From Mesonia oceanica (GTDB lineage: Bacteria > Bacteroidota > Bacteroidia > Flavobacteriales > Flavobacteriaceae), in the NCBI RefSeq assembly GCF_902499555.1, contig NZ_CABVMM010000001.1, positions 186,001 through 250,000 of the forward strand: 64,000 nucleotides of DNA, read 5' to 3'. A program made the translations under genes and the position numbers. The notes under the pieces were generated by a model. It saw only the letters and a list, made by a program, of their open reading frames with translations. It searched no databases and was not told the origin of the DNA. Of the stretch, positions 1-64,000 are shown one piece after another. Position 1 is the first letter of the stretch. Each line of letters opens with the position of its first letter.

Positions 1-487
1 CGCTTTAGAAAAAGTAGTTGAAGAAGGAGGAAAAGTATTAGTTGAAGGAGGCATTTTAGAAGGTGAAGGCTATGAAAGCGGTTGTTATGTAAAACCAGCA
101 ATTGCTGAAGCTGAAAATCATTTTGAAATCGTGCAACACGAGACTTTTGCTCCGGTATTATACATTATGAAGTATAAAGGCGATGTTGGCAATGCATTGG
201 ATTTACAAAACGGCGTTCGCCAAGGACTTTCTTCAGCCATTATGACCAATAATTTACGAGAAGCAGAGCGTTTCTTATCGGTAGAAGGTTCAGATTGTGG
301 AATTGCCAATGTGAATATTGGAACTTCCGGAGCTGAAATTGGTGGTGCTTTTGGAGGTGAAAAAGAAACCGGTGGCGGTCGTGAAAGTGGTTCTGATGCT
401 TGGAAAATCTATATGCGTAGACAAACCAATACCATCAATTATACTACTGAATTGCCGTTAGCGCAGGGTATTAAATTTGATTTGTAA
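1..487 (+). CDS. amaB: Aldehyde dehydrogenase, ALDH7 (antiquitin) family, 3' part only
   Basis: The reading frame is open from the window edge, so the N-terminus and catalytic Cys lie outside. The visible 161 residues are the C-terminal third of an ALDH7-type enzyme: ETFAPVLYI, then the [20 protein letters not shown] stretch and [17 protein letters not shown], which are characteristic of the antiquitin subgroup rather than of ordinary ALDHs. Family members oxidise alpha-aminoadipate semialdehyde (lysine catabolism) in the cytoplasm with NAD+. The assignment to lysine degradation is inferred from family, since the neighbouring upstream gene is not visible. The gene ends just before two hairpins (528-553 and 565-599), the second a good terminator. 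Confidence 0.85.
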
Positions 488-527
488 AATCTCAATCAAT
501 AGAGTAAAGATTTTCAAATATAAATAT

Positions 528-553
528 CTACAAGGGTCTTGAAATCCTTGTAG
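528..553. repeat. Short palindrome, 8-bp stem
   Basis: CTACAAGG (528-535) pairs with CCTTGTAG (546-553). It lies next to the terminator palindrome at 565-599. The pair resembles the short palindromic intergenic repeats that are common in Bacteroidota genomes, but copy number cannot be judged here. Confidence 0.55.
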
Positions 554-564
554 GAAATCATCTA

Positions 565-599
565 AACCTCACAGCTTGTAAAAATCTGTGAGGTTTTTT
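565..599 (+). terminator. Rho-independent terminator of the aldehyde dehydrogenase gene
   Basis: AACCTCACAG (565-574) pairs perfectly with CTGTGAGGTT (586-595), followed directly by a T run to 599. A GTG at 588 that could extend the next gene lies inside this stem, which argues against that start. Confidence 0.85.
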
Positions 600-607
600 A
601 ATTTGGC

Positions 608-615
608 TATATTTG
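608..615 (+). promoter_or_regulatory. -7 promoter element TATATTTG for the AraC-type regulator
   Basis: Exact match to the Bacteroidota -7 consensus TAnnTTTG, 23 bases upstream of the ATG at 639 and just after the preceding terminator. No clear -33 TTG at the usual spacing. Confidence 0.6.
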
Positions 616-638
616 TACTTCTTATGTTTGTTGGAGTT

Positions 639-1478
639 ATGGCTAAAGCTACTTTTTTCACTTGTAAACCTTCAACAAAACTTCAACCATACATTTCCTA
701 TTATTATTTTCATCAATCTGATGATGAAGATTTTCAGCAATCGTTCACTTATTATCCGCATTATAAAAATGCCCTTACCATATATAAAAATGTGGATTAT
801 AATATTTTGCCAGATTTTTCTGTTGAGGTTTCTTCAGCTAAGAAAGATTCTTTGAAACTTATTTATTCTAAAGTGTATCAGAATTTAGGACGGGTGAACT
901 TAAATGGAAAGTTTTCAAAAATCGGAGTGGCTTTTCAAGCCTTAGGAATACAACATTTTATAAGCAAAAACTATAGTGAAGTTTTTCCAGAACCTATCAA
1001 TTTAATTAACCCGTTCGGAGCTGAATTTGGTCAAGTTTTAAATCGTGTATTTTTAACTGCATCTATTTCAGAAAAAGCGAATTTGTTAGATAAATTTTTT
1101 CAACAACAATACCTTGGTTTTGAAGAAGAAAGAATGATTGGAGCTGTGAATAAAATTATAGAAAGCAAAGGTGTGATTTCTGTTTCAGCACTGGCTTCAA
1201 GTTTAAATTTTCATCGTAAAACTTTACTTCGATTATTTCAAAAGCATCTCGATTGCTCGGTTGAAGAATATCGGAAATTAGTCCGATTTCGATTTGCATT
1301 AGAGAAAATCAAACAAAGCAGTGATGTAAATCTTACTGCAATTTCTGCCGATTATTACTATGATCAATCAGATTTTATTAAGCAATTTAAAAAGCTTACG
1401 CAATTATCCCCCAAAAAGTTTATGACTGCTGTAACTAAACTGGGCGACGAAGATACTTTTTGGAATTTTAATGGCTAG
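639..1478 (+). CDS. AraC-family transcriptional regulator
   Basis: This 279-residue DNA-binding regulator has a C-terminal AraC/XylS double helix-turn-helix: first HTH near VSALASSLNFHRKTLLRLF, second near ISADYYYDQSDFIKQF with the conserved LSPKKF end. The N-terminal ~170 residues begin KPSTKLQPYISYYYF, resembling the DUF6597-like sensor domain found on AraC proteins of Bacteroidota. I start at ATG 639 rather than the upstream GTG 588 because the GTG is inside a terminator stem, an exact -7 promoter element lies at 608-615 and GGAG precedes 639. Ligand and targets are unknown. It is monocistronic; no divergent partner is visible. Confidence 0.85.
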   Translation: MAKATFFTCKPSTKLQPYISYYYFHQSDDEDFQQSFTYYPHYKNALTIYKNVDYNILPDFSVEVSSAKKDSLKLIYSKVYQNLGRVNLNGKFSKIGVAFQALGIQHFISKNYSEVFPEPINLINPFGAEFGQVLNRVFLTASISEKANLLDKFFQQQYLGFEEERMIGAVNKIIESKGVISVSALASSLNFHRKTLLRLFQKHLDCSVEEYRKLVRFRFALEKIKQSSDVNLTAISADYYYDQSDFIKQFKKLTQLSPKKFMTAVTKLGDEDTFWNFNG

Positions 1479-1624
1479 GTGTCCCAATACTACAATTTTT
1501 TAAAACCAGCTACTTCTATTTTTGTTGAAAAGTAATCTGATGAGTTCTTGTTCTAGTTACAAGCTTTATTGAGGATATGAAAATAATGTAACTATTTAAA
1601 TATCAACTCTTATTTGTTGTAAAT

Positions 1625-3109
1625 ATGAAAAACCTTATTCACATATTATTATTTGTTTTAACAGCTAATTTCTCGTTTTCACAAATAACAAAAACTGAAA
1701 AAATTTTTTCTAACGTCATTCATGATTCAATAAAATTATCAATATATCTTCCTGAAAATTGGAATGAAAATAAAAAATATCCAGTAATATACGATTTTGA
1801 AATGTTGAGCATTACTGATATGAATTCTAAAATTTTTTCAGATAATATTTTAGTTTATAGTAAATATTTACGACTTATTCCACAAACTATTTTGGTGTCT
1901 ATTGATCTGAAAAATGGAGATGAATTAGGTTATTCTTATCAATCTGCAACAATAAACGAAAAGGGGGAAAAGTTTTTATCAGCAATAAACGAAAATGTTT
2001 TTCCATTTATAGAAAGTAATTATAATGCAACATCTGGATTCAGAGGTTATTTTGGTCACTCATATGGTGCAAGCTTTGGTAATTATCTTTTTTTAAATAA
2101 ACCCTCTTTTTTCAATTCATATATTTTAATTGCTCCAGAGCAATTGGACGAGTCCAATCCTCAATTTGAAATTAATAGAGGTTTAATAAATTTTTATAAC
2201 AACAGGTATACAACTTATTATGTAGCTGGAGGAGGAAAAGATATGGAAAGAAGACAAAATTACGTGAGAGGTATCTCCCAGGAGATAAAGAAATTGGGCA
2301 CAGACAAATTCAACTTCGAATCGAAAATCTTCTCTAATGCTAATCATTTAACGATAATTCCTAAGTCTATTCCAGATGCTCTAGAAAAAACCTTTGAATT
2401 ATTTTATTCATTCAAAAATATAGATTTTGAAAGTATTGAAAATTCAATTGAATATTTCAATAAAATAAATTCAAAGCTTAACGATAATTTTGAAATTTCT
2501 ATAGAGAAAAATAATTCCAATTCGGTTTTTTTTATGCAATTAGCCGTGGCTAAACAGGATTCTTCAGCATTAGAATTTTTCGCAAATTACTTTCTTTCAG
2601 AAAATAGTAGAGGTCTTGATTACTACAATTTTGCATATAGCTTTAATACAATTAACGCTAAGAAAAAAGCAATAGACTATTTTCAAAAAGCAATTCAACG
2701 AGCAAAAAGAGATGAAAAAGAAAAACATTCATCACAAAATGCTATTGATATTTATCAATCATATCGTTCTATCGCTTTAAATGTGTATGATGATAATCCA
2801 ACAATGGCATTGATGAGTTTAAACGAAGCATATGAGGATATTCATGATATTCGATTGAAATATTTTATGGGAAAAATAGGTATTCAAAATAATATGAAAC
2901 TTAAAGAAAGTGTAGAGTATTTGAAAGATTATATAGATGACGGGAATAACAATGACCTGTGGGGTTATGTAAGTGATGATGCGTATTACCAGTTGGGTAA
3001 AGGTTACAAACTTTTTAATAAAAAGGAAAAATCAAAAAAAGCTTTTCAGAAATCTTTAGAATACAATCCAGAAAACGAATCTGCAAGAAAAGCGCTAAAC
3101 GAGTTATAA
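1625..3109 (+). CDS. Secreted alpha/beta-hydrolase (esterase-D-like) with C-terminal TPR repeats
   Basis: A 494-residue exported protein with an N-terminal signal peptide (cleavage near FSFSQ, residue 20). Residues ~30-270 resemble the putative esterase family (PF00756, IroE/Fes type): YLPENW, a GHSYG nucleophile elbow with Ser146, and a late NANHLTIIP segment likely to carry the catalytic His. Residues ~300-494 are helical with TPR-like repeats (AIDYFQKAI, AFQKSLEYNPENE). Such esterases cleave ester bonds of acyl or siderophore substrates; the real substrate is unknown. It ends where the start-less remnant at 3110-3312 begins. The leader is very A+T rich. Confidence 0.75.
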   Translation: MKNLIHILLFVLTANFSFSQITKTEKIFSNVIHDSIKLSIYLPENWNENKKYPVIYDFEMLSITDMNSKIFSDNILVYSKYLRLIPQTILVSIDLKNGDELGYSYQSATINEKGEKFLSAINENVFPFIESNYNATSGFRGYFGHSYGASFGNYLFLNKPSFFNSYILIAPEQLDESNPQFEINRGLINFYNNRYTTYYVAGGGKDMERRQNYVRGISQEIKKLGTDKFNFESKIFSNANHLTIIPKSIPDALEKTFELFYSFKNIDFESIENSIEYFNKINSKLNDNFEISIEKNNSNSVFFMQLAVAKQDSSALEFFANYFLSENSRGLDYYNFAYSFNTINAKKKAIDYFQKAIQRAKRDEKEKHSSQNAIDIYQSYRSIALNVYDDNPTMALMSLNEAYEDIHDIRLKYFMGKIGIQNNMKLKESVEYLKDYIDDGNNNDLWGYVSDDAYYQLGKGYKLFNKKEKSKKAFQKSLEYNPENESARKALNEL

Positions 3110-3312
3110 ATACTACTGCTTGTATTTTTATTCTGCTTTTCACCATAAGTTGTTTAGCTACTGCGCAAAACTATGAGGAAAAGTTCCATTTAGCCGATAG
3201 TTTGTTGTACGATCAAAAAAGTTATTATGATAGAAAGTTGATGATAACTAATTTCGAGAAACATTACGATCGTAAAGCAATTTGGGTAGAAGAGACAAAG
3301 ATTGAATTATAA
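3110..3312 (+). pseudogene. Remnant of a small exported protein without a start codon
   Basis: Immediately after the esterase stop, another frame is open to TAA 3310-3312. It encodes a clean signal peptide (IFILLFTISCLATAQ) followed by a charged helical stretch (NYEEKFHLADSLLYDQKSYYDRK). No ATG, GTG or TTG occurs in a sensible place before the hydrophobic core; the frame reads back into the esterase gene to a stop at 3019-3021. It looks like a gene that lost its start, or the front of a deleted TPR/lipoprotein gene. Use of a non-standard start cannot be excluded. Confidence 0.45.
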
Positions 3313-3391
3313 ACGTTTTCTTCTCTTGAAATATTTTGCAACACTTGATTATTCTGATCGTATTTTAATTACACCATTAAAACCTAAAAAG

Positions 3392-4258
3392 ATGAATAAA
3401 ATTTACATCAGCTTAATTTTACTATTAACAATGATTAGTAGTGGTTTTGCGCAAACCAATCCGGAATTACAAAAAATGGCAGATGCCGATCAACAGGATC
3501 GATTTTCTGGGGAAAATTGGGATACGGTTATGAAAAACGATAGTATCCGATTAGCAAAAGCCACAAAGCTTTTTAAAGAGGGCGAATTAAATACAGCAAA
3601 AGATTATTATAATGCTGGGATTATTTTTCAGCACGGTAACGATACCATCGCATCAAAAATGGCAGTAGAAAGTTTTAAAACAGCGATTGAAATGGATTCT
3701 ACTCTCAACCGATGGTGGTATGCCGCAGCGGTAGATCGTGATTTGATGAGACGAGGAGAACCGCAAATTTACGGTACACAATATATTGTCGATGGTTCAG
3801 GAAAACAAAAACAGTATAAGATGGATACTACCCAAGTCACCGATAAGGAAAGAACTTACTACCAAGTACCTACTTTAGCTCAACAAAAAGAGAATGAAAA
3901 AATGTTTGATTTAAAGAGTATAGGCTCTTTTTATGTTGAAACCAATTCTATTGAGAAAACCATTGATTTAATTAAAAGTGAATTCAAAAAAGGGAAAGAA
4001 AGTGATTACTATATAACAGAAAAAGGAATCAATGATTTCGGTTATCAATTAATGTGGAAAAATAAATTAGAGGAGTCTTTAAAAGTTTTAAAATTGAATA
4101 CAGAATTATATCCTAAAGCCGCTAACACTTGGGATAGTTACGGCGAAATCTTGTTGAAGTTGGACCAAAAAGAAGCCGCCATAAAAGCCTATAAAAAATC
4201 TTTAGCATTAGACCCAAATAACGAAAATGCGATAAATATAATTGCAGAACATAAGTAG
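3392..4258 (+). CDS. Exported TPR protein with DUF6624-like N-terminal region
   Basis: This 288-residue protein starts at ATG 3392, giving a good signal peptide (MNKIYISLILLLTMISSGFAQ). An upstream in-frame codon at 3302 would add a non-hydrophobic extension overlapping the preceding remnant, so it is rejected. Residues ~25-60 (LQKMADADQQDRFSG) resemble the DUF6624 motif built around a conserved DQ..R. The C-terminus has at least one clear TPR (AIKAYKKSLALDPNNENA). No catalytic role can be given. It ends in a hairpin shared with the convergent phnA gene. Confidence 0.7.
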   Translation: MNKIYISLILLLTMISSGFAQTNPELQKMADADQQDRFSGENWDTVMKNDSIRLAKATKLFKEGELNTAKDYYNAGIIFQHGNDTIASKMAVESFKTAIEMDSTLNRWWYAAAVDRDLMRRGEPQIYGTQYIVDGSGKQKQYKMDTTQVTDKERTYYQVPTLAQQKENEKMFDLKSIGSFYVETNSIEKTIDLIKSEFKKGKESDYYITEKGINDFGYQLMWKNKLEESLKVLKLNTELYPKAANTWDSYGEILLKLDQKEAAIKAYKKSLALDPNNENAINIIAEHK

Positions 4259-4271
4259 CCTTTTGGCTACT
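4254..4271. terminator. Bidirectional hairpin spanning both convergent stop codons
   Basis: AGTAGCC (4254-4260), loop TTTT, GGCTACT (4265-4271). The stem contains the TAG of the TPR gene and the TAG of phnA on the other strand, which are only 8 bases apart. T-rich sequence follows on the plus strand. Confidence 0.6.
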
Positions 4272-4851
4272 TTGTTTTCTTAACGTATTGGGTAAGAATA
4301 ACGATATGCTGGCCATCTACACGTCCTTCAATTTGCTCAGCATTATCGTGTACTAAAGAAATTCTATGCACGGGCGCACCACGCTTCGCCGTAAAATTAG
4401 CTCCTTTTACATCTAAATCTTTAATAAGTACCACCGAGTCGCCATTGGCAAGAATATTTCCGTTGCTGTCTTTATGAACGATCTTTTCCGCTTCATCTTC
4501 TGTTTCTACACCATCTTTTGCCCAAGTCAAAGCTTCTTCATCCAGGTACATCATTTCCAGTAAATCCTGTGGCCAGCCTTCGCCTCTTAAACGGTTAAGC
4601 ATTCTCCAGGCTACAATTTGCACCGGTAAATGTTCACTCCACATACTGTCATTTAAACATCGCCAATGGTTGGGGTCTACTTTTTCGGGATCTTCAATTT
4701 GTTCAAGACAAGTTTTAGAAATTAATATTGAGTTTTCTAAACTGGCTTCTGAAGTTGGAGGTACTTGATATACTAATAAATCTTCTTGAGAACCAGATAG
4801 TTCACATTTATTACCACTACGCTTCATTAATTGTTGTTCAAGTACGCTCAT
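4267..4851 (-). CDS. phnA: PhnA (YjdM) domain protein
   Basis: A 194-residue cytoplasmic protein. The C-terminal ~70 residues (DSNGNILANGDSVVLIKDL, then VKGANFTAKRGAPVHRI) match the PhnA/YjdM domain, an SH3-like fold. The N-terminal region has the longer form seen in Bacteroidota (KRSGNKCELSG and HWRCLNDSMWSE). Despite the name, E. coli YjdM is not phosphonoacetate hydrolase and its role is unresolved. Monocistronic, with an exact -7 element 18 bases upstream of the ATG. Confidence 0.85.
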   Translation of the reverse strand: MSVLEQQLMKRSGNKCELSGSQEDLLVYQVPPTSEASLENSILISKTCLEQIEDPEKVDPNHWRCLNDSMWSEHLPVQIVAWRMLNRLRGEGWPQDLLEMMYLDEEALTWAKDGVETEDEAEKIVHKDSNGNILANGDSVVLIKDLDVKGANFTAKRGAPVHRISLVHDNAEQIEGRVDGQHIVILTQYVKKTK

Positions 4852-4868
4852 TGTATGAATTTTTTTTG

Positions 4869-4876
4869 CAAAAATA
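4869..4876 (-). promoter_or_regulatory. -7 promoter element TATTTTTG for phnA
   Basis: On the minus strand TATTTTTG matches TAnnTTTG and ends 17 bases before the ATG of phnA (4851). Confidence 0.5.
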
Positions 4877-4910
4877 AATTTTTATATAAAATAGAGCGAC
4901 AAAAAATTAA

Positions 4911-5462
4911 TTAAAACCGATAGCCTACCTGAAATCCTGCGTTAAACTCAATAGCAGAAAAACGTTCTTTTACTTCTTCGCTAAAATTGCGGGCAATATT
5001 TACAAAAGGGCCTAAAACGAATTTGTTCCCAAAATTCCATTTGTAACCTGCTCCCAAGCCCACCATAAAAGTATCCATATCGGTTTCTACGTTTACAGTT
5101 TGACCTTCAAAGGTTCTATCTTGTGAAAAATCCCCAAAGCGGTATTTTACAAATGGATTGGCATAAATTCCTGATCCAGCATTTTCTTGATTGAAATAAT
5201 AATTGTAACCCAATTTAATACTGTTTGTGTTAAATTCTCTGGAACCGCTTTCACTATGGTAGTTAATACGATCGTTGATAAGTCCAATAATTTCTATCGA
5301 TTGGTTAAAACCTATAAAGCGTTCGTAGCCAACCTCTACGGAAGCAATGGCGATGGTATTGGCAATATTGAGTTTTACTTCGTTTTTCGGGAATTCTTCT
5401 TGTTGCGCTTTTACTAGAGAGCTAATTAAAAGTAAGCTGAATAAAAAGTATGCTTTTTTCAT
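4911..5462 (-). CDS. Outer-membrane beta-barrel protein
   Basis: A 183-residue protein with signal peptide MKKAYFLFSLLLISSLVKAQ, alternating aromatic/polar strands and a C-terminal strand ending in GYRF, typical of small eight-stranded outer-membrane barrels. I start at ATG 5462; the longer frame to 5549 runs into the upstream phosphatase gene and would bury the signal peptide. GAGYKWNF and FQVGYRF are typical strand motifs. Function is unknown. It lies 13 bases downstream of the phosphatase gene in the same direction and is probably co-transcribed. Confidence 0.7.
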   Translation of the reverse strand: MKKAYFLFSLLLISSLVKAQQEEFPKNEVKLNIANTIAIASVEVGYERFIGFNQSIEIIGLINDRINYHSESGSREFNTNSIKLGYNYYFNQENAGSGIYANPFVKYRFGDFSQDRTFEGQTVNVETDMDTFMVGLGAGYKWNFGNKFVLGPFVNIARNFSEEVKERFSAIEFNAGFQVGYRF

Positions 5463-5475
5463 GATTTGGTGTTTT

Positions 5476-6201
5476 TTAATTTCTACCTGATTCGTTAGGG
5501 TAAAGTTGATGAACGGGGTCACTTTGTATGATTTCTTTTGTCTCAACATTTAACATCGTAAGTGGCCCTTTAAAAGCTGCACCGGTATCTACATTCCAAA
5601 TATTGGCGGCATTTACCGGTTGCGTTTTATTGATTCGGGTTACGGGAGTGTGACCAATAAAGATTTCATGGAATAGTTTTAATCTTTTGGGATAAAACAA
5701 GTCGTCGGGGTTTAAGCTCTTATCTAGCGCAAGGGCCATTTCCCAAAGCGTTCTGTCCCAATAAACCATATAAGGTTCATATTCATTTTGTGGGCCGTGC
5801 ATATTGGCAAAGCCTGCATGGACAAAAAGGTTATTATTCTGGTCTATGTAATAATTTTCAAGGCTGCTAAAGAAATTTTTATGGGCTTCTATTTCAGCTT
5901 TGTTCAATTTAGCATAAGAATCTTTACTGGATTGTCCACCGTGCTGTAACCAGTTTTCGTTTTGTTCATCTGTTTTTAGCCAGTGATGAACCAAATCGTC
6001 ATGATTGCCACGAATAAAAATACAATTGTGAGTTTGTGCAAGATCCATAAGAAATGTGATGACGTTGGCAGAATCGCTCCACCCGTCAACATAATCCCCT
6101 AAAAATATCAATTGGTCTTGCGGGGTAACTTTCGCTCTATCTAAAACTTGTTGTAAAGCTTTAAGTCCACCGTGAATATCTCCTATTGCAAATCTTCTCA
6201 T
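5476..6201 (-). CDS. Metallophosphoesterase (PPP-type Ser/Thr phosphatase-like)
   Basis: A 241-residue cytoplasmic calcineurin-like phosphoesterase. All metal motifs are present: GDIHGG (7-12), GDYVDG (35-40) and GNHD (65-68), with later GHTPV supplying a metal His. The pattern resembles bacterial PPP phosphatases (PrpA/PphA) and ApaH/PrpE diadenosine-polyphosphate hydrolases; sequence alone does not separate protein from nucleotide substrates. I choose ATG 6201 (MRRFAIGDIHGG) over a TTG eight codons earlier, since family members begin two or three residues before the first motif. Confidence 0.85.
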   Translation of the reverse strand: MRRFAIGDIHGGLKALQQVLDRAKVTPQDQLIFLGDYVDGWSDSANVITFLMDLAQTHNCIFIRGNHDDLVHHWLKTDEQNENWLQHGGQSSKDSYAKLNKAEIEAHKNFFSSLENYYIDQNNNLFVHAGFANMHGPQNEYEPYMVYWDRTLWEMALALDKSLNPDDLFYPKRLKLFHEIFIGHTPVTRINKTQPVNAANIWNVDTGAAFKGPLTMLNVETKEIIQSDPVHQLYPNESGRN

Positions 6202-6314
6202 CAAGGGTAAAATTACAACTTCCAAGCTTAGTTTGCTCGGAAGTGTTTTAGATTAACAAAGATTTAAATTTATTCTATAATAAATTTTCGGACAATAGTC
6301 TTCTTGTTTGCAGT

Positions 6315-6813
6315 TTAAACTTTTAAAAAATACACTCCTTTAGATAAGTTGAATATGTTTATGTTTTTTAGAATTTAAACTTTGAACTTTCTGTTCTAGT
6401 ATAGAATACACTTCAATCTTGTTGGCGGAGAAATCATTCTCTAAGAAAATGACATCACTCGCAGGATTGGGATGAATAGAGAATTTTGTATTCACGTATT
6501 TCTTATTCGATAAATAAAAATTGGTAAGGTTGCAGTTGTCATCTACTTCTGCAGTCCAACTTTTTTTAGATTGACATCCAGAAAAACAATCGTTAGAATA
6601 TAAGGTAAAAATAAAATTGTTATCGTTTACTTCGATGTCAGCGATTTCTACGTCCCAGCCTTCTACTTCGTAATCAACTCCAGAATAGTTGAATCCATCA
6701 TCCATGTCAATCTTTGCCTCCACATTATCGATATCGTTTATGGTAGAAAAGTCATCTATAAGAGAAAGTACGTTTAAAATATCTGATGAGGTTAAAGTAA
6801 AAAAATATAACAT
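6315..6813 (-). pseudogene. Decayed T9SS cargo gene with frameshift in its sorting domain
   Basis: The 157-codon frame has no signal peptide but carries a T9SS type A sorting domain start (FSIHPNPASDVIFLEN, then IEVYSILEQKVQSL). It stops at 6340 right after KHKHIQ. One base out of frame, the DNA continues with codons for LSKGVYFLKV and a stop at 6315-6317, which is exactly the expected end of the domain. So a single-base shift broke the C-terminus, and the N-terminal export signal and catalytic region are gone. The remaining N-terminal part (D/N-rich, CFSGC pair) is not recognisable. Confidence 0.7.
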
Positions 6814-7044
6814 GTATTTAGATTCATAGAATTGGTTATTGAGAAATTATAACAGTTTTAGATTACTGATATTCATTTTTAAAACAACCATTTTTTTAGT
6901 AGATAAAATTTTTTTAACCGTTTTTCATACTAATTTTTGAATAAAAGCTTAGAAAGCAGTTAAGGTGCTGATCTTGTTTTGTTTTTGGTCAAATAGTGGT
7001 ATATTGCAAAAAAATTAACAATTTAAATGGTTAACCCTTAAATT

Positions 7045-9009
7045 ATGAGGAAAATTACTTTTTTATTTTTTACATTATTGATCTGTACGTTATCTAATGC
7101 GCAGAACACTTCGTATGTAACAACAGATCAGGTGAATTTAAATTACTATGGAGATTTTGATTCTTCGGTAACTTTCCCTGATGGAACAGATTCTTATCGT
7201 GAAATATTATTAACCTGTAAATTGGGTCAGTATGATTGTCCTTCTGAAGAACAATATTGTCATGAGTGGGATTATACGGTGAAAATTGAATTGTTGACTG
7301 AGGATGGATCAATAGAATTGGGACGTTTTATAACACCATTTGCTACTTCAGGTTGGCCTAGATTTGGTAGTGACTGGGAACAGCCTTATGTTTTTGATGT
7401 TACAGATTTTTACCCATTACTTCAAGGTGATCAAGATATTCGTATACATTATTCAGGGTATTCAGGTGGTTTTACAGCAGAATTAGAGTTTGCTTTTGTT
7501 GAGGGAATCCCACCTCATAATGTAGTAGGTATTGAGCAGGCTTATCAAGTAGAGCATACTTATGGGGATAGTAATGACCCATATAATGATTACTTGTCTA
7601 CATTTACGGGTAATGCTCCGCAAGGTACAGAAAGAGCTAGAATGAAAGTTATAATTACTGGTCATGGAAATGACGATAATGGATGTTGTGAATTTGCAAA
7701 TCATTATTATAACGTATTATTGAATAATTCAACAATTGCAGAACAGGAAATTTGGAGAAGTGATTGCGGAGAAAATGACCTTTATCCTCAAGGGGGAACT
7801 TGGATTTATAATCGTAGTAACTGGTGTCCAGGTTTAGAGGTATCTCCCATTTATCATGATTTGTCAAATATTTCTGCCGGAGATAGTTTCAATTTAGATG
7901 TTGAATTTGAAAATTATAATGGAAGCGGAAGCTTAGGAAGTTACGATTATAATGGAATTGTATTTTATTATGGTGAAACGAATAGTTCTATAGATGCAGA
8001 AGTTTCCGCGATTATAGCACCTAGCAATGACCCTCATTATTTCCGTGATAATCCATCTGGAAGTATACCAAAAATAGAAGTAAGAAATACTGGTGAAGAG
8101 CCAATTACAGCAATTAATTTTAGCTATGGCGTTCAAGATTCTATTCAACAAAATTTTGCTTGGACGGGAAATATACTTCCTTTAGAAAAAGAAGTGATAG
8201 AATTTCCGAATTTGACAACCTTAACGAACATTTCTATAGAGCAATTAGAAGGTTTACAGCAATTTAACGTTGAAATTTTAACGGTGAATGGGCAAACAGA
8301 TGGTAATTCTGAAAATAACTTAAAAAGCAGTGAGTTTGAAACGGCTCCAAATTGGCCATCCAATTTAGTTGCAAGATTACAAACAAGCAATTTAGGGGCA
8401 AATGGTTATTTAGACCAAAGCCCAACAGATGTTTCTTGGGAAATTACAGATATGGATGGAAATGTTATCGCTAGCAGAACTAATGCAGATGTCAGTACTT
8501 TATATAATGATGAAGTAGAGATTACAGAGCCGGGATTCTATAAGTTAAAACTAAATGCACTGTTTTGTTATGGTCTTAATTGGTGGGTATTAGGAAATTA
8601 TCCCGAATATCAAGCAGGATACTTTAGAATGACAGATCAAAATGACACGAACTTACCATTGAATAATTATACGTATAGCGGAACTCCTCACGATGATTGG
8701 GGGTGTTCATATACGCAGTATTTTAGTGTTGGGGAAGAAACTTTAGAAATAGAAAAACAAGAGTTGATGACTTTTAATATTTATCCAAACCCAGCCAAAA
8801 ATTTTATTAATGTTAACTTCCCTGAAAATTTAGGAGAAGCTTATAAAATTGAATTAGTGGACATTCATGGAAGAAAAGTTTATGAATCTTCAACTCAAAC
8901 ACAAAATAACGAAATACCTGTTGCTCAGCTTGCAAATGGTTTGTATGTTTTAGTATTGAAAAATGAAAGCGGAGCAAAACGAATAGAGAAAGTAATGATT
9001 TCTCATTAA
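7045..9009 (+). CDS. PNGase F-like glycoamidase with T9SS sorting domain
   Basis: A 654-residue exported protein: signal peptide to Q20; a peptide-N4-(N-acetylglucosaminyl)asparagine amidase F-like pair of domains at ~30-310; a CARDB/Ig-like region ~325-545; and a T9SS type A domain from ~575 (FNIYPNPAKNFINVNF ... NGLYVLVLKN). Landmarks shared with Elizabethkingia PNGase F are CxEWD (Asp76, matching Asp60), LGRFITPF, DVTDF, GCCEF (Glu216, matching Glu206) and NWCPG. The position of the accessory Glu118 appears to be Ser137. The family removes N-glycans from glycoproteins outside the cell. Alignment was done from memory, so activity is an inference. Confidence 0.8.
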   Translation: MRKITFLFFTLLICTLSNAQNTSYVTTDQVNLNYYGDFDSSVTFPDGTDSYREILLTCKLGQYDCPSEEQYCHEWDYTVKIELLTEDGSIELGRFITPFATSGWPRFGSDWEQPYVFDVTDFYPLLQGDQDIRIHYSGYSGGFTAELEFAFVEGIPPHNVVGIEQAYQVEHTYGDSNDPYNDYLSTFTGNAPQGTERARMKVIITGHGNDDNGCCEFANHYYNVLLNNSTIAEQEIWRSDCGENDLYPQGGTWIYNRSNWCPGLEVSPIYHDLSNISAGDSFNLDVEFENYNGSGSLGSYDYNGIVFYYGETNSSIDAEVSAIIAPSNDPHYFRDNPSGSIPKIEVRNTGEEPITAINFSYGVQDSIQQNFAWTGNILPLEKEVIEFPNLTTLTNISIEQLEGLQQFNVEILTVNGQTDGNSENNLKSSEFETAPNWPSNLVARLQTSNLGANGYLDQSPTDVSWEITDMDGNVIASRTNADVSTLYNDEVEITEPGFYKLKLNALFCYGLNWWVLGNYPEYQAGYFRMTDQNDTNLPLNNYTYSGTPHDDWGCSYTQYFSVGEETLEIEKQELMTFNIYPNPAKNFINVNFPENLGEAYKIELVDIHGRKVYESSTQTQNNEIPVAQLANGLYVLVLKNESGAKRIEKVMISH

Positions 9010-9030
9010 TTTAAATAGCATTTAATACAT

Positions 9031-9066
9031 AAAAAGCTTCAAGTGATACCTACTTGAAGCTTTTTT
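9031..9066. terminator. Bidirectional terminator between convergent genes
   Basis: AAAAAGCTTCAAGT (9031-9044) pairs with ACTTGAAGCTTTTT (9052-9065), with A run on one side and T run on the other, so it can end transcription from both the PNGase-like gene and the AlbA_2 gene. Confidence 0.9.
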
Positions 9067-10198
9067 AATTATACCTTACTTTTCTTAATATTCTCAAATT
9101 ATCCTTTAATCGTTGATAAGCAATGGGATATTTTTTTAGCAATAATTTTGCCTGATCAAGCTTTTCGTAGGCATCTTCAATACCATTTAGATAACACAAT
9201 AACAAAGTGTCGGGCAAACGTTTGATATCTTTTTCTTCATGGGGTAGTAAGTTCAGGTTTTTGGATAATTTATCGATTAATGCTGAATTACTGTTATAAA
9301 TATGATATAAGGTTTTCTTCGGGAATTGAGGTGCTTCAAATAAAATTTTACTTTCAATCTCGTAACTCATATTATTTTTAAACCTTATTTTTACTTCTTC
9401 TAGCGGATAATATTGATAACTTTCATACAGTCCTAGATACACATATTCAATAATCTTGAATTCATCGGGGGCAAAAAAAATACTGATTTCATCTAAATCT
9501 GAATAAAATAACTTTACCTGCTCATTAATCAATTCAATATTTACCCTACTGTAGTATTTTTGATCCTTAACAACTTTTTCTTTTCCTGCCCAACAGACCA
9601 CAAAATATTCTTGAAACACTTTATAGGAAGGGTTGTAATCTCTGTTTTTGCGCATAAAATCGAAAACACCATCGAGTGTGTACTCGATGGTGTTTTGCGA
9701 ATGACTTTCTATAGAAGCTACAATTTGAGAGTTTCTATCGGTTAAATCTATTCCGAAATCTTTTGGCATGCTTATACTCCCATCTCTAAAAAAGACAGCA
9801 CCTCCGTAATATTTCCAGATATTTTTCCGCAGGCTGCAAACCTTACCTTGGTTTGCCCGGATAATCACTAGACCAACTACCTTATCATTAGGTAAGTGCG
9901 GAAAAAGGATGTTTTCGTAAGTGATGTTGGGCGGATTGGTGAGATAGGCATTTACCAAATTCTGAATTTTACTATCATCAAAAAAATCGACTCCCACAAT
10001 ACTATTGTCTCGGTCTTCCACACCAACTACAATGTAACTGTTGTTAAATGAATTGCTATTAGAAAGTGCACAAACATGTTTTAAAAATTTTGCTTTCCCT
10101 TCTTTATCACCCAAATTCAACTTACGCTTTTTGTCATAAAAACTGTTCTCATCGTTATGAGCCAATAGATTTTTTATGAGCAAGCGCTTGTTAATCAT
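9065..10198 (-). CDS. AlbA_2 (Schlafen-type) putative nucleic-acid-binding protein
   Basis: A 377-residue cytoplasmic protein. Residues ~10-150 match the AlbA_2 domain (PF04326): NSFYDKKRKLNLGDKEGK, LSNSNS, YIVVGVEDRD and IVGVDFFDD. The rest, ~170-377, is unrecognised and probably helical. AlbA_2 proteins are often annotated as ATP-binding or transcriptional regulators; some related Schlafen domains are nucleases, so no activity is asserted. The start codon lies 1 base after the SDR gene's stop, indicating translational coupling with that gene. Confidence 0.75.
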   Translation of the reverse strand: MINKRLLIKNLLAHNDENSFYDKKRKLNLGDKEGKAKFLKHVCALSNSNSFNNSYIVVGVEDRDNSIVGVDFFDDSKIQNLVNAYLTNPPNITYENILFPHLPNDKVVGLVIIRANQGKVCSLRKNIWKYYGGAVFFRDGSISMPKDFGIDLTDRNSQIVASIESHSQNTIEYTLDGVFDFMRKNRDYNPSYKVFQEYFVVCWAGKEKVVKDQKYYSRVNIELINEQVKLFYSDLDEISIFFAPDEFKIIEYVYLGLYESYQYYPLEEVKIRFKNNMSYEIESKILFEAPQFPKKTLYHIYNSNSALIDKLSKNLNLLPHEEKDIKRLPDTLLLCYLNGIEDAYEKLDQAKLLLKKYPIAYQRLKDNLRILRKVRYN

Positions 10199-10199
10199 A

Positions 10200-10952
10200 T
10201 TAGTTTTTATCTACGATAGTGGAGGAAGCTTGCGAAGTGCACATGACAATTAAGTCGGCAATATTTACATGGTAAGGTCGGGTAACAACAAACCTGATGA
10301 TATCAGCAACATCTTCAGGTTGTAGAGGTTCAAAACCTTGATAAACTTTGGAAGCTTTTTCGCTATCTCCTTTAAACCTTACTTCACTAAATTCAGTTTC
10401 TACCATTCCAGGATTAATCGCACCAACCCTTATTCCCGTGCCGTTAAGGTCAATTCGCATTCCTTGGTTAATTGCATTAACGGCATGTTTACTAGCGCAG
10501 TACACATTTCCATTAGGATAAACTTCTTTTCCGGCAGTAGAACCGATATTGATAATATGTCCGCTACCGCGTTTTACCATCTGTGGAATAATTTGCTTGC
10601 TCACATAGAGTAAGCCTTTTACGTTAATATCAATCATCGCATCCCAATCATCAATACTTCCATCTTGAATAGGATCTAACCCGTGCGCGTTTCCGGCATT
10701 ATTAATTAGGATATCAATTTGCTTAAATTCTTCCGGTAACGAAGCAATTGCTTGTTTCACTTCATCTCTATTTCTAATATCAAAACTTAGCGTATAAACT
10801 TTTACATTACTGGAAAGTTCATTTTTCAATTCATCCAAACGCTGTTTTCTTCTTCCACAGAGAATTAAATTCATATTTTCTTTTGCCAGTTCAATGGCTG
10901 TGGCTTTTCCTATTCCACTCGTTGCTCCCGTTATAAAGGCTGTTTTGCTCAT
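10200..10952 (-). CDS. SDR-family NAD(P)-dependent oxidoreductase
   Basis: A 250-residue classical short-chain dehydrogenase with TGATSGIG (8-15) for the cofactor, NNAG (84-87) and a Ser138/Tyr151/Lys155 catalytic triad (YCASK). CGRRKQR after the second strand favours NADP(H). It closely resembles YdfG-type 3-hydroxy acid / serine dehydrogenases, a substrate guess from overall similarity only. First gene of a two-gene unit with the AlbA_2 gene. Confidence 0.88.
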   Translation of the reverse strand: MSKTAFITGATSGIGKATAIELAKENMNLILCGRRKQRLDELKNELSSNVKVYTLSFDIRNRDEVKQAIASLPEEFKQIDILINNAGNAHGLDPIQDGSIDDWDAMIDINVKGLLYVSKQIIPQMVKRGSGHIINIGSTAGKEVYPNGNVYCASKHAVNAINQGMRIDLNGTGIRVGAINPGMVETEFSEVRFKGDSEKASKVYQGFEPLQPEDVADIIRFVVTRPYHVNIADLIVMCTSQASSTIVDKN

Positions 10953-11125
10953 TAAAATTTACTTTTTGTTTAAAAGTAATTCAATTTAAATATTATAAAA
11001 AAGGAATTGGTTATTTATCTGAAATTCTTTAAGTAATTGTTAACCTATTCGTTAAAGAGCGTTAATATTGATTGTTGAATAGAAACCATCATCTAAAATA
11101 GCGGAAAATTTTAAAAAGCAATTAG

Positions 11126-11932
11126 ATGAAAAAAATGAATTTAAAATCGATTTTAGCCCTATTTATGGGAGTTGTATTATTTGCTTCTTGTAGCGATGAT
11201 GATGATAACAACGATAATTCTGCAGAAGCAACTTCGAGAATGTCTGTAAAATTAGTTGATGCTCCAGGTGATTATGATGCGGTGAATATTGATGTGCAAG
11301 ATGTAGTGATAAAATACGAAGGTGATGAAACCGAATACCATGTAGGTGAAGTGGATGCAGGTATTTACGATTTATTAGAACTTACCGGAGGGCAAAGTGC
11401 TAATCTAGCTATTAATGAAGAGATCCCAGCAGGAGATATTTCTCAAATTAGATTGGTATTAGGGACAGAAAATACAGTTGTAATTGATGGTGAAACCATG
11501 AATTTACAAACCCCAAGTGCTCAACAATCAGGTTTAAAAATCAATTTGAATGAAACCTTAGAAGAGGGAATTTTATATGAATATGTTTTAGACTTTGATG
11601 TCGAAGCATCGATTGTAGAGCAAGGAAATGGAGGTTATTTATTAAAACCGGTAATTAGAGCTAGTAAATTAGCTGTATCAGGAATTATTTCAGGAACTGT
11701 AATTCCTAGTGCTACGCAAACTTTAGTAACTGCAACAAGTGCAGATGGTAATGTAGTAGTTTCTACATATACCGATACCAATGGTAATTATACATTATAT
11801 GGATTGCCAGAAGGTTCTTATACCTTAACTTTCACCCCTGAAATAAGCCTTGGTTTAGAGGTTCAGGTGCTTGAAGGTATTGATGTAGATATTGAACAGA
11901 CTACTGCGGTGGAAGTGGTGACTTTTCAATAG
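11126..11932 (+). CDS. DUF4382 lipoprotein with carboxypeptidase-regulatory-like domain
   Basis: A 268-residue lipoprotein: lipobox LFASC with Cys22, followed by an acidic SDDDDNNDN linker that suits surface export of Bacteroidota lipoproteins. Residues ~38-175 match DUF4382 (MSVKLVDAPGDYDAVNIDV, then VGEVDAGIYDLLELTGG). Residues ~183-268 form a CarboxypepD_reg-like beta-sandwich (GIISGTVIPS, TDTNGNYTLYGLPEGSYTL). Function is unknown. Single gene with its own terminator. Confidence 0.8.
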   Translation: MKKMNLKSILALFMGVVLFASCSDDDDNNDNSAEATSRMSVKLVDAPGDYDAVNIDVQDVVIKYEGDETEYHVGEVDAGIYDLLELTGGQSANLAINEEIPAGDISQIRLVLGTENTVVIDGETMNLQTPSAQQSGLKINLNETLEEGILYEYVLDFDVEASIVEQGNGGYLLKPVIRASKLAVSGIISGTVIPSATQTLVTATSADGNVVVSTYTDTNGNYTLYGLPEGSYTLTFTPEISLGLEVQVLEGIDVDIEQTTAVEVVTFQ

Positions 11933-11965
11933 TACACAATAAACACATAAAAGCTTAGTTATAAA

Positions 11966-11998
11966 GGGTGAGGAAATTATTTTTTCTCACTCTTTTTT
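11966..11998 (+). terminator. Rho-independent terminator after the DUF4382 gene
   Basis: GGGTGAG (11966-11972) pairs with CTCACTC (11986-11992, one G-T pair), followed by a run of seven T. Confidence 0.75.
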
Positions 11999-12064
11999 AT
12001 TTTTCTTTAAAAAAATTGCAACACTCGATTCTTCATGAAGTCTTTTGAACAAAAGACTTAAAAA

Positions 12065-12095
12065 TTGCTTGATTTTAACAATTCAGTTATCTTTG
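12065..12095 (+). promoter_or_regulatory. Candidate promoter of the bat operon
   Basis: TTG (12065-12067), 20 bases, then TATCTTTG (12088-12095), a match to the TTG / TAnnTTTG pattern of Bacteroidota. It would give a leader of about 100 bases before the MoxR ATG at 12203. A second -7 match, TATTTTTG at 12140-12147, lacks a well placed -33. Confidence 0.5.
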
Positions 12096-12202
12096 ATGCT
12101 TTTGGCATTTTTAACCCAATATTAACAATATTGAATGAATATTTTTGAACTTTGCCAAGTCTTAGAAAGAGAATAGAAAGAATTTAACTTTAGTTATAAA
12201 TT

Positions 12203-13204
12203 ATGGAAGAAAACACATCCGTAGATATTGCAGGTTTAAATGAAAAAATACAACGAGAGAGTTCGTTTGTAGATTTGTTAACCAATGAGATGAACAAAGT
12301 AATCGTCGGTCAAAAACACATGGTCGAGCGGTTGTTAATTGGGCTATTGGGGCAAGGACATATTTTGTTGGAAGGTGTTCCCGGTTTGGCAAAAACCTTG
12401 GCGATTAATACTCTTTCCAAAGCTGTTAAAGGAAGTTTTAGCAGGATTCAGTTTACGCCAGATTTACTTCCTGCCGATGTAGTAGGGACGATGATTTATA
12501 ATATGAAGGTGAATGACTTCAGCATCAAAAAAGGTCCCATTTTTGCCAATTTTGTACTAGCAGATGAGATTAACCGTGCGCCGGCCAAAGTACAATCGGC
12601 TTTGCTGGAAGCGATGCAAGAAAAACAAGTAACCATTGGGGAGCAAACCTTTGTGTTAGACAAACCTTTCTTGGTTATGGCTACACAAAACCCAGTAGAA
12701 CAAGAAGGAACCTATCCGTTGCCTGAAGCGCAAGTTGACCGTTTTATGCTAAAAACTGTGATTGACTATCCTAAGATTGAAGAAGAACAATTAGTCGTAA
12801 GAGCTAACTTAAAAGGTTCTTTTGAGAAGGTAAATCCGGTAGTCTCATTAGAGCAAATATTGACCGCTCAACAAGCGGTGCGTGAAGTCTATATGGATGA
12901 AAAAATTGAAAAATATATTCTTGATATCATTTTTGCTACACGTTACCCGGAGAGGTATAAATTAGAATCTCTAAAACCATTAATATCTTTTGGAGCTTCA
13001 CCAAGGGGTAGTATTAACTTAGCAACGGCGGCTAAATGTTATGCCTTTATCAAAAGAAGAGGTTATGTGATTCCTGAAGATGTAAGAGCCGTAGTACTCG
13101 ATATTTTACGCCACAGGATTGGTATTACCTATGAAGCGGAAGCTGAAAATATTACTTCAGAAGATATCGTAGGTAAAATTGTTAATGAAATTGAAGTACC
13201 ATAG
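12203..13204 (+). CDS. MoxR-family AAA+ ATPase
   Basis: A 333-residue cytoplasmic AAA+ ATPase of the MoxR subgroup: Walker A GVPGLAKT (58-65), Walker B LADEINR (119-125), sensor-1 TQNPVEQEGTYPL (161-173) and the C-terminal lid with FGASPRGSINL. MoxR ATPases act as chaperones together with VWA-domain proteins, and it heads the classic Bacteroidota bat (aerotolerance) order. The 53-base gap to the DUF58 gene holds no terminator, so the operon continues. Confidence 0.93.
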   Translation: MEENTSVDIAGLNEKIQRESSFVDLLTNEMNKVIVGQKHMVERLLIGLLGQGHILLEGVPGLAKTLAINTLSKAVKGSFSRIQFTPDLLPADVVGTMIYNMKVNDFSIKKGPIFANFVLADEINRAPAKVQSALLEAMQEKQVTIGEQTFVLDKPFLVMATQNPVEQEGTYPLPEAQVDRFMLKTVIDYPKIEEEQLVVRANLKGSFEKVNPVVSLEQILTAQQAVREVYMDEKIEKYILDIIFATRYPERYKLESLKPLISFGASPRGSINLATAAKCYAFIKRRGYVIPEDVRAVVLDILRHRIGITYEAEAENITSEDIVGKIVNEIEVP

Positions 13205-13257
13205 AATAGAGGAAGCTGGTTGAATTTTTTCAGTTTAATCTAATCTGATGCGGAATA

Positions 13258-14124
13258 ATGAACACGAAAGAACTCCTTAAAAAAGTAAGAAAAATAGAAA
13301 TTAAAACACGTCGGTTAAGCAATCACGTGTTTGGTGGCGAATATCATTCTACCTTTAAAGGTCGCGGGATGACCTTTAGTGAAGTGCGTCAATACCAATT
13401 TGGGGACGATGTACGAAGCATCGACTGGAATGTAACAGCACGTTATAACGAGCCTTTTGTAAAAGTGTTTGAAGAAGAACGTGAACTCACCATGATGTTG
13501 ATAGCCGATGTTTCCGGCTCTGAGTTTTTTGGTTCTACCGAAACCTTCAAAAAAGATATCATCACTGAAATCGCTGCAACCTTAGCTTTTTCAGCAACCC
13601 AGAATAATGACAAAATAGGTTTGTTGCTGTTTTCAGATGAGGTGGAGTTGTATATTCCTCCTAAAAAGGGACGTTCTCACGTCTTAAGGATTATTCGGGA
13701 ATTATTGGAATTTCAGCCTAAAAACAAGCAAACAGACCTTGCTAAAGCATTAAAATTTCTTCAGAATATGATGAAGAAAAAAGCGATCGTGTTTATTCTT
13801 TCAGATTTTCTAACCGATGATTATCAGCACACGCTCAAAATTATGGGTAATAAACATGATGTTACCGGTATTCGGGTTTACGATAAAAGGGAAGAAGAAA
13901 TGCCTAATGTGGGAATGGTGCAAATGCAAGATGAAGAAACCGGTGAACTTATTTGGGTAAATACCTGTTCTAAATCAGTTAGAACAGGTTATGCCAAATA
14001 TTTTAGGGACCGCGCAGATTATTTCCAGTCCAGTTTTAGGCTCAGCGGTTCAGGAAGTATCAACACTAGAACCGATGAAAGTTACGTGAAAAAATTGTTG
14101 GGCTATTTTAAACAAAGAGGTTAA
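13258..14124 (+). CDS. DUF58 domain protein of the bat operon
   Basis: A 288-residue DUF58 protein. The conserved block RGMTFSEVRQYQFGDDVRSI (37-56) followed by WNVTARYNEPFVKVFEEE is diagnostic. A VWA-like fold follows with a partial MIDAS, DVSGS (84-88). DUF58 proteins almost always sit directly after MoxR and are thought to be its partners at the membrane. There is no transmembrane segment here, so it is probably cytoplasmic. One base separates it from the next gene. Confidence 0.92.
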   Translation: MNTKELLKKVRKIEIKTRRLSNHVFGGEYHSTFKGRGMTFSEVRQYQFGDDVRSIDWNVTARYNEPFVKVFEEERELTMMLIADVSGSEFFGSTETFKKDIITEIAATLAFSATQNNDKIGLLLFSDEVELYIPPKKGRSHVLRIIRELLEFQPKNKQTDLAKALKFLQNMMKKKAIVFILSDFLTDDYQHTLKIMGNKHDVTGIRVYDKREEEMPNVGMVQMQDEETGELIWVNTCSKSVRTGYAKYFRDRADYFQSSFRLSGSGSINTRTDESYVKKLLGYFKQRG

Positions 14125-14125
14125 C

Positions 14126-15760
14126 ATGAAGCAATTACTAAAGCAAATATTAGTCAGCAAGCTTCTATTTTTGGCGGTATTCGGAGTGCTTTTTCTTCAG
14201 CAAACTTCAGCACAGGAAATTTCATCTTCTGTAGATACCACCCAAATAAAAATAGGTGAGCAGATTCACTACAAAATAAAAGTAGAAGCAGATACCACTT
14301 CCATCATTGTATTTCCAGAAGGACAAACATTTATGCCTCTGGAAATGGTAGAAGCTTATAAAATAGACACCACCAAACTTAAAGCGGGTAAAAATTGGCA
14401 GTTAAGCAGAGAATATGCTTTAACCCAATGGGATTCGGGAGCCTATACTATTCCTAGGCAGAAAATTCTAGTGAATAACCAACCCTTTTTTACCGATTCC
14501 GTAAAAGTAGAAGTGGCTACTGTTGCCGTAGATACTACGAAGCAAGAAATTTTTCCCATCAAGCCTACCATAGAAATTGAAAAACCTATGCAATTTCCCT
14601 TATGGATAGTATGGTTGCTAATAGGCTTATTGGTGATAGCAGGAATTGTGTTTTTGATTATCAAACTTCGGAAACGAAAATTGGAAAAAGAAAAACAACT
14701 GCCACCTTACGAGCAAGCAATACAAACGCTTCATAAGTTAGATGAAAGTAAGACCTTGGAGCATGGGGAAATGAAAGCTTACTATTCAACTCTAACCACT
14801 GCCATAAAAAGGTATATTGATGAAGAAATTGACGAGCGAGCATTAGAGAGTACTACCGATGAGTTAATCACAAGGTTAAATAGATTAAAGGAAAATCAAA
14901 AGATTTACCTTGATCAAAAAGTGATTGATGAATTAGCTGAAATTCTAAGAAGGGCAGATTTAATAAAGTTTGCCGGTGGAGGGATGGATAAACTTACCGC
15001 TAAAAATGATCGGAAGCTTATAGAAGAAGACATTAATAGTATTAAAGAATCGAAACCTGAGCCTACCGAAGAAGAGCGTTTACAAGACGAAGCTTATCGA
15101 GAAGAAAAACGCCAAAAGAAAAAGAAAAGGACAATTATTTTTTCTATTGTGGGAGGAGTTTTTCTACTTCTTGCAGTGATCGTAGGTTTTGTAGCTGTAA
15201 AAGGTTATAATACTGTAAAAGATCAGGTTTTTGGTACCCCTACCAAAGAATTATTGAAAGGCGAATGGGTCACTAGTGAATACGGTAATCCGTCCATTAA
15301 GGTTTCAACCCCGGAAGTTTTAAGAAGAACTTCAGATTCACTTAGTTTACCGGCTCAAAGCAAAGCTGCAAAACCAGAAATGTTTAGTTATGGAGCTTTA
15401 ATGGGTAATTTTCATATCACGATAACTACGGTTCCTTTTCCTCCTAATACTAAATTTGATTTTGATAAAGCCGTAGATGGGATTTATAATCAAATGGAAA
15501 AAAATGGTGCCCGTAATATTTTAATGAAAGATCAAAAATTTACGATTCCTTCAGGACAGGAAGGTGTAAAAGTTTTTGGAAGTGCGGTTTATAAAAATCC
15601 GTTGACACAAAAAGATGAAGAAAAAAGTTATACAATTCTCAACTTGTTTGAAAAAGGAGGATTGGAGCAGGTTACCATCATTTATAATAAAAATGATGAA
15701 TATGCTGAAGAAATTGCGAATAGGGTAATTAATTCTGTTGAATTTAATAGCGAAAATTAA
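14126..15760 (+). CDS. Bat-operon membrane protein with extra C-terminal domain
   Basis: A 544-residue protein: signal peptide (to ~29), periplasmic beta-domain ~30-150 similar to BatD N-termini (SSSVDTTQIKIGEQIHYKI), TM at 159-179, cytoplasmic helical region ~185-330 of DUF4381-like character (PPYEQAIQTLHKLDES, ATTAIKRYIDEE-like pattern), a second TM at 336-358 and a periplasmic C-terminal domain ~365-544. The usual protein at this operon position ends after the cytoplasmic helical region, so the second TM and last domain are an addition whose role I cannot name. Start and stop overlap neighbours tightly (TAATG with batA). Confidence 0.75.
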   Translation: MKQLLKQILVSKLLFLAVFGVLFLQQTSAQEISSSVDTTQIKIGEQIHYKIKVEADTTSIIVFPEGQTFMPLEMVEAYKIDTTKLKAGKNWQLSREYALTQWDSGAYTIPRQKILVNNQPFFTDSVKVEVATVAVDTTKQEIFPIKPTIEIEKPMQFPLWIVWLLIGLLVIAGIVFLIIKLRKRKLEKEKQLPPYEQAIQTLHKLDESKTLEHGEMKAYYSTLTTAIKRYIDEEIDERALESTTDELITRLNRLKENQKIYLDQKVIDELAEILRRADLIKFAGGGMDKLTAKNDRKLIEEDINSIKESKPEPTEEERLQDEAYREEKRQKKKKRTIIFSIVGGVFLLLAVIVGFVAVKGYNTVKDQVFGTPTKELLKGEWVTSEYGNPSIKVSTPEVLRRTSDSLSLPAQSKAAKPEMFSYGALMGNFHITITTVPFPPNTKFDFDKAVDGIYNQMEKNGARNILMKDQKFTIPSGQEGVKVFGSAVYKNPLTQKDEEKSYTILNLFEKGGLEQVTIIYNKNDEYAEEIANRVINSVEFNSEN

Positions 15761-16776
15761 TGTTCGATTTTAATATTAATAACATCACTTTTGAAAATCC
15801 ACAATGGTTTTGGCTGTTTTTGCTTTTCCCAGTTCTTATTGCTTGGTATATATGGAAGAGAAATAAGCAAACTCCAGAAGTAAAAATATCCAGTATTAAA
15901 GGTTTTAAGGTAAAACAAGATTTATTGCCTAAGTTAAGACCTGTTTTGCTATTCCTTCGTTTGTTATGCTTAGCATTACTCATTACGGCAATGTCAAGAC
16001 CAAGAACGGTAGATGTAACCTCAAGGACAAAAAAAACACAGGGGATAGATATTGTTATGGCGATAGATGTTTCGCCAAGTATGTTAGCGAGGGATTTAAA
16101 GCCTAACCGTTTGGAAGCTTTAAAAAAAGTAGCTTCAGATTTTATTAACGACCGTCCCAACGATCGTATTGGTTTAGTAGTCTATTCTGGGGAAAGTTTT
16201 ACCAAAACCCCAATTACCAGTGACAAAAGTATCGTTCAGAGTGCCTTACGTGATGTTAAGTATAGCGATTTATTAGAAAACGGAACAGCTATTGGGATGG
16301 GGTTGGCTACCTCCGTTAATCGTTTAAAAGAAAGTAAAGCCAAGAGTAAAGTGATTATTTTACTTTCAGATGGGGTAAACAATGCCGGATTTATTGACCC
16401 GAAAATCGCTACCGAATTAGCCGAAGAATATAATATTAAAGTCTATACCATTGGTCTTGGCTCAAACGGAACGGCAATGGGACCTATTGGAATATCCCCT
16501 AACGGACAATTGAGATACGGTCCTACAAAGGTGCAAATAGACGAAGACTTATTAAAACAAATTGCCAACCAGACTGGAGGAAAATACTTCCGAGCTACGA
16601 ATAATGAAAAGCTGGAAGCAATTTATAAAGAGATCAATAAATTAGAAAAAACCGAAGTAGAAGAATCTAAGTTTTATAATTACGAAGAGAAATACAGACC
16701 CTTGGTAATTTTAGCTGGAATTCTATTTCTATTGGAAATTTTATTAAGAAACACTGTATTTAGAAGCTTTGTATAA
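15760..16776 (+). CDS. batA: BatA, VWA-domain membrane protein
   Basis: A 338-residue inner-membrane protein with N-terminal TMs at ~16-32 and ~62-79, a VWA domain from ~95 with MIDAS motif DVSPS (103-107) and later LSDGVNNAG, and a C-terminal TM ~308-330. It is the first of the two Bat VWA proteins, expected to form a membrane complex with BatB and to be acted on by the MoxR ATPase. The ATG overlaps the preceding stop by one base (TAATG), showing translational coupling. Confidence 0.9.
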   Translation: MFDFNINNITFENPQWFWLFLLFPVLIAWYIWKRNKQTPEVKISSIKGFKVKQDLLPKLRPVLLFLRLLCLALLITAMSRPRTVDVTSRTKKTQGIDIVMAIDVSPSMLARDLKPNRLEALKKVASDFINDRPNDRIGLVVYSGESFTKTPITSDKSIVQSALRDVKYSDLLENGTAIGMGLATSVNRLKESKAKSKVIILLSDGVNNAGFIDPKIATELAEEYNIKVYTIGLGSNGTAMGPIGISPNGQLRYGPTKVQIDEDLLKQIANQTGGKYFRATNNEKLEAIYKEINKLEKTEVEESKFYNYEEKYRPLVILAGILFLLEILLRNTVFRSFV

Positions 16777-17826
16777 ATGGTAGTATTAGAAGAAAAAATA
16801 TTCTTTTGGCTGTTACTGGCAATACCAGTGGTTTTGCTGTTGTATTTTCTAAATATTCTTTGGAAACGAAGAACACAGAAAAAATTTGCTACCGCTGTAT
16901 CGTTAGAACGTTTAAGTCCGAATAAATCTAAGTTTAAACCGGTTTTAAAAGTGATTTTGTGGAGTTTAGCTATTGCCTTTTTAACCATGGCGATGGTCAA
17001 CCCTAAAATTGGTTCTAAGATGGAAACCGTTAAACGGGAAGGGATTGATATTGTTTTTGCAATAGACGTTAGTAAAAGTATGCTAGCCGAAGATATTGCA
17101 CCCAATCGTTTAGAAAAGTCGAAACAATTGGTCACTCAAATCATTAACAATTTAACCAGTGACCGTATTGGGATAATTGCTTATGCGGGATCAGCATTTC
17201 CGCAGTTACCCATCACTACAGATTACGGTTCAGCTAAACTGTTTCTACAAGCCATGAATACCGATATGGTTTCAAGTCAAGGAACGGCCATTAATGAAGC
17301 TATTGAATTGGCGCAAACCTATTACAATGATGAATCTGAAACCAACCGTGTATTGTTTCTTATTAGTGATGGAGAAGATCACGGAGGTGATATTGCCGAT
17401 ATTGCTGAACAAGCCGCAGAAAAAGGCATTCGTATTTTTACCATTGGTGTAGGAACTGCTAAAGGCGGGCCTATTCCTATCAAGAGAAATAATGTTATTC
17501 AATCTTATAAAAAAGACCGAAATGGTGAAACTGTAATTACGCGTTTAGATGAAGCGACCTTAAAACAAATTTCAGATGAAACTAATGGTGAATACATTGA
17601 CGGTACAAATACCAAGGAGGTAATAGATAAGGTGAACGATATTTTGGCAAATATTGAAAAAACCGAATTCGAGAGTAAACAATTTGCAGATTATAAAGAT
17701 CAGTTTCAATGGTTTTTAGGTTTTGGCATACTTTTTATAGTATTAGATGTGTTTGTTTTAGAAAGGAAAACGGCTTGGATTACACGCCTTAACCTGTTTA
17801 ATGAAAAGAAAGAAGATGAAATGTAA
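16777..17826 (+). CDS. batB: BatB, VWA-domain membrane protein
   Basis: A 349-residue paralogue of BatA starting directly after its stop. TMs at ~8-28 and ~57-74, MIDAS DVSKS (97-101), LISDGEDHGGD later in the VWA domain, and a C-terminal TM near FGILFIVLDVFVL. BatA and BatB together are the core of the Bat complex first described in Bacteroides aerotolerance. The end of the gene overlaps batC. Confidence 0.9.
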   Translation: MVVLEEKIFFWLLLAIPVVLLLYFLNILWKRRTQKKFATAVSLERLSPNKSKFKPVLKVILWSLAIAFLTMAMVNPKIGSKMETVKREGIDIVFAIDVSKSMLAEDIAPNRLEKSKQLVTQIINNLTSDRIGIIAYAGSAFPQLPITTDYGSAKLFLQAMNTDMVSSQGTAINEAIELAQTYYNDESETNRVLFLISDGEDHGGDIADIAEQAAEKGIRIFTIGVGTAKGGPIPIKRNNVIQSYKKDRNGETVITRLDEATLKQISDETNGEYIDGTNTKEVIDKVNDILANIEKTEFESKQFADYKDQFQWFLGFGILFIVLDVFVLERKTAWITRLNLFNEKKEDEM

Positions 17827-18676
17827 GCTTATTATATTTTTACTTATTGGTTTGACAGCTTTTCAGCTTCAGGCACAAGATAAAAAAGAAGAAAAAAGAA
17901 AGCGAGAAGCTAAGTTTCTTGCTGCTGAAGCTCAAGAAGACTTGGCAGAAAATAACTTTATTGATGCCGAGGCCAACTACCGAAAAGCAATCTCTAGGGA
18001 TCCCGATAATGCTGAATTGAAGTATAATCTGGGAACCGTTTATTTTAACAAAGAAAAAAATCAGGAAGCTTTTTCCCGATTGAACCAATCTGTCAAAATA
18101 GCAGAAAGTAAAGCTTTAAAACACAGAGCTTATCACAATCAAGGAAATACTTTTATGAAAGAAGAAAAGTATGAAGAGGCCGTACAAGCATATAAAAATG
18201 CTTTGCGCAATGACCCAACTGATGATGAAACCCGTTATAATCTGGCTGTAGCCAAAGAAAAGGCGAAGAAAAAACAGCAAGATCAAGAGAAGCAAAAAGA
18301 TAAGGATAAAGAAGATAATAAAGAAAAAGACAAGAACAACGAAGGAAATCAGGACGGGGAAGACCAGAATAAAGAAAACAAAAATCAAGATAACCAAGGA
18401 GAAGAAGGCAAGAAGGAAGAAGATAAAGAAAAGGAGAACCAACAGCAGAAAAAAGAAGGCGAAGGCGACCAAAAGAAAGAGCAACAGCAACAGCAAGACA
18501 GTGGAGAAAAAGGTGATGAAAAGAGTGAGCAGCCGCAACCGCAAGAAGGTAAAATGTCTCCGCAGCAAATAAAGAACTTGCTGGAAGCGATGGAAAATCA
18601 AGAAAAAGAAGTTCAAGATAAAATCAATGCTCAAAGAGTTAAAGGGCAACGAAGTAATACAGATAAAGATTGGTAA
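17816..18676 (+). CDS. batC: BatC, periplasmic TPR protein with low-complexity charged tail
   Basis: A 286-residue exported protein, with signal peptide MKCKLIIFLLIGLTAFQLQAQ if read from ATG 17816; ATG 17801 would add MKRKK and is also possible. Residues ~30-145 hold three TPRs (EANYRKAISRDPDNAELKYN-type). Residues ~150-250 are almost only K, E, D, Q, N and G, followed by a conserved MSPQQIKNLLEAMENQEKEVQ helix. This tail is usual for BatC. The start overlaps batB by 11 bases and the stop overlaps batD by one (TAATG). Confidence 0.88.
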   Translation: MKCKLIIFLLIGLTAFQLQAQDKKEEKRKREAKFLAAEAQEDLAENNFIDAEANYRKAISRDPDNAELKYNLGTVYFNKEKNQEAFSRLNQSVKIAESKALKHRAYHNQGNTFMKEEKYEEAVQAYKNALRNDPTDDETRYNLAVAKEKAKKKQQDQEKQKDKDKEDNKEKDKNNEGNQDGEDQNKENKNQDNQGEEGKKEEDKEKENQQQKKEGEGDQKKEQQQQQDSGEKGDEKSEQPQPQEGKMSPQQIKNLLEAMENQEKEVQDKINAQRVKGQRSNTDKDW

Positions 18677-20445
18677 TGAAGCTGAAACAAATTTTATTCA
18701 TACTTACATTATTTGTTTCCTTTACAGGATTGGCACAAGTAGAATTTGAAGCCAAAGCCAGTAGAGAAAAACTAGGCGTGAACGAGCGTTTGCGTATAGA
18801 TTTTACAATGAATCAAGATGGGGATAATTTTAATCCCCCAGATTTTCGTGGATTCGAAGTAATCGGTGGCCCCAATCAATCTATCAGTCAGAGTTTTGTG
18901 AATGGAAAACGTTCCTTTCAGAAAAAGTACAGTTACTATTTACAACCTAACGGAAGAGGAAAATTTACCATTGGTCAGGCAACGATTGAAATAGAAGGGC
19001 AAACCTACAAAACCCCTCCTATTGATGTGGAAGTTACTGCAGCGGTAGATAAACCCACAGATGGTAGCAATGCTGAAATTATTGCGGCAGATAATATTCA
19101 TCTTGTGGTAAATGTATCTAATAGAAATCCATATTTAAACGAAGGAATTTCCATAGAATACAGATTGTATTTCAGTCAAGAAATAAATGTTCGTCAATGG
19201 TATCCTAAAGACGTTCCTCAATATACCGATTTTTGGAGTCAAGATATCAATATATCTCAGTATAGTGTAAAGGAAGATCTGTATAAAGGCGATCCGTATC
19301 AATACGTGACCGTTAAGAAAACCGTATTGTATCCGCAGAAGACAGGAGAGTTAAAAATAGATCCCTTGACTTTTACGGTTCCTGTAAATGTCCCTTCAGA
19401 CCGTCGTGATATTTTTGGAAGAAGGTTGTACGAAACAGTAGAAAGAACCGTAGCATCTCCAAGCACTACAATTAACGTAAAAGCATTGCCTACCAAAGGC
19501 AAACCGGCTAATTTTACAGGAGCAGTAGGAAGTTTTGATTTTAAAGTAACCAGTAGTAAAGACCAGTTAAATGCTAATGAATCTTTACAGGTGAAACTTC
19601 AAGTAAACGGAAATGGTAATTTAAAACTTTTTCAACTTCCGAAGTTAAATTTACCTTCTTCTTTGGAAGTTTATGAACCGGAACATCAAGAAAATGTAAA
19701 TACCAATATGAATGGGATGTACGGGAATATTTCAGATAGTTATACCGTAGTTCCACAATCTAAAGGGAAATACCCTATTAATCCCGTAAGTTTCTCTTAT
19801 TTCGATCCTAGAAGCGAAACTTATAAAACTTTGACCTCCAAAGAAATATTGATTAATGTAGAAAATGGTCCGGCAAGGGTAAATGCACCAGTTGCTACTA
19901 CAGATTCTAACCATATTGCAAAACTACCGGTTGCTTCTGCGGGAAAACAATTTAGGTATATAGATTTAAAACCAAATTTAAAACCTAAAAATAGCGGTGA
20001 GTTTTTTAAAAGCGCAGGATTTTGGACTGCTTTGGTCGCTCCATTGTTGTTAATTCCTATTGGAATAGTTACCGGAAGAAGACGTGAAAACTCGATGAGT
20101 GATGTAGAAGGAAAACGTTCTAAAAAGGCAGATAAACTCGCAAGAAAATATTTATCTGAAGCAAGGAAAAACTTGGGAGACCAAAAGCAATTTTATGAGT
20201 CTTTAGAACGGGCCTTGCACAATTATTTAAAAGCGAAACTTTCTATCCAAACCGGTGAAATGAGTAAAGAAAAAATAAAAACATTACTCGCCCAAAAAGG
20301 AGTGGGAGAGGAAACTGTAAATGATTTTATTGGGATTTTAGAAAGTTGTGAATTTGCCCGTTACACCCCAACTTCCAATGTGGCAATGCAGCAAGATTAC
20401 GATAAAGCCAAAAAAACAATTTCAGAATTAGATAAGCAGTTGTAA
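18676..20445 (+). CDS. batD: BatD, large periplasmic protein with C-terminal membrane anchor
   Basis: A 589-residue protein of the BatD family (PF13584): signal peptide (cleavage near GLAQ), repeated beta-domains with signature NRNPYLNEGISIEYRLYF and VLYPQKTGELKIDP, one TM at ~448-465 (FWTALVAPLLLIPIGIV) and a cytoplasmic helical tail ending in SELDKQL. Probably spans the periplasm as a partner of BatA/B. The start is ATG 18676; the TTG two codons earlier would overlap batC further without gain. Confidence 0.92.
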   Translation: MKLKQILFILTLFVSFTGLAQVEFEAKASREKLGVNERLRIDFTMNQDGDNFNPPDFRGFEVIGGPNQSISQSFVNGKRSFQKKYSYYLQPNGRGKFTIGQATIEIEGQTYKTPPIDVEVTAAVDKPTDGSNAEIIAADNIHLVVNVSNRNPYLNEGISIEYRLYFSQEINVRQWYPKDVPQYTDFWSQDINISQYSVKEDLYKGDPYQYVTVKKTVLYPQKTGELKIDPLTFTVPVNVPSDRRDIFGRRLYETVERTVASPSTTINVKALPTKGKPANFTGAVGSFDFKVTSSKDQLNANESLQVKLQVNGNGNLKLFQLPKLNLPSSLEVYEPEHQENVNTNMNGMYGNISDSYTVVPQSKGKYPINPVSFSYFDPRSETYKTLTSKEILINVENGPARVNAPVATTDSNHIAKLPVASAGKQFRYIDLKPNLKPKNSGEFFKSAGFWTALVAPLLLIPIGIVTGRRRENSMSDVEGKRSKKADKLARKYLSEARKNLGDQKQFYESLERALHNYLKAKLSIQTGEMSKEKIKTLLAQKGVGEETVNDFIGILESCEFARYTPTSNVAMQQDYDKAKKTISELDKQL

Positions 20446-20446
20446 G

Positions 20447-21196
20447 ATGAAAAAGTTATTGATTGTTTTTTTATTAGTAAGTGATTGTCTTTTTGCTCAA
20501 GATAATAAAAGTTTGTTTCAGCAAGCTTCACAGGACTATGCCAATGGAAATTATGAAGCCGCGATTAATAAATATGAATCTATTTTAAAAAGCGGTGAAG
20601 TTTCGGCAAGTCTGTATTATAATTTAGGAAATGCACATTATAAGTTAGACCATATTGCACCAAGTATTTATAATTACGAAAAGGCTTTACAATTAGACCC
20701 TGGTTACAAAGATGCCGAAAATAACTTGGCCTTTGCACAAAATATGACCTTAGACGCTATAGATGATTTGCCTAAAAGCAGTCTTTCTAAAATTTTTAAT
20801 GGTATTATTTCTAAGCTTAGTTTTAATGGCTGGGCGTGGTTAGCGGTGGTTTTTTCTATTGTTTTAAGTGTTTGTTTCTTATTGTATTACCTTTCTGCTT
20901 CCGTGCTTAAAAAACGAATTTTCTTTACCGGATTTGTAGTGGGGATTATAGTGATGATAGCTTCTGTAAGTTTTGCCTATATGCAATATGGAATTCAGCA
21001 AAGTAAGAAATATGCGATAGTTTTTGCTGAAGAATCTACTGTACGTTCAGAGCCCAATCCACAATCGTCCAATGCTTTCTTACTTCATGAAGGGACAAAA
21101 ATTAAAATTCTTGATAATTTCAACGGGTTTTATAAAATTGAACTGGCCGATGGAAGACAAGGTTGGGTAAAGGAAAATGATTTAAAAACGCTTTAA
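20447..21196 (+). CDS. batE: BatE, TPR and SH3 domain membrane protein
   Basis: A 249-residue protein: signal peptide to ~17, TPR region ~20-105 (ASQDYANGNYEAAINKYESI, then SIYNYEKALQLDPGYKDAE), two TMs at ~127-150 and ~158-178, and a bacterial SH3 domain ~185-249 (STVRSEPNPQSSNAFLLHEG, GRQGWVKENDL). This domain order is typical of BatE, the last bat gene. It follows batD by one base. Its SH3 may bind peptidoglycan or a partner in the periplasm. Confidence 0.9.
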   Translation: MKKLLIVFLLVSDCLFAQDNKSLFQQASQDYANGNYEAAINKYESILKSGEVSASLYYNLGNAHYKLDHIAPSIYNYEKALQLDPGYKDAENNLAFAQNMTLDAIDDLPKSSLSKIFNGIISKLSFNGWAWLAVVFSIVLSVCFLLYYLSASVLKKRIFFTGFVVGIIVMIASVSFAYMQYGIQQSKKYAIVFAEESTVRSEPNPQSSNAFLLHEGTKIKILDNFNGFYKIELADGRQGWVKENDLKTL

Positions 21197-21239
21197 TTTA
21201 TAATTTTCATTATCTTAGTGTCGGTTAAATCTCAATCCT

Positions 21240-21539
21240 TTGAAGTTACTGGCATTTACATTTCTTTTATTATTTGTTACTTTTTTGGTGACCCCAACGG
21301 TAATTACACTAATTAAGCAAGATGCCGATATATCTTGTGCTTTTAGTTATAATGAAGAAGAACAACATCGGTTATATGCTAAGAAGAGAATGGATGAGTT
21401 TCAATTCAGGATGACTTCAGACCTTGAATTGAATTCTTTTCTTTCAGAAGAAAAAACAATTCCCATTAGTGATTATTCTGTGAATTGTTTACCAGTTATT
21501 TACTATGATTTATTATCTCCACCACCAGAATTGGCTTAA
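21240..21539 (+). CDS. Small exported protein with TTG start, unknown function
   Basis: A 99-codon frame with a strong hydrophobic N-terminus (MKLLAFTFLLLFVTFLVTP) and a polar remainder with two Cys and a Pro-rich end (DLLSPPPELA). No ATG is available; the start is TTG at 21240. The position between batE and the SulP transporter gene, and the clean signal peptide, argue that it is real. I do not recognise the family. It could be expressed with the transporter. Confidence 0.55.
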   Translation: MKLLAFTFLLLFVTFLVTPTVITLIKQDADISCAFSYNEEEQHRLYAKKRMDEFQFRMTSDLELNSFLSEEKTIPISDYSVNCLPVIYYDLLSPPPELA

Positions 21540-21635
21540 TTACTTTTATAGTTTTTCATAAAATTTTATTTAGAAATCTAAATAATGCTTCTCTCACAGG
21601 ATATGTAGAAGAAAAGCATTGTAAACTTAATAAGT

Positions 21636-23219
21636 ATGTTTAAGCATTTAAATAAGGATATTCCTGCAAGTGTTGTCGTATTTTTTGTGGCTTTACCACT
21701 TTGTTTAGGAATTGCTTTAGCAAGTGGAGCTCCCGCTTTTTCAGGATTAATAGCAGGGATTATAGGCGGTATTTTAGTAGGGGCTATTAGTGATTCTCAA
21801 TTGGGAGTAAGTGGCCCAGCGGCAGGCTTGGCAGTAATTGTGCTGGGAGCAATCGCTACGCTAGGTTTCGAGCAGTTTTTAGTGGCAGTAGTTATTGGTG
21901 GGGTAATTCAAATTTTATTGGGTGTTCTAAAAGCTGGGGTGATTGGTTATTATTTTCCGTCATCGGTAATTAAAGGAATGTTGGCCGGTATCGGGATAAT
22001 TATTTTCTTGAAACAGATTCCCCACGCCTTTGGTTACGATAAGGATTACGAAGGCGATTTAGATTTTTTTCAAGCAGATGGTGAAAATACCTTTTCAGAA
22101 CTTTTCAATATGATTGACTATGTTTCGCCGGGAGCTATTATTGTAACTCTTATTTCGTTGGCCATTTTATTACTGTGGGAAAATGTACTTTCTTCAAAAC
22201 ATAAAATATTTACTATTATTCCCGGGCCTTTAGTTGCCGTGGTGGCTGGAGTGATTTATTATTTAGTTATGCAAGGCAGTAACTTGGCAATTGCAGAAGT
22301 TCATTTAGTAAAAGTTCCGGTACCAGAAAGTTTTAAAGATTTTACAACACAATTTACTTTTCCTGATTTCGGGGCCATTTCTAATATTCAAGTTTGGATT
22401 ACTGGGATAACCATTGCTATTGTGGCCAGTTTGGAGACACTTTTATGTGTAGAAGCAGCAGATAAGTTGGATCCTCAAAAAAGGGTAACACCAACCAATC
22501 GTGAATTGCTGGCTCAAGGAACAGGGAATATAATCTCAGGTTTAATAGGAGGTTTACCTATCACCCAAGTAATTGTACGAAGTTCTGCTAATGTTCAGTC
22601 AGGTGCAAAAACAAAAATTTCAGCAATTCTACACGGTATTCTCCTATTGATTTCTGTGGTGACTATTCCGGTATTCCTAAATAAAATACCACTTGCAGTA
22701 TTGGCAGCCATTCTTTTGGTTGTGGGGTATAAATTAGCAAAACCGTCACTGTTCAAGCATATGTATAGTTTAGGGAAAGCACAATTTATTCCATTTTTTA
22801 TTACCATTATTGGAATTGTTTTTACCGATTTATTAATTGGGATAGGTTTAGGTTTGGCAGTAGGAATTATTACTATCTTGCTCAACAGTTATAAAAACTC
22901 ACATTTTTTGCATAAAGAAGGATTTGAGACCAATGACAATAAATTTAAAATGCACTTAGCTGAAGAAGTAACTTTTTTGAATAAAGGAGCAATTAATCGA
23001 GAATTGAATAATTTGCCGAAAGGCGCTTATTTAGAACTTGATGTGACCAAAACAAAATCCTTAGATTATGATATTGTAGAGATTTTTGATGAATTTGCTA
23101 TTCGGGCCAAAGAAAGAAACATAAGTATTAAATTAATTTCTGAAAGGGGAGTAGTAGAAAATCCTAATAGCTACAAAGAATTTTTTGAAAAAGAGAAAAA
23201 CCAACCACTTAAAAACTAA
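21636..23219 (+). CDS. SulP-family inorganic anion transporter
   Basis: A 527-residue inner-membrane transporter of the SulP/SLC26 family: N-terminal LNKDIPASVVVFFVALPLCLG, QLGVSGPAAGLAVI and CVEAADKLDP, about 12-14 TMs, and a C-terminal cytoplasmic STAS domain (~430-520, GAYLELDVTKTKSLDYD). The family moves sulfate, bicarbonate or other anions, often with Na+. Coupling by one base to a beta-carbonic anhydrase gene points to bicarbonate (BicA-like role), which is inference from context. Confidence 0.9.
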   Translation: MFKHLNKDIPASVVVFFVALPLCLGIALASGAPAFSGLIAGIIGGILVGAISDSQLGVSGPAAGLAVIVLGAIATLGFEQFLVAVVIGGVIQILLGVLKAGVIGYYFPSSVIKGMLAGIGIIIFLKQIPHAFGYDKDYEGDLDFFQADGENTFSELFNMIDYVSPGAIIVTLISLAILLLWENVLSSKHKIFTIIPGPLVAVVAGVIYYLVMQGSNLAIAEVHLVKVPVPESFKDFTTQFTFPDFGAISNIQVWITGITIAIVASLETLLCVEAADKLDPQKRVTPTNRELLAQGTGNIISGLIGGLPITQVIVRSSANVQSGAKTKISAILHGILLLISVVTIPVFLNKIPLAVLAAILLVVGYKLAKPSLFKHMYSLGKAQFIPFFITIIGIVFTDLLIGIGLGLAVGIITILLNSYKNSHFLHKEGFETNDNKFKMHLAEEVTFLNKGAINRELNNLPKGAYLELDVTKTKSLDYDIVEIFDEFAIRAKERNISIKLISERGVVENPNSYKEFFEKEKNQPLKN

Positions 23220-23863
23220 TGATCATGGGAAAAGAATTTTACAAGAAAATTCTAGATAAAAATAAAACATGGGTAGAAAGTCAATTAAAACAAGACCCTG
23301 AATTTTTTAAAAGATTAGAAAATGGCCAACAGCCTCCCCTATTATGGATTGGATGCGCTGATAGCCGTGTTCCGGCAAACGAAATTATTGGAGCACCTCC
23401 AGGAGAAGTTTTTGTACATAGGAATATTGCTAATATGGTGGTGCATACCGATATGAATATGCTTAGCGTGCTTGATTATGCCGTGAATGCGTTAAAAATC
23501 ACACACATTATTGTATGTGGTCATTATGGTTGTGGTGGTGTGAAAGCAGCTATGGAAAACCAATCTATTGGGTTAATCGATAACTGGATCAGACATATTA
23601 AAGATGTTTACAAAATTCATAAACTTGAATTGGAAAATATTGAAGATAAAAAAGAACGCTGGGACAGATTTGTAGAATTAAATGTAATAGAACAGGTTTT
23701 TGATCTTGCAGAAACTTCTATTGTACAAAATGCTTGGAAAAACAACCGGGATTTAACCGTTCATGGTTGGGCTTATGGCGTGGGAACCGGTATCGTTAAT
23801 GATCTTGGTGTGAATTTAAGTAATAATGAAGAATTAGATGAGGTATATAGACTCAACTTTTAA
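23219..23863 (+). CDS. can: Beta-class carbonic anhydrase
   Basis: A 214-residue zinc enzyme interconverting CO2 and bicarbonate. Zinc ligands Cys46, His102 and Cys105 with the Asp48-Arg50 dyad are all visible (CADSR, HYGCGG). It starts at ATG 23219, overlapping the transporter stop (TAATG), or at ATG 23225 two codons later. Tight coupling to SulP suggests that hydration and bicarbonate transport work together. A bidirectional terminator follows. Confidence 0.95.
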   Translation: MIMGKEFYKKILDKNKTWVESQLKQDPEFFKRLENGQQPPLLWIGCADSRVPANEIIGAPPGEVFVHRNIANMVVHTDMNMLSVLDYAVNALKITHIIVCGHYGCGGVKAAMENQSIGLIDNWIRHIKDVYKIHKLELENIEDKKERWDRFVELNVIEQVFDLAETSIVQNAWKNNRDLTVHGWAYGVGTGIVNDLGVNLSNNEELDEVYRLNF

Positions 23864-23882
23864 AAATGAAGGTTTTAAAATG

Positions 23883-23910
23883 AAAAAGAGCTGATATTTC
23901 AGCTCTTTTT
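23883..23910. terminator. Bidirectional terminator between carbonic anhydrase and cvpA
   Basis: AAAAAGAGCTGA (23883-23894), loop TATT, TCAGCTCTTTTT (23899-23910): a perfect 12-bp stem with A and T runs at the ends. It abuts the cvpA stop codon. Confidence 0.92.
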
Positions 23911-24432
23911 CTATGAATTTAATTCTTGTTCGGTTTTATTATTTTCTTCAAATTCCTTTAAGATTGGAGGTAAAATCAATGGAGCAATTCTTTTTACGGG
24001 TTGAAATAATATCGAAGTCTTAAATTTTCCTTCTTGAATAAAAGTGATGTTTTTATTGAAACCTTCAATAAACATTAAAATGACACTTAGTACGAAGGCA
24101 AATTTAATCAGTCCAAAAACCCCTCCTAAAATTCTATTTACCATCCCCAAGGCCATTAAGCCAGCAAGCTCCGTTAGTACTTTTCCTATAAAAAAGATAC
24201 AAACTGCTATAAAAAGAAACGTAATTGCAAAACCGGCAAGTTGGATGTATTTCTCGTCCCAAGAAACACTTTTTGCTAAAAAATCAATAGCAAAATAAGA
24301 GAAATGAATAGCTCCGTAGATTCCAGCAACTATTGCGACAAGAGAAGCAAGTTCTACAATGAGTCCTCGCATAGCACCACGTACAAATCCTAGGATGAGG
24401 ACGACCACAATAATTACGTCGATAATATTCAT
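23911..24432 (-). CDS. CvpA-family membrane protein
   Basis: A 173-residue inner-membrane protein with four TMs: N-terminal MNIIDVIIVVVLILGFVRGA with the conserved GxxRG, then AGFAITFLFIAV and NRILGGVFGLIKFAFV. It matches CvpA (colicin V production), which affects envelope or purF-linked functions in other bacteria; the biochemical role is unclear. The start at 24432 lies only 4 bases downstream of an exact -7 element, so its mRNA may be leaderless. Confidence 0.85.
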   Translation of the reverse strand: MNIIDVIIVVVLILGFVRGAMRGLIVELASLVAIVAGIYGAIHFSYFAIDFLAKSVSWDEKYIQLAGFAITFLFIAVCIFFIGKVLTELAGLMALGMVNRILGGVFGLIKFAFVLSVILMFIEGFNKNITFIQEGKFKTSILFQPVKRIAPLILPPILKEFEENNKTEQELNS

Positions 24433-24436
24433 TTAA

Positions 24437-24444
24437 CAAATATA
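24437..24444 (-). promoter_or_regulatory. -7 element TATATTTG of cvpA, predicting a leaderless mRNA
   Basis: On the minus strand TATATTTG ends four bases before the cvpA ATG. It forms a back-to-back pair with the plus-strand element at 24465-24472, joined by the inverted repeat ATAGTTAA (24442-24449) / TTAACTAT (24460-24467). Confidence 0.6.
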
Positions 24445-24464
24445 GTTAAAAATGAGAAGTTAAC

Positions 24465-24472
24465 TATCTTTG
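24465..24472 (+). promoter_or_regulatory. -7 element TATCTTTG, predicting a leaderless mRNA
   Basis: TATCTTTG matches TAnnTTTG and ends six bases before the ATG at 24479. Transcription starting about seven bases after the element's centre would begin at or next to the start codon. Confidence 0.6.
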
Positions 24473-24478
24473 CATCTT

Positions 24479-24835
24479 ATGGCAAGAGATGAAGATTTAA
24501 AAAGAAAATGGGAAGACGTTCAACAAAAACTGTCTTCTCAATTTGGAGAGGGGGAAATGTTGGAATTAGATGCAATTATTTATTTAATTGGAGTGCAAGA
24601 ACTAGGGCAATTACACCGACGCTTTAAAAAAGACCAAAAAGTAGATTTAATGCACATAGCCATTTGCCGCTTGTTGGAACCTTATGGGTATTATGAGTTT
24701 GATTATGTAGATGAAGATGGCTGGCCACATTATAAGATGTTGGAGCAGTTGCCTAGTTTAAAAGCGGGAGAACAATCTATTATGATGAAAGAAGCAATTG
24801 TGCAGTATTTTGTAGAAAAAGAATATATTAGCTAA
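24479..24835 (+). CDS. Conserved cytoplasmic protein of unknown function
   Basis: A 118-residue acidic protein with no signal peptide or TM. It starts MARDEDLKRKWEDV and contains LELDAIIYLIGVQELGQLHR and YYEFDYVDEDGWPHYK, features that look conserved, but I cannot name a family. I choose ATG 24479; an earlier TTG at 24470 is part of the -7 promoter element. The stop is followed directly by the ATG of the ceramidase-like gene, so the two are coupled. Confidence 0.7.
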   Translation: MARDEDLKRKWEDVQQKLSSQFGEGEMLELDAIIYLIGVQELGQLHRRFKKDQKVDLMHIAICRLLEPYGYYEFDYVDEDGWPHYKMLEQLPSLKAGEQSIMMKEAIVQYFVEKEYIS

Positions 24836-25531
24836 ATGATTTTTTTGCTTACTGCGCTTAGTTTTCCAAACGATAGCGGTCCTATTTATAAAGAAACCCT
24901 AGAAGGCAGGTTTCCGGTTGAACCTTTCAACACCCTTAGTAATTTGCTGTTTTTAGCAATTGTTTTATATTTTTCGGTCAAGGTTTATAAAAACGCTAAG
25001 CAACAAGCTTTTTTAGCTTACGCCTTACCTATTTTATTTATTGGTTTCGTGGGAGGAACAGTTTATCACGCTACTAGAAGTCACGAAATTTGGTTGCTCA
25101 TGGATTGGGTTCCTATTGTAATTCTGTGCCTTTCAGCATCAATTTACTTCACCTTTAAAGACGGGGAGAATTCTTTTCAAAAATACGGGTTATTAGCCTT
25201 GGTTTTACTGTTGCTTTTTGGAGTAAAATTTATTGATTGGCCCCATAAATTAGCTACTTCCATTGGTTATATTTCTACTGCTTTAGGACTTTTGTTACCG
25301 ATGTGTATTTATTTGGTTAAGACAAAATTTCTCTTCGGAAAATATATTTTGTTTGCTTTTTTATCTTTTAGCGGAGCGATTACCTTCAGGATTTTAGATA
25401 AACGTTCAGATCTTTTCGATATAGGAACGCATTGGTTGTGGCATAGTTTCGGAGCCATTTCAGTCTTCTTTTTAATGATGTATATTTATAAAGACAGGCT
25501 ACGTTTATCTTCAAAAAATATAGCCAGTTAA
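24836..25531 (+). CDS. Ceramidase/CREST-superfamily membrane hydrolase
   Basis: A 231-residue integral membrane protein with about seven TMs. Motifs fit alkaline ceramidases and the wider CREST (PAQR/ceramidase) superfamily: [12 protein letters not shown] near the N-terminus, [15 protein letters not shown] with His78 and Asp90, and HWLWHSFG with His199 and His203 in the last helices. These residues bind zinc in known members. The natural substrate could be a ceramide-like or other amide lipid; Bacteroidota make sphingolipids, so the idea is plausible but unproven. Confidence 0.72.
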
Positions 25532-25558
25532 AAAGCTTCAATTAGTTTTCTATTTTCT

Positions 25559-25566
25559 TAACTTTG
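25559..25566 (+). promoter_or_regulatory. -7 promoter element TAACTTTG for pheS
   Basis: Exact TAnnTTTG match 20 bases upstream of the pheS ATG (25587). Confidence 0.6.
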
Positions 25567-25586
25567 CCGCTCTAATTGACGAACAC

Positions 25587-26609
25587 ATGATAGATAAGAT
25601 TAAAAATTATATTGCTGAAGTTGAAAAGTTTAGTGCTTCTTCTCAAGAGGAAATCGAAAATTTCAGAATTAAATTTTTAGGAAAAAAAGGGATTTTAAAC
25701 GAGTTTTTTGCTGAATTTAGAAATGTTCCCAATGAATCTAAAAAAGAATTTGGGCAAACCATTAATCAGCTAAAAAATGCTGCTCAGGATAAAGTTAACC
25801 AGCTAAAAGAAGATGTAGAAAGTAAGCAGGAAGAAAAAGGCGTTTATGGTGATTTAACCCGTCCAGGAGAACCTATTGAAATTGGTTCGCGCCATCCTAT
25901 ATCTATCGTTAAAAATCAGATGATTGAAATTTTTTCAAACATAGGTTTCAATGTTTCTGAAGGTCCGGAGATTGAAGACGATTGGCATAATTTTACCGCA
26001 TTGAACCTACCGGAATATCATCCGGCACGTGATATGCAGGATACGTTTTTTATTCAAACCGATCCTGAAGAAATTTTGCTAAGAACACATACTTCTAGCG
26101 TTCAGGTAAGGTATATGGAAAACAATAAGCCGCCTATTAGAACTATTTCACCAGGTAGGGTTTTCAGAAATGAAGCTATTTCTGCACGATCACATTGTAT
26201 TTTCCACCAAGTAGAAGGTCTATATATTGATAAAGGTGTTTCGTTTGCAGATTTAAAGCAAACCTTATTGTATTTCACCAAACAACTTTTTGGTAAATCT
26301 AAAATAAGACTTCGTCCTTCTTATTTTCCATTTACAGAGCCTAGTGCCGAGATTGATATTTATTGGGGATTGGAAAACGAAACCGATTACCGAATCACCA
26401 AAGGAACCGGTTGGCTAGAAATTGGAGGTTGCGGAATGGTAGATCCCAACGTCCTAAAAAATTGTAATATCGATCCAACAGAATATTCCGGTTTTGCTTT
26501 TGGAATGGGGATTGAACGTATTGCCATGTTGTTGTATCAAATTGGTGATATAAGAATGTTTTACGAGAACGATGTTCGTTTCTTGGATCAATTTAAATCA
26601 GTTTTATAA
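25587..26609 (+). CDS. pheS: Phenylalanine--tRNA ligase alpha subunit
   Basis: A 340-residue class II aminoacyl-tRNA synthetase subunit. N-terminal coiled coil (~1-90), then catalytic core: [38 protein letters not shown] (motif 2) and [18 protein letters not shown] (motif 3). It works as an alpha2beta2 enzyme with PheT, whose gene is not in this window. Downstream are two small genes in the same direction. Confidence 0.97.
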
Positions 26610-26610
26610 T

Positions 26611-26781
26611 ATGAAAAAGATAGGCTTCTTTGTTTTCGCAATCATTGTGATTGGTGTTATTCTTTATGTCACTTTCATTATTGCACTTTTAAAAATTACC
26701 ATTGGTTTAATTTTGCTAGCAGTGGCTGTGATTTTGTTTGCGATCGCCTATCAAAAAATCAAACATCGTTTAGAAGATTAG
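26611..26781 (+). CDS. Small two-TM membrane protein
   Basis: A 56-residue protein consisting of two hydrophobic helices (~3-22 and ~25-44) with a positive C-terminal end (YQKIKHRLED). It starts at ATG 26611, two bases after the pheS stop region; a longer frame overlapping pheS is rejected. Unknown function, likely co-transcribed with pheS. Confidence 0.65.
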   Translation: MKKIGFFVFAIIVIGVILYVTFIIALLKITIGLILLAVAVILFAIAYQKIKHRLED

Positions 26782-26783
26782 TT

Positions 26784-27179
26784 TTGAAGAAAGATATTGA
26801 AATTCCTGAAGTAGAAGGTGTTCATCTCGTCGCGGTGAATCAATTTAATAAAGATCATCGTACGCACGATTGGTATGCTTACCTTATCAATGAAAATAAC
26901 TATCCATTAGAGACTGTTTTAATTGTTTCTAATGGCTATGATAAGAAAGATAAAACTTCTACGATGCGCCATACTTTAAAAGTCTTAGGCGCTAAATCTT
27001 TTGCTAAAGTTGAGTATTTAGAACCTAATGTTTTAAAACTGAATAACGAATTTTCAGTAAGTTTTTTTGCTGAAGGAAAAATGCTTCATAGAAACTTCAT
27101 TTTTAAAAAGAATAGCATTGCAGCATCGAATGCAAAAAAAGTTCCTCTGATGAAAGAAGAAGGGATTCTCGCAAGTTAA
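26784..27179 (+). CDS. Conserved small cytoplasmic protein downstream of pheS (TTG start)
   Basis: A 131-residue soluble protein beginning MKKDIEIPEVEGVHLVAVNQ, with HDWYAYLINENNYPLETVLI. Homologues in flavobacteria are often mis-annotated as phenylalanyl-tRNA synthetase subunits only because of position. No catalytic motif is visible. The start appears to be TTG 26784, two bases after the preceding stop. Its stop abuts the convergent transporter's stop with no gap. Confidence 0.7.
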   Translation: MKKDIEIPEVEGVHLVAVNQFNKDHRTHDWYAYLINENNYPLETVLIVSNGYDKKDKTSTMRHTLKVLGAKSFAKVEYLEPNVLKLNNEFSVSFFAEGKMLHRNFIFKKNSIAASNAKKVPLMKEEGILAS

Positions 27180-28073
27180 TTATTGCTGTAGTTTTCTACT
27201 ATTCATCACCACTATCGCTGCTAATATTAGGATAATACCTATCCATTGAAGAAAGATTACATTTTCATTTAATAGTAAGTAAGCAGCAGTTACAGCCACA
27301 GGTAATTCAATAGATGTTATAATTACTCCTAGGCCTACATTTATCTTTGGCATTCCCTGTGTCATTAACAGTGGAGGTAAAATGGTCCCAAAAAGCGCTA
27401 AGATTGGTCCCCATTTGGCAAATACCTCCCAGTTAAAGCTTTTATTTAGGTAAGGAATAGATATTAAAGTAACAATTACAAGTCCGCCTAGCATCATCCA
27501 CTTACTTCTAGTAATAGCTGGTAAATGCTTGGCAACCGTGTTTGAAGTGTAAATAGTTACGGTATATGATAATGCTGCCAGTAAACCAAATAATATTCCG
27601 AGAGGACTAATAGTCACTTTATCAAAAAGAATATTTGTAGCCAATACAGTTCCTGTAAGGATTAGTATAACGGCCAATATTTTTAAAAAAGACGGTTTTT
27701 CTTTAGTTAAAATAGAATTGAACACAACTCCCATCCATACACTTTGCATAAGTAATACAATGCCTATTGATACTGATACGTATTGTACTGCTAAATAATA
27801 AAAAGTACTGGTTAGCCCTAGAGAAGTACCAGCAAGGATTAGGTGAAGAATATTTTTTTTTGAAGCCTTTTCAGGAGCTTTTTTCTTGGTATTTCCTTTG
27901 TAGAAAAAATTTAAAATCAACAAACAAGCAAAACCAACTAGCATTTGAGAGAAAGTAACTTCGTAAATACTGTAACCTTCACTATAAGCTAATTTTACAA
28001 AAGTGGTTAAGATGCCGTAGCTTGCCGCACCTAAACCTACCAGAATACCGCCTAATAATATTTTATTTTTCAA
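27180..28073 (-). CDS. EamA/DMT-family permease
   Basis: A 297-residue inner-membrane protein with ten TMs in two EamA repeats (first GGILVGLGAASYGILTTFVK, second GILFGLLAALSYTVTIYTSN). The drug/metabolite transporter family exports or imports amino acids and other small molecules; substrate unknown. The start is TTG 28073, nine bases after the gpsA stop, so it is likely the second gene of a gpsA unit. Confidence 0.85.
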   Translation of the reverse strand: MKNKILLGGILVGLGAASYGILTTFVKLAYSEGYSIYEVTFSQMLVGFACLLILNFFYKGNTKKKAPEKASKKNILHLILAGTSLGLTSTFYYLAVQYVSVSIGIVLLMQSVWMGVVFNSILTKEKPSFLKILAVILILTGTVLATNILFDKVTISPLGILFGLLAALSYTVTIYTSNTVAKHLPAITRSKWMMLGGLVIVTLISIPYLNKSFNWEVFAKWGPILALFGTILPPLLMTQGMPKINVGLGVIITSIELPVAVTAAYLLLNENVIFLQWIGIILILAAIVVMNSRKLQQ

Positions 28074-28082
28074 GACCTTGGC

Positions 28083-29087
28083 TTAATCTAGTTTATCGAC
28101 CAATTTTAAAAATACCTTTTTGGGATTTTTATGATCGTAAAGAATGTGATAAACCGCATTAATGATGGGTGTTTTGGCTTTCTTTTTTCCTTTGTCTTTG
28201 TTTATATGGTAAGCGCTTTTTGTAGCATAATAACCTTCAGCTACCATACTCATTTCCATCTGAGCACTTTTTACGGTATAGCCTTTCCCAATCATATTCC
28301 CAAACATTCTGTTTCTACTGAATACAGAATAACCGGTCACTAGTAAATCGCCTAAATAAGCAGAATCGTTAATGTTACGCTTCATCTTATAGGTTTTTTT
28401 AATGAATCGTTTCATCTCTCGAATAGCGTTACTCATTAAAACACTTTGGAAGTTATCCCCATAACCCAATCCGTGAGCAATCCCGGCGGCGATAGCATAA
28501 ATATTTTTTAGCATTGCGGCATATTCGGTACCTACTACATCTTCGCTAGTCGTACATTTAATATATTCACTACTTATGTGTTCTGCCAAGAAATTAGCAT
28601 GGTCTTCGTTGGCACAAGCAATAGTAAGATAAGAGAGACGCTCTAAGGCTACTTCTTCTGCGTGGCAAGGTCCTGTAATTACCCCAATATTTTCAAAAGG
28701 AATATTATACATCTGATGGAAGTGTTCTCCAACAATTAAACTTGTTTCTGGAACAATACCTTTAATAGCACTAAAAACAATTTTATCCTTTAAAGAAGCG
28801 GTGAGTTCATCTAATTCGGTTTTTAGAAATGCTGAAGGAATTACAAATATTAAATAATCTGCATTTTCTACTGCTTCATTAATATTGCTGGTTAAGTGCA
28901 ATTGAGCCGTGTCGAATTCAACAGAACTTAAATAATTAGGGTTGTGCTCTTCTTTACGTATATGCTCAATGGCTGCTTCGTTACGCATATACCAGTAAAT
29001 TTCATTTACATTTTCGCATAACATTTTAGCGATGGCTGTTGCCCAGCTACCGCCACCAATTACCGCAAATTTTGCGTTTTTGTCCAT
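28083..29087 (-). CDS. gpsA: NAD(P)H-dependent glycerol-3-phosphate dehydrogenase
   Basis: A 334-residue cytoplasmic enzyme reducing dihydroxyacetone phosphate to sn-glycerol 3-phosphate for phospholipid synthesis. Visible: FAVIGGGSWATAIAKML dinucleotide fold (8-24), ITGPCHAEE, AAMLKNIYAIAAGI with the catalytic Lys, and LGDLLVTGYS. Exact -7 element TAACTTTG lies 21 bases upstream. Confidence 0.96.
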   Translation of the reverse strand: MDKNAKFAVIGGGSWATAIAKMLCENVNEIYWYMRNEAAIEHIRKEEHNPNYLSSVEFDTAQLHLTSNINEAVENADYLIFVIPSAFLKTELDELTASLKDKIVFSAIKGIVPETSLIVGEHFHQMYNIPFENIGVITGPCHAEEVALERLSYLTIACANEDHANFLAEHISSEYIKCTTSEDVVGTEYAAMLKNIYAIAAGIAHGLGYGDNFQSVLMSNAIREMKRFIKKTYKMKRNINDSAYLGDLLVTGYSVFSRNRMFGNMIGKGYTVKSAQMEMSMVAEGYYATKSAYHINKDKGKKKAKTPIINAVYHILYDHKNPKKVFLKLVDKLD

Positions 29088-29108
29088 ACCTAAAATTTAA
29101 ATCCTATT

Positions 29109-29116
29109 CAAAGTTA
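29109..29116 (-). promoter_or_regulatory. -7 promoter element TAACTTTG for gpsA
   Basis: Minus-strand TAACTTTG matches TAnnTTTG and ends 21 bases before the gpsA ATG (29087). Confidence 0.6.
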
Positions 29117-29234
29117 AAAGCTAATCTTCTATTAACGATAAAAGCAAGATATTTTTAACATTCAAATAGCTGAATTCATGCAATTATATAGAAAACCCTC
29201 CGTTATACAAATAGATTTTTTGGTTGGTTATTTA

Positions 29235-29272
29235 GTAAAGCCGTTTTGTGATAAGTTGCAGAGCGGCTTTAC
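29235..29272 (-). other. Stem-loop at the end of nadD
   Basis: GTAAAGCCG (29235-29243) pairs with CGGCTTTAC (29264-29272), a 9-bp stem around a 20-base loop that includes the nadD stop codon. No T run follows on the minus strand, so it may stabilise mRNA ends or be a weak terminator. Confidence 0.4.
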
Positions 29273-29856
29273 GATTTATAAAAATTCATTTCATCAATGT
29301 ACTTCCAAACCTTAGAGGGGAGTAGTGGAGTTATTCTCTTCCCTGCTTTTATCGATTTTCTAATAAACGTACTGGAGATTTCCATGATAGGAGCATCTAC
29401 TTTGGTAATCTTAGGATGATGCTGAAACTTTTCTTTTAATTGGGTTGAAGTCATTCGTGGATAGACAAAAATTTCAAATCGCTCTAGGATTACATCATAA
29501 TTTCTCCATTTATGCAGCGTATTGAGGTTATCTTCGCCCATAATTAAGGCAAACGCATAATCAGGATATTTTTCTTCTAAATGAGCAAGCGTATTTACCG
29601 TATAATTGGGTTGGGGTAACGTAAATTCAATTTTACTGGGTTTTAGCTTATCGTATCCTTCGGTAGCTTGGTAAACCATTTCATACCGGTGATGGTCTTC
29701 TAAAAGTGTTCGCTTTTTCTTTAAAGGATTATGTGGTGTCACAACCAACCAGACTTCATCAAGTGGAGTGAACTCAACCATATGGTTGGCAATGGCCAAA
29801 TGACCAATATGGATGGGATTAAACGTACCGAAATATAAACCTATTTTCTTTTTCAA
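29269..29856 (-). CDS. nadD: Nicotinate-nucleotide adenylyltransferase
   Basis: A 195-residue nucleotidyltransferase converting nicotinate mononucleotide and ATP to deamido-NAD. GTFNPIHIGHLAIA (9-22) holds the T/HIGH motif and ISSTFIRKSI the second signature. Last gene of the yicC-gmk-nadD operon; the start follows the gmk stop by three bases. Confidence 0.95.
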   Translation of the reverse strand: MKKKIGLYFGTFNPIHIGHLAIANHMVEFTPLDEVWLVVTPHNPLKKKRTLLEDHHRYEMVYQATEGYDKLKPSKIEFTLPQPNYTVNTLAHLEEKYPDYAFALIMGEDNLNTLHKWRNYDVILERFEIFVYPRMTSTQLKEKFQHHPKITKVDAPIMEISSTFIRKSIKAGKRITPLLPSKVWKYIDEMNFYKS

Positions 29857-29859
29857 AAC

Positions 29860-30432
29860 TTATTGCTGAAGAAAGTTTTTGACTAAACTATAAGATTCAT
29901 TCAATGCTTTTTGCAAATCGTTATTTACAATAATAAAGTCAAATTGAGGAGCTGTAGCCATCTCGATAGAAGCTTTGGCAACGCGCATATTTATCCTGTC
30001 TTCGGTTTCGGTTTTACGTTTTTTTAACCTGATTTTCAGCTCTTCAATACTTGGCGGCTCTACAAAAACTGCCAAGGTACGTTCTGGGTAAATATGTTTA
30101 ATGTCTAACCCACCAACTACATCAATATCAAAAACCACGTGTTTGCCTTGTTCCCAAATACGCTCAACTTCCTTTTTTAAGGTACCGTAAAAATTATCGC
30201 GGTAGACTTCTTCCCACTCTAAAAAATCTTCTTTTTTAATATGGGTTTTAAACTCCTCCAACGACATAAAGTAATAATCTTTTCCGTTTATTTCTCCTTC
30301 ACGGGGTTCTCTAGAGGTTGCTGAAATCGAAAAATCCAGGTTTAAGTCTTTTTGCTTTAATAAATGCTGAACAATGGTAGTTTTACCCGAGCCTGATGGA
30401 GCTGAAAAGACAATGAGTTTACCTTCTATCAT
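29860..30432 (-). CDS. gmk: Guanylate kinase
   Basis: A 190-residue kinase phosphorylating GMP to GDP. P-loop SAPSGSGKTTIV (9-20), the GMP-binding TSREPREGEINGKDYYF region and RLKKRKTETEDRI lid are complete. It starts directly before the yicC stop boundary, consistent with the usual yicC-gmk pairing. Confidence 0.97.
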   Translation of the reverse strand: MIEGKLIVFSAPSGSGKTTIVQHLLKQKDLNLDFSISATSREPREGEINGKDYYFMSLEEFKTHIKKEDFLEWEEVYRDNFYGTLKKEVERIWEQGKHVVFDIDVVGGLDIKHIYPERTLAVFVEPPSIEELKIRLKKRKTETEDRINMRVAKASIEMATAPQFDFIIVNNDLQKALNESYSLVKNFLQQ

Positions 30433-31299
30433 TTAAAGTACGTTTAAAAGTTGTTCTTTTATTTTTTCGAGTTCGTCTTTCATTTGTACGACGAGTTTTT
30501 GCATTGGTGCAAAGTTAGATTTACTACCAATTGTATTGATTTCCCTACCAATTTCTTGACCAATAAAACCTAATTTTTTACCGTTGGAATCGGAAGAATT
30601 TAGCGTTTCCATAAAATAGCTTAAATGGTTTTCTAGGCGCGTTTTCTCTTCTGTGATATCATATTTTTCAATGTAATAAACCAGTTCTTGTTCAAAACGG
30701 TTTTCATCTACATTTTCTTTTAATTCTTCTATACCTTTCTGTAAACGTTCTTTTACCGCAGCTATACGTTGCGGATCGATTTCTATGACCTCTTTTAATA
30801 ACTGCTGAAGTGTATCTATTCTTAAGAGAAAATCTTTTTCAAGTGCTTTACCTTCAGAATTTCTAAAATCATTAATCTCTTCTAAGGCTTCTTCTAAACC
30901 TTGATCAATAGCGTTAAATTCAGATTCATCAATTTCATCACGTTCCGTTTTTAACGTATCGGGTAAACGCATGGCAATTTCTAACAAAGCAGCATCATTA
31001 GTTATTCCTGATGAAGGAATTTCTTTTAATTGCTGAATGTATTTTTTTACGACCTCAGCATTGACAGAAGCCGAAGTAGCTTCACCGGTAATTTCAACAT
31101 ACAATGAAAAATCTACCTTTCCACGAGAAAGTGATTTGGCAATTTTGCTTCTTAAATCTAATTCGCGTTCTCGGTATTGAGAAGGCATACGAGCATTTAA
31201 ATCTAAATTTTTACTGTTTAAAGACTTTAGCTCGATAGTGATTTTTTTATTGGGAAGCTCGACAATACTTTTCCCAAAACCCGTCATTGATTGAATCAT
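30433..31299 (-). CDS. yicC: YicC-family endoribonuclease
   Basis: A 288-residue protein of the YicC/YloC family: MIQSMTGFGKSIVE at the N-terminus, SLNSKNLDLNARMP, and the C-terminal GKKLGFIGQEIGREINTIGS block. E. coli YicC is an RNase acting on RyhB sRNA. First gene of the yicC-gmk-nadD operon with a -7 element 21 bases upstream. Confidence 0.95.
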   Translation of the reverse strand: MIQSMTGFGKSIVELPNKKITIELKSLNSKNLDLNARMPSQYRERELDLRSKIAKSLSRGKVDFSLYVEITGEATSASVNAEVVKKYIQQLKEIPSSGITNDAALLEIAMRLPDTLKTERDEIDESEFNAIDQGLEEALEEINDFRNSEGKALEKDFLLRIDTLQQLLKEVIEIDPQRIAAVKERLQKGIEELKENVDENRFEQELVYYIEKYDITEEKTRLENHLSYFMETLNSSDSNGKKLGFIGQEIGREINTIGSKSNFAPMQKLVVQMKDELEKIKEQLLNVL

Positions 31300-31320
31300 G
31301 CGCTCATTTTAAAAGTTGCG

Positions 31321-31328
31321 CAAAGTTA
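31321..31328 (-). promoter_or_regulatory. -7 promoter element TAACTTTG for yicC-gmk-nadD
   Basis: Minus-strand TAACTTTG ends 21 bases before the yicC ATG (31299), the same spacing as for gpsA. Confidence 0.6.
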
Positions 31329-31382
31329 GTAAAAACAAAATCTTTAACTAATTTATAAGTTGGATTATCTATTGGGCAGGTC

Positions 31383-33497
31383 TCAATTTTTAATCAGTTT
31401 CTTTATAATGTGATTATCTCCGGTAGAAATTTTTATAATATAGGTTCCCGAAGACAATTCTGAAATATATATTGGTTGATCGTTTTTATAGTTGTTTAGA
31501 TTTATTTCTTTAATCTTTTTACCTTTTAAATCAAAAAGTTTTAAAGTTAAAGGGAATCTGTTTGGTTGAGCTTTTATTTTAAAATAGGAGGAACTAGGGT
31601 TAGGGTAAATATTAATGCTTGCCTTATTTTCATACTCTTCATTGCTCAGGGAAGTTTCTATTATAAGGTTAGTGTCGCAGATCGCACTATTTCCATTAGG
31701 GTAAGTAGTTATAAAGCTAATAGTATATTCTCCTAAATTTAGTAGGGTTCCTGGTATTGGATATTGACTATATTCAATATTATTTTGTTCACCACAAATA
31801 CTTTCCATCTCTATATCACCGTTAGCATAAAAGTCTGGTACTACGTAATAAGAGTTTCCGTTTTCAGTATAAACAGTCATATTTTCTGGGCAAGCTATAG
31901 TCGGATCTGAATTGTCAATAACGGTGACCACTGAGTTACAGTAGACGCTGTTATACATATCTGAAATCGTTAAAATAACTTCATTTTCTCCAATATCTGA
32001 GCAATTGAATTCGGAAATATTTATATCAAGATTTATGTCGCTTTCGATTGAATAGGAGCCGTTGTTAATATCCTCTGCGGAGATAGAAATATTACCATCT
32101 TCATTAAGATAGACGGTAATATCTTGACATATTACCGTAGGGAGCTCTATTTTTTTTAGAATATATGCCATTCCAGAATTATCAAGGCTATTTTCGTTGT
32201 TTGAATCTTGATCTTGATTTATAGCTCCACTAATAAAATAATCTCCATCAGCATCAACACTATAGCCGTAGTAATCTCCTAAATCCCTGTCTGTAGCCAC
32301 AATTTTTTGTTTCATTTGCCAGTCGCCTTGGCTGTTTTTTTTATATACATAGGCTGAGCCACTAGAATTAATAGTGTTTTGTTCGTTTTCATCTTCATCT
32401 TCTGAGAAAGCTCCGATAATTACAAAATTACTATTGATACCCACAGAATAACCTAGCCTATCTAATGTGTTTCTTTCTGGAGCAATTATTTTTTGAGATT
32501 GATACCAAATTTCATTTTCATCTAGTTTAAAAATATAAGAGGCTCCTGCATCTTGAAGAGAGTTTTCTCCATTTAAATCATGATCTTCATTAAGAGAGCC
32601 TATAATTACTTCATCATTAAAAATATCACAGGACCAGCCAAAATAATCAATTTCATTTCTGTCTTCAGCTATGATTTTTTGATTTTCTACCCAATTTTCT
32701 GTCTGGTCATTGTAAGAGAAAATATAAGCAGAACCACCAAGTTCTGTATAATTAGTTCCATTAATACCATTACTATCAAAAGGTGCAGTAATAATAGCTT
32801 TATTGCTGTCTACACTTAATGCTCTTCCAAAAGCGTCTCCAAAAGACCTATCTTGGGGTACTAGTTTTTGTGTTTCTTGCCAAATTCCAGAAATATCTTT
32901 TTGAAAATAATAAACTGCTCCGCTTGATGCTAAAGGGTTTTCTTCATTTTCATCTTTATCTTCTTGCGGAGCGCCGATTAAAATTTTATCATTTTGTACA
33001 GCTACATCATATCCGAATTTTGTATTACTATTGCTGGAAACTGATACTGTTAATTTTTGAGTTTGTATCCAGTTTTCATTTTCAGATAATTCAAAGACAT
33101 AGGCACTAGGAGCAGATAATTCAGTTTCTGTAGGACATCCTACGATAATTGTATTTTCATATATATCTATTGAGCTGCCAAATAGTTTTTGAGGTTCTCT
33201 ATCATTAGGGATGATCTTTTGGTGTTGTTGCCATTGATTATTCTCGTCACGTTTAAAGATATATACTGCTCCTGAATTTTCCATAAAGTTTTCTCCATTT
33301 ATATTATAGTCTTGAAAAGGAGCAGCAACAATTGCAAAATCACCAGACATCGCGACTTTATATCCTAATTGATCTGCAAGAGCACGATCTGTAGCAGAAA
33401 GACGATTAATCTCTTGAATAATGGTTTGGCTATAAGGTTTTATTGATAAGAGAAAAAAAGCAAAAAATAAAAGATAGTTCAAGTAAAAATTTTTCAT
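31383..33497 (-). CDS. T9SS cargo with seven FG-GAP-like propeller repeats
   Basis: A 704-residue secreted protein: signal peptide to ~24 (SIKPYSQ), seven repeats of about 55-60 residues (~35-450) of the form DRxxxDxFGxSV...IIGAPxxDxDxxG...GxAYIFKxDENxxWxQxQKI, then HYR/Ig-like domains (~455-620) and a T9SS type A sorting domain (~630-704, INIYPNPSSSYFKIKA ... LSSGTYIIKIS). Seven units suit a closed beta-propeller of the integrin-alpha/FG-GAP kind. D/N-rich loops may bind calcium. I start at ATG 33497, not the TTG two codons earlier. Role is unknown, possibly adhesion. Confidence 0.8.
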   Translation of the reverse strand: MKNFYLNYLLFFAFFLLSIKPYSQTIIQEINRLSATDRALADQLGYKVAMSGDFAIVAAPFQDYNINGENFMENSGAVYIFKRDENNQWQQHQKIIPNDREPQKLFGSSIDIYENTIIVGCPTETELSAPSAYVFELSENENWIQTQKLTVSVSSNSNTKFGYDVAVQNDKILIGAPQEDKDENEENPLASSGAVYYFQKDISGIWQETQKLVPQDRSFGDAFGRALSVDSNKAIITAPFDSNGINGTNYTELGGSAYIFSYNDQTENWVENQKIIAEDRNEIDYFGWSCDIFNDEVIIGSLNEDHDLNGENSLQDAGASYIFKLDENEIWYQSQKIIAPERNTLDRLGYSVGINSNFVIIGAFSEDEDENEQNTINSSGSAYVYKKNSQGDWQMKQKIVATDRDLGDYYGYSVDADGDYFISGAINQDQDSNNENSLDNSGMAYILKKIELPTVICQDITVYLNEDGNISISAEDINNGSYSIESDINLDINISEFNCSDIGENEVILTISDMYNSVYCNSVVTVIDNSDPTIACPENMTVYTENGNSYYVVPDFYANGDIEMESICGEQNNIEYSQYPIPGTLLNLGEYTISFITTYPNGNSAICDTNLIIETSLSNEEYENKASINIYPNPSSSYFKIKAQPNRFPLTLKLFDLKGKKIKEINLNNYKNDQPIYISELSSGTYIIKISTGDNHIIKKLIKN

Positions 33498-33601
33498 GAG
33501 CAATTATTTAGCATATACAATTTACAAAATTCTTATAAACCATTGCTAAAGTTATGCCTGCATAATAAGTTTTATTAATTTTACTTCAAAAATTTGATAA
33601 G

Positions 33602-34093
33602 ATGTACCATAAAGAATTTGAAATTAGATGGAGTGATATTGATGCGAATCGTCATTTAGCAAATTCAGCATATATGAATTTTATGAGTCATACCCGTATG
33701 GCTTTTCTCATGGAAAATGGATTTGGACAAAAACAGTTGGCCGAGTTAAATATTGGTCCAGTAGTTTTTTATGAACACATCTATTATTTTAAAGAGGTGA
33801 TGGCAGGAAAACCGGTAACTGTAACCTTGGAATTAAAAGGTTTATCGGAAGACGGGATGTTCTTTGAATTTTTGCATAACATCTATAACTACAAAGGAGA
33901 ACATTGTGCCAGTTGCGAAATGTTAGGTTCTTGGATAGATTTAAAAGAACGTAGCTTAACAAAATTACCGGACTATTTAATTGAAAATCTAGACCATTTA
34001 GAAAAAACAGAGGATTTTAAGGTATTGACCAAGGAAGATACCCGACGTCATGGTAAAAAGCCACAAAGCATTAATCTTTCTGAGCTGTCGTAG
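33602..34093 (+). CDS. Hotdog-fold acyl-CoA thioesterase
   Basis: A 163-residue cytoplasmic protein of the 4-hydroxybenzoyl-CoA thioesterase/FatA-like hotdog family: EIRWSDIDANRHLANSAY carries the catalytic Asp and the HxxNxxY pattern, then FYEHIYYFKEV and WIDLKERSLTKLPD. Substrate is probably an acyl- or aryl-CoA. Its last 23 bases overlap the 3' end of the convergent EamA gene. Confidence 0.85.
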   Translation: MYHKEFEIRWSDIDANRHLANSAYMNFMSHTRMAFLMENGFGQKQLAELNIGPVVFYEHIYYFKEVMAGKPVTVTLELKGLSEDGMFFEFLHNIYNYKGEHCASCEMLGSWIDLKERSLTKLPDYLIENLDHLEKTEDFKVLTKEDTRRHGKKPQSINLSELS

Positions 34094-34973
34094 TCGGGTT
34101 TTTAGAAACCATATAAACACCTACAAAAACTAAAATTGCAGCAACTATTTTTATCGTATTTAAGGTATCTGCTCCAGTGGTAATCGAATAAAAAATAGCA
34201 ATAAGTGGCTGTAAATAAATAAATGCACTTAGGGTAGAGGCCGATAAGTATTTTAAAGCGTATAAGTTGAGTAAATAGGTGAAAAAAGTGGTTCCTACTA
34301 CAACAAAACCCATTTTCCAAATTGCTTCAAAAGGTAAGCTTTGCCATTGCACTTCTTGAAATTCTGAAAAAGTAATGGGGAAATTGATGATGACAGCAAT
34401 ACTGAAAATCCATTTCATTAAAGTAATGGTATCGTATTTTCTTGCCAGGGGTTTAACAATGATGAGATAAACACCAAATGAAAGTGCGTTTACGATAAAA
34501 AATAAATTTCCCAACGGAATATTAGCAGCAGTTTGATTACTGTTTTTACTAAAAAAGACTAAAAATAAAGCTCCGGCTAAGCCCACAATAATCCCTGATA
34601 TTTTTAATAAAGTTATTCTTTCTTTTAGTAAAAAAGCAGAAAGAATAATGACCATTACCGGTGATAAAGTGGTAATCACAGAGCTATTAATAGGAGTAGA
34701 CATATTTAGTCCTTGAAAGAAAAACAGCATATTAATCACCATGCCGAAAATAGCACAAGCAACAAGTCGGGGCCAATCTTTTCTTTCAATCTTTTCCCAA
34801 GGTTTAAAAATGCTTACCAACCAAAATAGAATGGCAGCTCCTGTAACCCGTAATAAAATGAAGCCAAAAGGTTGAATATAAGTGGGCATTACTCCTTTGG
34901 CTACCGTGTGGTTTATTCCGTAAATGGTACTTGCACCAATAGCTGCGAGAATAGCGAGAATGCGTTTATCCAT
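34071..34973 (-). CDS. EamA/DMT-family permease
   Basis: A 300-residue, ten-TM member of the drug/metabolite transporter superfamily (AAIGASTIYGINHTVAKGVM; PLGNLFFIVNALSFGVYLII marks the second repeat). Substrate unknown. The start overlaps the stop of the ArsC-like gene by eight bases, so the two are translated together. The 3' end runs 23 bases into the thioesterase gene on the other strand. Confidence 0.87.
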   Translation of the reverse strand: MDKRILAILAAIGASTIYGINHTVAKGVMPTYIQPFGFILLRVTGAAILFWLVSIFKPWEKIERKDWPRLVACAIFGMVINMLFFFQGLNMSTPINSSVITTLSPVMVIILSAFLLKERITLLKISGIIVGLAGALFLVFFSKNSNQTAANIPLGNLFFIVNALSFGVYLIIVKPLARKYDTITLMKWIFSIAVIINFPITFSEFQEVQWQSLPFEAIWKMGFVVVGTTFFTYLLNLYALKYLSASTLSAFIYLQPLIAIFYSITTGADTLNTIKIVAAILVFVGVYMVSKNPTTTAQKD

Positions 34974-35319
34974 GAAGTTGCTCCTTCACGGCTTGTACCG
35001 TTTTTTTACTGTTGCCAATAAAAATTTCTCCACCCAAGATAAAAACAGGACGCTTTAAAAAAGTATAATGTTCTAAAATTAAATCTTTAAAATCGTTCTC
35101 TTGTAAATCTTTATTTTTTAAATCACGTTGGCGGTAAAGTTGTGCCCGCTTACTAAATAAACTCTCATAACTTCCGGAGAGCGAATGCATTTCTTCTAAC
35201 TGAGAAGCAGTAATAGCATCGGTTTTAATGTCTTGTTTTTCGACTTCTTCCGGTAAGTTTACTTCGTTAAAAATTCGTTTACAAGTATCGCAGGTAGATA
35301 AATAATATACTTTTTTCAA
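34966..35319 (-). CDS. ArsC/Spx-family protein
   Basis: A 117-residue thioredoxin-fold protein with an N-terminal CDTCK motif (Cys10, Cys13) and the ArsC-like LKRPVFILGGEIFIGN end. Family members include glutaredoxin-dependent arsenate reductases and Spx regulators; no ars genes are nearby, so arsenate reduction is not assumed. Ten bases after the DUF3298 lipoprotein gene and overlapping the exporter gene: a likely three-gene unit. Confidence 0.8.
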   Translation of the reverse strand: MKKVYYLSTCDTCKRIFNEVNLPEEVEKQDIKTDAITASQLEEMHSLSGSYESLFSKRAQLYRQRDLKNKDLQENDFKDLILEHYTFLKRPVFILGGEIFIGNSKKTVQAVKEQLHG

Positions 35320-35329
35320 GATATCGCGT

Positions 35330-36124
35330 TTAATAGTTTAAAAATTGCTGAACTTCATTTTTATTCAAAATCAATTCTAATTGTCCTTCAGAATAACTTG
35401 CGGCTTCGTAAGGATTGTAAATGAGTAAAACTTCGTCTTCAGTAATAGCAATATTTTCGGGTAATTTATAGGTGTCGTCTTCAAAGAAAAATCCTTTTGA
35501 ATTGATATTTTCTGAAGTGATTTTAAACTTTTCCCTAAATTTCTTTTCCGCATAGTCTGTAAACGCTTTTTCATCAGAAAATAAATCAGCATTCGACAAA
35601 CGTTCCCCATTTTTCGGGTTGAAGTTTAAAAACCGTGTCGCTCCATAACCATGTGCGCCACCGGTAAATAAATAAAACTTAGTTTTGTAAGTAAGTAAGC
35701 TATCATTTTTTACCAATTCTTCTTGAGAAATTTCAGCTTCGTAAGTAGCTGGCGATTCGGGAAATTCATTTTTGAATTTAAAATAGTCTTCAATAAACTT
35801 CTCAGCAGCTTCTTCTAGGGTCAATACTGAAGTGGAATCGGGTGTAGAGTTAAAAATTTCTATTAAATAGGATTCATTTTGCTCATTGATCTTTTCTGCA
35901 TTTTCCCCTTTTGCCACTAAATAATCCAACTGAACTTTTGGACATTCGTTTTCTTTGCAAACTTCAAATTGATTACTTTGAATAGTAGCAGAATTTAGCT
36001 GAAGCATTTTTTCTTTAGAAGTCTCTGCTTTATCAGAAACTTCAATTTCTTCCTTTTTAGGATCGCTTTTACAAGCAGAAAGTAATACTGCCAATAATAG
36101 GCTTAAGCCGAAGAATTTTTTCAT
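35330..36124 (-). CDS. DUF4163/DUF3298 lipoprotein
   Basis: A 264-residue lipoprotein: lipobox LLSAC with Cys18, then a K/E-rich linker. The body matches the DUF4163-DUF3298 pair seen in RsiV and related proteins: YKTKFYLFTGGAHGYG and NFNPKNGERLSNADLF, ending YNPYEAASYSEGQLELIL. RsiV binds lysozyme as an anti-sigma factor, but this protein has no TM or cytosolic region, so it cannot be an anti-sigma factor itself. Confidence 0.82.
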   Translation of the reverse strand: MKKFFGLSLLLAVLLSACKSDPKKEEIEVSDKAETSKEKMLQLNSATIQSNQFEVCKENECPKVQLDYLVAKGENAEKINEQNESYLIEIFNSTPDSTSVLTLEEAAEKFIEDYFKFKNEFPESPATYEAEISQEELVKNDSLLTYKTKFYLFTGGAHGYGATRFLNFNPKNGERLSNADLFSDEKAFTDYAEKKFREKFKITSENINSKGFFFEDDTYKLPENIAITEDEVLLIYNPYEAASYSEGQLELILNKNEVQQFLNY

Positions 36125-36200
36125 AGTTAATTTAAATTACTCATCAAAATTAAAGATACTGCCTTTTTGTTTAAACACAAACGGAATGGTACATTTGCTA

Positions 36201-36255
36201 TGATAAAACAAAAATAAAAAATTGATTATGAAATGCGCGTAAACAAGTTTTATCA
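36201..36255 (+). promoter_or_regulatory. Inverted repeat in the metB leader
   Basis: TGATAAAAC (36201-36209) and GTTTTATCA (36247-36255) form a perfect 9-bp dyad 37 bases apart, upstream of metB. It could be a leader stem or a binding site. Confidence 0.4.
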
Positions 36256-36292
36256 TTAACTCTCTAAATGGTGAATTGTTTATGCAAATTTT

Positions 36293-36324
36293 TGAAAGTG
36301 AAAAATTAATTTTTTCACTTTTCA
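36293..36324 (+). promoter_or_regulatory. Near-perfect palindrome just upstream of metB
   Basis: TGAAAGTGAAAAA (36293-36305) faces TTTTTTCACTTTTCA (36310-36324), complementary apart from one-base offsets. It ends 23 bases before the metB ATG, where an operator or attenuator would act. Confidence 0.45.
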
Positions 36325-36347
36325 GTTAATTACAAAATTTTAAACAA

Positions 36348-37490
36348 ATGAAATTTAACACGAAAACAATTCATGGCGGACAAGAAAATACAGATCCTGC
36401 ATACGGTTCTGTAATGCCCCCTATATATCAAACATCTACTTATTCTCAGGATACTCCGGGAGGTCACAAAGGCTTCGAGTATTCACGAAGCGGAAACCCA
36501 ACACGTAGTGCTTTGGAGAATTCATTGGCAAGTATAGAAAACGGCAAATACGGTTTAGCATTCGGTTCTGGATTAGCCGCAATCGATGCTGTTTTAAAAT
36601 TATTGAAGCCGGGAGATGAAGTAGTTTCGACCAATGATTTATATGGTGGTACTTACCGATTATTTACCAGTATTTTTAAAGATTTCGGAATTAAATTCAA
36701 CTTTATCGGCATGCAAAATGCTGAAGATATTGAAAAATATATTACTGAAAATACGAAGCTTATTTGGATAGAGACACCAACCAACCCTATGATGAATATT
36801 ATCGATATTGAAGCAGCTGCGAAAATTGCTAAAAAGCACGGTGTTTTGTTAGGGGTAGATAACACTTTTGCGACTCCTTACTTACAACAACCTTTAGATT
36901 TAGGAGCCGATTTAGTGATGCATAGTGCCACAAAATATTTAGGTGGGCATAGTGATGTAGTGATGGGAGCTTTGGTGGTGAAAGATAAAGAACTGGCAGA
37001 TAAATTGTATTTCATTCAAAATGCGAGCGGAGCTGTAGCCGGACCGCAAGATAGCTTCTTAGTGCTACGTGGTATTAAAACGCTGCATTTACGAGTTCAG
37101 CGTCATTGCGAAAATGGTAAAGCGGTTGCTGAATTTTTAAGCAGTCATCCAAAAGTAGATAAAGTGTATTGGCCGGGCTTGGAAAATCACCCTAATCACG
37201 AAATTGCCAAAAAGCAAATGAAAGATTTTGGGGGAATGGTTTCATTTACCACAAAAAATAATTCTCTAGAAGAAGCGGTAAGTTTTGTTGAAAAATTAAA
37301 AGTATTCACGCTCGCTGAATCATTGGGTGGAGTTGAGTCTTTGGCGGGACATCCGGCAAGTATGACGCATGCATCAATCCCAAAAGAAGAAAGAGAAAAA
37401 ACCGGGGTCGTAGATTCTCTAATCAGATTAAGCGTTGGCGTTGAAGATGAAGAAGATTTAATTGAAGATTTAAAGCAGGCTTTAGGGTAA
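36348..37490 (+). CDS. metB: Cys/Met-metabolism PLP enzyme (cystathionine gamma-synthase or lyase)
   Basis: A 380-residue PLP enzyme of the transsulfuration family: YSRSGNPTR (45-53), DNTFATPY with the PLP-binding Asp171, HSATKYLGGHSDV with Lys196, and C-terminal SLGGVESLAGHPASMTH. Cystathionine gamma-synthase and gamma-lyase are not separable by eye; many Bacteroidota enzymes act as the lyase. Two dyads in the 223-base leader may regulate it. Confidence 0.9.
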   Translation: MKFNTKTIHGGQENTDPAYGSVMPPIYQTSTYSQDTPGGHKGFEYSRSGNPTRSALENSLASIENGKYGLAFGSGLAAIDAVLKLLKPGDEVVSTNDLYGGTYRLFTSIFKDFGIKFNFIGMQNAEDIEKYITENTKLIWIETPTNPMMNIIDIEAAAKIAKKHGVLLGVDNTFATPYLQQPLDLGADLVMHSATKYLGGHSDVVMGALVVKDKELADKLYFIQNASGAVAGPQDSFLVLRGIKTLHLRVQRHCENGKAVAEFLSSHPKVDKVYWPGLENHPNHEIAKKQMKDFGGMVSFTTKNNSLEEAVSFVEKLKVFTLAESLGGVESLAGHPASMTHASIPKEEREKTGVVDSLIRLSVGVEDEEDLIEDLKQALG

Positions 37491-37513
37491 AATTTATAAA
37501 GCCTGAATAAACT

Positions 37514-37546
37514 AAAAAGCTTCCAGTTTTTATCGGAAGCTTTTTT
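37514..37546. terminator. Bidirectional terminator after metB
   Basis: AAAAAGCTTCC (37514-37524) pairs with GGAAGCTTTTT (37535-37545), flanked by A and T runs, between convergent genes. Confidence 0.9.
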
Positions 37547-37566
37547 ATTCTAAAAATTATAGTAAT

Positions 37567-38349
37567 TTAATTTAAATAGAAAATGTAACCAACATTTAAC
37601 CAAAACATCCAATCGTTACTTTTGTTTTCTGGGTTATCGTGATCAAGGCCGTCAACAAAGTCCGATCCATAATAGTGCCAACGAGCCTCTACAAATAAAT
37701 CTCCTACATCATTTAACCGATAACGTGAACCGGCACTAAAGGCAATGGAATAAGTGGATCCGTCATCTGTATTAATATAAGGATTAGAAGGGTCAGGGCT
37801 TAAAAATTTAGGATAAGTAGTTGCCACTTCACCAAGCGGACCTAAATCACTACTTGCTTCAGGAGAAAAATATACATAATGTATCCCCAAGCTCACATAA
37901 GGAGAAAAATTTAGCGAAGCTGAATCAAAATCACGTATACTAAAAATATGCCATTCTAGTAAAGAACCCAATTCTACAACATTGGCTGCTCCATGCATGG
38001 ATCTTAATTGTAATCCGCGGAGGTTATTTTTCTCTGCATATTTTCCGTAGTGATTAAGTTCTGTTTTATGGTATAATAATTCGTTTCTTAATTTAAAATG
38101 ATCATTAAAATAGGTGTCTTTGGTATATCCTCCATTTGGGCTGTAAGAAAAGTTGATAAAGTACATTAAACCAATCCCAAAACCAATATTTCCAAAGTTC
38201 GTTTTAGAGTTGTTTTCAAGGCCATAATCAGATTTAAAAGCAACAGGGCCAAGCGTCACACCTAGTTCGGAGGAAAAGTTTTGGGCCAGAGAATTAAAAC
38301 CAATCAGAAAGGTGGCTAAAAATACAGTTATTAGATGATTGGTTCTCAT
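37567..38349 (-). CDS. Outer-membrane beta-barrel protein (THC0290_0291-like family)
   Basis: A 260-residue exported protein with signal peptide (cleavage near SLAQ) and alternating strands. ELGVTLGPVAFKSDYG, FNDHFKLRNELLYHKTELNH and FSPYVSLGIHYVYFSPE look like the flavobacterial THC0290_0291 family, recalled from memory. Function is unknown. Monocistronic with -7 element TATATTTG 23 bases upstream. Confidence 0.7.
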   Translation of the reverse strand: MRTNHLITVFLATFLIGFNSLAQNFSSELGVTLGPVAFKSDYGLENNSKTNFGNIGFGIGLMYFINFSYSPNGGYTKDTYFNDHFKLRNELLYHKTELNHYGKYAEKNNLRGLQLRSMHGAANVVELGSLLEWHIFSIRDFDSASLNFSPYVSLGIHYVYFSPEASSDLGPLGEVATTYPKFLSPDPSNPYINTDDGSTYSIAFSAGSRYRLNDVGDLFVEARWHYYGSDFVDGLDHDNPENKSNDWMFWLNVGYIFYLN

Positions 38350-38372
38350 ATATATAGGGTATTTTTTTTAAG

Positions 38373-38380
38373 CAAATATA
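38373..38380 (-). promoter_or_regulatory. -7 promoter element TATATTTG for the barrel gene
   Basis: Minus-strand TATATTTG ends 23 bases before the ATG at 38349. Confidence 0.6.
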
Positions 38381-38501
38381 AAAAAACATTGTTTAGGAAG
38401 AAATTATTCGTTTACTATAATGATGTAATTTTAAAATCTTTAAAAAACCTTAAAATTTCTAAGAATAAGTAAAAAATAAATCCCTTTTGTTTAATAAAAT
38501 A

Positions 38502-38509
38502 TATATTTG
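38502..38509 (+). promoter_or_regulatory. -7 promoter element TATATTTG for gdhA
   Basis: Exact TAnnTTTG match 50 bases upstream of the gdhA ATG. A TTTG at 38486-38489 is only 12 bases away, short for a -33 element. Confidence 0.55.
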
Positions 38510-38550
38510 TAATGATATTTTACTTTTAATTTATAGAAACCATATTTTAG

Positions 38551-39903
<1,353 letters not shown>

Positions 39904-39924
39904 TCTAATTTTAATTATCATATC

Positions 39925-39957
39925 AAAACCACGATTTGTTCAAATCGTGGTTTTTTT
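39925..39957 (+). terminator. Rho-independent terminator of gdhA
   Basis: AACCACGATTT (39927-39937), loop GTTC, AAATCGTGG (39942-39950) and seven T. Confidence 0.92.
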
Positions 39958-39974
39958 ATACCCAAGCATAAAAT

Positions 39975-39982
39975 TATATTTG
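39975..39982 (+). promoter_or_regulatory. -7 promoter element TATATTTG for porZ-recO
   Basis: Exact TAnnTTTG match right after the gdhA terminator, 57 bases before the porZ ATG. Confidence 0.55.
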
Positions 39983-40039
39983 TAAATAATTCAACAATAA
40001 ACCATAAAATAATGGGTTAATTGGTTATAAGCTTAGTTA

Positions 40040-42346
40040 ATGAAAATTCAATATATATTTCTTTTAATCCTATTAACTTTTTCTTCAGTAAATGGGCAAG
40101 ACTATAGTAATAATTGGGAAGATTTTTTTTCGTACTATAATATCAGAGCTCTTCATACAGAAGGGAATACCGTTTTTGCCGCCGCAGAAAATGCTGTTTT
40201 TACTTATAAAAAAAGTACAGGAGAGGTAAAAAAAATCACTTCGGTACAGGGAATTGCGGGAGATAAAATTTCAGCCATACATTATTCTTCTAATTATAAT
40301 GTTTTGGCAATAGGTTACCAAACAGGCTTAATAAATATTTATCAATTTTCTTCAGGAAATGCACTTCAAGTAATTGATATTACCGAAAAAGAGACCGTAT
40401 CTCCTGATAAAAGAAGAATAAATGATTTTTATGAATATCAAGGACGTCTTTTAGTTTCTACTAACTACGGAATTTCAGAATATAACTTAGCCAACTTAGA
40501 ATTTGGTGATACTTATTTTATAGGAAATGCGGGAGAACAACTTCAAGTGAATGAAATTACTGTTCGTAATAATACAATTTTTGCTGCTACACAAGGAGGA
40601 AGTGTGAAATATGCCGGTATAGATAACCCTAACTTAATAGATTTTAATCAATGGCAGCAGACCAATCAAACACCATCTAGCATAAAAAACATTTTCAATT
40701 TTAATAATGCAGTATATGCTATAGGGAGCAATAATAATCTTTATAAAGTTTCAGGGAATAATAGTGCTCAAATAGAAAACTTTAATATTAATATAAGGGA
40801 TGCGAGTGTTTCTAATAATCAGTTGGTTATCACATTTTCTACAGGGATTAGAGTCTATAATGAAAACCTAAATTTAACTTTTAATTTAAATAATATCCAA
40901 GACTTCCAACCTGACTTTTCTTCCGCAGTATTACTGGAAGATCAATTATTTGTAGGAGATAACAAAGAAGGCTTAGTAGGCTTTTTTATAAACGCTACTA
41001 CAGAACCTCGATATTTGAGTCCAATAGGCCCCTTAAGAAATAATGTTTTTCACATGGAAGCAATTCCTAATGAATTGTGGGTTGTTTATGGAGACTATGA
41101 TTTATTTTATAATCCTTATCCTTTAGATAGTTATGGTATTAGCCATTTGGAAAATGGCGAATGGATAAATATTCCTTTTGAAGAAGTTAATGCAGAGAGT
41201 TTAGTAAACATTGCCATAAATCCTAATAATATTAATCAAGTGTTCATTAGCTCCTATATTGATGGATTGCTTCAAATTCAAGATAATGAAGTTGTAAATT
41301 TATACAATCAAGATAATTCACCTATTGAAGAATTAATTGACGGTGGAGCTCCTCTTTCCAATGATACTCGTGTAAATGGAATTTCGTTTGACAGGAACGG
41401 GATATTATGGGGGAATGTATCTAGGGTTCAACACGCACTTTTTAATTTTTCTCCCGCAAATAGCACTTTTAATATATTTGATATATCAGAAGCTATCCCA
41501 GAGCCAGAGTATTATTCTGAAAATTTAGGGTATAGTGATATCGTAATCGATAACTCAGGAAATGTTTATTTCGGAAGCTATGAGTACGGTGTGATTGGCT
41601 ATCAACCTTCTTCCAATACATTTGCCAAAGTAGTTGGCGGGGAGAACCAGGGAAACTTATCTGATGATTACATAACAACCTTAGCCCTAGATAATAATAA
41701 TCAATTATGGATAGGAACCTTACGAGGACTTCGCGTACTTTATAGTCCATCATCGATGTTTACCAATCCAAATACCCAAGCCCAAGAAATTATTATTTTA
41801 GATGACGATGGAGTTGCTCAAGAACTGCTAGCAGGAGCAAGTATTGCAGATATAGAAGTCGATGGAAACAATAACAAATGGATTGCCACTGAAAGTGGAG
41901 CCTTTTACCTTTCTTCTAATGGACAAGAAACCATTTACAACTTTACCACAAAAAATTCACCTCTACCCACCAATACAGTAACCGATATTGAAGTGGATGG
42001 TTCTTCCGGAAGAGTTTATTTTGGAACGCCACAAGGAATTGTAGCTTTCAACGGTACTGCCACAAGCTCCCAAGAAACTTTAGAAAATGTCCGCGCTTTC
42101 CCCAATCCAGTACGGCCAAATTATTCAGGAATGGTTACTATCGATGGCCTGATGGAAAATGCCAATGTGAAAATTACTGATATTGAAGGAAATTTGGTTT
42201 ACGAAGAAGTTTCCCAAGGAGGAAGCATACAATGGGATACGCGCGCTTTTGGAAAGCACAAAGTAGCTTCTGGAGTGTATATGGTGTTAATCACTTCAGC
42301 AGATCAATTAGAAACCCAGGTTACTAAAATTATGGTCATTCGTTAA
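40040..42346 (+). CDS. porZ: PorZ, T9SS attachment-complex beta-propeller protein
   Basis: A 768-residue exported protein: signal peptide (cleavage near SSVNGQ), two consecutive propeller-like regions (~25-330 and ~335-670, with repeats such as NNQLWIGTLRGLRVLY and GNVYFGSYEYGVIGYQ) and a C-terminal T9SS-type domain (~690-768, VRAFPNPVRPNYSGMV ... GVYMVLITSADQL). Size, architecture and coupling to recO match PorZ, which in Porphyromonas gingivalis delivers anionic LPS to the T9SS sortase complex. It overlaps recO by one base (TAATG). Confidence 0.85.
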   Translation: MKIQYIFLLILLTFSSVNGQDYSNNWEDFFSYYNIRALHTEGNTVFAAAENAVFTYKKSTGEVKKITSVQGIAGDKISAIHYSSNYNVLAIGYQTGLINIYQFSSGNALQVIDITEKETVSPDKRRINDFYEYQGRLLVSTNYGISEYNLANLEFGDTYFIGNAGEQLQVNEITVRNNTIFAATQGGSVKYAGIDNPNLIDFNQWQQTNQTPSSIKNIFNFNNAVYAIGSNNNLYKVSGNNSAQIENFNINIRDASVSNNQLVITFSTGIRVYNENLNLTFNLNNIQDFQPDFSSAVLLEDQLFVGDNKEGLVGFFINATTEPRYLSPIGPLRNNVFHMEAIPNELWVVYGDYDLFYNPYPLDSYGISHLENGEWINIPFEEVNAESLVNIAINPNNINQVFISSYIDGLLQIQDNEVVNLYNQDNSPIEELIDGGAPLSNDTRVNGISFDRNGILWGNVSRVQHALFNFSPANSTFNIFDISEAIPEPEYYSENLGYSDIVIDNSGNVYFGSYEYGVIGYQPSSNTFAKVVGGENQGNLSDDYITTLALDNNNQLWIGTLRGLRVLYSPSSMFTNPNTQAQEIIILDDDGVAQELLAGASIADIEVDGNNNKWIATESGAFYLSSNGQETIYNFTTKNSPLPTNTVTDIEVDGSSGRVYFGTPQGIVAFNGTATSSQETLENVRAFPNPVRPNYSGMVTIDGLMENANVKITDIEGNLVYEEVSQGGSIQWDTRAFGKHKVASGVYMVLITSADQLETQVTKIMVIR

Positions 42347-43062
42347 TGCTGGTAAAAACAAGAGCAATCATCATTCATTCCCTTCGCTATCGTGAAGCAG
42401 ATTTAATAGTAAAGGCATACACTCAAAGTAGCGGACTCAAATCTTACCTAGTTCGAGGCGTGCTAAAATCGAAAAAAGGAAAACTTCGTGCCTCCATGTT
42501 CCAGCCGCTTACGTTATTAGACTTAGAAGCAAACCATAAAGATAAAGGCACCTTAGAAAGCATTCGAGAAGCCAAAGTAAATCCGGCATACCAAACTCTA
42601 ACCGCAAATATTTACAAGTCTTCTATTGCCATGTTTTTAGCAGAAGTTTTAAACCAAGCCATTCAAGAAGAAGAGCAGAATGCAGCCCTTTTTCAGTTCT
42701 TAGAAAACTCCTTTCTATGGTTAGATAAAAACGAAAAATATGCTAATTTTCATTTGCTATTTATGGTGAAACTCAGTTCATTTTTAGGCTTTTACCCTCA
42801 TCAATATGATCCAGATTTACCCTATTTTAATTTACTTGATGGTGAATATCAGTTAGATGATACTAACAAATATTGTATTCAAAATGAAAATTCAGAATTA
42901 CTCAAACAATTTTTATCAATCAATTATGAAGAAGTATCAACCATCAAGCTCAACCAATCCAAAAGGAAAAACTTTTTAGAAATGCTTATTCTCTATTTCG
43001 AACTGCATTTACACGGTTTTAAAAAACCACGTTCGTTAGATATTTTGCACCAACTATTTTAA
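42346..43062 (+). CDS. recO: DNA repair protein RecO
   Basis: A 238-residue RecO: N-terminal OB-fold (TRAIIIHSLRYREADLIVKAYT, LVRGVLKSKKGKLRASMFQPLTLL) and a helical C-terminus without the zinc-finger cysteines seen in some RecO proteins. It mediates RecA loading in the RecFOR pathway and is cotranslated with porZ. Confidence 0.93.
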   Translation: MLVKTRAIIIHSLRYREADLIVKAYTQSSGLKSYLVRGVLKSKKGKLRASMFQPLTLLDLEANHKDKGTLESIREAKVNPAYQTLTANIYKSSIAMFLAEVLNQAIQEEEQNAALFQFLENSFLWLDKNEKYANFHLLFMVKLSSFLGFYPHQYDPDLPYFNLLDGEYQLDDTNKYCIQNENSELLKQFLSINYEEVSTIKLNQSKRKNFLEMLILYFELHLHGFKKPRSLDILHQLF

Positions 43063-43081
43063 TTTAGGTATGTTCCTCCAG

Positions 43082-43212
43082 ATCGGGCTATTTGGTATAC
43101 TTGCCTTTTGGAAGGTCTGTCAATTCGAGCGGAGTCGATAAGTTTTTCATAAAGCAAAAAAGATAAGTTTATCCTCAGGGAAAGTCGAAGGGGCTGTTAT
43201 CCCTCACGCAAA
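43082..43212. repeat. Interspersed repeat, copy A (between recO and the exonuclease gene)
   Basis: The 220-base gap holds TCGGGCTATT at the left and a CTGTTATCCCTCACGCAAA end on the right, the same end pair as the repeat at 49084-49185. Its core contains GTCAATTCGAGCGGAGTCG (43119-43137), related to the complement of 62410-62430. No coding potential. It resembles the palindromic intergenic repeats of Flavobacteriaceae. Confidence 0.55.
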
Positions 43213-43283
43213 CACCTCTTAAAATTCCGCTAAGATTTAAGCGTTTTTCAAAATCTGAGAAGGCTTTTTGCTACCTTCAAAAT

Positions 43284-44303
43284 ATGAAAACACCCTTACT
43301 CGTTTTTAATCAAAAAGGAATCTATTGTGAAGTCGCCGATGTGTATCTTGATCCTTGGAAACCCGTCAAAAAAGCTATCATTTCCCATGGTCACGCAGAT
43401 CACTCTAGGTGGGGGCATCAGCAATACATCACGCATCATACCAATGTGCCCATTATCAAACATCGTTTGGGGGATATTTCGGTCACCGGAAAAGCGTGGA
43501 ATGAGACTTTTACCATCAATGGAGTAAAATTTTCATTACATCCGGCGGGTCATATTATAGGTTCGTCACAAATTCGAGTAGAATACAAAGGAGAAGTTTG
43601 GGTGTTTACCGGTGATTATAAAACAGAAGACGATGGTTTGGCAGTACCTTATGAAGTAATAAAATGCCATACGTTTATTACCGAATGCACTTTTGGTTTG
43701 CCTGCTTTTAAATGGGTGCCGCAAGAACAAGTCTTTCATGATATTAATACTTGGTGGCAACAAAATCAAGATGATGGTAGAACTTCAGTTCTATTCGGCT
43801 ATTCTTTAGGTAAAGCTCAACGTTTGCTAAAGCATTTAGATACTTCCGTCGGTAAGATTTATACGCACGGAGCCATCGAAAATATGACCGAAGTAATACG
43901 TGAAATAGCAGATTTACCACCCACCGAAAAAATAACAAGAGATACAAAAAAAGAAGACCTCAAAGGGAATATTGTTATCGCACCGCCAAGCGCTCACGGT
44001 TCTCCGTGGATCAAGAAAATGGTACCTTATGTCACGGCTTCTGCAAGCGGATGGATGACCTTTCGCGGCGCAAGGCGACGCAGAGCTATTGATAAAGGTT
44101 TTGTACTTTCCGATCATTGCGATTGGCAGGGATTACTAAATTCTATAAAAGCCACCGGTGCAGAAAAGATAATTTGTACCCACGGCTATACTGATATTTT
44201 TTCCCGCTTTTTAGCTGAACAGGGATATGATGCCAGAACAGAGCAAACCCAATATGAAGAAGAAAGTTCAGAAGAGAATAGCAAAGAAAAACAAGAAAGT
44301 TAG
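43284..44303 (+). CDS. Ligase-associated DNA exonuclease (MBL fold)
   Basis: A 339-residue metallo-beta-lactamase/beta-CASP-type nuclease: HGHADH (35-40) metal motif, HPAGHIIGSSQIRVEY, FTGDYK and a C-terminal DHCDWQGLL with a late HGYTDIF. It matches the family annotated as ligase-associated DNA exonuclease, always next to the ATP-dependent ligase, as here (the ligase ATG follows the stop directly). Thought to process DNA ends before ligation. Confidence 0.93.
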   Translation: MKTPLLVFNQKGIYCEVADVYLDPWKPVKKAIISHGHADHSRWGHQQYITHHTNVPIIKHRLGDISVTGKAWNETFTINGVKFSLHPAGHIIGSSQIRVEYKGEVWVFTGDYKTEDDGLAVPYEVIKCHTFITECTFGLPAFKWVPQEQVFHDINTWWQQNQDDGRTSVLFGYSLGKAQRLLKHLDTSVGKIYTHGAIENMTEVIREIADLPPTEKITRDTKKEDLKGNIVIAPPSAHGSPWIKKMVPYVTASASGWMTFRGARRRRAIDKGFVLSDHCDWQGLLNSIKATGAEKIICTHGYTDIFSRFLAEQGYDARTEQTQYEEESSEENSKEKQES

Positions 44304-45899
44304 ATGAAGCAGTTTGCAGAATTAATACGAACCTTAGATAGCACCAACAAAACTACGCTTAAAGTGGAAGCGCTTTCGCATTATTTTAAAACTGCTAGCG
44401 ATAAAGATAAAGTGTGGACCATTGCTATTCTTTCACATCGTAGACCACCACGTCCTGTAAATACAAACTTAATGCGGCAGTGGGCATCGACTTTTGCTAA
44501 AATTCCGTTGTGGTTATTTGAAGAATCTTACCATATTGTAGGCGATTTAGCCGAAACCATTGCGCTAGTGATTCCGCCTTCTTCCGCATCTTCAGAGAAA
44601 AGCCTTAATCAATTTCTACAAGAAATGATTGAACTAAAACCTCGTTCTGAAGAAGAGAAAAAAGAATATTTATACGAGAATTGGTTCACCTTAAATTATT
44701 ACGAACGTTTTGTATTTACCAAGCTTATTACCGGAAGTTTTAGAATTGGAGTGAGTCAGAAATTAATGACGCGTGCTTTATTGAAAGCTACAGAAATCGA
44801 TGAAGATATTTTAGCTTATAAATTAATGGGAAATTGGGATCCTGCCACTACAACTTTTACCGATTTAGTGCTGGAGGAAAAACCGGAAGACTACCTCTCT
44901 AAACCCTATCCGTTTTACTTGGCGTATGCGATTGAAGATGAACCCGAGACATTGGGTGATGTAAAAGAATGGGTGGCAGAACATAAATGGGATGGTATTC
45001 GTTCACAGGTGATTATTAGAAATGGAGAGCTATTTGTGTGGAGTCGCGGAGAAGAATTAGTAACCGATAAATATCCAGAGTTCGAAAAATTTATCCACCT
45101 AATTCCGGATGGGACGGTCATCGATGGAGAAATTTTACCTTTTCCGAAGAATGAAATCGGTACGTTTAAAGACTTACAAACCAGAATTGGACGTAAAAAT
45201 ATCACCAAGAAACTATTAGAAAAAACACCAGTTATTTTAAAAGCTTATGATCTTTTAGAATGGAAAGGGGAAGATATTCGAGAAAAAGCTTATCAAAAAC
45301 GCCGCGAGTTATTAGAACAACTTTTTGTGGATGTTGCTTCAGATGAAATTCCACTGCATATCTCTTCGACGATTTCATTTCAAACTTGGGATGAGGTGGC
45401 TAAAGAACGCGATCGATCCCGTGAAGTAAAATCTGAAGGATTAATGCTAAAACGCTGGGATTCTCCTTACCTCGTCGGAAGAAAAAAAGGTGATTGGTGG
45501 AAGTGGAAAGTAGATCCGCTCACCATTGATGCCGTGTTAACCTATGCGATGCGTGGCCACGGAAGACGAAGTAACTTATTTACCGATTACACGTTTGGGC
45601 TATGGGATGAGGAAAAAGAAGAACTCGTCACCTTTGCAAAAGCGTATTCCGGTCTCACCGATGCTGAATTTAGAAAAGTTGATGCGTGGATCAAAAAAAA
45701 CACCTTAGAACGTTTTGGTCCCGTGCGTAGCGTAACGCCACAGCACGTTTTTGAAATCGCTTTTGAAGGTATAGCCGAGTCGAGCCGACATAAAAGCGGA
45801 GTGGCTACTCGTTTTCCTCGAATTTTACGCTGGCGACACGATAAAAAAATTGAAGAGGCCAATACCTTAGAAGATTTAAAAGCTTTAATTCCGAAGTGA
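44304..45899 (+). CDS. ATP-dependent DNA ligase (ligase-associated damage response type)
   Basis: A 531-residue ATP-dependent DNA ligase. Helical N-terminal DNA-binding domain (1-200), nucleotidyl-transfer motif I EHKWDGIR with Lys228, SRGEELVTDKYPE, DGEILPF (motif III region), EGLMLKRWDSPYLVGRKKGD (motifs IV-V) and an OB-fold C-terminus. It seals nicks using ATP and probably acts in repair beside the main NAD+-dependent ligase. Coupled to the exonuclease gene. Confidence 0.95.
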   Translation: MKQFAELIRTLDSTNKTTLKVEALSHYFKTASDKDKVWTIAILSHRRPPRPVNTNLMRQWASTFAKIPLWLFEESYHIVGDLAETIALVIPPSSASSEKSLNQFLQEMIELKPRSEEEKKEYLYENWFTLNYYERFVFTKLITGSFRIGVSQKLMTRALLKATEIDEDILAYKLMGNWDPATTTFTDLVLEEKPEDYLSKPYPFYLAYAIEDEPETLGDVKEWVAEHKWDGIRSQVIIRNGELFVWSRGEELVTDKYPEFEKFIHLIPDGTVIDGEILPFPKNEIGTFKDLQTRIGRKNITKKLLEKTPVILKAYDLLEWKGEDIREKAYQKRRELLEQLFVDVASDEIPLHISSTISFQTWDEVAKERDRSREVKSEGLMLKRWDSPYLVGRKKGDWWKWKVDPLTIDAVLTYAMRGHGRRSNLFTDYTFGLWDEEKEELVTFAKAYSGLTDAEFRKVDAWIKKNTLERFGPVRSVTPQHVFEIAFEGIAESSRHKSGVATRFPRILRWRHDKKIEEANTLEDLKALIPK

Positions 45900-45929
45900 A
45901 ACTTCTACTTAAAAAGGAGAGGAAATTTA

Positions 45930-45995
45930 AAAAGTTCCTTTCTAATTTAGTGAAGGAGGATTCTGAAGCGATAACGAAAGAAGACGGAAGGGGAA
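45930..45995. repeat. Repeat upstream of the DUF559 gene
   Basis: Carries GTTCCTTTC, then AAGGAGG, then GAAGCGATAACGAAAGAAG and ACGGAAGGGG. The tail matches 46474-46501 downstream of the DUF559 gene with few differences, so the gene lies between two direct copies. Confidence 0.7.
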
Positions 45996-46004
45996 AAATT
46001 ACAA

Positions 46005-46367
46005 ATGAAAAATAAATTCATACATAACAAAAAATATCTAGAACCTTTCCGTAAGGAATTAAGAAATAATTTAACCCCTGCAGAAGCATTTCTATGGAAA
46101 CAATTACAGAAAAGACAACTAAAAGGAAGAAAATTTAGAAGACAACATAGCATTGAAAATTTCATTGTAGATTTTTATTGTCCACAAGAGCAATTAATTA
46201 TTGAATTAGATGGTGAAATTCATAAAAATGCAGTTGCAGAAGAAAATGATAGAAAACGAGATCAACGGTTAGAAGAGTTAGGGTTTAAGGTATTACGTTT
46301 TGAAAATAAAACGGTATTTGATTTTTTACCTTCGGTATTAAAAGAAATTGATGATAATTTTAAATGA
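46005..46367 (+). CDS. DUF559 (Vsr-like) endonuclease-domain protein
   Basis: A 120-residue single-domain protein of the DUF559 family, a Vsr/PD-(D/E)XK-type nuclease fold. LRNNLTPAEAFLWKQLQK at the N-terminus, FRRQHSIENFIVDFYCP with Asp56 and IIELDGEIH with Glu67, Asp69 and His73 are the likely metal site. Activity has not been shown for most of the family. It breaks the ligase-to-helicase order and sits between two related repeats, unlike its neighbours. Confidence 0.87.
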   Translation: MKNKFIHNKKYLEPFRKELRNNLTPAEAFLWKQLQKRQLKGRKFRRQHSIENFIVDFYCPQEQLIIELDGEIHKNAVAEENDRKRDQRLEELGFKVLRFENKTVFDFLPSVLKEIDDNFK

Positions 46368-46377
46368 AACCACCCCT

Positions 46378-46501
46378 TACCCTTCCTTTTTGAGGGGATC
46401 AAAAATGTTCCTTTCCTTAATAAGGAAAGGTGGCGTTCCGCAGGAATGACGGAAAGGTTAAAAAGTAACTTTTGAAGCGATAGCGGAAGAAGACGGAAGG
46501 G
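46378..46501. repeat. Repeat downstream of the DUF559 gene
   Basis: Contains the palindrome CCTTTCCTTA-A-TAAGGAAAGG (46410-46430), TGGCGTTCCGCAGGAATGACG (in part self-complementary) and a tail GAAGCGATAGCGGAAGAAG ACGGAAGGG (46474-46501) nearly identical to 45965-45992. Confidence 0.7.
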
Positions 46502-46518
46502 TAAAATAATGAATTAAA

Positions 46519-48999
46519 ATGAATAAGAAAGAGCTTTTAGCGATTGCACAACATTGGTTTACCAATCAAGGCTGGAAGCCTTTTCCTTTCCAGAAAAAAG
46601 CATGGGATGCTTATTTAAAAGGTGAAAACGGACTCCTAAACGCGCCTACTGGAAGCGGTAAAACCTATGCGCTTTGGGTGCCGATAGTGTTAGAATACCT
46701 CAAAAAAAATCCGGATTATAAAACCAAACACCAAAAAGGCTTAAAAGCCATTTGGATCACGCCACTCCGAGCACTTTCTGTTGAAATTGCACAGGCCGCT
46801 TCTCGATTTGCAGAAGAAACACAATCAGGTTTAACGGTTGGGATTCGTACCGGTGATACTTCTCAAAAAGAGCGTGCAGCACAGAAAAAGGCGATGCCTG
46901 ATTTACTCATTACTACTCCAGAAAGTTTACATTTATTACTTTCTTCAAAAAACTACCCGAAGCTTTTTAAAAATCTAAATGCCATAGTGGTCGATGAATG
47001 GCATGAACTGCTAGGAAGCAAGCGTGGCGTTCAAACCGAATTAGCACTTTCTCGTTTAAAAACAGTCGCTAAGAATTTAAAAATATGGGGTATTTCAGCA
47101 ACCATTGGCAATCTAGATCAGGCGCGAGAAGTTTTGTTGGGAGCAAAAAGCGAAGCACTTCAACATTCAACCTTAATCAAAGCGAATATTCAAAAGAAAA
47201 TTGAAGTGAAATCGATTATTCCCGAGTCAATGGAGAAATTTCCGTGGCGTGGTCATTTAGGCTTGCATTTACTAGATGAGGTAGTTCCCATCATCAATAA
47301 TTCTAAGACCACATTGATATTCACTAATACGCGTTCGCAATGTGAATTGTGGTTTCAAAAATTAATGAACAAGTATCCGGAGTTTGCAGGTGAAGTAGCC
47401 ATGCATCACGGGAGTATTAATAAAGAAACAAGACTTTGGGTAGAGCAAGCGATTAGAAATGAAAGTTTAAAAGCGGTGATTTGCACGTCGAGTTTAGACT
47501 TAGGAGTAGATTTTGCACCGGTAGAAACCATTATTCAGATTGGTGGACCCAAAGGGGTAGCTCGATTTTTACAGCGCGCAGGAAGAAGCGGTCACCAGCC
47601 GGGAAAAGCCAGTAGAATTTATTTTTTACCTACGCATGCTATCGAGTTGATTGAAGCTTCAGCTTTACAGAAAGCGGTTGAGAAAAAAGCGGTAGAAGAT
47701 CGAATTCCCTACTTGCAAAGTTTTGATGTGTTGGTGCAATACCTCACCACTTTAGCAGTTTCAGATGGTTTTTACCCAAAAGAAATTTATCCTGAAATCA
47801 AGTCAACGTTTTGTTTTCAAGGCTTAACAGATGAAGAATGGCGTTGGTGCTTAAATTTTATCACGAAAGGAAGTCAGAGTCTGCAAACCTATGATGAATA
47901 TAAAAAAGTAGAAATTGAAGACGACGGCAAGTTTAAAGTCAATCAACGTGGAGTAGCGATGCGTCATCGCTTACAAATAGGTACCATTGTAAGTGATGCC
48001 ATGTTAACCGTAAAATATGTGAAAGGAGGTTTTATTGGTACGATAGAAGAATGGTTTGTTTCAAAACTTTCACCCGGAGATGTATTTACATTTGCCGGTA
48101 GAAATTTAGAACTTTCTCGCATTAAAGGAATGCAAGTATTGGTGCGAAAATCTAAAAAGAAAACTGCTAAAGTGCCGAGTTGGATGGGAGGTAGGATGGC
48201 ATTTTCAGCGCAAATGAGTGAATTGCTTCGTGAAGAATTGTATGAGGCCGCAGAAAGCTTCACTGTCACTTCAAGCGGAGTCGAGAAGTCTCCAGAGTTA
48301 AAAGCGCTTCAACCAATTTTAGAGCGTCAGCAATTAGAATCAATTATTCCAAAGCATAATGAATTTCTTATCGAAACCTTTAAAACACGAGAAGGCTATC
48401 ACGCCATTTTTTATCCGTTTGAAGGTCGGTTTGTACACGAAGCTTTAGGCAGTTTATTGGCGTATCGCATAAGTTTGTTATCCCCTATTTCTTTTAGTAT
48501 AGCCTTTAACGATTATGGTTTCGAGCTGCTTTCCGATCAAGAAATCGATATGCAGCAGCTATTGGATAACGATTTGTTTTCTGCTAAATTTTTGATGGAC
48601 GATCTCTACAAAAGTTTAAATGCGACAGAAATGGCACGCCGAAAATTTAGAGATATTGCCGTCATTGCCGGTTTGGTGTTTACCGGTTATCCCAATAAAT
48701 TGATCAAAAGTAAACACTTGCAATCAAGCTCTCAATTACTTTTTGATGTATTTCGAGATTATGAAGATGATAATTTGTTATTTCAGCAAGCCTTCAGGGA
48801 GACTTTTGAGCACCAGTTGGAAGAAGGAAGATTGCGACAAGCATTAGAGCGCATCCATCAGCAAAAAATCGTTTGGAAATCTTGCCAAAAACCCACTCCA
48901 TTTTCATTTCCCATCATTACCGATCGTTTGCGTGAAAAGCTCTCTTCAGAAAAATTAGAAGATCGCATTCAGCGTATGCTTAAGCAATTTGAAAAATAA
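46519..48999 (+). CDS. Ligase-associated DNA-damage-response DEXH-box helicase (Lhr-like)
   Basis: An 826-residue SF2 helicase: Walker A APTGSGKT (42-49), VVDEWHELLGSKRG (motif II, DEWH), ISATIGN (motif III), TSSLDLGVDF and QRAGRSGHQPG (motif VI), then the DUF4145-like/WH Lhr core domains to ~820. It matches the family named for its pairing with the MBL exonuclease and ligase. It probably unwinds DNA or RNA:DNA ends during repair. Confidence 0.94.
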   Translation: MNKKELLAIAQHWFTNQGWKPFPFQKKAWDAYLKGENGLLNAPTGSGKTYALWVPIVLEYLKKNPDYKTKHQKGLKAIWITPLRALSVEIAQAASRFAEETQSGLTVGIRTGDTSQKERAAQKKAMPDLLITTPESLHLLLSSKNYPKLFKNLNAIVVDEWHELLGSKRGVQTELALSRLKTVAKNLKIWGISATIGNLDQAREVLLGAKSEALQHSTLIKANIQKKIEVKSIIPESMEKFPWRGHLGLHLLDEVVPIINNSKTTLIFTNTRSQCELWFQKLMNKYPEFAGEVAMHHGSINKETRLWVEQAIRNESLKAVICTSSLDLGVDFAPVETIIQIGGPKGVARFLQRAGRSGHQPGKASRIYFLPTHAIELIEASALQKAVEKKAVEDRIPYLQSFDVLVQYLTTLAVSDGFYPKEIYPEIKSTFCFQGLTDEEWRWCLNFITKGSQSLQTYDEYKKVEIEDDGKFKVNQRGVAMRHRLQIGTIVSDAMLTVKYVKGGFIGTIEEWFVSKLSPGDVFTFAGRNLELSRIKGMQVLVRKSKKKTAKVPSWMGGRMAFSAQMSELLREELYEAAESFTVTSSGVEKSPELKALQPILERQQLESIIPKHNEFLIETFKTREGYHAIFYPFEGRFVHEALGSLLAYRISLLSPISFSIAFNDYGFELLSDQEIDMQQLLDNDLFSAKFLMDDLYKSLNATEMARRKFRDIAVIAGLVFTGYPNKLIKSKHLQSSSQLLFDVFRDYEDDNLLFQQAFRETFEHQLEEGRLRQALERIHQQKIVWKSCQKPTPFSFPIITDRLREKLSSEKLEDRIQRMLKQFEK

Positions 49000-49083
49000 A
49001 ATTTCTACGCAGACTAGAAATCTCTTAAAAAATAGAAATTTATAAAGTATCCCTTTTCTTATGACGTAAAGGGTGAACCATTT

Positions 49084-49185
49084 GGGCGTTTCCCTTCGGG
49101 TCGGGCTATTCGTTACAATTCCTCATAAGTTTTTGCTAGCGCTACAACTTACTGCGGGATTTCCACTACTATCCCTAACGCAAAA
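49084..49185. repeat. Interspersed repeat, copy B (after the helicase gene)
   Basis: GGGCGTTTCCCTTCGGGTC at the left, TCGGGCTATT next, and CTACTATCCCTAACGCAAA on the right. The left GCGTT and right AACGC ends are inverted. It shares its ends with the repeat at 43082-43212 but not its core. The rest of the 49000-49249 gap shows no gene. Confidence 0.55.
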
Positions 49186-49249
49186 AGCATGTTAAGAGAA
49201 ATACATTTCAAGTCCCAATGCTCTATCTTAGCATTTCAAAAAAATATAT

Positions 49250-49705
49250 ATGAAAAATTTTATTTATATCTGTTTAGCTGTGTTTTTTTTTAGTTGTAAC
49301 TCAGCAAAAACCACACAACATATGGCACCAAAAGTAATTTCAGAAGGTAATTTATATGGTAGTGGGAGCGAAGGTTTAAGGCAACAAAATACCATTATCA
49401 CCAATGAAACAGAGTGGAAAGAATTTATGCTTAAGTTAAATTCTGCCAATGAAACAATTAAGAAGGATCAAGCTTCGAAAATAGATTTTGACGAACAAAA
49501 TGTAATCGCAATCATCGATCAACAGCGTACAACCGGGGGCCATAAAATAGAAATCGGTCAAACCTATACTCAAAACGGAACGGTGTATTTCACTATCAAA
49601 AAATCACATCCGGAAGGGATGGCTACTATGGTAATGACGCAGCCTTATTACTTGGCAACGATCCCTAAAACAAAACAAGAGATAAAATTCAAAGAAGCCG
49701 AGTAA
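49250..49705 (+). CDS. PrcB-C domain lipoprotein
   Basis: A 151-residue lipoprotein (lipobox FFFSC, Cys16). The body resembles the PrcB C-terminal domain (PF14343): NVIAIIDQQRTTGGHKIEI and YFTIKKSHPEG. In Treponema PrcB belongs to the dentilisin complex; here only the fold can be suggested. It sits between the repair helicase and pdeM, with its stop followed directly by the pdeM TTG, yet it goes to the envelope, an odd partner for repair genes. Confidence 0.75.
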   Translation: MKNFIYICLAVFFFSCNSAKTTQHMAPKVISEGNLYGSGSEGLRQQNTIITNETEWKEFMLKLNSANETIKKDQASKIDFDEQNVIAIIDQQRTTGGHKIEIGQTYTQNGTVYFTIKKSHPEGMATMVMTQPYYLATIPKTKQEIKFKEAE

Positions 49706-50338
49706 TTGTCTCTAATTACAATTCAAAATAACCATTTTCAGCTGGCATGCAGTGGTGTTTCCTATTGGGAAGAGCAAAAAGCCTTGCTGGTGGCCGATGT
49801 GCATTTGGGAAAGATTTCTCATTTTCGAAAGCACGGCAGCGCAGTGCCACCAACCGCAATTCAGACTAATTTTGATCGTTTAGATCAAGCGGTAGCGCAG
49901 TTTCAACCACAAAAAATCATCTTTTTGGGTGATCTTTTTCATAGTGCTTTAAATGCAGAATGGAATTTATTCGAAAACTGGCTTCAAAATCAACAAGCTA
50001 AAATTATACTGATCGCCGGAAACCACGATATTATTTCTCCGCTGCATTATACCCAATTGGGCGTTGAAATCTATCAGGAATTATGGCTAGAGAATTTTCG
50101 ATTAACGCACCATCCTGAAGAAAAAGAAGGAAGTTTTAATATCTGCGGACATATTCATCCAGGATATCGATTGGTAGGTTTGGCCAAACAACATCTAAAA
50201 CTGAAATGCTTTTTCCGAAGTAAAAATCAACTCATTTTACCCGCTTTCGGTGAATTTACCGGTACTTTTTTAATGAATCCCGAAGCCGAAGATCAGGTTT
50301 TTGTATGTGCAAAAACTGAAGTAATTCGGGTGAATTAG
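49706..50338 (+). CDS. pdeM: Ligase-associated DNA-damage-response phosphoesterase PdeM
   Basis: A 210-residue calcineurin-like metallophosphoesterase: DVHLGK, GDLFHS, GNHD and GHIHPG motifs complete. It belongs to the family found with the ligase, exonuclease and Lhr helicase, and is thought to remove damaged 3' ends. The start is TTG 49706, directly after the upstream stop; no ATG fits. Confidence 0.9.
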   Translation: MSLITIQNNHFQLACSGVSYWEEQKALLVADVHLGKISHFRKHGSAVPPTAIQTNFDRLDQAVAQFQPQKIIFLGDLFHSALNAEWNLFENWLQNQQAKIILIAGNHDIISPLHYTQLGVEIYQELWLENFRLTHHPEEKEGSFNICGHIHPGYRLVGLAKQHLKLKCFFRSKNQLILPAFGEFTGTFLMNPEAEDQVFVCAKTEVIRVN

Positions 50339-50483
50339 CACAATTAATTTTTATCAGAATAAACTTTAACCTAACGCTAACATGGGGTTAATTCGTTAAT
50401 AGTTAATTTTAAGAATTAATTAAGCCATCCCAGAGCTGTCTCGCCGGTAGGCAGGTTTAGAATGACTCTTGATCATCAAAATT

Positions 50484-51278
50484 ATGAAACCAAAACTGCT
50501 CGCTGTTCTCAATTTTATTTCTGTAGTTATCACGCTTTTTGTGAGTTATTATACCCAGGCTGTGAAGCTCAATGGAAATACAATGGGCAGCCTAAGTCAC
50601 GAATATTTCAACCTTTTTACGCCGGCCGATTATGCTTTTGCGATTTGGGGAATTATCTACTTAGGATTACTGGCATTTTCAGGATACCAGCTTTATCAAG
50701 CTTTCGGCCCAAAAACCGATTTGCAGTTTCTTCAGCAAACAAAGTTTTGGTTTATTATAGCCAATCTTGCCAATGCTGTATGGGTGATTGTTTGGTTGTA
50801 TGAATACACAGGCTTATCCATCTTTTTGATGTTGTTGATTTTGTTTTCGCTCATCAAAATTATCCTAAATACCAATATGGAACGTTGGGATGCGCCTTTA
50901 AAGATCATCGCTTTTAGCTGGTGGCCTATTTGTTTGTATTCAGGATGGATTGCTGTGGCGACCATTGCGAATATCGCCGCCTATTTAGCTAAAATTGGAT
51001 GGAAGGGAGGCATTTTCTCTGAAGTACAATGGACGATTATAATGATTGTAGTCGCTGCGATTTTGAATATTGTAATGATTTATACCCGATGTATGCGGGA
51101 GTTCGCAGTCGTTGGGATATGGGCGTTGTTTGCCATTTATATGCGGCATTCTGAAGACCAAACTTTAATCGCTTACGTTGCCTTGGGTGGCGCTATTTTA
51201 ATCGGTCTTAACGCTGCTTATCACGGTTTTATTAACCGAAAGCAAAACTCAATATATCGAATGATGAACAAGAATTAG
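50484..51278 (+). CDS. TspO/MBR-family-like tryptophan-rich membrane protein
   Basis: A 264-residue membrane protein with about seven to eight TMs. FTPADYAFAIWGIIYLGL, NLANAVWVIVWLYEYTG and AFSWWPICLYSGWIAVATIAN match the TspO-type aromatic pattern, though the protein is longer than classic five-TM TspO (about 160 residues). The family binds tetrapyrroles or lipids in sensing; ligand here unknown. I use ATG 50484; TTG 50469 would add five residues. Confidence 0.75.
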   Translation: MKPKLLAVLNFISVVITLFVSYYTQAVKLNGNTMGSLSHEYFNLFTPADYAFAIWGIIYLGLLAFSGYQLYQAFGPKTDLQFLQQTKFWFIIANLANAVWVIVWLYEYTGLSIFLMLLILFSLIKIILNTNMERWDAPLKIIAFSWWPICLYSGWIAVATIANIAAYLAKIGWKGGIFSEVQWTIIMIVVAAILNIVMIYTRCMREFAVVGIWALFAIYMRHSEDQTLIAYVALGGAILIGLNAAYHGFINRKQNSIYRMMNKN

Positions 51279-51360
51279 ATTTTAGACCAGCTTTGCCTAT
51301 TCGATTTTAAAGTTTAGATCGCTTCACTGTTAGAAAATAGAATCAAGATGAGAGAATCAG

Positions 51361-51400
51361 GAATCAGGATTAAAAAGGTTAACTTTTAATCCTGAATTTT
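51361..51400. terminator. Bidirectional terminator-like hairpin
   Basis: ATCAGGATTAAAA (51363-51375) pairs with TTTTAATCCTGA (51384-51395), between the convergent tspO-like and AraC genes, with T-rich flank. Confidence 0.65.
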
Positions 51401-51437
51401 GAAGTCTTTTTTTGCTGATAGCTAGGGTGTTTTTTAC

Positions 51438-52352
51438 TCAATTAAAAGACTGTCTAAACTCTATAGGAGAACTATCGGTTTTCTTCTTGAATAATTTACT
51501 GAAAGAAGCAGAGTGCTCAAAGCCTAATTCAAAAGCAATTTCGCTGATACTTAGGGTTGTAGTCGATAATTTTTCTTTAGCTTTTTCAATTAATTTGTTC
51601 TGAATGTGTTGCTGTGTGCTTTGTCCGCTGATTATTTTTAACGTACTGCTTAAATAGTTAGGAGAAAGATTTAAATCATTTGCAATCTGGCTCACCGTCG
51701 GAATTCCATTCGCTGCCACCTCCGAGTTGTTGAAATAGTAATCTAAGCGTTTTTCCAATTTGGTAAGGATATGGTGATTGGTGATCTTTCTTGTTATAAA
51801 TTGTCTTTCGTAATAACGTTCAGCATAATTCAGGAGTAACTCAATCTGTGAAATGATGATATTTTGACTGAATTTATCAATAGTTGATTGATATTCTTTT
51901 TGAATGTTTTTAAAGAGCGCGACTATATTAGTTTCTTCTTTTTCTGATAAAAATAACGCCTCATTAACGGCATAACCAAAGAAGGCGTAATTTTTAATGG
52001 ATGTTGCCAAGGGCGTGTTCCATAAAAAATCGGGGTGGATCAATACTAACCACCCCGATGCATTTGCTTTTACAGCTTGATTTATTTGTATGTTCAGGGT
52101 TTGTTGGGGTGCCACGAAAGACAATACCCCTTCATCAAAATCATAGTTTTGCTGTCCGTAATTAAACTTTTCGCTTACATTTCGCTTTAAACCTATAGAA
52201 TAAAAATCTTGTATCCACTTAATTTCACCGACATCTGTTGGGTAGCTAACTTTACTATAATCAATTAAACTAATCAAGGGATGCTCGGGTTTGGGTAAGT
52301 TGCTATAGCTATGAAATTCGCTAACAGATTTAAATCGAAATAGGTTTTTCAT
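51438..52352 (-). CDS. AraC-family transcriptional regulator
   Basis: A 304-residue regulator with an AraC-type C-terminal domain: first HTH SQIANDLNLSPNYLSSTLK, second ISEIAFELGFEHSASFSKLF and a final SPIEFRQSF. The N-terminal cupin-like region (~60-100, NYDFDEGVLSFVAPQQ) probably senses a small molecule. It lies 17 bases after the Atu4866-like gene, so it may regulate the SDR operon that it belongs to. Confidence 0.9.
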   Translation of the reverse strand: MKNLFRFKSVSEFHSYSNLPKPEHPLISLIDYSKVSYPTDVGEIKWIQDFYSIGLKRNVSEKFNYGQQNYDFDEGVLSFVAPQQTLNIQINQAVKANASGWLVLIHPDFLWNTPLATSIKNYAFFGYAVNEALFLSEKEETNIVALFKNIQKEYQSTIDKFSQNIIISQIELLLNYAERYYERQFITRKITNHHILTKLEKRLDYYFNNSEVAANGIPTVSQIANDLNLSPNYLSSTLKIISGQSTQQHIQNKLIEKAKEKLSTTTLSISEIAFELGFEHSASFSKLFKKKTDSSPIEFRQSFN

Positions 52353-52368
52353 TTTTTAAAAGTAAGGA

Positions 52369-52617
52369 TTAAAGTTCTTTGTACAGTACCATTCCTGCGT
52401 GATACAAGATTCCATTTTTAAATTCCCCATCAGCGGTAAAGCCTGTATCATCTTTGTAATCTATATGATTTCCTGAAACTTTATAAGCTCCCTGATATGC
52501 ACTTTTTCGGGTGCCTCGTGCTTCATCATATCGATTATTAGGCAATAACTCATGACGAATGTTTCCATCTGCTGTTACCCACATCCCAATATATTCTTTT
52601 GATTCTTCTAATGTCAT
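52369..52617 (-). CDS. Atu4866-domain protein
   Basis: An 82-residue protein that matches the Atu4866 domain (PF11512) almost end to end: GMWVTADGNIRHELLPNNRY, GTRKSAYQGAY, DDTGFTADGEFKNG and LYHAGMVLY. The fold is a small beta-barrel of unknown role, often near SDR oxidoreductases and AraC regulators, as here. ATG 52617 is the likely start; a TTG two codons earlier is possible. Confidence 0.88.
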   Translation of the reverse strand: MTLEESKEYIGMWVTADGNIRHELLPNNRYDEARGTRKSAYQGAYKVSGNHIDYKDDTGFTADGEFKNGILYHAGMVLYKEL

Positions 52618-52627
52618 ACCCAAAAAT

Positions 52628-53473
52628 TTAATTTTTAAATCCTGTTGAGGTTCCTAAAACTTCGTTCTCTTTCATCGCTTTTTGAATGGTTTCAATTTTG
52701 AGATTTGCATAGTGATAGGCATCTTCTCCCATAAAAAAATGTACAGGTGGATTTTTGTGTTCACTTAGTGCAATAAATACGTCTGCAGCTTTTTCAGGGT
52801 CGTTGGGTTGATTACCATTGATGTCGTTTAAATGGGCTTGTTCCATTTCACGAGCAGCTTTATAGTCTTCAATTTCCCGGGTTGGTGTTTGAACTGAACC
52901 TTTTGATAAAAAATGGGTTCTAAAATATCCAGGATATACTAAAGTAGTATGAACTCCAAAGGCTTTCATTTCTTCTGCCAATGCTTCGGTAAAACCGGCA
53001 ACAGCAAACTTCGTAGCGCAATATATACCAAAACCGGCAAAATTTCCTGTATAACCACCTATGGAGGAAATGTTGAAAATATGCCCAGATTGTTGCTTGC
53101 GCAAATATGGGGCAACATTTCGAATAACATTCAGCGAACCAAATACATTTACCTTAAAGTTGCGTTCTACTTCTTCTGCAGCAAGTTCTTCTAAAGTTCC
53201 TATTTGGCTATAGCCTGCATTGTTCACTACAACATCAATTTTACCAAAATGCGCAATAGTGGCCTCAATAGCTTGCTTCACATGCTCGTTATGGGTTAAA
53301 TCCATTTCGATGGGTAAGCATTTTTCATTTGCTGCTCCGATCTCTCTTATTAAGGATTGTTTGTTTCGTGAAGTAGCTGCTACACTAAAACCCAGAGCGA
53401 GTAATTTTTTGGTTAGGGTTAAACCTAATCCTTTAGAGGCTCCTGTAATAAACCATACTTTTGTTGTATTCAT
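52628..53473 (-). CDS. SDR-family oxidoreductase
   Basis: A 281-residue short-chain dehydrogenase with TGASKGLG, NNAG and YCATK signatures, and SRNKQ after the second strand suggesting NADP(H). Long C-terminal part (TPTREIEDYKAAREMEQ onward) is typical of the atypical SDRs regulated by AraC proteins. ATG 53473 is preferred to TTG 53500. First gene of the SDR-Atu4866-AraC operon. Substrate unknown. Confidence 0.9.
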   Translation of the reverse strand: MNTTKVWFITGASKGLGLTLTKKLLALGFSVAATSRNKQSLIREIGAANEKCLPIEMDLTHNEHVKQAIEATIAHFGKIDVVVNNAGYSQIGTLEELAAEEVERNFKVNVFGSLNVIRNVAPYLRKQQSGHIFNISSIGGYTGNFAGFGIYCATKFAVAGFTEALAEEMKAFGVHTTLVYPGYFRTHFLSKGSVQTPTREIEDYKAAREMEQAHLNDINGNQPNDPEKAADVFIALSEHKNPPVHFFMGEDAYHYANLKIETIQKAMKENEVLGTSTGFKN

Positions 53474-53841
53474 TTTCTTTAATTTTAAATTAGAATGCAA
53501 AGTTGGTGTAACAAAAGGGGGATCACTTTTCCATATCTACGGAATGCATGTTCAAATCTATCTTATACGAGGCTTGGTTGATTTGGTAATGGAAAAAATA
53601 ACGAATAGGAGTGTGATTGAGAATTTTTCAATTTAAAGAGTATTGTGATTTCTATGTTGTGATTTTAAACTTTTCAAACTTTGAAAACTGCTAACAGTCC
53701 CTGCCAACTGAAGGCTGGCGTCTATATTTTATGCGCTAGTTTCTAAAATCGCACTACTAAAAATGAAATATTCAAAACCTGATAAATGTCATATTTTAAA
53801 CGCTAGCTACTTTTCATCTTTGGGGATTAAACTTAAAACGA
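53474..53841. other. Divergent intergenic region, no gene seen
   Basis: 368 bases between the SDR operon and the 596-aa gene. It holds a near-match -7 element for the SDR gene (CAACTTTG, minus, 53498-53505), a palindrome TTTTCAAACTTTGAAAA (53671-53687), and CTGCCAACTGAAGGCTGGCG, which has a short hairpin. Open frames crossing it start inside the SDR gene and show no conserved features. Confidence 0.6.
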
Positions 53842-55632
53842 ATGAAAAACGCCATATCCCCACATCAATTTCATATTCCGGTGATGGGCATTGCTTACAC
53901 CATTGATACGCCGGTAAAAGTGGCGCATTTTGGGATAAACTCTTCCATTTCAATTATCGAAGATCACCTTATCGAAAAAATGCGCGCGTATTATTACAAA
54001 TTGAATAACGAGCCTTTTCTGCCCATAAGCAAAAAGGAACCCAATTATAGAGCTAAACGGATTACCGATTATCTGAATCTGATAAGTGAAGAAGTGAAAA
54101 AGAAAGTAGAAGGGGTGAAAACCGCTGCTTTTTCAAGTACTTCAGAAATCACCAAGTATTTTGAAATGCTGCCGGAAGTGTCTGAATTAAAACAGAAGTA
54201 CCTTAAATTTCTTCAGCTAACGGATCCTTCCGAAAAAGAGAGTCTGGAGTCTGAACTGCGAAATGAGGTAAAGCCCGGTGCGATTGAAGTCAATATCATG
54301 ACGAAAATCGATAGCGATCAAATCGATGACAACAAAGAAGTTATCGAAAATGGATCTGATGCTTTACAGGCTTTAAAAGGGTATGCAGAAAGCAATTTAG
54401 AGCATTCAACCCTGGTTTTTTCGGCTGGGATGAATCCAAGATTGTTCAATTATCTATCCTCTTTTAAAAGCTTTCATTCCGATAACAACGGTAACTTCAG
54501 CAAAGCCATTGCTATAAAAGTCAGCGATTACCGTTCGGCTTTAATTCAGGGAAAATACCTCGCCAAACGGGGAATCTGGGTGAGTGAATTCAGAATTGAA
54601 TCCGGCTTAAACTGTGGGGGTCACGCCTTTGCAACCGATGGTTATCTGCTGGGGCCAATACTGGAAGAATTTAAGCAGAACAAAGCCCAATTACACTCGG
54701 AATTATCGGCACTTTACCGAAGTGCTGTTGGTGAAGAAGCTGAAATTTCTGAATTACCCGAAATAAAGATTACCGTTCAGGGTGGGATAGGTACTTTTGA
54801 AGAAGATACCTTGCTAAAAGATTATTTTCAGGCTGATGCGACTGGTTGGGGATCGCCGTTTTTACTGTGTCCGGAAGTAACCAATGTCGATTCTGCAACC
54901 TTAGGGAAACTTCAACAATCAAAAGAAGAAGATATTGTTTTGAGCCACAGTTCGCCCTTGGGTGTTCGGTTTAACTACCTGAAGGGAGCTAGTGGAGAAG
55001 ACTTCCGAAGAAAAAATCTTTTACGAAATAAACCCGGTAGTTCGTGTCCCGAGAAATTATTAGAAGCGAATACCGAATTTACCGAAAAACCGATTTGTAC
55101 TGCTTCGCATAAATACCAAAAATTAAAACTGAAGCAAATTCAACATTCCGATTTATCGAGAGCTGAAAAGGCAAAGGAAGCCGATTTGTTGTTTGAGAAA
55201 GAGTGTTTGTGTACCGGTTTGTGCACTAGTGTCGCTAAAAACTACAACTTCACCTTTGTAAAGAAAATGGATTTTGTGACCGTTTGTCCCGGCCCTAATT
55301 TGGCCTATTTCTCGGGTAAATATTCGCTACAAGAATTGACCGATCACATCTATGGTCGCAAAAATGTGCTGAGTGGCTATCGCCCGCATATGTTTATTAA
55401 AGAGCTGCAGTTGTACATCGATTACTTAAAAGAATTGGCAGAGAGTACCGATTTTTCAAATAGACGGGAAGCAAAAAAGTTCACCCGATTTACACAAAAT
55501 CTGGAAGAAGGCATTGACTATTATAAGAATATGTTCTCTAAAAAGCTGATTAAAGAAAACCAGTTTTTAACCGATTTACATATTTGCGAAAACCGAATTT
55601 TAGAAATCACACAGCAAGCTGAAGTGGCTTAA
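53842..55632 (+). CDS. Unrecognised 596-aa protein with FMN TIM-barrel-like motifs
   Basis: A large soluble protein with no signal peptide. Several stretches line up in order with nitronate-monooxygenase/PfaD-type FMN barrels: ESGLNCGGHAFATDG (compare EGxEAGGH), ITVQGGIGTFEED and FQADATGWGSPFLLCPE (compare GAxGVQxGTRFLL.PE). It adds a helical N-terminal domain (~1-180) and a C-terminal Cys-rich region (SSCPEKLL, PICTASHKYQ, KECLCTGLCTS) not seen in those enzymes. No family name is known to me. The TIM-barrel call is an inference. Single gene. Confidence 0.75.
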   Translation: MKNAISPHQFHIPVMGIAYTIDTPVKVAHFGINSSISIIEDHLIEKMRAYYYKLNNEPFLPISKKEPNYRAKRITDYLNLISEEVKKKVEGVKTAAFSSTSEITKYFEMLPEVSELKQKYLKFLQLTDPSEKESLESELRNEVKPGAIEVNIMTKIDSDQIDDNKEVIENGSDALQALKGYAESNLEHSTLVFSAGMNPRLFNYLSSFKSFHSDNNGNFSKAIAIKVSDYRSALIQGKYLAKRGIWVSEFRIESGLNCGGHAFATDGYLLGPILEEFKQNKAQLHSELSALYRSAVGEEAEISELPEIKITVQGGIGTFEEDTLLKDYFQADATGWGSPFLLCPEVTNVDSATLGKLQQSKEEDIVLSHSSPLGVRFNYLKGASGEDFRRKNLLRNKPGSSCPEKLLEANTEFTEKPICTASHKYQKLKLKQIQHSDLSRAEKAKEADLLFEKECLCTGLCTSVAKNYNFTFVKKMDFVTVCPGPNLAYFSGKYSLQELTDHIYGRKNVLSGYRPHMFIKELQLYIDYLKELAESTDFSNRREAKKFTRFTQNLEEGIDYYKNMFSKKLIKENQFLTDLHICENRILEITQQAEVA

Positions 55633-55739
55633 ATGCTAAACTTTGAATGTATTTTTGTTGAAAGCTAATGACTTATTGCTGTAAACTGTAAACCGTATAT
55701 TGTAAATTTTTGAAAATGAATTAATGTGCTACTTAGAAT

Positions 55740-55803
55740 GTCACTTATAGTGATTCTAGTACAGCGGTAGCGGAAATTAAATTGTATCGAGAAGTTATGA
55801 GTG
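55740..55803. repeat. Partial unit of the GIY-YIG-linked repeat, upstream copy
   Basis: GTCACTTATAGTGATTCTAG, then TACAGCGGTAGCGGAAATTAA and TTGTATCGAGAAGTTATG. This is the left half of the unit found downstream at 56588-56709; it is most like the fourth unit. The right half is missing. Confidence 0.85.
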
Positions 55804-55880
55804 AATGTTTTTCGTCATAATTCACTTTATTAACCTTTCTAGGAGTACTTGACCTGAGGATGTTCGTTTTAAAATAATAG

Positions 55881-56171
55881 ATGATGAAAATGTACTATGT
55901 TTATATATTACAATGCTCTGACAACACATATTATACAGGAATAACTTCTAAACTTGAAGAAAGGTTGTTTCAACATAATTCAGGTTTTTATAGAGATGGT
56001 TATACCTATAGGCGACGTCCTGTGGAACTTAAATATTATACGACATTTTCCAATTCTGGAAAGGCAATTGATTTTGAAAAGAAAATTAAAAAATGGTCGA
56101 AAGCTAAAAAGGAAGCACTCATTAATTCTGAATATGATCAACTTCCTAATTTAGCAAAGAAAAAATTTTAG
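55881..56171 (+). CDS. GIY-YIG single-domain nuclease
   Basis: A 96-residue GIY-YIG protein of the small COG2827 type: YYVYILQCSDNTYYTGIT holds the motif, Arg28 (LEERLFQHN) and Glu66 (IDFEKKIKKWSKAKK) are the expected catalytic residues. Intact, with no other domain. Family members are poorly characterised. The gene has a partial repeat unit upstream and four full units downstream, which suggests the repeat and nuclease belong together. ATG 55881 or 55884. Confidence 0.92.
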   Translation: MMKMYYVYILQCSDNTYYTGITSKLEERLFQHNSGFYRDGYTYRRRPVELKYYTTFSNSGKAIDFEKKIKKWSKAKKEALINSEYDQLPNLAKKKF

Positions 56172-56185
56172 GAATAATGCTTTAG

Positions 56186-56709
56186 CCACTTCAAGTGATT
56201 TTAGTGTAGCTAAAATTGTATCGATAAGCTCTGTGAGATATGTTCTCGATACGATTTACCTCCGTTTCACTTTGGTAAATCACTCGAACTGACTTTTTGA
56301 GTTTGGTTGTTGGTCACTTCGAGTGATTTTTGGGAGCGATAGCGACAAACAATTGTATCGAGAAGTTATTTTGAGAATAGTTCTCGATACAATTTACCTC
56401 CGTTTCACTTTGGTAAATCACTCGAACTGACTTTTTGGGTTTGTTTGTTGGTCACTTCGAGTGATTTTTGGGAGCGATAGCGACAAACAATTGTATCGAT
56501 AAGCTCTGTGAGATATGTTCTCGATACAATTTACCTCCGTTTCACTTTGGCAAATCACTAGAACTGACTTTTGGTGTTTGTTTGTTGGTCACTTCGAGTG
56601 ATTCTAGTACAGCGGTAGCGGAAATTAAGTTGTATCGAGAAGTTATGTTGGGAATAGTTCTCGATACAATTTACCTCCGTTTCACTTTGGTAAATCACTC
56701 GAAACCGAC
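56186..56709. repeat. Array of four nested-dyad repeat units (REP-like)
   Basis: Four contiguous units start at 56187, 56315, 56453 and 56590 (spacing 128, 138, 137). Each has an outer dyad GTCACTTCGAGTGATTT / AAATCACTCGAACTGAC (17 bp, one mismatch), an inner hairpin (unit 2: AATTGTATCGAGAA 56351-56364 with TTCTCGATACAATT 56381-56394) and a TTACC..GGTAA hairpin. Units 1/3 and 2/4 share loop types, while the AGCGATAGCG head links units 2/3 and the AGCGGTAGCG head links unit 4 to the upstream copy. No unique spacers, so not CRISPR. It ends where the next gene's stop begins. Confidence 0.93.
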
Positions 56710-57216
56710 TCAAGTTTCTCTATTTAGTTTCCTGTATTTTAGTTCTTCTAAGGCTATTTTTGCTTCAGAAACTAAATCTTCCTCTAACTTTTTATTTATT
56801 TCTACAATTTCTAATGCTGAAAAATTCCTTTTAAAAAATTCACCTTTTTTATTCTTTCTGTTTATAACTTCTTCTTCATCTTTTACGAAGGTTGAAAATA
56901 GAGAATCGAAAAGTGATTTTCTAAATATAAAAGCGTGAATTAAAAATATTAAGAAAGCACCAATAGAGAAATTAAAAACGTAGGCTGTAAAAGAAATAGG
57001 TGTAAAACTTACAATTAACAATACAACAGCAAAAAAATATTTATAAAAGTGGCTTCCAGAAAGAAAAAATAAGATAGAAATTCCTAATAAAAGTAAGGCA
57101 ATAATTTGCCTATAATCATAGACATATCCTTCCCAAATGGAAATAAATATTGAAACTGTAGAGAAAAATGAAACAATTCCTAATGGAATAAACTCTTTAA
57201 TCTTTTTTAATAGCAT
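56710..57216 (-). CDS. Membrane protein of unknown function
   Basis: A 168-residue protein with four TMs (~8-28, 35-52, 57-72, 78-97) and a charged cytoplasmic tail (KDEEEVINRKNKKGEFFKR ... EELKYRKLN). Unrecognised. The stop codon directly abuts the repeat array, which may act in its 3' end formation. Confidence 0.7.
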   Translation of the reverse strand: MLLKKIKEFIPLGIVSFFSTVSIFISIWEGYVYDYRQIIALLLLGISILFFLSGSHFYKYFFAVVLLIVSFTPISFTAYVFNFSIGAFLIFLIHAFIFRKSLFDSLFSTFVKDEEEVINRKNKKGEFFKRNFSALEIVEINKKLEEDLVSEAKIALEELKYRKLNRET

Positions 57217-57288
57217 TTGATAAGTAAAGAATAGGTCTTACTATAAAATCAGCTTTGTTCAATGAGTTCAGATTGAAAGTTAGACAAT

Positions 57289-59433
57289 CTACAACTCCTT
57301 AAACCCCATATTCCATAAGGTAAACCCAAAAATATCGGCGTATTGCTCGATGGTTTTGCTAACGGGCGTTCCCGCACCATGCCCGGCATTCGTTTCAATT
57401 CTAATGAGCACGGGGTTATTACCGGTTTGTTTGGCTTGAAGTTCTGCCGCAAACTTAAAACTGTGAGCAGGAACCACCCGATCGTCATGGTCACCTGTAG
57501 TGATTAACGTAGCGGGATACTCGACGCCTTCTTTTACATTTTGTACCGGAGAATAGTTGTATAAATACTCAAACATTTCTTTGGAGTCTTCGGCAGTTCC
57601 ATAGTCGTACGCCCAACCGGCTCCTGCAGTAAACGTGTGGTAACGTAGCATATCTAACACGCCCACGGCCGGTAAAGCAACTTTCATTAATTTTGGACGT
57701 TGTGTCATTGTCGCTCCCACTAGCAATCCACCGTTAGAACCCCCACGAATGGCTAAGTAATCGCTGGAAGTATAATTGTTTTCAATTAAGTATTCAGCGG
57801 CAGCAATAAAATCGTCAAAAACGTTTTGTTTTTTCATTTTAATTCCCGCATCGTGCCATTCTTTTCCGTATTCACCACCTCCGCGAAGGTTAGGAACGGC
57901 GAAAATTCCGCCTTGTTCCATCCAAACTGCATTGGTGATGCTAAAAGCGGGGGTTAAGCTAATATTGAATCCGCCATAACCGTAAAGAATAGTTGGGTTT
58001 TTGCCGTTCAACTCGATTCCTTTTTTATGCGTGATAATCATCGGAACTTTAGTACCGTCTTTGGAAGTATAGAAAACTTGTTTGCTTTCATATTCATCTG
58101 AATTGAAATCTATTTTCGGTTGTCGGTAAAGTTCAGAAGTTCCTTCTTCAATATTGTATTTGTAAATGCTTCCCGGCGTAATGTAATTGGTAAAGGAATA
58201 ATACAGTTCTTTTTCTTCCTTTTTAGTACCAAAACCACCAACACTACCTATTCCCGGAAGTTGTACTTCTCGAACTAGCTTTCCGTTATAATCATATTGT
58301 TTGATGGCAGAAACCGCATCTTCCATATATTCTGTAAAGAAATAACCACCACCGGTCGATGGAGTTAATACGTTTTCGGTTTCCGGAATAAAATCTTCCC
58401 AATTTTCAGGACCTGGGTTGGCTGCATCTACGGTGACAATTTTTTTGTTCGGTGCATTTTTGTTGGTGACTAAAAAGAGTTTGCTACCTTCATTCTCGAT
58501 GAGGTAGGTATCGGTGTCCGTATTGCCAATAATGGTTTGGAGCTTACTGTTAGGTACTGCTAAATCTTTTAAAAATAACTTGTTTCCGGAAGTGGAGGTA
58601 CTTGCACTAATTAATAAATATCGATTGTCTTCGGTCACATTTCCGCCCACGTAGCGATGTTTTTCTTCTTCAGTATCCCCAAAAATTAATTTGTCTTCTT
58701 TTTGTGGAGTGCCCAGTTGATGGTAATACAGTTTATGTTGGTCTGTCTTAGCGGAAAGTTCACTTCCTTTCGGTTTGTCGTAGCTAGAATAGAAAAAACC
58801 TTCGTTGCCTTTCCAAGACAATCCGCTAAATTTAATATCAACCAACGTGTCTTCGATAATTTCTTTGGTTTCCGCATTCATGACTAATACTTTTCGCCAA
58901 TCGCTTCCGCCTTCAGAAATAGAATAAGCTAAGGTTTTGCCATCTTCCGAAAAACTTATTCCGCCTAAAGAGGTAGTTCCGTCTTTACTAAAGGTATTGG
59001 GATCTAAAAATACTTCTGCCGTAGAAGGATCTTCTCCGGTTTTGTAACGATAAATCACATATTGATTTTGTAACCCATTGTTTTTGCTAAAGTAGGTATA
59101 ATCACCTTCTTTATAGGGAGCGCTCACTTTTTCGTAATTCCAAAGTTTGGAAAGTCGGTTTTTTAGGGAGTCGCGGTAAGGTATTTTATTAAGGTAATCA
59201 AAGGTGAGTTTATTTTCTTCTTTTACCCAAGCTTCGGTTTCTTTGCTTCGGTCGTCTTCCAACCATCGGTATGGATCTTTTACTTCGGTTCCAAAATAGG
59301 TGTTGACGGTATCTACTTTTTTAGTTTTTGGGTAGTTCAAGGCAATATTTTTTTGTGAGGTTTTTTCTTTTTCTTTTAAAACGTTACAAGCAACGAGTAC
59401 AAGTGCAATAAAAGGAAATAAGATTTTTTTCAT
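57289..59433 (-). CDS. Prolyl oligopeptidase-family peptidase, lipoprotein
   Basis: A 714-residue S9A peptidase: lipobox LVLVAC (Cys16 from ATG 59433), [18 protein letters not shown] at the start of the propeller gate (~20-430) and alpha/beta-hydrolase catalytic domain with GGSNGGLL (Ser), DDRV (Asp) and NAGHGAG (His). Such enzymes cut small proline-containing peptides; the lipid anchor puts this one in the envelope. A TTG eight codons upstream is rejected. A well-formed promoter lies upstream. Confidence 0.93.
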
Positions 59434-59454
59434 AATTGTAAGTTGTGCGGTTTT

Positions 59455-59485
59455 CAAAGATAATGAATTTAGCCTTGTCCAAAAA
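59455..59485 (-). promoter_or_regulatory. Promoter of the prolyl oligopeptidase gene
   Basis: Minus strand: TTTTTG, 17 bases, TATCTTTG (59455-59462). This is the best -33/-7 pair in the window and ends 21 bases before the ATG at 59433. Confidence 0.7.
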
Positions 59486-59515
59486 GATTAAGATTCTCTT
59501 TAGAAGCTTGATAAG

Positions 59516-59773
59516 ATGAAATTCTTAACTTTAGAAGAAACGAAGAAGATGACTTTTATTCAAACTGAAATACCCCAACCTGAAGAAACCCAGCCCTACC
59601 AAGAATGGGGTTGGTATAGTTTTCAGGATTTTTTTGTAGCCAATTGGTTTTATGTTACGGTAACCGTAATTATAGCAATTATTGTCTTTATCTATGCTCG
59701 GCATAAGAAAAAGCAACGCGTGAAATATCAAGAACAATTAAAGGCCGAACAGGAAAACAGTAAACAAGTCTAG
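59516..59773 (+). CDS. Small single-TM membrane protein
   Basis: An 85-residue protein: acidic N-terminal part rich in Pro and Trp (PQPEETQPYQEWGWYSF), one TM at ~44-62 and a basic/polar cytoplasmic tail (RHKKKQRVKYQEQLKAEQ). Unrecognised. Its final four bases overlap the convergent oxygenase gene. An alternative ATG lies at residue 12. Confidence 0.6.
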   Translation: MKFLTLEETKKMTFIQTEIPQPEETQPYQEWGWYSFQDFFVANWFYVTVTVIIAIIVFIYARHKKKQRVKYQEQLKAEQENSKQV

Positions 59774-60414
59774 CGCGTTTTTAACCAGCCGGTAATGCTT
59801 AAGCGTTTATCGTTTTTTACTTGTTGAACTTCGTGTTCCAGTTCTTGACTTTCAAAAATAACGACCCTTCCCGGAAACGGAAATAAGTCAATGGGCTTTT
59901 CGGTACCGTTTTCTTCGGTGTAAATGGTCAGTTCTCCACCATTTTCTTTTTTCCATGATTCGTCGTTGAGGTAACAGACCACCGATAGTTTTCTTCGGCC
60001 ATCATTTTGAAAAGTATCTAAATGGCGTTTGTAAAAAGTACCTTTTGGGTAAACCGCATAATGAAATTCTTTATGCAAAATTCCCATAAAACAGGTTCTG
60101 TTTAAGTAATCAACCAGTTGATTGATTTTATTAAAGTAAGTTTTTTCCGGCAATCCGGCTTCCGCTTCATTTAACCATAAAATAAAATCACCCCTAATTT
60201 CGCTTTCAATGAGTTCATTCACACGGTTGCCAATAGCCGATTTTTTGAATTGGTCTTCTTCGTATTTGGTTAGAAGTCCGTTTCTAATGATCTCAATTTC
60301 TTCCGCAGAGAAAAAATCATCGACAACACTATATTTTTTCTTCTGTAAATCTTCAATAATCTGTTCGTATTGATCATTTACTTGAAAATCTATTTCTTCA
60401 AAAAGTATATCCAT
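59770..60414 (-). CDS. 2OG-Fe(II) oxygenase (prolyl-4-hydroxylase-like)
   Basis: A 214-residue cytoplasmic dioxygenase. FYKRHLDTFQ has the HxD iron ligands, LEHEV supplies the distal His and RLSITGWL the 2-oxoglutarate-binding region, with a conserved KLSVVCYLN strand and ENGGELTIY turn. The family hydroxylates prolyl or other residues; the target here is unknown. Confidence 0.85.
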   Translation of the reverse strand: MDILFEEIDFQVNDQYEQIIEDLQKKKYSVVDDFFSAEEIEIIRNGLLTKYEEDQFKKSAIGNRVNELIESEIRGDFILWLNEAEAGLPEKTYFNKINQLVDYLNRTCFMGILHKEFHYAVYPKGTFYKRHLDTFQNDGRRKLSVVCYLNDESWKKENGGELTIYTEENGTEKPIDLFPFPGRVVIFESQELEHEVQQVKNDKRLSITGWLKTR

Positions 60415-60502
60415 TTTTTAGGTAAAAAAAGCGCGGTAAATATAGATTTTAAATCCATAGGTTGTTTTAAAAATAACCTTTATGCCGGCTAAGTTTATTG
60501 TT

Positions 60503-60510
60503 TAACTTTG
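60503..60510 (+). promoter_or_regulatory. -7 promoter element TAACTTTG for the 31-aa ORF and queD
   Basis: Exact TAnnTTTG match 28 bases upstream of the GTG at 60539. Confidence 0.6.
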
Positions 60511-60538
60511 TACCTTTCATAATTAAAGAGATAAAGAA

Positions 60539-60634
60539 GTGGATATTTTAAGATTTTTAAGCGGTCCCGGACTGTTTTTAGTTTTGGCGATAGTTTTAAT
60601 TGTAGTCATAGCGATAAATAAATTTAGAAAGTAA
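60539..60634 (+). CDS. 31-aa single-TM protein coupled to queD
   Basis: A GTG-start frame coding for a 31-residue peptide: MDILRFLSGPG, a hydrophobic core (LFLVLAIVLIVVIAI) and a basic end NKFRK, a typical one-TM small protein. Its TAA overlaps the queD ATG in TAATG, and a -7 element lies 28 bases upstream. This arrangement, spacing and composition support real translation, but no homologue is known to me. Confidence 0.5.
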   Translation: MDILRFLSGPGLFLVLAIVLIVVIAINKFRK

Positions 60635-61083
60635 TGAGCAAGATTAGAATTACCAAACAGTTTAGTTTTGAAGCGGGTCACGCGCTTTACGGTTACGATG
60701 GCAAATGCCGAAATGTCCACGGACATAGTTACAAGCTGAACGTAACGGTGATCGGGAAACCCATTGATGATAAAGACCATGTGAAGTATGGAATGGTCAT
60801 TGATTTTGGGGATTTAAAGAAAATTGTAAAAGAAGAGATTGTGGATAAATTTGACCACGCAACTGTATTTAATAAAAACACACCGCATCGCGAATTGGCT
60901 GCGGAATTGGAAAAGCGAGGACACAGTGTGATTTTGGTAGATTACCAACCTACAAGCGAACAGATGGTGATCGATTTTGCAGAGAAAATCATCAAGCGCC
61001 TTCCTAAAAATATTAGTTTACATTCCCTCAAACTCCAAGAAACAGAAACTAGTTTTGCAGAGTGGTATGCGAGTGATAATTAG
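60634..61083 (+). CDS. queD: 6-pyruvoyl-tetrahydropterin synthase / QueD-family enzyme
   Basis: A 149-residue enzyme of the PTPS/6-carboxytetrahydropterin synthase family: zinc ligands His16, His29 and His31 (FEAGHALYG, CRNVHGHSYK) and Cys25 nucleophile, with ETETSFAEW near the C-terminus. It probably makes 6-carboxy-tetrahydropterin for queuosine, though PTPS activity for pterin synthesis is possible. Translation is coupled to the upstream 31-aa ORF. Confidence 0.9.
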   Translation: MSKIRITKQFSFEAGHALYGYDGKCRNVHGHSYKLNVTVIGKPIDDKDHVKYGMVIDFGDLKKIVKEEIVDKFDHATVFNKNTPHRELAAELEKRGHSVILVDYQPTSEQMVIDFAEKIIKRLPKNISLHSLKLQETETSFAEWYASDN

Positions 61084-61128
61084 AAATTTTTCTTCTGTAG
61101 TTAAAACCTCTATTTGATAAAAAAATTA

Positions 61129-61932
61129 ATGATTAAAAAACGTAATTTATTCTTTTTAAGTCTTCTTGTTCAGTTTAGTCTTTTTGCTCAAGAAGAAAAC
61201 ATAGGAGCAATTTCTACCGATAGACCTAATGCTACCTATGCTGCCAGTATGATGAATTATAAATATCTGCAGGTTGAAAGTGGTGGTATTTATCAGGAAC
61301 TGGAAGGAAACGGATATGTAGAAGATGCTATTACTTACAACACATCGGTGATTAGGTATGGTCTGTTAACTAATTTAGAGGTTCAGGCAAGCTGGTCTTA
61401 TCAAGAAAATAATTACCACCATCGGGATTTAACTTCAAAAAATGGTTTTTCTGCGCTTCATCTAGCTACTAAAGTAGGTGTTACCGAGCAAATGGGATGG
61501 GTTCCTAAAATGACGCTCTTTAGCCAGCTAAGCTTTCCGTTTGCGGCAAGCAAAGACTACCAAAATGAAACGACAGGAATAGAGGTGAGAATGTTAATGA
61601 ATAATGATTTAAGTAAACGCTCTAGCTTATCTTACAATTTGGGAGTAAACAAACTCAATGATGCTAGTGAAATTTCTTATGTTTATACATTGTCGTATGG
61701 ATATTCAATTACTCAGAAGATAGGATTATTTGCAGAAGTTTATGCAAATATCCCTGAAGACCATACAGCTGAGCACTTTTGGGATATAGGAGGTACCTAT
61801 TTACTGAGTAATAACTTTCAGGCAGACTTATTATTTGGGACTGGATTTGACAATGCTCAAAACTACCAAATAGCGGCAGGTCTTAGTTATCGGTTTTCTA
61901 AAAACCCAAGTAAAGCTTCAGAAGTTAAATAA
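61129..61932 (+). CDS. Outer-membrane transporter-like beta-barrel protein
   Basis: A 267-residue exported protein with signal peptide to ~22 (FSLFAQ) and the early STDRPNATY motif typical of phenol MetA-pathway/transporter-like barrels (PF13557), followed by alternating strands (LEVQASWSYQEN, IGLFAEVYANIPED). ATG 61129 is used; an upstream TTG 61114 is possible. The last 46 bases overlap the 3' end of the thioredoxin gene on the other strand, in a different frame. Confidence 0.72.
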   Translation: MIKKRNLFFLSLLVQFSLFAQEENIGAISTDRPNATYAASMMNYKYLQVESGGIYQELEGNGYVEDAITYNTSVIRYGLLTNLEVQASWSYQENNYHHRDLTSKNGFSALHLATKVGVTEQMGWVPKMTLFSQLSFPFAASKDYQNETTGIEVRMLMNNDLSKRSSLSYNLGVNKLNDASEISYVYTLSYGYSITQKIGLFAEVYANIPEDHTAEHFWDIGGTYLLSNNFQADLLFGTGFDNAQNYQIAAGLSYRFSKNPSKASEVK

Positions 61933-62354
61933 CTAAATTCTCTTTCGAGGAGATTGAAATTTTTATCTAATAGGATTATTGCGGGTAAGCTAAAAGCTTG
62001 ATTTTTTCTACTAGCCAGTAATTTTGCTAATTGATGGGTGGGATTTCTTTTTTCAACTACTTCCTCATTATAAAATGTTACCCCCTCAAACCTGATGGTA
62101 TCTGTGCTTTCAGCATTCATTTTCACCGCATAAAACTCATTGGATAATTGTTGAATGACTTCTAAGTTTTTAAAGGCATGTCGATCCATTTTTTTACAAT
62201 AAGCACACCAATCGGCATAAAAATATATAAAAACCGGCTTAGGTTCTTGCTGAAGCGAATCTTCTAATTGTTCAAAACTTAACCAGTTGATTTCAGCTTG
62301 AGCGAATGCATTTCCGGCGAAAATCAATAAGAAATAGAAAAGTAGTTTTTTCAT
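61887..62354 (-). CDS. Exported thioredoxin-fold protein
   Basis: A 155-residue protein with signal peptide (to ~18) and a thioredoxin-like domain bearing CAYC (Cys50, Cys53) in YFYADWCAYCKKMDRHAF, plus SLPAIILLD with the cis-Pro region. It resembles DUF255/DsbD-gamma-like periplasmic thioredoxins that reduce or form disulfides. The C-terminus (TSEALLGFLENR) lies within the antisense overlap with the barrel gene, and is a sensible thioredoxin end, so both genes appear real. Confidence 0.85.
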   Translation of the reverse strand: MKKLLFYFLLIFAGNAFAQAEINWLSFEQLEDSLQQEPKPVFIYFYADWCAYCKKMDRHAFKNLEVIQQLSNEFYAVKMNAESTDTIRFEGVTFYNEEVVEKRNPTHQLAKLLASRKNQAFSLPAIILLDKNFNLLEREFSYLTSEALLGFLENR

Positions 62355-62409
62355 TTTTATAGTTTATTCAAGCCGTTAGAAGCTTACTTATTCTTTATTT
62401 ATAAATAGT

Positions 62410-62430
62410 TTTCGACTCCGCTCAAACTGA
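62410..62430. repeat. Short interspersed motif, antisense to that at 43119
   Basis: TTTCGACTCCGCTCAAACTGA-type motif; its reverse complement matches 43119-43137 apart from a few bases. It is a widespread intergenic motif in Bacteroidota and lies in a 193-base gap without genes. Confidence 0.45.
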
Positions 62431-62547
62431 CATAGCCTTTATATTGGTTTTTTAATGATTTTGAGGCATTGAGTAAAATTTCATGGAAAATTTGTATCGA
62501 AATGCCATCCAAAATAGAGGCTTAGAAATTTTTAATTTGAACTCATG

Positions 62548-64000
62548 CTAGTCATGCAAATTGCCAAATTTTATTCCGAAGAAAAAGGTTCTGGGTTGTG
62601 ACGGTCCGTAAATATAATCGGAGTCACGGGTAGCGCCGGTATCAAAATCATTTTGGTAACTATTGAATATATTTTTGAGGCCACCAAAAATATTTAGTTG
62701 AAAACTTTCGCTTAAGTCGATATGATGATTCAATTTTAAATTGAGATCATAAAAAGGATTGCTTTCATTTAATTGTAAGAAACCGTTGTCACTAATCACT
62801 AATGGTATGGTCATTTTTCCGGTATAGGTTCCGGTAATATCAATGCTCGATTCTTCCAAAACTTTCCAATTGGTATTGAGGTAACCATAAACACTAGGAT
62901 TTCTTACAAAATCTTGAATCACGATATCAGTTTCAGCAGCATTGCTTCCGTCAGCTTCGAACAGTACCTGATTTTCTCTGTACTTAGACTGTTGAAGGGT
63001 TCCTCCCATTTGAAAGGTGAATTTTGAAGAAGGAGAAATCCCTAGTTCAAAATTTGCACCTGCAACATAGGCGCCACTGCCATTTCTTACTTCTTCTAAA
63101 ATAGAACCGTTAGGCAAACTTGCCCCGGTACTTACGCTAGTAAATGGATTTTCTAAATCGGTATAAAAACCTTCTAGTAAAAAATTGGTTTGTAGTTTCT
63201 TGAAGTTGTTGGAGTAATTGAAGGATGCTGTAAAGGCATTGGAATATTCGGTTTCTAAATTTTTGGAGAGAATTACAAATTGAGGTTCGCCTCCTACCGA
63301 AGAGATATGCAAATCTTCATTAAAAGCTTGCGGAGCCCGAAAACCTCTGGCATAGCCTCCGCGAAATCGCCAATTTTCAGCAAAATTATAAAGTACAGTA
63401 AAGCGTGGACTTAAAACGGTCTGATCAATTTTTGAAGTTCTCTTTACCTGTTGAATATGATAATCTCCTTCTACATTTACATAATCGAGTCTACTTCCTA
63501 CCAAAGCCGTAAATTGAGCTGTAGGTTTCCATTCGTATTGCGCAAAAGTTCCTAAGGAATGCACTTCTTGATCAATGTATCGGTTATAACCGCTAATATT
63601 ATCTTCTGTACTGTTAATATTATATTCGGTACCTACCGTTAATACATCGTTATTTTTAAAATGTCGGGTAAATTGAACTCCAAAAAGTAGCGCAAGATCA
63701 TCGGTATTTCCATAAGCATTTGCTGCGGTAATGGAGTCCTGTTTGGTTCTTCCACCACCTAAACCACCGTAAAAACTTTTTCGATCGGTATGTTGCCCGG
63801 AAGCGTACACCGAAAAATTATTGGTTTTCGCATCATTGCTAATCTCGTAGGTAATACCACCCATAATGGTATTGTGGTTCAATTCTTCCGTAATATCGGT
63901 TAAATGAGGAGCTAAATATAAGCGATCACCGCCACGACGATATTCTTCGAGGGCTGTTAAGTCTAACGTGATTTTACTGTTCTCGTTCGGTTTTAAAAAA
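62548..64000 (-). CDS. TonB-dependent receptor, C-terminal part
   Basis: The frame is open from the window edge down to a stop at 62548, giving over 480 residues of a 22-stranded outer-membrane receptor barrel: ALEEYRRGGDRLYLAP, TRHFKNNDVLTVGTEYN, GYARGFRAPQAFNEDLH, SGAYVAGANFELG and a terminal barrel strand YGPSQPRTFFFGIKFGN. The plug and TonB box are beyond the window. GYARGFRAPQ resembles cobalamin/iron-type receptors (BtuB/FepA-like). Substrate cannot be set without the rest. Confidence 0.9.
   Translation of the reverse strand, partial: FLKPNENSKITLDLTALEEYRRGGDRLYLAPHLTDITEELNHNTIMGGITYEISNDAKTNNFSVYASGQHTDRKSFYGGLGGGRTKQDSITAANAYGNTDDLALLFGVQFTRHFKNNDVLTVGTEYNINSTEDNISGYNRYIDQEVHSLGTFAQYEWKPTAQFTALVGSRLDYVNVEGDYHIQQVKRTSKIDQTVLSPRFTVLYNFAENWRFRGGYARGFRAPQAFNEDLHISSVGGEPQFVILSKNLETEYSNAFTASFNYSNNFKKLQTNFLLEGFYTDLENPFTSVSTGASLPNGSILEEVRNGSGAYVAGANFELGISPSSKFTFQMGGTLQQSKYRENQVLFEADGSNAAETDIVIQDFVRNPSVYGYLNTNWKVLEESSIDITGTYTGKMTIPLVISDNGFLQLNESNPFYDLNLKLNHHIDLSESFQLNIFGGLKNIFNSYQNDFDTGATRDSDYIYGPSQPRTFFFGIKFGNLHD

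Follow-up and report, generated by a model that had tools for sequence, protein, structure and literature searches.

A GIY-YIG nuclease gene beside an array of hairpin repeats

The window analysed here, a stretch of 64 kb, carries between positions 55740 and 56709 a short gene for a GIY-YIG protein and an array of hairpin repeats consisting of one partial and four contiguous full units (Table 1). Both had been reported in an earlier note on this DNA, and both proved to be real. The reading frame is intact and codes for 96 residues, with the GIY-YIG domain PF01541 recognised at E 4.7e-17. The array can be defined by the coordinates of its units and was also detected by Tandem Repeats Finder, which at its score limit gives two arrays for the whole window, this one with a period of 138 (56214-56703, score 744). 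Strict matches to the REP pattern described below are confined to this array within the window. The gene is not within the loop of one unit but has a decayed left REP on its upstream side and unit 1 downstream, and this arrangement, with four whole units following the gene, is less tidy than that in relatives. An ORF of 596 aa upstream of the array (53842-55632) had no Pfam match at E 0.001.

Table 1 Features of the repeat array and the GIY-YIG gene in the 64-kb window.
Feature	Position	Strand	Remark
Partial unit	55740-55794		
Upstream left REP, partly decayed: GTCACTTATAG	55740-55794	+	without recognised right REP partner
Single-domain GIY-YIG nuclease gene, 96 aa	55881-56171	+	intact ORF, PF01541
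Full unit 1	56185-56293		
Unit 1 left REP, shortened head	56185-56228	+	
Unit 1 right REP, GTCAGTTCGAGTG...TATCGAGAAC on the - strand, apical TTACC/GGTAA hairpin	56242-56293	-	strict REP pattern 56244-56293
Full unit 2	56313-56431		
Unit 2 left REP, NN/n'n' = CT/AG	56313-56365	+	strict REP pattern 56313-56363
Unit 2 right REP, GT/AC	56380-56431	-	strict REP pattern 56382-56431
Full unit 3	56451-56568		
Unit 3 left REP, TATCGATA variant	56451-56503	+	
Unit 3 right REP, TCTAG variant	56517-56568	-	
Full unit 4	56588-56709		
Unit 4 left REP, CT/AG	56588-56642	+	strict REP pattern 56588-56640
Unit 4 right REP, one base inserted close to tag	56657-56709	-	

The protein belongs to the GIY-YIG superfamily by its domain, by invariant alignment columns and by its fold. 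Residues Y8, Y18, G20, R28 and E66 do not vary among 28 aligned sequences, and we take these Tyr, Tyr/Gly, Arg and Glu positions to be the GIY-YIG catalytic residues. Among solved folds, the AlphaFold2 model (pLDDT 92.3) is closest to the UPF0213 structures 1zg2 and 1ywl, with Slx1 next. The corresponding UPF0213 proteins, BH0048 (1zg2) and EF2693 (1ywl), are the top matches by sequence as well as by fold and have been deposited as hypothetical proteins. The nearest named relatives, judged by this protein, are Flavobacteriaceae, and a search against NCBIfam gave no meaningful match. There are seven GIY-YIG places in the genome that contains the window, four of which are stand-alone genes, located at three sites. 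The other two of these sites are bordered, as judged by eye, by the palindromes CCTGCCTGCCGGCAGGCAGG and ATTCCTGC..GCAGGAAT.

Each unit as a pair of inverted REPs

The units had initially been described as nested dyads. The dyads as such are confirmed, with an outer one of 17 bp that is 94% complementary and an inner one that is perfect over 14 bp in unit 2, but the unit is better read as two inverted hairpin repeats (REPs) of about 50 nt, each with an apical hairpin of its own. When read in this way, the outer dyad is formed by the tagged ends of both REPs and the inner hairpin by their untagged ends; what had been seen as modular heads and a small hairpin corresponds to the apical portions of the REPs, which can be exchanged. 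The first full unit turned out to be devoid of the AGCGNTAGCG head.

The repeat of this array, REP-A, consists of a [T/C]GTCA tag and an imperfect hairpin and can be written as [T/C]GTCA-NN-TCGAGTG-(variable hairpin)-TGTATCGAGA-n'n', with NN complementary to n'n' and covarying with it. The left REP of a unit reads GTCA-CT-TCGAGTG-(head hairpin)-TGTATCGAGA-AG; the right REP is on the other strand, has GT and AC instead, and carries the TTACC/GGTAA apical hairpin. Two sister types are REP-B (GTCA-NN-TCGAG..TCGAGA-n'n') and REP-C (GTCA-NN-CTGAG..TCGAAG-n'n'). The base that precedes GTCA is T (283 cases) or C (198 cases) in 481 of 509 distinct REP-A.

In samples taken from loci mostly around GIY-YIG genes, NN can pair with n'n' in 210 of 226 distinct REP-A (with a maximum of 101 in 2000 shuffles), in 11 of 14 REP-B (shuffle maximum 6) and in 28 of 36 REP-C (shuffle maximum 10). 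For REP-A, the forms include GT/AC (94), CT/AG (88), GG/CC (10), CA/TG (7) and TG/CA (4). The two ends of a REP are hence maintained in a pairable state. Complementarity by itself does not distinguish folded DNA from other forms and could also reflect recognition of duplex palindromes or of RNA.

Orientation and spacing were analysed in the same kind of loci, mostly around GIY-YIG genes. Of 341 pairs of adjacent REP-A no more than 400 bp apart, 247 are inverted. The 128 facing pairs include 82 that combine GT with CT, nine of GT with GT and a single one of CT with CT. Their gap is at most 60 bp in 87 pairs and 200-400 bp in another 39, and 38 of these 39 enclose a GIY-YIG gene. As nearly all gene-sized gaps hold such a gene, the units with a short gap have the appearance of copies that lack it.

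When folded as single-stranded DNA, two whole units (of four) reach -25.5 kcal/mol (z -6.6) and -22.0 kcal/mol (z -4.8), and for neither was any of 200 shuffles as good. Single REPs of unit 4 fold weakly, with no clear advantage over shuffled sequences (left REP: z -0.5, 52 of 200 shuffles as good; right REP: z -1.05, 32 of 200).

REPs border related genes in many genomes

We analysed 82 related GIY-YIG genes, obtained from 80 loci of named genomes after identical copies and genes with both flanks shorter than 100 bp had been dropped. A REP-A or one of the sister types B and C occurs within 250 bp of 80 of these genes, with REP-A at 65 and solely types B or C at 15. The two genes without any of the three types in this range are from Flavobacterium hiemivividum (L272) and Niabella drilacis (L322). 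In relatives the gene itself often fills the interval from a forward to a reverse REP, and both orientations are found within 250 bp at 34 of the 82 genes. The gene neighbours vary, yet a matching REP persists. When the flanks are scanned in steps of 250 bp, REP-A frequency drops sharply with distance, from 108/154 in the window next to the gene to 28/151, 11/151, 3/149, 3/148 and, for the last one at 1.25-1.5 kb, 4/140. Throughout 299 genomes of the family, which overlap with the 80-locus set (e.g. L268/G162, L312/G195, L324/G279) so that the two sets are not independent, the true REP-A pattern had 1628 matches in 130 genomes and the same pattern written backwards a single match.

Orthologues of the gene from two other species (90% and 82% identity) also have units on both sides, the upstream unit of the G012 orthologue being much diverged and judged by eye. 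Judged from these comparisons, the association between gene and repeats is general in Flavobacteriaceae, specific and co-inherited. Because REPs border most related genes and their type matches the branch of the enzyme, it is suggested that the enzyme acts on its own repeats.

For further analysis the genes were assigned to classes. The split between classes I and II is based on identity (56%) together with protein length and was chosen after the flanks had been viewed. When all 4-mers that precede hairpins next to class I genes are ranked, GTCA is at the top in three of the four side/orientation sets and shares second place in the fourth. For class II it leads in a single set of the four (14/46), and for class III in none. 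By another scan, only 18 of 36 class III genes have any GTCA hairpin beside them. We also aligned flanks of 200 bp with each other (score of at least 16). By this measure, inverted and direct bracketing is found for 9 and 40 of 60 class I genes, 20 and 22 of 45 class II genes, and 8 and 19 of 31 class III genes. The controls, in which flanks of another class were used and which cover the inverted orientation only, gave 3/180, 0/135 and 0/93 for classes I-III. With 9 of 60 cases, the inverted bracket is weak for class I by flank alignment; left and right REPs there differ in their apical parts.

The GTCA tag does not occur throughout: the two alphaproteobacterial homologues examined, from Methylobacterium (L345) and Sphingomonas (L346), both have palindromes on either side which, as judged by eye, are devoid of it. 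The idea of a mobile vector was pursued in 72,556 plasmid and 50,697 phage records and was dropped, as no match with at least 60% identity was found in either set.

Repeat type follows the protein tree

The protein tree comprises 131 sequences, 13 of the 144 genes having been excluded because of stops or a length outside 80-130 aa. It requires 15 changes of repeat type compared to a mean of 64 upon shuffling, with none of 200 shuffles being as low; near relatives inflate such change counts, and 61 of the 126 inner branches are unresolved, there being 100 alignment columns. The 53 REP-A rows of the tree need three changes. None of the three REP types was found for 38 of the 131 proteins, mostly the more distant ones. 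Comparison between genomes thus shows a pairing of gene and repeat that persists at different loci, a match between repeat type and protein clade, and covariation at the hairpin ends. The earlier note had proposed to test for clustering by GIY-YIG presence and phylogeny, and its view of gene and repeats as a single RAYT/REP-like system with another nuclease family is strongly supported by these comparisons.

Repeats are not equally abundant in genomes that lack the gene. Of the 46 genomes that carry a class I gene, the close type of GIY-YIG relative, 45 have REP-A (all except G046), and the median is 12.5 copies. REP-A is also found in 27 of 42 genomes with the class II-like type alone (median 1), and in 58 of 211 genomes without a GIY-YIG match at E 1e-24 (median 0). 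The difference between class I and no-match genomes corresponds to a Mann-Whitney p of 2e-24, which is uncorrected for relatedness. Six genomes with a match of at least 56% but of the longer type (G059, G120, G131, G139, G195, G279) had been counted as class II; if they are moved to class I, REP-A occurs in 49 of 52 class I genomes (summed by hand).

There are 28 genomes among the 211 that have at least five REP-A copies. In a looser search, which covered 22 of these 28, some GIY-YIG match was found in 17 and none even at E 1e-3 in five. Several of the looser matches are stop-broken or fragments (G141, G176, G190, G217). The REP-A-rich genomes without the gene are the main result against strict gene dependence. 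Possible readings are gene loss with relic repeats, gaps in draft genomes, or another enzyme.

Within the genus, at E<=0.001, the genome that contains the window (G000) has 32 BLAST matches to the unit, the majority of which cover part of it, so that the repeat is dispersed; the numbers are 23 for G012 and 8 for G005, and all three genomes have a close orthologue. The other 13 genomes of the genus have between 0 and 6 matches each. The corresponding whole-unit DNA search in the 299 genomes, which scored at most two candidates per listed genome beyond the strongest matches, is not taken to indicate absence.

Presence and absence at one locus

In six of 16 genomes from the genus (G012, G001, G013, G003, G010, G008), a gene for an M28 peptidase is found at most 1.5 kb from the matched 3' part of a prolyl oligopeptidase gene; Pfam confirmation is from G012 alone, and G008 is counted irrespective of side. 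The interval between the two genes contains a unit, the GIY-YIG gene and another unit in G012, a decayed unit without the gene in G001, and no such unit in the other four, G003 having a different inverted repeat pair there (by eye). In G005, the same prolyl oligopeptidase is adjoined by gene and units, with the contig terminating beyond. In G000, an ORF of 168 aa occurs between the oligopeptidase and the gene with its units. This is a case of presence and absence at one place, short of proof of transposition. A clean empty site of a single element with target duplication was not encountered between G000 and G012 over 20 kb. The two genomes are collinear there with about 83%, and intergenic clusters of several repeat families differ at once. 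As several families differ together, an insertion junction is unreadable in this comparison.

Relation to known repeat-associated enzymes

A precedent for a repeat-linked GIY-YIG protein is reportedly Ssn, a site-specific single-stranded nuclease from Neisseria and relatives, said to have been described by Chenal et al. in Nature Communications in 2025. Ssn is said to be a small GIY-YIG protein with a target repeat that occurs in many genomic copies, and its homologues are said to recognise different sequences. The system in the window resembles Ssn, so described, in having a small GIY-YIG protein and a multi-copy repeat that is dispersed in the host genome and would be recognised by the protein. 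It may differ in that the gene is bracketed by its repeats, in that these form inverted pairs whose apical hairpins can be exchanged, and in that the repeat type tracks the protein tree across Flavobacteriaceae. In view of Ssn, the earlier claim of novelty for repeat-linked GIY-YIG proteins, made for Flavobacteriaceae, is too strong when generalised. Among the listed matches from a search of openly licensed papers, none deals with REP-bracketed GIY-YIG genes in Bacteroidota.

The arrangement is analogous to that of RAYT/REPtron systems, where tagged REPs of the matching type lie on either side of the enzyme gene. RAYT/REP/REPIN systems (PMC3733652, PMC3116915) likewise have a nuclease gene flanked by tagged palindromes, dispersed inverted REP pairs and a clade-specific repeat type. 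The RAYT is an HUH tyrosine transposase (IS200/IS605) and the tag is GTAG (PMC3733652), whereas the protein described here is GIY-YIG by domain and fold, not HUH, and the tag is [T/C]GTCA.

REPs tagged with CGTC or TGTC are known from Bacteroidetes and, as dRS3, from Neisseria, and the 2013 paper states that a dedicated transposase is apparently absent for CGTC-tagged REPs (PMC3733652). Like REP-A, they have an unpaired CGTC/TGTC tag next to a hairpin. They differ in that stems are 8-9 bp and almost all begin with complementary AT residues (PMC3733652), whereas REP-A has a variable NN that is mostly GT or CT and a large apical insertion. Hairpins of the GTCAT..ATC type occur beside some GIY-YIG genes of the same genus that are more distant (L082, L087, L098, L111). 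The pairing of gene and REP bears on which enzyme serves the CGTC-tagged REPs, with GIY-YIG proteins as candidates.

A REPtron-like element as the proposed explanation

We consider it probable that gene and repeats constitute a REPtron-like element in which a GIY-YIG nuclease, similar to UPF0213 proteins and Ssn, recognises the hairpins that its own REPs form in single-stranded DNA. Two facing REPs, usually of the CT/AG and GT/AC types, would bound either a short loop, giving a unit, or the nuclease gene. Recognition of the REPs by the nuclease is very likely on the comparative evidence, and the protein would bind a REP that is folded in single-stranded DNA, which may be the lagging-strand template or imported DNA. 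The nuclease would then nick at or near the GTCA tag, single-strand nicking being likely by kinship with Ssn as it has been reported. Mobility of the putative element is plausible; nicked or released REP pairs would be copied or re-inserted, which would disperse units without the gene and take the gene along as well, and the enzyme may in this way help to spread its own repeats. The covarying NN/n'n' bases may set specificity.

The same recognition could also serve a non-mobile function, with the nuclease limiting or steering uptake and recombination of REP-bearing single-stranded DNA, as is said of Ssn, and with repeats that spread passively. Such a role would fit the nuclease superfamily shared with Ssn, the dispersal of repeats in the genome and the partly vertical inheritance (L121, L128 and L139 have a common downstream gene, as judged by eye). 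We nevertheless regard it as rather unlikely, because the repeat brackets the gene at many different loci, tandem copies of gene plus repeat occur in L125 and L127, and a gene-less unit is found at the orthologous site in G001. All of this may be compatible with a role in uptake in addition to mobility.

The repeats might instead be RNA elements, such as terminators, attenuators or mRNA stabilisers, with the nuclease gene merely residing in repeat-rich intergenic DNA. The units in the window are indeed intergenic, and two whole units fold strongly, but the sharp enrichment beside one gene family, the repeat type that tracks the protein clade and the presence of repeats on both sides of the gene make this very improbable; the two matches obtained with Rfam are both far below the gathering score of their family and chance-like. 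We give equally little credence to a GIY-YIG gene that is a passenger among REPs moved by another enzyme, e.g. a RAYT/IS200 HUH transposase. RAYTs do serve the GTAG-tagged REPs, but CGTC units are reported to flank no RAYT/IS200 gene and to have few, fortuitous links to other transposases (PMC3733652). REP-A is also seen in genomes where no GIY-YIG relative was detected, but where REP-A has a recurrent neighbour in our data, this is the GIY-YIG gene.

A further step from the REPtron-like element would be that single-domain GIY-YIG proteins are the missing dedicated enzymes of the CGTC/TGTC-tagged REPs, that they represent a second kind of REPtron, which evolved independently and spreads hairpin repeats through a non-HUH nuclease acting on single strands, and that the covarying 2-bp element adjacent to the GTCA tag aids recognition; we propose this tentatively, as possible but somewhat doubtful. 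If true, the REPtron-like element would account for dispersed hairpin repeats in many Flavobacteriaceae genomes and would be a source of many natural nucleases with different specificity. The natural pairs of enzyme and target are many, the target can be read from the genome, and the covarying bases are directly testable.

Other GIY-YIG and repeat loci

Another GIY-YIG clade is found at a tRNA-Arg gene, both in the genome that contains the window (L047, 2262-2990, contig C6) and in G014 (L094, contig C1). There, two tandem GIY-YIG genes are followed by an intact tRNA-Arg, and in front of each of the two lie a fragment resembling the 5' part of a tRNA and a perfect palindrome of 20 bp. In L094 of G014, a GIY-YIG gene is present in three tandem copies. 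At L048 (6500-8500, contig C10 of the genome with the window), near-copies of a gene, of about 800 bp, occur in tandem, each preceded by a partial unit. A third GIY-YIG clade of the genus (L071, L091, L092) resides in repeat arrays, e.g. GGTGTCCGAGTGAT..ATTGTATCGAGGCCACC and GGTGGCTGAGTGAT..ATTGTATCGAAGCCACC, which are partly similar to REP-A. Intergenic mixtures of REP-A units with repeats of the types GGCTGAGTGATTGCGA..ATCGAAGCC and GTCATCC..GGATC occur at L044 (5040-5710) and L046 (1900-2600), and in the L044 region the mixed repeat families differ blockwise between two species.
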